14,562 bases of DNA from positions 1 through 14,562 of the forward strand of contig JAJYAS010000019.1 of the NCBI GenBank assembly GCA_021779415.1. The letters are read 5' to 3'. Made by a program: the position numbers and the translations under genes. The notes under the pieces are model-generated. The model did no database searches and was not told where the DNA came from. It saw only the letters and a list, made by a program, of their open reading frames with translations. Positions 1 through 14,562 of the stretch are shown here, piece after piece. Source of the DNA: Bacillota bacterium. GTDB taxonomy: Bacteria > Bacillota_B > Desulfitobacteriia > Desulfitobacteriales > Desulfitobacteriaceae. The first letter of the stretch is position 1, and each line of letters opens with the position of its first letter.

Positions 1-77
<77 letters not shown>

Positions 78-88
78 AATAAAATCAA

Positions 89-115
89 GGGTCTGCAGAG
101 ATGCAGGCCCTTTTT
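89..115 (+). terminator. Intrinsic terminator of the tRNA-fMet gene
   Basis: The 9-bp stem GGGTCTGCA (89-97) pairs with TGCAGGCCC (102-110), with one T-G wobble. It encloses the loop GAGA and is followed directly by TTTTT. It sits 12 nt after the tRNA CCA end, so it closes the tRNA transcript. Confidence 0.9.
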
Positions 116-210
116 ATTTAGATTTTAAGCCATTCTACAGAGATTATACCTTATAAAGCGGCCCCAGGCAAGCTTTTGCTGACCATGCCGAAAGTCATTT
201 TTTCTTACCG

Positions 211-232
211 TTTTGGGCCAATTGGCCCAAAA
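211..232. repeat. 22-bp perfect palindrome
   Basis: Each half reads TTTTGGGCCAA, and the second half is the exact reverse complement of the first with no spacer. A partial third copy of the core (GGCCCA) follows at 235-240. No T-tract terminator geometry is seen. It could be a dimeric protein binding site or a recombination relic. Confidence 0.6.
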
Positions 233-309
233 CCGGCCCAAGATTTCTCGTGAAGGGTTGATATTACTGGATTTGCGGCGCATAGCCCTGAAAATTTCGT
301 GAAGCGCCT

Positions 310-338
310 GGAAGGGGTTCAAACCCTTCCCCGTCACT
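310..338 (+). repeat. T-arm and acceptor-like sequence resembling the tRNA 3' end
   Basis: The sequence GGAAGGG-GTTCAAA-CCCTTCC forms a 7-bp stem with a 7-nt loop, followed by CCGTCAC. It resembles the last 25 or so bases of the tRNA-fMet gene (51-76): both share GGTTCAAA, then CC, then TCCCCG and CAC, with one gap and a few substitutions. This may be a degenerate duplicate of the tRNA 3' end left by integration. GTTCAAA is common to T-loops, however, so chance or a different tRNA source is possible. Confidence 0.35.
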
Positions 339-382
339 CGAAACTTCAGAGCATCCTGATTATTCTGCTGGTTACGGTTAAG

Positions 383-453
383 CTTCAATCTGCTGTTGCG
401 GTAAAGCGAAAAAGGAAAGATATTCTCGGTATTGGTGCAATTGCAGATTGAAG
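383..453. repeat. Separated 11-bp inverted repeat
   Basis: CTTCAATCTGC at 383-393 and GCAGATTGAAG at 443-453 are exact reverse complements separated by 49 bases. The role is unknown. They could be the ends of a small decayed element or the arms of an RNA structure. Confidence 0.4.
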
Positions 454-625
454 TATGAAGAACAACGCCGCTACGCGGTATGCATTATATATGGGTTGTC
501 AATCGGTTTACTTTGTAAATTATCATTCTTCTGGAACCATTTAACACCGGATTGAACAGGATTGTCAACTCTGTGGCGGATTCCTTATCTAACCGCGGAG
601 CGGTTTAGCTCTTCGAGCGGAAATC

Positions 626-671
626 GTCACATGTGACCCTACGCAGATTGCTGCATTGCGACAAATGTGAC
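626..671. promoter_or_regulatory. Possible operator: palindrome GTCACATGTGAC plus a second ATGTGAC half-site
   Basis: GTCACATGTGAC (626-637) is a perfect 12-bp palindrome. Its half-site ATGTGAC recurs in the same orientation at 665-671, 34 bases or about three helical turns downstream. It lies just upstream of the proposed promoter of the defence operon, as expected for a regulator site. No matching regulator gene is identified in the window. Confidence 0.35.
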
Positions 672-710
672 TTTCAATAAGCCTCGACCAGTGCTAGGTC
701 CATATGCCAG

Positions 711-738
711 CTGAAAAATTGTATCGCTTTGGTATAAA
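711..738 (+). promoter_or_regulatory. Possible sigma70-type promoter of the DUF499 operon
   Basis: CTGAAA (711-716) could serve as a -35 element with a 16-bp spacer to TATAAA (733-738) as the -10. Transcription would then start near 745, about 145 bases upstream of the DUF499 gene. That would exclude translation from the GTG at 741, so this promoter and a leader peptide starting at 741 cannot both be right. A later internal start (ATG 837) would remain compatible. Confidence 0.35.
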
Positions 739-740
739 AT

Positions 741-893
741 GTGTCTGCTATTAAGGATCGAGGGATTACTCAATATCTCAATAGAAAAGGTTGCTTTCAA
801 GAAATTGTAATTTTAAGGCAGAGAGTGATATCGGGAATGTGTTATGACACTGATTTTGATAAAGAAATTATGCTTAGGGGGGAAGCTAAATGA
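741..893 (+). CDS. Possible small leader protein, 50 aa, unrecognised
   Basis: An open frame from GTG at 741 runs 50 codons to a TGA whose bases overlap the ATG of the DUF499 gene as ATGA. That junction is typical of translational coupling. The predicted product starts MSAIKDRGITQYLN and ends DFDKEIMLRGEAK. Its last codons contain the AGGGGGGAA ribosome binding site of the downstream gene. No good Shine-Dalgarno precedes GTG 741, and a TATAAA -10 candidate overlaps this region. A shorter version from ATG 837 (18 codons) is therefore possible. I recognise no domain. It could be a genuine small component, a coupling leader, or a chance open frame. Confidence 0.35.
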   Translation: MSAIKDRGITQYLNRKGCFQEIVILRQRVISGMCYDTDFDKEIMLRGEAK

Positions 894-3800
894 AAACCTT
901 AAAGCAACTCTGTAAGCCTCGCCCAAGTGTTTTTGATCCTTCCAAGAGAGATATTGTCTTAGATCTCTCCGATCTTGTCGAAAATAGAATAAACGCAGAA
1001 GAATTTTTTGAAGAGAATTATATGACTGACGGAATGAAGACCTTACTGAAAGAATCATTCCGCAGGTTCGAAGCAAAGTCCACTCAGGGCGTTTTTAAAC
1101 TTACTCAGGCAATGGGAGGTGGTAAGACCCATAACTTATTGGTGCTCGGTCTCCTAGCAAAAAATCCGACGCTTCGCAAGAAGGTCATGGGTTCTCTTTA
1201 TGAGTCAAAGAGCCTAGGGCCTGTCCGCGTTGTCGCCTTCTCAGGCAGGGAAAGTGATGCTCCATTGGGAGTTTGGGGAGCTGTAGCCGATCAGTTAGGT
1301 AAAAAAGAAGTTTTTAAAGACTACTATTCCCCACTATCAGCTCCTGGCCAAACAGCTTGGATTAATCTCTTGAAAGGCGAGCCACTCCTTATCTTGCTAG
1401 ACGAACTACCTCCTTACTTCGAGTATGCAAAATCAAAAACCATTGGCAATTCCGACCTTTCTGAAGTAACAACAACTGCGCTGTCTAACTTGCTTGTGGC
1501 TGTGGGAAAAGATGAACTCTCCAATGTCTGCGTTGTCATATCAGATCTCAGGGCTACGTATCAGCAGGGCAGTAGCATGATTATGCGGGCTCTACAAAAC
1601 CTGGAAGCTGAACTTGGAAGGAGTGCCCTTAGCCTTGAGCCGGTAGGTATGAACACAGACGAGCTCTATCATATCTTACGAAAGCGACTTTTTGAAGATA
1701 TTGCGGATGATAAAGAAATAAAGGAAGTTGCACAGGGATATGCAAAGGCGGTTAAGGATGCCAAACAGATGGATATAACAACGGCATCGCCTGAAAAATT
1801 TGCCCAGCAAATTATGGAGTCATATCCTTTCCATCCGTCCATACGTGATCTTTATGCCCGATTTAGAGAAAATCCAGGGTTCCAGCAGACAAGAGGTCTC
1901 ATCAGGCTCATGAGGGTTATAGTTTCAAGGCTTTACAATCCATCGTTTCTCAAAGCCGACAAACGGTATTTGATATCTGCCGCTGATCTGGATTTGAATG
2001 ACAGGGAAACATTATCCGAGATAACACAGATAAACCCGACTCTCGAAAACGCGATCAGCCATGATATCGCCTCCAATGGTCAGGCAGTGGCAGAGAATAT
2101 GGATACTAACCTTGGCAATACCTATGCGTCCGATGCCTCTAAGTTGCTTCTGGTAGCTTCTCTTGCCAATGTTCCAAATGCGATACTTGGCCTCTCGCTC
2201 TCCGAAATAGTCTCTTATATGTGTGCTCCCGGAAGAGATGTTTCTGGCCTTAATGAAATTCTGTCCAACTTGACGACAAAAGCCTGGTATCTCCACTCAA
2301 ACCGTGAGGGCAAACTATTCTTTACCAAAGTTCAGAATCTCGTGGCAAAGTTAAAAACAATAGCTGAAAGCCTGAACCGGGAATCGTCTCTTAAAGAGCT
2401 TAAGGTCAGATTACTCGAAATGTTTAGCCCTTCACTCAAAGATTGCTATCAGGAAGTCCTTGCCCTGCCTCCTGTTGATGAGATAGAGATTAAGCCAGAG
2501 AAAGTCTGTCTGATTATTTATGAACCCACACAGAGCGGCGCGCTTAACCCTGATCTACAAAAGTTTTATGATAGCATTGAATACAAAAATCGTGTGCTCT
2601 TCCTTTCCGGGCAGCGAGGCACGCTTGAAGCCCTGATCGAAATATCAGCTGAGACTAAGGCTATTTCTACCATACTTCTTGAGATGGACACTGAAGGCAT
2701 CGCTGCCAATGATCCTCAGCGCCTAGCTGCAGTCGATATGTATGACAAGATATGCACCAGGCTGCTTAGTGCAGGAAGAGAGACGTTTACGACACTTATC
2801 TTCCCTAATATGGATGCTCTTAAAACCGCTGATTTTCTTATGAACTTCACTGACAACAATTATAATGGAGAAAAACAAATCAGAGAGACTTTAAAGGGCA
2901 AACAAAAATTCACGGAAGATATAGCTAGTGATTCCTTCAGAAAAAAATGTGAAGAAAGATTATTTACACAAAAAGTGATGCCGTGGACCGAAGTAAAGAA
3001 GAGGGCTGCAATGAATATTAAATGGCCATGGCATAGAGTTGATGCGCTTGATTCGCTGAAGGCTAATCTGGTATTTCAGGATCAATGGCGAGAAGAAGGT
3101 GGTTTTGTCGAAAAGCCGCCGTTTCCAAAGCCAAAGACAGAAGTGCGCATTCAGGAAATCCGTCGCGATGACAGCTCTGGAAGAGTATGGCTTAAACTTA
3201 CCCCTGTAAATGGAGATAACATCCATTATGAAATAGGCGGAGTCGCAACTGCAGGGTCTCTTAAGGTAAGTGACACAAGGAATTTTGAGACAGACGAGCT
3301 TGAGGTCTCTTTCTTATGTGTTGATTCCACAGGGGAACATGAAACTAGCAGCGCTGAAACATGGCGCAACCGTATAACGCTAAAATGGCAGGAATACCAA
3401 AACGGTCCAGAAAAAATGGTCAGACTTGAGTCTGCCCCAAAAGCTATTATCAAATATACCACTGATGGCTCTGATCCTAAGAATGCGGGCGGCACATACG
3501 ACGGCCCATTTGTGGTGCCTAAAGGCACTGTTTTTGTGCTGGCATATGGGCAGAAGAATAAAATATCCTCTGAAGTCTATAAGTTTGAGATTAACTGGGA
3601 AGAGGAGGGTGGAATTGTCATTGACCCTGAGAAACCTGCGCTCTGGAAAAGAAGGCATGAACCTAAAACAACAAAAGAATCATATGAACTGCTCCGCCTA
3701 ATGAAGAAATATTCTGTTAACATGCCGGGGCCTCGTGTCACTATTTCAGGTAAGAGCTGGATTGAATTAGCCGTAGACGAAAAAGTCTTAATCAGTTCCG

Positions 3801-3958
3801 ATCAAATGGATAAAGTCCTCGAATATCTCCGTAGCCTTTTAGATGAAGGTCAGGTGCAGATTGAAACATCGGCTCTGAAATTTCCGACAGGGCAAAGTCT
3901 TTTGGACTGGGTCGCAGAGGTGCAGACAGAACTGAAACCTGATGAGGTGTCACAATAA
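890..3958 (+). CDS. DUF499-family P-loop ATPase, anti-phage associated (BrxC/PglY-like)
   Basis: This is a 1022-residue cytoplasmic ATPase. A Walker A motif (QAMGGGKTH, residues 73-81) and a Walker B motif (LLILLDE, 167-172 or so) lie in the N-terminal third, followed by a sensor-like strand VCVVISD near 213-219. This pattern fits the DUF499/COG1483 AAA+ family, which includes BREX BrxC/PglY. No nuclease or methylase motif is seen. Near residues 855-878 the motif YTTDGSDP, followed by GPFVVPKG, resembles the chitobiase C-terminal-like beta-sandwich, an odd domain in an intracellular ATPase. The start ATG has a strong AGGGGGGAA site 5 nt upstream. The stop overlaps the next start (TAATG). As the first large gene of the operon, it probably powers assembly or DNA remodelling with the methylase and helicase. 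The family call is from motifs and context, so the exact subfamily is uncertain. Confidence 0.88.
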   Translation: MKTLKQLCKPRPSVFDPSKRDIVLDLSDLVENRINAEEFFEENYMTDGMKTLLKESFRRFEAKSTQGVFKLTQAMGGGKTHNLLVLGLLAKNPTLRKKVMGSLYESKSLGPVRVVAFSGRESDAPLGVWGAVADQLGKKEVFKDYYSPLSAPGQTAWINLLKGEPLLILLDELPPYFEYAKSKTIGNSDLSEVTTTALSNLLVAVGKDELSNVCVVISDLRATYQQGSSMIMRALQNLEAELGRSALSLEPVGMNTDELYHILRKRLFEDIADDKEIKEVAQGYAKAVKDAKQMDITTASPEKFAQQIMESYPFHPSIRDLYARFRENPGFQQTRGLIRLMRVIVSRLYNPSFLKADKRYLISAADLDLNDRETLSEITQINPTLENAISHDIASNGQAVAENMDTNLGNTYASDASKLLLVASLANVPNAILGLSLSEIVSYMCAPGRDVSGLNEILSNLTTKAWYLHSNREGKLFFTKVQNLVAKLKTIAESLNRESSLKELKVRLLEMFSPSLKDCYQEVLALPPVDEIEIKPEKVCLIIYEPTQSGALNPDLQKFYDSIEYKNRVLFLSGQRGTLEALIEISAETKAISTILLEMDTEGIAANDPQRLAAVDMYDKICTRLLSAGRETFTTLIFPNMDALKTADFLMNFTDNNYNGEKQIRETLKGKQKFTEDIASDSFRKKCEERLFTQKVMPWTEVKKRAAMNIKWPWHRVDALDSLKANLVFQDQWREEGGFVEKPPFPKPKTEVRIQEIRRDDSSGRVWLKLTPVNGDNIHYEIGGVATAGSLKVSDTRNFETDELEVSFLCVDSTGEHETSSAETWRNRITLKWQEYQNGPEKMVRLESAPKAIIKYTTDGSDPKNAGGTYDGPFVVPKGTVFVLAYGQKNKISSEVYKFEINWEEEGGIVIDPEKPALWKRRHEPKTTKESYELLRLMKKYSVNMPGPRVTISGKSWIELAVDEKVLISSDQMDKVLEYLRSLLDEGQVQIETSALKFPTGQSLLDWVAEVQTELKPDEVSQ

Positions 3959-4629
3959 TGGTAGCGGAATCGAAATCAGAGGGGTTTGGCTTTTTATCTT
4001 CAGAATCTGAACATCATTTTCTTGTCACGATTTCTGCAAGTGCAACTGATAAGGTTTTCATCAGTGAGCATTTTTCAACGGAAGACACGGAAGCTAAAAT
4101 GGCACTGAACTTCGCTCTCGGAAAAGAAGACTGCAACCTTAGAGTCATCCTGGACAGGTCAAAATGGAATGAGATAGCTGAACCATTAAAAATAGAATTT
4201 AATGAGAGGCTTAAAAGAGCTGGACTAGCAGCAGGAAAGTGGCAGACAGGTAAAACCCCCCTTTCCCGCCTTTTCGGTAAAGAACTTGCTCTTCTTGCAT
4301 GGGCTATCGAGGATTCAGATCCTGCTCTGATTCCGGTTGCTATAAGAAACTGGCAGGGGTTGAGGCCTGAGGAGCGTTGGTGGCTCTATACTATGACCAA
4401 TGCTGCAACTGGCCATGCAGTTCAAGGAAGAAACAAAGGTTGGAGAAAAGCGGTGAGATACGCGCTTACCGAAAACCCGATTTCGGATTATACCCCCGCT
4501 CATCGCATCGAGCTCTTTAAGGATACTGAACTTAAGCGAGACATGCCAATCAGCAAGCCTGCAAAAGGGAAAAAAAGAAATCCTGTCAAAAAAAAAGATA
4601 ACGGCTCGGTGCCGAGCCTGCTGGATTAG
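3958..4629 (+). CDS. DUF3780 protein, anti-phage associated
   Basis: This 223-residue protein has no catalytic motif that I can see. The N-terminus (EGFGFLSSESEHHFLVTI) and the central block ERWWLYTMTNAATGHA, with GRNKGWRKAVRYALTENP just after it, fit my recollection of DUF3780, a family found almost only beside DUF499 and DUF1156 genes. The C-terminal 35 residues are Lys-rich (KPAKGKKRNPVKKKD) and probably flexible, which could bind nucleic acid. The start overlaps the DUF499 stop by one base (TAATG), so translation is likely coupled and the two products may form a complex. The biochemical role is unknown. An adaptor or specificity subunit for the ATPase or methylase is inference only. There is no signal peptide or membrane segment. 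Confidence 0.8.
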   Translation: MVAESKSEGFGFLSSESEHHFLVTISASATDKVFISEHFSTEDTEAKMALNFALGKEDCNLRVILDRSKWNEIAEPLKIEFNERLKRAGLAAGKWQTGKTPLSRLFGKELALLAWAIEDSDPALIPVAIRNWQGLRPEERWWLYTMTNAATGHAVQGRNKGWRKAVRYALTENPISDYTPAHRIELFKDTELKRDMPISKPAKGKKRNPVKKKDNGSVPSLLD

Positions 4630-4634
4630 AGCTG

Positions 4635-7526
4635 ATGAGCCATAAAGCCTTTATCGAAACGCAATTTCCAATTTCAAAACTTTCAAAAGAAAGCTATAAA
4701 GAAAGAAAAGCTGTTCAAAGTCAGACCCTTACTGGCCTTGGTAAGTGGTGGGGACGAAAGCCACTTGTTCTAGTCAGATCTTCAATTATTGGACTCCTGA
4801 TGCCAGCAACTGATGATCCCAGAAAAGACCGTGAGATATTTCTCAAAGTCCTGACAATGGACAATGATGGTTTATGGTGCCGCAAAACCAGTCCAATCTC
4901 TCTTAAAGACATATATATTAGAGCGACTCCACGAGAACGGAAAGAATGGTTCGATCCAGAATCCTCAGAAAAAAAACCAAAGTACAAGAAAGATATTAAG
5001 GCCGATCAGAGAGAAATTATACAAAAAGCAATCTTTATGCGTATGTCCTATGATGATAAACTTGTTTATTGTGAGAGGCCGGAACAGATAGATGGGCCAA
5101 CCGAAAAGGCATGGTCTGAGATCAACGCCTACTTGGGAACAAATGCGCATACCATTGCTGAACTAATTCAAGAGCTCGGCATTAAACGCTTTGGTCACAT
5201 TCCGCTAGTGGGTGATGCTTTTTGTGGTGGTGGAAGCATCCCCTTCGAGGCTGCCAGGATAGGCTGTGAGGCTTACGGATCAGACCTTAATCCAGTTGGA
5301 ACTTTATTAACCTGGGCCTCGCTGAATATCGTGGGCGGAGGCTCTGAAGTTGCAGCTCAAGTGCAGGAAGACCAGAATAAAATCTATGGTTTCGTTGATA
5401 AACAAATTATTGACTGGGGTATTGAACACAATGAAAAGGGCTGGCGTGCTGATGCCTACCTGTATTGCAATGAAGCTGTTTGTCCAGAATGTGGGTGGAA
5501 AGTACCGTTGCTGTCCACGTTTCTTATAGGGCCGACATCTCGATGTATTGCTGTCTTAAAGGCCGACATGAAGAATAGACGATTTAATATTGACGTGAAA
5601 TCAGATGTCTCTAAAGATGAAATAGAAGATGCCAAAATTAACTCGACGCTGAGTGATTCATATCTGGTATGTCCAAATAGCGATTGCCTTCAAAAAACTC
5701 CCATTTCTATGCTCCGGGGCGATCGCGGAGGCGATTATGGTCTAAGAATGTGGGAAAATAGTGATTTCATACCCCGGCCAGACGATGTATTTCAGGAGCG
5801 GCTTTATTGTATCAGATGGGTCGAAACATATTTTGATGATAAAGGGAATCCACATACCAGAAGGCATTTTAGGGCGCCCGATGCAAATGACCTAAAGAGA
5901 GAACTGGAAGTGATTGATCTGCTGAAAGAACACTTTACAGAATGGCAGGAGAAAGGCTACATACCAGGCAGAAAGATCGAGCCAGGGACGAAAACAGATG
6001 AACCTATCAGAACTCGCGGCTGGACTCACTGGCATCATTTGTTTACACCACGCCAACTATTGACTCATGGTCTTTTATTACAGAAGACATTCTCACTAGA
6101 TTGCTCATTATTCGGAAAAGTTGCATCAGTCCTTGGTGTTGGGAGATGCGCAAATTGGGACAGTAGGCTTTGTCAGTGGGGAGTCGGAGCTGCGCGTGAG
6201 TCAATTGCTCAAACCTTCTATAATCAAGCTCTTAATGCTTTTTTCAATTATGCAGGAAAAGGGCTTAGTTTGCTTTCTGGGGTTTATTTTATTAATTTTC
6301 CTGAAACCATATTATCAGCACAAAGTGAAACGGCGCCAAAAGATGCAAGATTGATAAGCAATAATGTTGATGTATGGATAACTGACCCACCTTATGCAGA
6401 CGCTATCAATTATCATGAACTAACAGAATTTTTTCTTGCGTGGTACGAAAAACATATTCTCACACTCTTTCCCGGCTGGTATGCAGATAGCAAGAGAGCC
6501 CTTGCTGTTGTAGGGTCCGATGAAAACTTCCGTAAAAGCATGGTTGACTGCTATCGTAATCTTGTGGCTCATATGCCGGACGATGGCATGCAGGTTGTAA
6601 TGTTTACCCATCAGGACGCGAGCGTATGGGCAGACTTAGCTTTGATCCTCTGGGCCTCCGGATTAAGGGTTACCGCAGCCTGGTGTATTGCTACTGAGAC
6701 AGATTCAGCCCTTAAAGAGGGAAATTATGTCCAGGGAACAGTGCTGCTTGTCCTGCGCAAACAAACCTCGGAAGAAACCGCCTTCCTTGATGAGATTTAT
6801 TCACAGATCGAGACAGAAGTCGAGACACAACTTAAATCCATGCTGGCCCTTGAAGACGATGAAGACCCTAATTTCGGCGATGCTGACTATCAGCTTGCGG
6901 CCTATGCCGCTGCTCTACGGGTACTTACGCAATACAAAAAGATTGAAGAGATTGATGTTGCCTATGAACTGGCCAAGCCTCGCAAAAGAGGAGAGGTATC
7001 TCCTATCGAGCATGTTATTGCAAACGCCGTAAAAGCAGCCTGTGACTACCTTGTGCCAAAAGGCTTTGATACTTTTATCTGGAAGACTTTGGCTCCGGAA
7101 GAAAGGCTTTACCTCAAAGGACTTGAGATAGAGAGCCATGGAGAGTTCCGTACAGGCGTGTATCAGGAGCTTGCAAGGGGATTTGGCATAAAAGAATATA
7201 AGCCACTTCTTGAAAGCGGAAAGGCTAATCAGACACGAATAAAGACCGCGACTGAATTCTCAACTAAGGAGCTCGGGAGCGCGGGCTTTGGGTCATCGCT
7301 TGTTCGCAACGCATTATTTGCCATCAGAGAGGTGGTAAAGACAGAGGAAGTGCAACAGGGCAAGAATTGGCTCAAAAATGAAGTAAAAGACTACTGGAAC
7401 CAGAGGACAAATATCATTGAGATACTTCGCTACCTTTCAACAATGGGATATAAAATTGACCATTGGAAAAAGGACGCTGAGGCGGCCGGTCTGCTTGGCG
7501 GTGCCGTTCAGAATGATCATATATAA
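4635..7526 (+). CDS. DUF1156 adenine-type DNA methyltransferase (PglXI-like)
   Basis: This is a 963-residue S-adenosylmethionine-dependent DNA methylase. The N-terminus (FIETQFPISKLSKES, then LGKWWGRKPLVLVR) is the DUF1156 signature. Motif I, binding SAM, is FCGGGS at 196-201, with SDLNP at 216-220. Catalytic motif IV is DPPY at 584-587, which fits N6-adenine or N4-cytosine methylation. The order, motif I then a long insert then motif IV, is alpha-class-like, so target recognition probably lies between them. That insert holds Cys pairs C283-C286 (CPEC) and C346-C351 (CPNSDC), a likely zinc ribbon. DUF1156/COG1743 methylases serve as PglXI in type 3 BREX. The gene starts 5 nt after the DUF3780 stop, with only a weak ribosome site (GAGCTG), so coupling is likely. 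It presumably marks host DNA as self. The target site is unknown. Confidence 0.88.
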   Translation: MSHKAFIETQFPISKLSKESYKERKAVQSQTLTGLGKWWGRKPLVLVRSSIIGLLMPATDDPRKDREIFLKVLTMDNDGLWCRKTSPISLKDIYIRATPRERKEWFDPESSEKKPKYKKDIKADQREIIQKAIFMRMSYDDKLVYCERPEQIDGPTEKAWSEINAYLGTNAHTIAELIQELGIKRFGHIPLVGDAFCGGGSIPFEAARIGCEAYGSDLNPVGTLLTWASLNIVGGGSEVAAQVQEDQNKIYGFVDKQIIDWGIEHNEKGWRADAYLYCNEAVCPECGWKVPLLSTFLIGPTSRCIAVLKADMKNRRFNIDVKSDVSKDEIEDAKINSTLSDSYLVCPNSDCLQKTPISMLRGDRGGDYGLRMWENSDFIPRPDDVFQERLYCIRWVETYFDDKGNPHTRRHFRAPDANDLKRELEVIDLLKEHFTEWQEKGYIPGRKIEPGTKTDEPIRTRGWTHWHHLFTPRQLLTHGLLLQKTFSLDCSLFGKVASVLGVGRCANWDSRLCQWGVGAARESIAQTFYNQALNAFFNYAGKGLSLLSGVYFINFPETILSAQSETAPKDARLISNNVDVWITDPPYADAINYHELTEFFLAWYEKHILTLFPGWYADSKRALAVVGSDENFRKSMVDCYRNLVAHMPDDGMQVVMFTHQDASVWADLALILWASGLRVTAAWCIATETDSALKEGNYVQGTVLLVLRKQTSEETAFLDEIYSQIETEVETQLKSMLALEDDEDPNFGDADYQLAAYAAALRVLTQYKKIEEIDVAYELAKPRKRGEVSPIEHVIANAVKAACDYLVPKGFDTFIWKTLAPEERLYLKGLEIESHGEFRTGVYQELARGFGIKEYKPLLESGKANQTRIKTATEFSTKELGSAGFGSSLVRNALFAIREVVKTEEVQQGKNWLKNEVKDYWNQRTNIIEILRYLSTMGYKIDHWKKDAEAAGLLGGAVQNDHI

Positions 7527-7540
7527 AAGGAAATTCTTTA

Positions 7541-10228
7541 GTGATTAAACGCTTCTCATCGCTTCGTCAGAAAATAGACCAATCTTTTCTTACCGACAGG
7601 CTTAAAGGAGCTAAAAAATACGACAGAATCGCTGGATATTTCAGTTCTTCCATCCTTGAAGTGGCCGGAGAAGCAATAGAGTCGATGGAAGGTCCCGTCA
7701 GACTTGTATGCAATTCTCAGCTCGAAATGGCGGACGTTCAGACCGCAAAAGCAGCTCAAATGGCAATCCGCCAGGAATGGTGCGCGTCAGAGCCGGAGAA
7801 ATATCCCGAGATAGCAAAAGATCGGTTTAGGCGGCTCTATGAATTTCTACGATCGGGGAAATTGGCTGTAAAGGTCTTGCCTTCGGAGAAGTTCGGACTT
7901 ATTCATGGCAAAGCCGGCGTAATTACGCTTGCAAATGGACAGAAAAGCGCTTTTCTTGGCAGCGTAAACGAAACAATCAGCGCATGGAAACTCAATTATG
8001 AACTCCTTTGGGAAGATGATTCATCGGATGCAGTTAAATGGGTCGAAGATGAATTCAATGCTTTATGGGAAAGTCATTATGCTATTACTCTGGCCGAATT
8101 TGTAATAGATGATCTCGATCGGCTCATACGCAGACAGGTTATAGCCAGTGTTGATGATTGGCGTGAGGATCCTGATTCGGCTTCGACTGTTATCGAGTCT
8201 CCTATCTATCGCAAGGAGGTCGGACTGGCAGAGCATCAAAAATATTTTATTAAGCTTGCCTTCGATGCCCACAATAGCCCTTATGGCGCGAGATTTGTTC
8301 TTGCTGACGGAGTGGGACTCGGGAAAACCCTGCAGCTTGCTATGGCGGCTCAGCTAATGGCGCTTCAGGGCGATAGGCCTGTTCTAATCATCGTCCCCAA
8401 AACACTGCTTTGGCAGTGGCAGGATGAATTGAAGACCCTTCTTGATATCCCATCTGCTGTATGGAATGGAAAGCAGTGGATCGATGAGAACGGACTTGCT
8501 TATCCCTCTTCTGGCACTGAGGATATTAAGAGATGCCCCCGACGGATTGGTATATTGTCACAGGGGCTTATCATCAACAGTAAATCCGGAGTTGCGGAGT
8601 TTCTGCAAAGCATGCAATATGAGTGCGTAATAGTTGATGAATCTCATCGGGCAAGGCGAAAAAACCTCGGCCCGGACCGCGAGGGTGAGAAGCCTGATGC
8701 AAACAATCTCCTGAACTTTTTGTATGCGATCTCGCAGCGCACAAAAAGCCTGATCTTGGCAACGGCCACTCCAGTACAGCTCTATCCAGTTGAGGCATGG
8801 GATCTTCTGAGCGCAATGAGTGCGGGAAGTGAATCTGTCCTTGGCAACGATTTCAGCAACTGGAGAAAGGCCGGAGAAGCGCTTAGCCTGATCATGGGTA
8901 ACAGAGACATGCCTAATGATGATCTGGAGGCGTGGGCCTGGATCAGAAATCCGCTTCCCCCTGCGTCAGAAGATCGGGACTTTTTTCTGTTAAGAAGATC
9001 TCTTAAGCTTTCGGATGAAGTCGTAGTTTTGCCAGGAGGTGTGTGGGATACCCTTTCAAGTCCTGATAAGACTCGAATAAGAAGAATTGCAGGCCACTTT
9101 GCCCAGTTACATAACCCGTTTATCCGCCATATAGTAAGACGTACAAGGGATTACCTTGAAAAAACATTAGATCCTGAAACGAACGAGCCATTTCTTAAGC
9201 CCATTAAGGCTGAGCTTCATGGTGAAACTGATAAGGATGCCATTTTGCTGCCCCCTTATTTGAAGGATGCCTATAAGATTGCTGAGGAGTTTTGTCAGCT
9301 TCTATCTTCCAGGGTTAAAGGTGGCGGATTTTTAAAAACTCTGCTTTTAAGACGTGTAGGCAGCACCATTGTCGCCGGTAAAATCACTGCTGAAAAAATG
9401 CTTGGGACTTGGCAGGATATCCCCGAGATGGATGAAGAAGAGGAAGACGGTCAAATTAATGATGAAATGAAAACCATGACGCCAACGGAACGAGCCAAGT
9501 TAAAGGCATTTATAGATGCATTGGAGGCGAATCAGGACAAAGATCCCAAATTGGCAAGGGTACTTACCTACCTTCTTGAGAAACGCTGGCTGGAAAAAGG
9601 CTGCATAATATTTTCTCAGTACTATGATTCAATAATCTGGTTGGGGGAACAAATCTCTGCAGAACTACCCGATGAAACCGTTGGTATTTATGCGGGAGGG
9701 CAAAAGTCTGGGTTCATAAAAAATGGGTTATTCTCGAACGCAGAGAGAGACACTTTAAAGTTGATGGTTCGTAAAGGTGAACTCAGGCTATTGCTTGGCA
9801 CCGATGCTGCTAGCGAAGGGCTTAATCTTCAGAGGCTTGGAACTCTTATTAACCTTGACCTTCCCTGGAACCCCACCAGACTTGAACAGAGAAAAGGACG
9901 GATTCAGCGTATTGGCCAGATCAGGGATACGGTAGAAATATATAATATGCGTTATAAGGACTCGGTCGAGGATCGGGTTCATCAGCTTCTGTCAGAACGA
10001 CTCGAAAATATCCATACTCTTTTTGGACAAATTCCCGATGTGTTAGAAGATGTCTGGATAGACGTGGCCTTTGGCGATATTGAAAAGGCAAAACAGGTTA
10101 TCAATTCAGTACCCAAGCAACATCCTTTTGAAGTGAAATATAGCAAAGTCGAAAAAGTCCCGTGGGAAACCTGTGCAAGAGTTCTTGATTCAACAAACAG
10201 GAAAAGATTTTTATCTCAGGGGTGGTAA
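7541..10228 (+). CDS. PLD-domain plus SNF2 helicase, anti-phage associated (BrxHII-like motor)
   Basis: This 895-residue protein fuses two modules. The N-terminal part has a phospholipase D-type nuclease signature: H122-G-K124 and, 16 residues on, G140-S-V-N143. The Asp usually found after HxK is Thr129 here. Only one such motif is present, so activity would need a dimer. From about 230 onward it is an SNF2-type superfamily 2 motor: Walker A DGVGLGKT (256-263), DESH (366-369), TATP (408-411) and motif VI QRKGRIQRIGQ (783-793). The start is GTG, preceded by AAAAGGA about 10 nt upstream, and lies 14 nt after the methylase stop. It is the last gene of the operon and a likely effector that translocates on, and perhaps cuts, unmodified DNA. 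Domain calls are firm; nuclease activity is inferred. Confidence 0.9.
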   Translation: MIKRFSSLRQKIDQSFLTDRLKGAKKYDRIAGYFSSSILEVAGEAIESMEGPVRLVCNSQLEMADVQTAKAAQMAIRQEWCASEPEKYPEIAKDRFRRLYEFLRSGKLAVKVLPSEKFGLIHGKAGVITLANGQKSAFLGSVNETISAWKLNYELLWEDDSSDAVKWVEDEFNALWESHYAITLAEFVIDDLDRLIRRQVIASVDDWREDPDSASTVIESPIYRKEVGLAEHQKYFIKLAFDAHNSPYGARFVLADGVGLGKTLQLAMAAQLMALQGDRPVLIIVPKTLLWQWQDELKTLLDIPSAVWNGKQWIDENGLAYPSSGTEDIKRCPRRIGILSQGLIINSKSGVAEFLQSMQYECVIVDESHRARRKNLGPDREGEKPDANNLLNFLYAISQRTKSLILATATPVQLYPVEAWDLLSAMSAGSESVLGNDFSNWRKAGEALSLIMGNRDMPNDDLEAWAWIRNPLPPASEDRDFFLLRRSLKLSDEVVVLPGGVWDTLSSPDKTRIRRIAGHFAQLHNPFIRHIVRRTRDYLEKTLDPETNEPFLKPIKAELHGETDKDAILLPPYLKDAYKIAEEFCQLLSSRVKGGGFLKTLLLRRVGSTIVAGKITAEKMLGTWQDIPEMDEEEEDGQINDEMKTMTPTERAKLKAFIDALEANQDKDPKLARVLTYLLEKRWLEKGCIIFSQYYDSIIWLGEQISAELPDETVGIYAGGQKSGFIKNGLFSNAERDTLKLMVRKGELRLLLGTDAASEGLNLQRLGTLINLDLPWNPTRLEQRKGRIQRIGQIRDTVEIYNMRYKDSVEDRVHQLLSERLENIHTLFGQIPDVLEDVWIDVAFGDIEKAKQVINSVPKQHPFEVKYSKVEKVPWETCARVLDSTNRKRFLSQGW

Positions 10229-10671
10229 CCGATAGAAAATCGATGTTTCGAATAAGCATTATTCTGCTTCATATCGCGGACTGACTTCCTCACAGAAGAC
10301 CTCACCTTCGATCATGCCCATTAGATACTGAAGAGTACAAGTGGTATTGCTTATCAAATACCACAATCCCAAGCCTGACCCCGCCCCAACATACGATGAT
10401 GTAGATACTTACATGAGTCGACGCGAATGTTGCTCTTGAGAATGCTATGGGTTATGATGAGAAACTTTTGGTCAGCATGCAATAAGAGAAAGCACGACGG
10501 AGAAATAAAGGCAATCTTCTGCGCAATCCGGGCACCAATGGCACCGCGGTGGTTAAATAAATGAAAATGATAAAAGGCTTTAACAAGAAGAAGGAACCAG
10601 CGTAGTAGTAAACAACGTCCGCGAAATCCCGCGGAATTAGCATCTTTATAAAAGAGGAGTATGGAGAGAAT
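10229..10671. other. Convergent intergenic region with no intact gene
   Basis: These 443 bases separate the ends of two opposing operons. I see no standard T-tract terminator. Two hairpins lack a proper U-run: GTGGTATT(8-nt loop)AATACCAC at 10341-10364 and TCCGCG(6)CGCGGA at 10618-10635. The 10-bp palindrome CACCGCGGTG is at 10542-10551. Short protein-like open frames on both strands suggest decayed coding sequence. One example is a 49-codon minus-strand frame (10408-10259) without a start, ending MIEGEVFCEEVSPRYEAE. Confidence 0.6.
10332..10485 (+). pseudogene. Possible frameshifted gene relic
   Basis: Two adjacent plus-strand frames read like one small protein broken by a frameshift. The first (10332-10439) includes VVLLIKYHNPKPDP and TYDDVDTYMSR, then hits a TGA. 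The second (10417-10485) reads VDANVALENAMGYDEKLLVSMQ and stops. Joined, they give a plausible acidic C-terminus. Neither has a start codon with a ribosome site, and short open frames arise by chance, so this is tentative. The source family is not recognised. Confidence 0.25.
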
Positions 10672-11817
10672 CTATGTTTTGTTATATTCGACCAATGCGC
10701 GCCGCCATGCTCTTATCCACTGACCATTATTACGTGGCTCCTCCATAAGAACAGATGCGTCTTCGAGTGTGAGCCATCGTCTCTCAGCTTGGCCTAGGAG
10801 ACTGCCTATATCTATTGATCCATTTGAAATACGTTCCTCGAGATCAGCAAAAGCATACATATAATGACGCCAGCTCAGTGCAAGCCATGCCTGTCCTTCA
10901 GCCGAGTCGAGAATTTCCAAAATCTGCAAACCGAAAGGATTCGAGAGGCTAGCCTCACTTAATGCCCTTTGATCTCGGACACGTATCACATCTGATTCTC
11001 GAAGAAAGCCGAGGAGTGACTCCTCAAACCAATAAGGTAATTGTTGGCCTCCTTCCGACGGTTCTGCAAACCGGGAATTCGTATATCTGCGAAGATTAAA
11101 ATATTTCCCGGTAGCGCATACGGATGCCCCAGCTGCCTTCCATAAAACAAAGTCTGAAGAACTGAAGCCAACTATCACATTTAGGTCGTTCTTCTCTAAC
11201 GTAGAAATAAGTCTCATAGCACCCTTCAACTCTTCGGGATTGGATAATTCCCGGCGTGGTTCCGTTGTTCCAACAAACACCAAATAAACGTAATCTGCTT
11301 TGGTTCGCGAGATAATTGATGCAATTTCTAGTGCTCTTCGGGGGACGGACAAATCTGACAATCCAGCAATTACTGTTTGTATTGGGCTCGTTCCAGTGCC
11401 TTCTAGACTTCTAGAGAAAAAATCTGAAAGCCTAACCATCATTGAGTAATATTCATTTTGAAAAACTACAGGAGTGAACGCAGGAGAACAGGCTCCCTTT
11501 GGGTTTATTCTGGCGCACACTTCAGCCAATTTTCCAGTAACTTCCTGCCACCAGGACTCTGAGGATAAATCGGCAGTATCGACTTCTGTTGGAAAGTAAC
11601 TCCATTCTCTCAAGTGACCACGCTCACTTCGAGGATAATATAATTGCGGATCAAAGATCGTGTTAAATCCCCGCTGTTCATTGAGCAAGTTTATTTGGCT
11701 CACTACACTATCTTCTGCTTCATTTACGGGACTTAAGATGGCCCCAGAAAACTTTGATAGTTCTTCGATGTAGAGGAGGTTTTTTGTATCATGTCCCATC
11801 TGGTGATAAACGGCCAC
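10672..11817 (-). CDS. Unrecognised 381-aa protein, possible alpha/beta barrel, third gene of the kinase module
   Basis: I do not recognise this family with certainty. Hydrophobic strands alternate with helices (AILSPVN, NTIFDPQLYYP, IQTVIAGLSD, DYVYLVFVG, LNVIVGFSSSDFVLWKAAG, then CATGKYFNLRRYT). This pattern suggests a TIM-barrel-like fold with conserved-looking polar ends, FDPQ and TGKYFNLRR. The C-terminal third is helical and Trp/Arg-rich (WLALSWRHYMY, RRWLTLEDA, WIRAWRRAL). No signal peptide or membrane segment is evident. The start is GTG at 11817, overlapping the kinase TAG stop by one base, with a perfect AGGAGGTGA ribosome site 7 nt upstream. The next Met is six residues in and lacks a site. 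Strong coupling to the kinase suggests it is a substrate, effector or sensor partner. An enzymatic role on nucleotides or nucleic acid is possible but unproven. Confidence 0.8.
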   Translation of the reverse strand: MAVYHQMGHDTKNLLYIEELSKFSGAILSPVNEAEDSVVSQINLLNEQRGFNTIFDPQLYYPRSERGHLREWSYFPTEVDTADLSSESWWQEVTGKLAEVCARINPKGACSPAFTPVVFQNEYYSMMVRLSDFFSRSLEGTGTSPIQTVIAGLSDLSVPRRALEIASIISRTKADYVYLVFVGTTEPRRELSNPEELKGAMRLISTLEKNDLNVIVGFSSSDFVLWKAAGASVCATGKYFNLRRYTNSRFAEPSEGGQQLPYWFEESLLGFLRESDVIRVRDQRALSEASLSNPFGLQILEILDSAEGQAWLALSWRHYMYAFADLEERISNGSIDIGSLLGQAERRWLTLEDASVLMEEPRNNGQWIRAWRRALVEYNKT

Positions 11818-12677
11818 TATTTTTCACCTCCTGATGTTCTTTCACGCCATGCTCGACTCAAATGCTCGGGAGTCCGATATCTGTCAGCAGGCCACGGGGA
11901 AATCATTATTGCGATTGGTAGCAATCCTTTTTCTTTGATTTCCTTACAAACACTACTTTCTGGCGGATCTCGGCGAGCAACTCTGTTTACTATGTCGTCC
12001 GAACTGTCATGAAAGTGTGCATAGGGGTGCATACCTAACAAGCAAATAGAGAGGACAACTCCGAGGGAAAACTGATCTGTCCTCCAATCAATCAGGTCTT
12101 TTTCATTGTTCAACTGTTCGGGAGCTGCAAAGTAAGGAGTTCCTGGCCCGGCCATAGCCCAAGTGGGAGTAAGAGAATAATCTGACAGATCCCGCACGAC
12201 ACCAAAGTCTACTATAACTGGTGTGGCCTTATCTTCTCTGAAAAGAATATTATCCGGCTTAATATCGCGGTGTACCAAATCATGTGATGCTATATGCCCG
12301 ATAGCATCAATAAGAATTGTCCCGAGATCGTGGGTATAATCATATCCTGCGGGTCCCTTTTTCAGTTCCTCCGTCAAGGTGCCCCCGGGCAGGTACTCCT
12401 CAATCATATATGTATACCCTTTGCCCTTGAAGTCGAATCTTGAAAGTTCGATTAATCTTACAACATTAGGATGAGAGCAACGCTGCATGGCTTCTATTTC
12501 CCGATCTAATCTGTCACGGGAACTGCGACCCTCTTTAAAAACTTTGAGAGCCTCATCAAGTCCACTTGTATTCTTAACACGAAAAGTTTCTTTAAAAGTA
12601 CCTTTCCCTTTCGGCTCGACGAAGGTGTAGTTCTTCATCTTAGATATTTCTTTGGCTACTGGCTCGAGGTAATACAT
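11817..12677 (-). CDS. Hanks-type Ser/Thr protein kinase
   Basis: This 286-residue soluble kinase phosphorylates proteins. All catalytic landmarks are present, numbered from ATG 12677: glycine loop GKGTF (24-28), ATP lysine K45 in EALKVF, helix C E60, catalytic loop HRDIKPDN (136-143), DFG at 157-159, APE at 185-187, and D201 in DQFSLG. It is essentially a bare catalytic domain with no transmembrane or sensor domain, unlike PknB-type receptors. The frame is open up to 12728, but ATG 12677 is preferred. It follows the nuclease-like gene stop by 2 nt and has GGAAG 7 nt upstream. The earlier ATG would overlap the upstream gene by 49 bases. It probably phosphorylates or is controlled by its operon partners. 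Confidence 0.93.
   Translation of the reverse strand: MYYLEPVAKEISKMKNYTFVEPKGKGTFKETFRVKNTSGLDEALKVFKEGRSSRDRLDREIEAMQRCSHPNVVRLIELSRFDFKGKGYTYMIEEYLPGGTLTEELKKGPAGYDYTHDLGTILIDAIGHIASHDLVHRDIKPDNILFREDKATPVIVDFGVVRDLSDYSLTPTWAMAGPGTPYFAAPEQLNNEKDLIDWRTDQFSLGVVLSICLLGMHPYAHFHDSSDDIVNRVARRDPPESSVCKEIKEKGLLPIAIMISPWPADRYRTPEHLSRAWRERTSGGEK
11824..11832 (-). promoter_or_regulatory. Strong ribosome binding site that fixes a GTG start
   Basis: Read on the minus strand this is AGGAGGTGA, lying within the last codons of the kinase gene and 7 nt before GTG 11817. It supports GTG rather than the ATG six codons later. Confidence 0.85.
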
Positions 12678-12679
12678 AA

Positions 12680-13102
12680 TTAATCTTCCATAGCACAAGC
12701 GAATGAAACTGCCCTCTCGCGTAACCAAGGCTGAAGGGGAGTACTGTTTGGCGCATCATGCACAATCATAAGATCATTTTCAGAAACGAAGCACAACCCA
12801 ACTCCAAGTCGCGCAAACTCTGCTTCAAAACGAGAAGCGCTAATACCCGAAGACTCCGGAAGTACGACATAGGAGCGGTCGGCAAAACATTTATTGCGAT
12901 AAGCCTGACGTAGTGCCACTCGCCACTTTGTCAGTTTTGCCTCAAAGGCTAAAACCTTGCCGTCTTCAGAAACTGCTACAACATCTGTCCGTCCTCGGCT
13001 GTAAAAAAATTCCAATCTTACCTTGATTTGCCCCCACGGAGAAGAATCGTCTCGTGCTTGTTGTAAAAAGCAATTCACCAGAGCCTTCTCGCTTACAAAC
13101 AT
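12680..13102 (-). CDS. PD-(D/E)XK nuclease-like protein, 140 aa
   Basis: This small protein has the core layout of a PD-(D/E)XK nuclease. Numbered from ATG 13102, D40 lies in GRTDVVAV, followed 14 residues later by E54-A-K56 in VLAFEAKL. A helix with W60, Q66 and Y68 (KWRVALRQAYRNK) and the strand SYVVLP come next. An early Glu, E5, could be the helix-1 acid. The Mrr/VRR-type fold usually cuts DNA, but small standalone members can be inactive or regulatory. The frame is open to 13126, but AGGAGGTGA 4 nt before ATG 13102 fixes the shorter start. It is the first gene of the kinase module, 2 nt upstream of the kinase start. AT-rich repeats (ATACTATACTATAG, 13150-13163 or so) upstream could include a -10 element, but no clear -35 is seen. 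Confidence 0.82.
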   Translation of the reverse strand: MFVSEKALVNCFLQQARDDSSPWGQIKVRLEFFYSRGRTDVVAVSEDGKVLAFEAKLTKWRVALRQAYRNKCFADRSYVVLPESSGISASRFEAEFARLGVGLCFVSENDLMIVHDAPNSTPLQPWLRERAVSFACAMED

Positions 13103-13106
13103 GACA

Positions 13107-13115
13107 TCACCTCCT
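13107..13115 (-). promoter_or_regulatory. Strong ribosome binding site deciding the nuclease-like start
   Basis: AGGAGGTGA on the minus strand lies 4 nt before ATG 13102. The upstream in-frame ATG 13126 has no such site, and translation from it would simply read through this element as Gly-Gly-Asp. Confidence 0.85.
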
Positions 13116-13251
13116 CGAGCTGCCATGTATCTACCAGACCCTCATACCGCCATACTATACTATAGCATCTAAGAAAAAATTTGCTTGTACCGCTCGTCTA
13201 CTTTATGTGAGAAGGCATCTTCCGAAGAGCCCGAGTGAGAAATAGGTAGTG

Positions 13252-13539
13252 TCACTGAACTGGGTCCAGCGACATCCTGTGGGTTCCCTTGAAGTAAATT
13301 CCGCCCATGCAATTCTCCGAGTCTACACGGGAACGGTGTTCCACATGATCCACAGGGTCGTGGTCCACCTTCTGTTTATGGACGCGCACCGGGCCATGGC
13401 AGTGCAAGCATCGGATATCGCCTACACTCCCACCAGTCGTCAGTGACGACACGGGCACTTCTTTCCATTTCCACACCTTCTCCTCTCCCTGTTTGAACAG
13501 CGTTTTCTTCTCGCACTTCGTCATCTTGTCATGCGGCAT
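13252..13539 (-). CDS. Small probable zinc-binding protein, 95 aa
   Basis: The product is cysteine- and histidine-rich: C9, then C44-L-H-C47-H48, VHKQKVDH, DHVEHRS and a late Cys in DSENCMGG. This resembles a treble-clef or zinc-ribbon layout, with the Cys/His groups likely chelating one metal. The wording CHGPVRVHKQ, then DHVEHRS, then a C-terminal HRMSLDP feels like a conserved family of small bacterial proteins of unknown function. I cannot name it. A GAGGAGGAAT ribosome site lies 1 nt before the ATG (AGGAGG core 4 nt away), while Met6 is 19 nt away, so ATG 13539 is used. It follows the 49-aa gene by 9 nt and is probably co-transcribed with it. DNA or RNA binding is possible but not shown. 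Confidence 0.72.
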   Translation of the reverse strand: MPHDKMTKCEKKTLFKQGEEKVWKWKEVPVSSLTTGGSVGDIRCLHCHGPVRVHKQKVDHDPVDHVEHRSRVDSENCMGGIYFKGTHRMSLDPVQ

Positions 13540-13548
13540 GATTCCTCC

Positions 13549-13698
13549 TCAAAATTCATTGTCGATTACTGAGCCCAGATCCTCTGGCGTCTCGTCTGAA
13601 TTGTCACCCTCTATAAGCAGATAGCCGCTTCCCGGCTCGCCCACCAAAAAATCATGGACTTTCATCCATAAATGAAATGGGAACAGTAAAACCTGCAA
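13549..13698 (-). CDS. Small acidic protein, 49 aa (TTG start) or 38 aa (ATG start)
   Basis: A short frame ends 9 nt before the zinc-protein start. From TTG 13698 the product begins MQVLLFPFHLWMKVHDFLV and ends in an acidic tail (EGDNSDETPEDLGSVIDNEF). AGGAAAG lies 4 nt before the TTG and favours that start. The first ATG, at 13665, lacks a good site. The tail overlaps nothing, and GAGGAGG between the two genes couples it to the next. No family is recognised. The hydrophobic start plus acidic end could suit a small partner protein or an inhibitor of a nucleic-acid-binding neighbour. It is too short to be certain. Confidence 0.5.
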   Translation of the reverse strand: MQVLLFPFHLWMKVHDFLVGEPGSGYLLIEGDNSDETPEDLGSVIDNEF

Positions 13699-13736
13699 TC
13701 TCTTTCCTGCGCTATGTAATAACCTCTACCAAAAGG

Positions 13737-14204
13737 CTACTTTAGTCCATTAGCCGCACCAACTTCCTGGGCCCGAGAAAAAAGGGCGATATATAAATCA
13801 TCAGGTATTTTCTTTGCCTTCCTTAGTTTTTGTATAACGGTATATGGGTTGAGAATAAGCACGTACTGGTATTTTCCAGCTGTCCCCGGTTTTACCTCAA
13901 TAAAACCTAATTCAGCAAGAAGCTTCATTCTGGTATGCCAGGTTGTAACTTGTCTCTCGCCCGAAAACCCACCTTCCGATGCGACCTCTCTTTCATTCTT
14001 GATTTCGATAAATGATGCATCAAAAACACGACACCATAGGCTTAAATAAGCCTGGGAAACAGGTTTCCCCTTGCCGGCCAGGTGATCCATTATTTGAAGT
14101 ATCTGTGGCATAGGGCGCGGTATTGTAGTAAACCCTTGGTTGCGCCGGGCAATCTGTATCTTCTCTTTCCGACCTATCTGTCGACTTAGTATGGAGCTAT
14201 GAAC
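13737..14204 (-). pseudogene. Winged-helix-like protein, apparently missing its N-terminus
   Basis: The frame is open from just after a TAA at 14205-14207 to TAG 13737. The segment QVTTWHTRMKLLAELGFIEVKPG, followed by YQYVLILNPYTVIQ, looks like a winged-helix recognition region. A 124-residue product could start at ATG 14111, but no ribosome site precedes that ATG. The 31 codons before it also read as protein (RRNQGFTTIPRPMPQIL), and no ATG, GTG or TTG occurs among them. I infer that a longer gene lost its 5' end. It sits beside an insertion sequence and a repeat cluster. Plasmid- or island-type DNA-binding proteins share this general shape. If translated from 14111 it could still regulate nearby genes. 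Confidence 0.55.
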
Positions 14205-14218
14205 TTATAGGACTTGCC

Positions 14219-14406
14219 AGTATAATCAATGTATAATGTAGGCGTATATCCGGGAGCAAAAAAAATATAATGGGCGATAATGAAGATTAGCGACTAAAGT
14301 GCAAAGAAAGTATAATTTGTCGTGGCGAGTTGTGCTCCCCTTAGTAGGTATGCACCAGTATAAAAAAGTATAAAGGCAAGTGTTTCTTATCAATACCGAG
14401 TATAAA
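14219..14406 (+). repeat. Cluster of AGTATAA-type short repeats
   Basis: AGTATAAT or AGTATAAA occurs at 14219, 14309, 14357, 14367 and 14399, with close variants TGTATAAT at 14230 and AATATAAT at 14266. All are in the same orientation within 190 bases. Some spacings are about one helical turn (10-11 bp) or three turns (32 bp). On the other strand each reads TTATACT, so a run of -10-like elements is an alternative reading. The cluster lies upstream of the winged-helix relic and could be its binding sites, or iteron-like. Confidence 0.55.
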
Positions 14407-14446
14407 GAAAATACAACAAAATGAGCCATCAAAAAATGGCGCATCC

Positions 14447-14470
14447 GGGTTCTTCATGGGGCGACACAAG
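14447..14470 (+). mobile_element. Possible left inverted repeat of an ISL3-family insertion sequence
   Basis: GGGTTCTTCATGGGGCGAC begins about 50 bases before the transposase start. The position and the GG-pyrimidine-rich opening fit ISL3-type ends. The right end is outside the window, so neither the repeat nor the 8-bp target duplication can be confirmed. Confidence 0.4.
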
Positions 14471-14498
14471 ATATAGTGGTTTGAGTATTCTATAAGGC

Positions 14499-14562
14499 AT
14501 GGACGAGAAGACCTTTTATACGAAGATATTGGGAATCAAACTGCCTTGGTATGTGAAGCAGG
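14499..14562 (+). CDS. ISL3-family transposase, N-terminal fragment cut by the window edge
   Basis: The frame reads MDEKTFYTKILGIKLPWYVK and continues past the window end. The ILGI-x-x-PW-x-V pattern is the usual N-terminus of ISL3 transposases, DDE enzymes that move the element by cut and paste. Only 21 codons are visible, so intactness cannot be judged. AAGG lies very close to the ATG, giving only a weak ribosome site. Confidence 0.75.
   Translation, partial: MDEKTFYTKILGIKLPWYVKQ

What the first reader, a model, noticed from the sequence alone, without database searches (positions are those of the whole stretch)
10672..13102. Candidate undescribed three-gene module: PD-(D/E)XK-like protein, Ser/Thr kinase and unknown alpha/beta protein
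Seen: three minus-strand genes with a 2-nt gap and a 1-nt overlap, two of them with near-perfect AGGAGGTGA sites. The kinase has every catalytic residue and the small protein has D40-E54-K56. Inference: a kinase-regulated effector system in a defence island. I do not recall this exact trio as a named system. The kinase could license or restrain the nuclease, with the 381-aa protein as sensor or enzyme.
Basis: partly seen in the sequence, partly recalled or inferred. Interest (0 to 1): 0.78.

Follow-up and report, generated by a model that had tools for sequence, protein, structure and literature searches.

The report
Nuclease–kinase–TGT-fold putative defence trio
Three neighbouring genes (a probable DNA-cutting enzyme, a protein kinase and a protein shaped like a base-swapping enzyme) travel together through bacteria, archaea, plasmids and phages and look like an undescribed anti-phage module; its activity has not been tested.

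The parts
12680..13102 (-). Small PD-(D/E)XK nuclease-fold protein (NUC), 140 aa; active-site residues E31, D40, E54-x-K56, Q66
11817..12677 (-). Hanks-type Ser/Thr protein kinase (KIN), 286 aa, all catalytic residues present (K45, E60, D138, N143, D157)
   Evidence: Pfam PF00069 E 7.4e-33; residues kept in 27 of 27 trios (whose numbers are 17 higher)
10672..11817 (-). TGT-fold TIM-barrel protein (TGL), 381 aa, GTG start; motif D56-P-Q-x-Y60-x-P62, plus G237, N241, R243
13107..13115 (-). AGGAGGTGA ribosome-binding site of the nuclease gene
   Evidence: Read
11824..11832 (-). AGGAGGTGA ribosome-binding site of the TGT-fold gene, inside the kinase end
   Evidence: Read
890..10228 (+). Neighbour, not part of the trio: Type-2 BREX-related (BR) operon, DUF499 ATPase 890-3958, DUF3780 3958-4629, DUF1156 N6-methyltransferase 4635-7526, PLD-helicase 7541-10228; convergent with the trio
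   Evidence: NCBIfam NF042963 and NF042964 over their cut-offs, NF042962 and NF042961 strong but under theirs; PADLOC PDLC02189-02193; system described in PMC12839542 (passages)

Best explanation
The trio is a mobile anti-phage (anti-foreign-DNA) module. The small protein is a DNase effector of the PD-(D/E)XK superfamily. The Ser/Thr kinase is the switch that licenses or restrains it. The TGT-fold protein is the sensor: it keeps the base-facing half of a transglycosylase pocket (D56 and Y60, spaced like TGT Asp102 and Tyr106) but seems to lack the covalent nucleophile, so it most likely binds rather than exchanges a guanine-type base, nucleotide or modified DNA. On binding, it would change kinase activity; phosphorylation would then release the nuclease onto DNA. 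Its repeated position beside or inside methyltransferase-based systems suggests a second layer against phages that evade or inhibit restriction or BREX. Shown: conserved operon, kept active sites, folds (predicted models), restriction/BREX and mobile-element context. Inferred: order of action, ligand, direction of kinase control. My estimates: defence module about 0.8; kinase controls the nuclease about 0.55; the TGT-fold protein is a non-transglycosylating sensor about 0.5; ligand is a guanine-type base about 0.3.
For: Fixed gene order and tight spacing in 31 colinear loci, window included; 5 convergent. A kinase gene next to each of the 39 full-length TGT-fold genes whose contig reaches far enough (split in L015, shortened in L004). 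Distances of the three proteins covary (r 0.70-0.94, 0 of 2000 permutations; shared host ancestry contributes). Active sites kept. TGT fold. Trio inside a type-3 BREX operon in L053: BrxC, DUF4062 protein, PglXI, trio, BrxHII, PglZ. Near type ISP, IIG-like or III genes in L001, L002, L011, L015, L020, L028; no such match among the families shown for 19 control windows of the same genomes; 7 of 26 against 0 of 19, Fisher one-sided p 0.014 (the category was chosen after seeing the trio flanks). Phage cargo: between terminase and portal in L091, after a head-morphogenesis gene in L026, and, by my reading of ORF starts, between an integrase and repressor-like genes in L094. Plasmids L027, L028. 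Patchy: 9 true hits in 1326 genomes other than the chosen centres. Kinase-based prophage defence exists elsewhere (KKP, PMC11341870, abstract).
Against: No functional test. 19 of the 26 fetched colinear trios with scanned flanks show no restriction/BREX match in my scans, partly because contigs are short and lists capped. The control windows are not free of PADLOC candidate-defence matches (PDC-M41B 9e-114, PDC-M30B 2.7e-108, SoFic 2.3e-42, a type II nicking enzyme 8.6e-18). None of 50,697 phage records and only 2 of 72,556 plasmid records hold the 381-aa protein at E 1e-5; phage carriage rests on IMG/VR contigs. The window's trio is convergent with, not part of, the BR operon. Profile comparison gave no sequence-level link to TGT or DpdA, though it also missed the known DpdA-TGT link. 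The place of Asp280 is set by strand order; 6 of 36 members have an Asp two residues before the assigned place. Strand 7-8 also resembles a general phosphate-binding motif, so the ligand may not be a base. In 5 loci the nuclease is on the other strand.
Confidence: 0.5

Rival explanations
1. The TGT-fold protein is an active enzyme that modifies DNA or RNA with a base (like DpdA), and the nuclease cuts DNA lacking or bearing that mark: a small restriction-like system with the kinase as regulator.
For: TGT fold over nearly the whole length; D56 and Y60 spaced like catalytic Asp102 and base-stacking Tyr106 (PMC6165067 passages); bacterial dpdA genes lie in RM-like clusters (PMC6884629 passages).
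Against: No acid at positions 235-237, the likely place of the nucleophile Asp280, in 36 of 36 family members, though 6 have Asp at 233; no conserved Cys3-His set (C110 in 23 of 36, C234 in 16 of 36). No preQ0-synthesis or other Dpd gene is among the families shown for the flanks, but those lists are capped at 25.
Confidence: 0.15
2. The TGT-fold protein is a phosphate- or nucleotide-binding barrel that senses or makes a small nucleotide signal, not a base; the kinase and nuclease then act downstream.
For: Foldseek also ranks PdxJ, tryptophan synthase alpha and other barrels high, PdxJ first; the strand 7-8 stretch (GF-S/T-S ... AGA ... A-T/S-G-K) looks like the usual phosphate loop of such barrels (my reading, recalled motif).
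Against: In the Foldseek rows shown, TM normalised by the query is 0.48-0.52 for TGTs and at most 0.41 for the others; the 50 VIA-align rows shown are all TGTs, many of them one Zymomonas protein.
Confidence: 0.2
3. Toxin-antitoxin-like module of mobile elements: the kinase or nuclease is toxic, the others neutralise it, and it serves plasmid or prophage stability with phage defence as a by-product.
For: Presence on plasmids and in phage contigs; KKP is a kinase-based tripartite toxin-antitoxin in prophages (PMC11341870, abstract).
Against: Also embedded in a BREX operon and next to restriction genes, where persistence of an element is not an obvious need; three enzyme-like folds with kept active sites rather than a small antitoxin.
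Confidence: 0.15
4. DNA-repair module: the nuclease resembles MmcB-like repair proteins, and the trio handles base damage rather than invaders.
For: Nearest solved fold is 3dnx, deposited as a protein of unknown function, which I recall as MmcB-like; archaeal repair endonuclease folds (2vld, EndoMS 5gke) also rank high.
Against: Very patchy distribution (9 of 1326 genomes), restriction/BREX neighbours, phage-contig and plasmid carriage.
Confidence: 0.07

Closest known systems
tRNA-guanine transglycosylase / DpdA (TGT superfamily)
   Same: Barrel fold and length, matched over model residues 1-379, D-x3-Y motif after strand 3
   Different: No acid at the likely nucleophile place, no zinc site, no sequence-level link; host genomes carry a separate housekeeping TGT in 12 of 13
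Dpd system and the HerA/FtsK BREX-related capture system with TGT (PMC12839542)
   Same: TGT-fold protein in a DNA-based defence setting
   Different: As described in the passages I read, those have DpdB/DpdC, or HerA, PglZ and GNAT, and no Ser/Thr kinase with a stand-alone small nuclease is named
PglW (type-2 BREX) and DndF: NERD nuclease fused to Ser/Thr kinases
   Same: PD-(D/E)XK-clan nuclease coupled with an active Ser/Thr kinase in a defence system (passages)
   Different: One large protein with other sensor domains; here three separate genes and a TGT-fold partner
PD-T4-6, MAD6, Stk2, KKP kinases
   Same: Hanks-type kinases used in phage defence; best PADLOC hits of the kinase are mad6 (7.1e-41) and PD-T4-6 (7.3e-39)
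   Different: Match is to the kinase domain; no other gene of those systems was seen beside the window's trio
PARIS and other auxiliary effectors of BREX/BR loci
   Same: Extra module inserted in or next to BREX and BR loci as a second layer (PMC12839542 section 35, part 1 of 2 read)
   Different: Different protein families; the trio is not named in the part read

Membership tests
PD-(D/E)XK nuclease superfamily | Alpha-beta core fold of the superfamily | tested here: met
   Model pLDDT 95.7; matches 3dnx, PaqCI, EndoMS, XisH, Can2 folds
PD-(D/E)XK nuclease superfamily | D...ExK catalytic motif | tested here: met
   D40, E54, K56, with E31 and Q66; invariant in 28 aligned sequences; D, E, K, Q kept 27 of 27, E31 25 of 27
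PD-(D/E)XK nuclease superfamily | DNA cleavage | not testable with these tools
   Needs an assay
Hanks-type Ser/Thr kinase | Kinase profile and complete catalytic set | tested here: met
   PF00069 7.4e-33; Lys, Glu, HRD Asp, Asn, DFG Asp 27 of 27
tRNA-guanine transglycosylase | TGT barrel fold | tested here: met
tRNA-guanine transglycosylase | Nucleophile Asp280 at strand 8 | tested here: not met
   Small or non-acidic residues at 235-237 in 36 of 36; place assigned by strand order, not by superposed coordinates, and 6 of 36 have Asp at 233
tRNA-guanine transglycosylase | Zinc site (Cys3-His) | tested here: not met
   No conserved cysteine set; C110 in 23 of 36 and C234 in 16 of 36 are the commonest
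tRNA-guanine transglycosylase | Base exchange in tRNA | not testable with these tools
   Needs enzyme assay
DpdA / Dpd system | DpdA sequence family | tested here: inconclusive
   No Pfam hit up to E 1; profile comparison with phage DpdA blank, but that test also missed DpdA vs TGT
Dpd system | Other Dpd genes next to it | tested here: inconclusive
   None among the 25 families shown per flank scan; lists are cut
PD-T4-6 | Stand-alone kinase acting alone (recalled) | tested here: not met
   In the 39 testable loci, all fetched through the other two genes, the kinase adjoins the TGT-fold gene; a solo life of this kinase was not searched for
MADS | mad1-mad8 gene set (recalled) | tested here: not met
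   Among the rows shown for the eight window proteins scanned, only the kinase matches a mad model
Type-2 BR (DUF499) system | Core DUF499, DUF3780, MTase, HKD-helicase | tested here: not met
   In the window these form a separate convergent operon; no DUF499 or DUF3780 is among the families shown for flanks of other trios (capped lists)

The most novel reading that the evidence does not exclude
An undescribed, ancient defence system of its own kind: a catalytically retired transglycosylase barrel reads hypermodified or free 7-deazaguanine-type bases, the very marks phages use to evade restriction, and through a Ser/Thr kinase turns on a DNase. It would be a modification-sensing counterpart to restriction and BREX loci, spread by plasmids and temperate phages across bacteria and archaea.
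Probability: 0.2. Interest if true: 0.9.

Novelty: new variant of a known kind. Interest (0 to 1): 0.74.

Why it matters
It would add a three-gene defence module with a partner type not seen in the described systems I could check: a TGT-fold protein tied to a protein kinase and a nuclease. It could explain how hosts answer phages that hide their DNA with guanine modifications, and it suggests kinase signalling wired into restriction and BREX loci. The trio is compact (2.4 kb), so tests are easy.

Tried and rejected
Sequence links for the 381-aa protein: Pfam, NCBIfam, PADLOC, PHROGs and PDB sequence searches gave nothing of weight. Profile-profile comparison with host TGTs (eight loci fetched, six genes carried the motif I searched and were used) and with five phage DpdA proteins was blank; its positive control, DpdA against TGT, also failed, so it says nothing either way. 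A search for Pfam DpdA in 100 genomes rang nowhere, the 14 controls included, so it is uninformative. The viral structure library gave weak, mixed barrel matches with some queuine tRNA-ribosyltransferases.

Considered and rejected: that the trio is a part of the neighbouring BR system (convergent operon); that the adjacency is chance (kept down to about 14% identity); that the kinase is simply PD-T4-6.

Results against the reading: the 381-aa protein is in 0 of 50,697 phage records and 2 of 72,556 plasmid records at E 1e-5. L024, L025 and L067 hold only fragments of the TGT-fold gene; L025 fuses the kinase start to its end, so some copies are decayed; in L015 the kinase reads as two ORFs and in L004 it is short. 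L004 and L116 have kinase and TGT-fold gene but no recognised nuclease. Short matches L042, L043, L068 and L114/L117 are not trios. Of the nuclease hits, L092, L107, L108, L109 and L110 are not complete trios; L109 keeps a kinase fragment.

Rows dropped before the 27-row counts: L015 (split kinase), L008 (moved nuclease), L004, L006, L021, L023, L024, L025, L049 (same contig as L012), L067, L068; loci found later were not in it. One search added nine (L008, L089, L091, L093, L094, L095, L106, L115, L116), making 36. The foreground flank scan used 215 of 243 complete ORFs within 6.5 kb (110 aa or more; 26 of the 27 fetched colinear loci had any, L051 none); the control used 90 of 98 ORFs of 200 aa or more in 20 windows, six shorter than 12 kb and one of them (L086) without ORFs, hence 19. 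Family lists are capped: 25 of 76 and 25 of 184 shown for the trio flanks, 25 of 31 for the control. The control did hit PADLOC candidate families (mad3 in four proteins, PDC-M41, PDC-M30B, SoFic, PDC-S07), as did the trio flanks (PDC-M68B, PDC-S52); I compared restriction-methyltransferase and BREX genes only, a choice made after seeing the flanks. The tree correlation does not remove shared host ancestry, and phyla are taken from record titles of mostly metagenome-assembled genomes.

Full report
What is there. The first encodes 140 aa, the second a 286-aa protein kinase, the third 381 aa from a GTG start. No whole genome is held for the window. The window's left part, on the other strand and convergent, is a known system: DUF499, DUF3780, DUF1156 methyltransferase and PLD-helicase, called Type-2 BR in PMC12839542 (passages).

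The kinase is complete. Pfam PF00069 matches at 7.4e-33. The catalytic Lys, alpha-C Glu, HRD Asp, Asn and DFG Asp are kept in 27 of 27 trios, as is a Thr in the activation loop (T187 numbering, T170 in the 286-aa protein).

The three genes belong together. A scan of representative genomes gave 25 loci. With later fetches, 27 loci besides the window show nuclease > kinase > TGT-fold gene on one strand, and three more came from viral contigs and a further phylum search (L089, L091, L115): 31 with the window. In five (L008, L093, L094, L095, L106) the nuclease is convergent at the far side of the TGT-fold gene. Each of the 39 full-length TGT-fold genes with enough contig has a kinase gene next to it (split in L015, shortened in L004); a nuclease is recognised in 36 of the 39, missing in L004 and L116, and in L006 the contig ends. 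Pairwise identities among the TGT-fold proteins of 27 trios fall to 14% (median 35%), and distances covary between the three proteins (r 0.88-0.94; 0.70-0.81 within 21 core members; 0 of 2000 permutations reached them). Record titles name Rubrobacter, Acidobacteria, Planctomycetota, a deltaproteobacterium, Armatimonadetes, Gemmatimonadetes, Eremiobacterota, Myxococcales, Anaerolineales, Hydrogenedentota, Clostridiales, Gallionella, Alphaproteobacteria and Verrucomicrobia for colinear trios, mostly metagenome-assembled genomes; also a Polaromonas plasmid and a haloarchaeal plasmid.

It is rare. Nine of 1326 genomes in five phyla, the chosen centre genome of each left out, have a full TGT-fold gene with its kinase, eight of them with the nuclease recognised. 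This is a lower bound: the convergent trio of G015 in the same set was found only through the nuclease. The protein is in 2 of 72,556 plasmid records and 0 of 50,697 phage records; the phage cases come from IMG/VR contigs, where a nuclease-based scan found six of seven contigs with all three genes.

Context speaks for defence. In L053 the trio sits inside a type-3 BREX operon: BrxC (DUF6079), a DUF4062 protein, PglXI, nuclease, kinase, TGT-fold gene, BrxHII, PglZ, all on one strand with tight spacing; the next small gene is probably BrxA (one BrxA match at 1.6e-97 in the same set; assigned by me). Type ISP-like enzymes lie near the trio in L011 and L020, type IIG-like genes in L001, L002 and L028, a type III Res in L015 ('type ISP' from Pfam names), with a type III Mod match in the same set. 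That is 7 of the 26 fetched colinear trios whose flanks were scanned, plus the window. In 19 control windows with ORFs (20 fetched, 225 kb) from the same host genomes no restriction-methyltransferase or BREX match is among the families shown; the nearest is a type II nicking enzyme at 8.6e-18. Fisher one-sided p is 0.014. The controls do hit PADLOC candidate families such as PDC-M41B (9e-114), PDC-M30B (2.7e-108) and SoFic (2.3e-42), so the contrast is in restriction/BREX genes, a category I chose after seeing the flanks, and not in any PADLOC match. In phage contigs the trio sits between terminase large subunit and portal (L091), behind a head-morphogenesis gene (L026), and between an integrase and repressor-like genes (L094, my reading of ORF starts). 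L001 has an integrase just upstream.

How it probably works. Given a nuclease, a kinase and a barrel that keeps a base-facing pocket but apparently no nucleophile, the most economical model is sensor (TGT-fold), switch (kinase), effector (nuclease). The recurring company of methyltransferase-based systems suggests a back-up layer, as argued for other extra effectors of BREX/BR loci (PMC12839542 section 35, part 1). A specific and testable form: phages carry 7-deazaguanine bases that block restriction (PMC6884629, abstract and passages), and a retired transglycosylase is a natural reader for them. This last step is speculation.

Is it known? No match to the nuclease or the TGT-fold protein in Pfam, PADLOC-DB 2.0 (2023) or NCBIfam 20, nor of the TGT-fold protein in PHROGs. 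The listings of paper searches show no such trio; bioRxiv and most subscription papers are not held, so a description elsewhere is possible. Papers seen: PMC12839542 (passages and section 35 part 1), PMC6884629 and PMC6165067 (passages), PMC11341870 (abstract and outline); others only as listings.

Noticed in passing
L107:3491-5399 and L108:3380-5474: A possible two-gene cousin: a nuclease-like gene convergent with a 382-393-aa protein bearing 'DAGVDRYHWP / DPGMDGLHWP', reminiscent of the DPQxYxP motif, without a kinase found in the 10 kb read; in L107 next to cas1. No HMM link to the TGT-fold family was found.
   Followed up: partly
L053:3495-19900: Type-3 BREX operon with the trio inserted between PglXI and BrxHII.
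   Followed up: yes
L028:9198-9887: Haloarchaeal plasmid trio is followed by a calcineurin-like phosphoesterase, a possible phosphatase partner of the kinase.
   Followed up: partly
L089:1735-3369: Viral contig with a trio also carries an ORF with a DPPF-type methyltransferase motif (my reading); not scanned against a library.
   Followed up: no
window 13737-14111 (-): 124-aa ORF upstream of the trio with no match in Pfam, PADLOC, NCBIfam or PHROGs.
   Followed up: partly
L025:9941-10324: Kinase start fused in frame to the TGT-fold end: a decayed trio, apparently by internal deletion.
   Followed up: no
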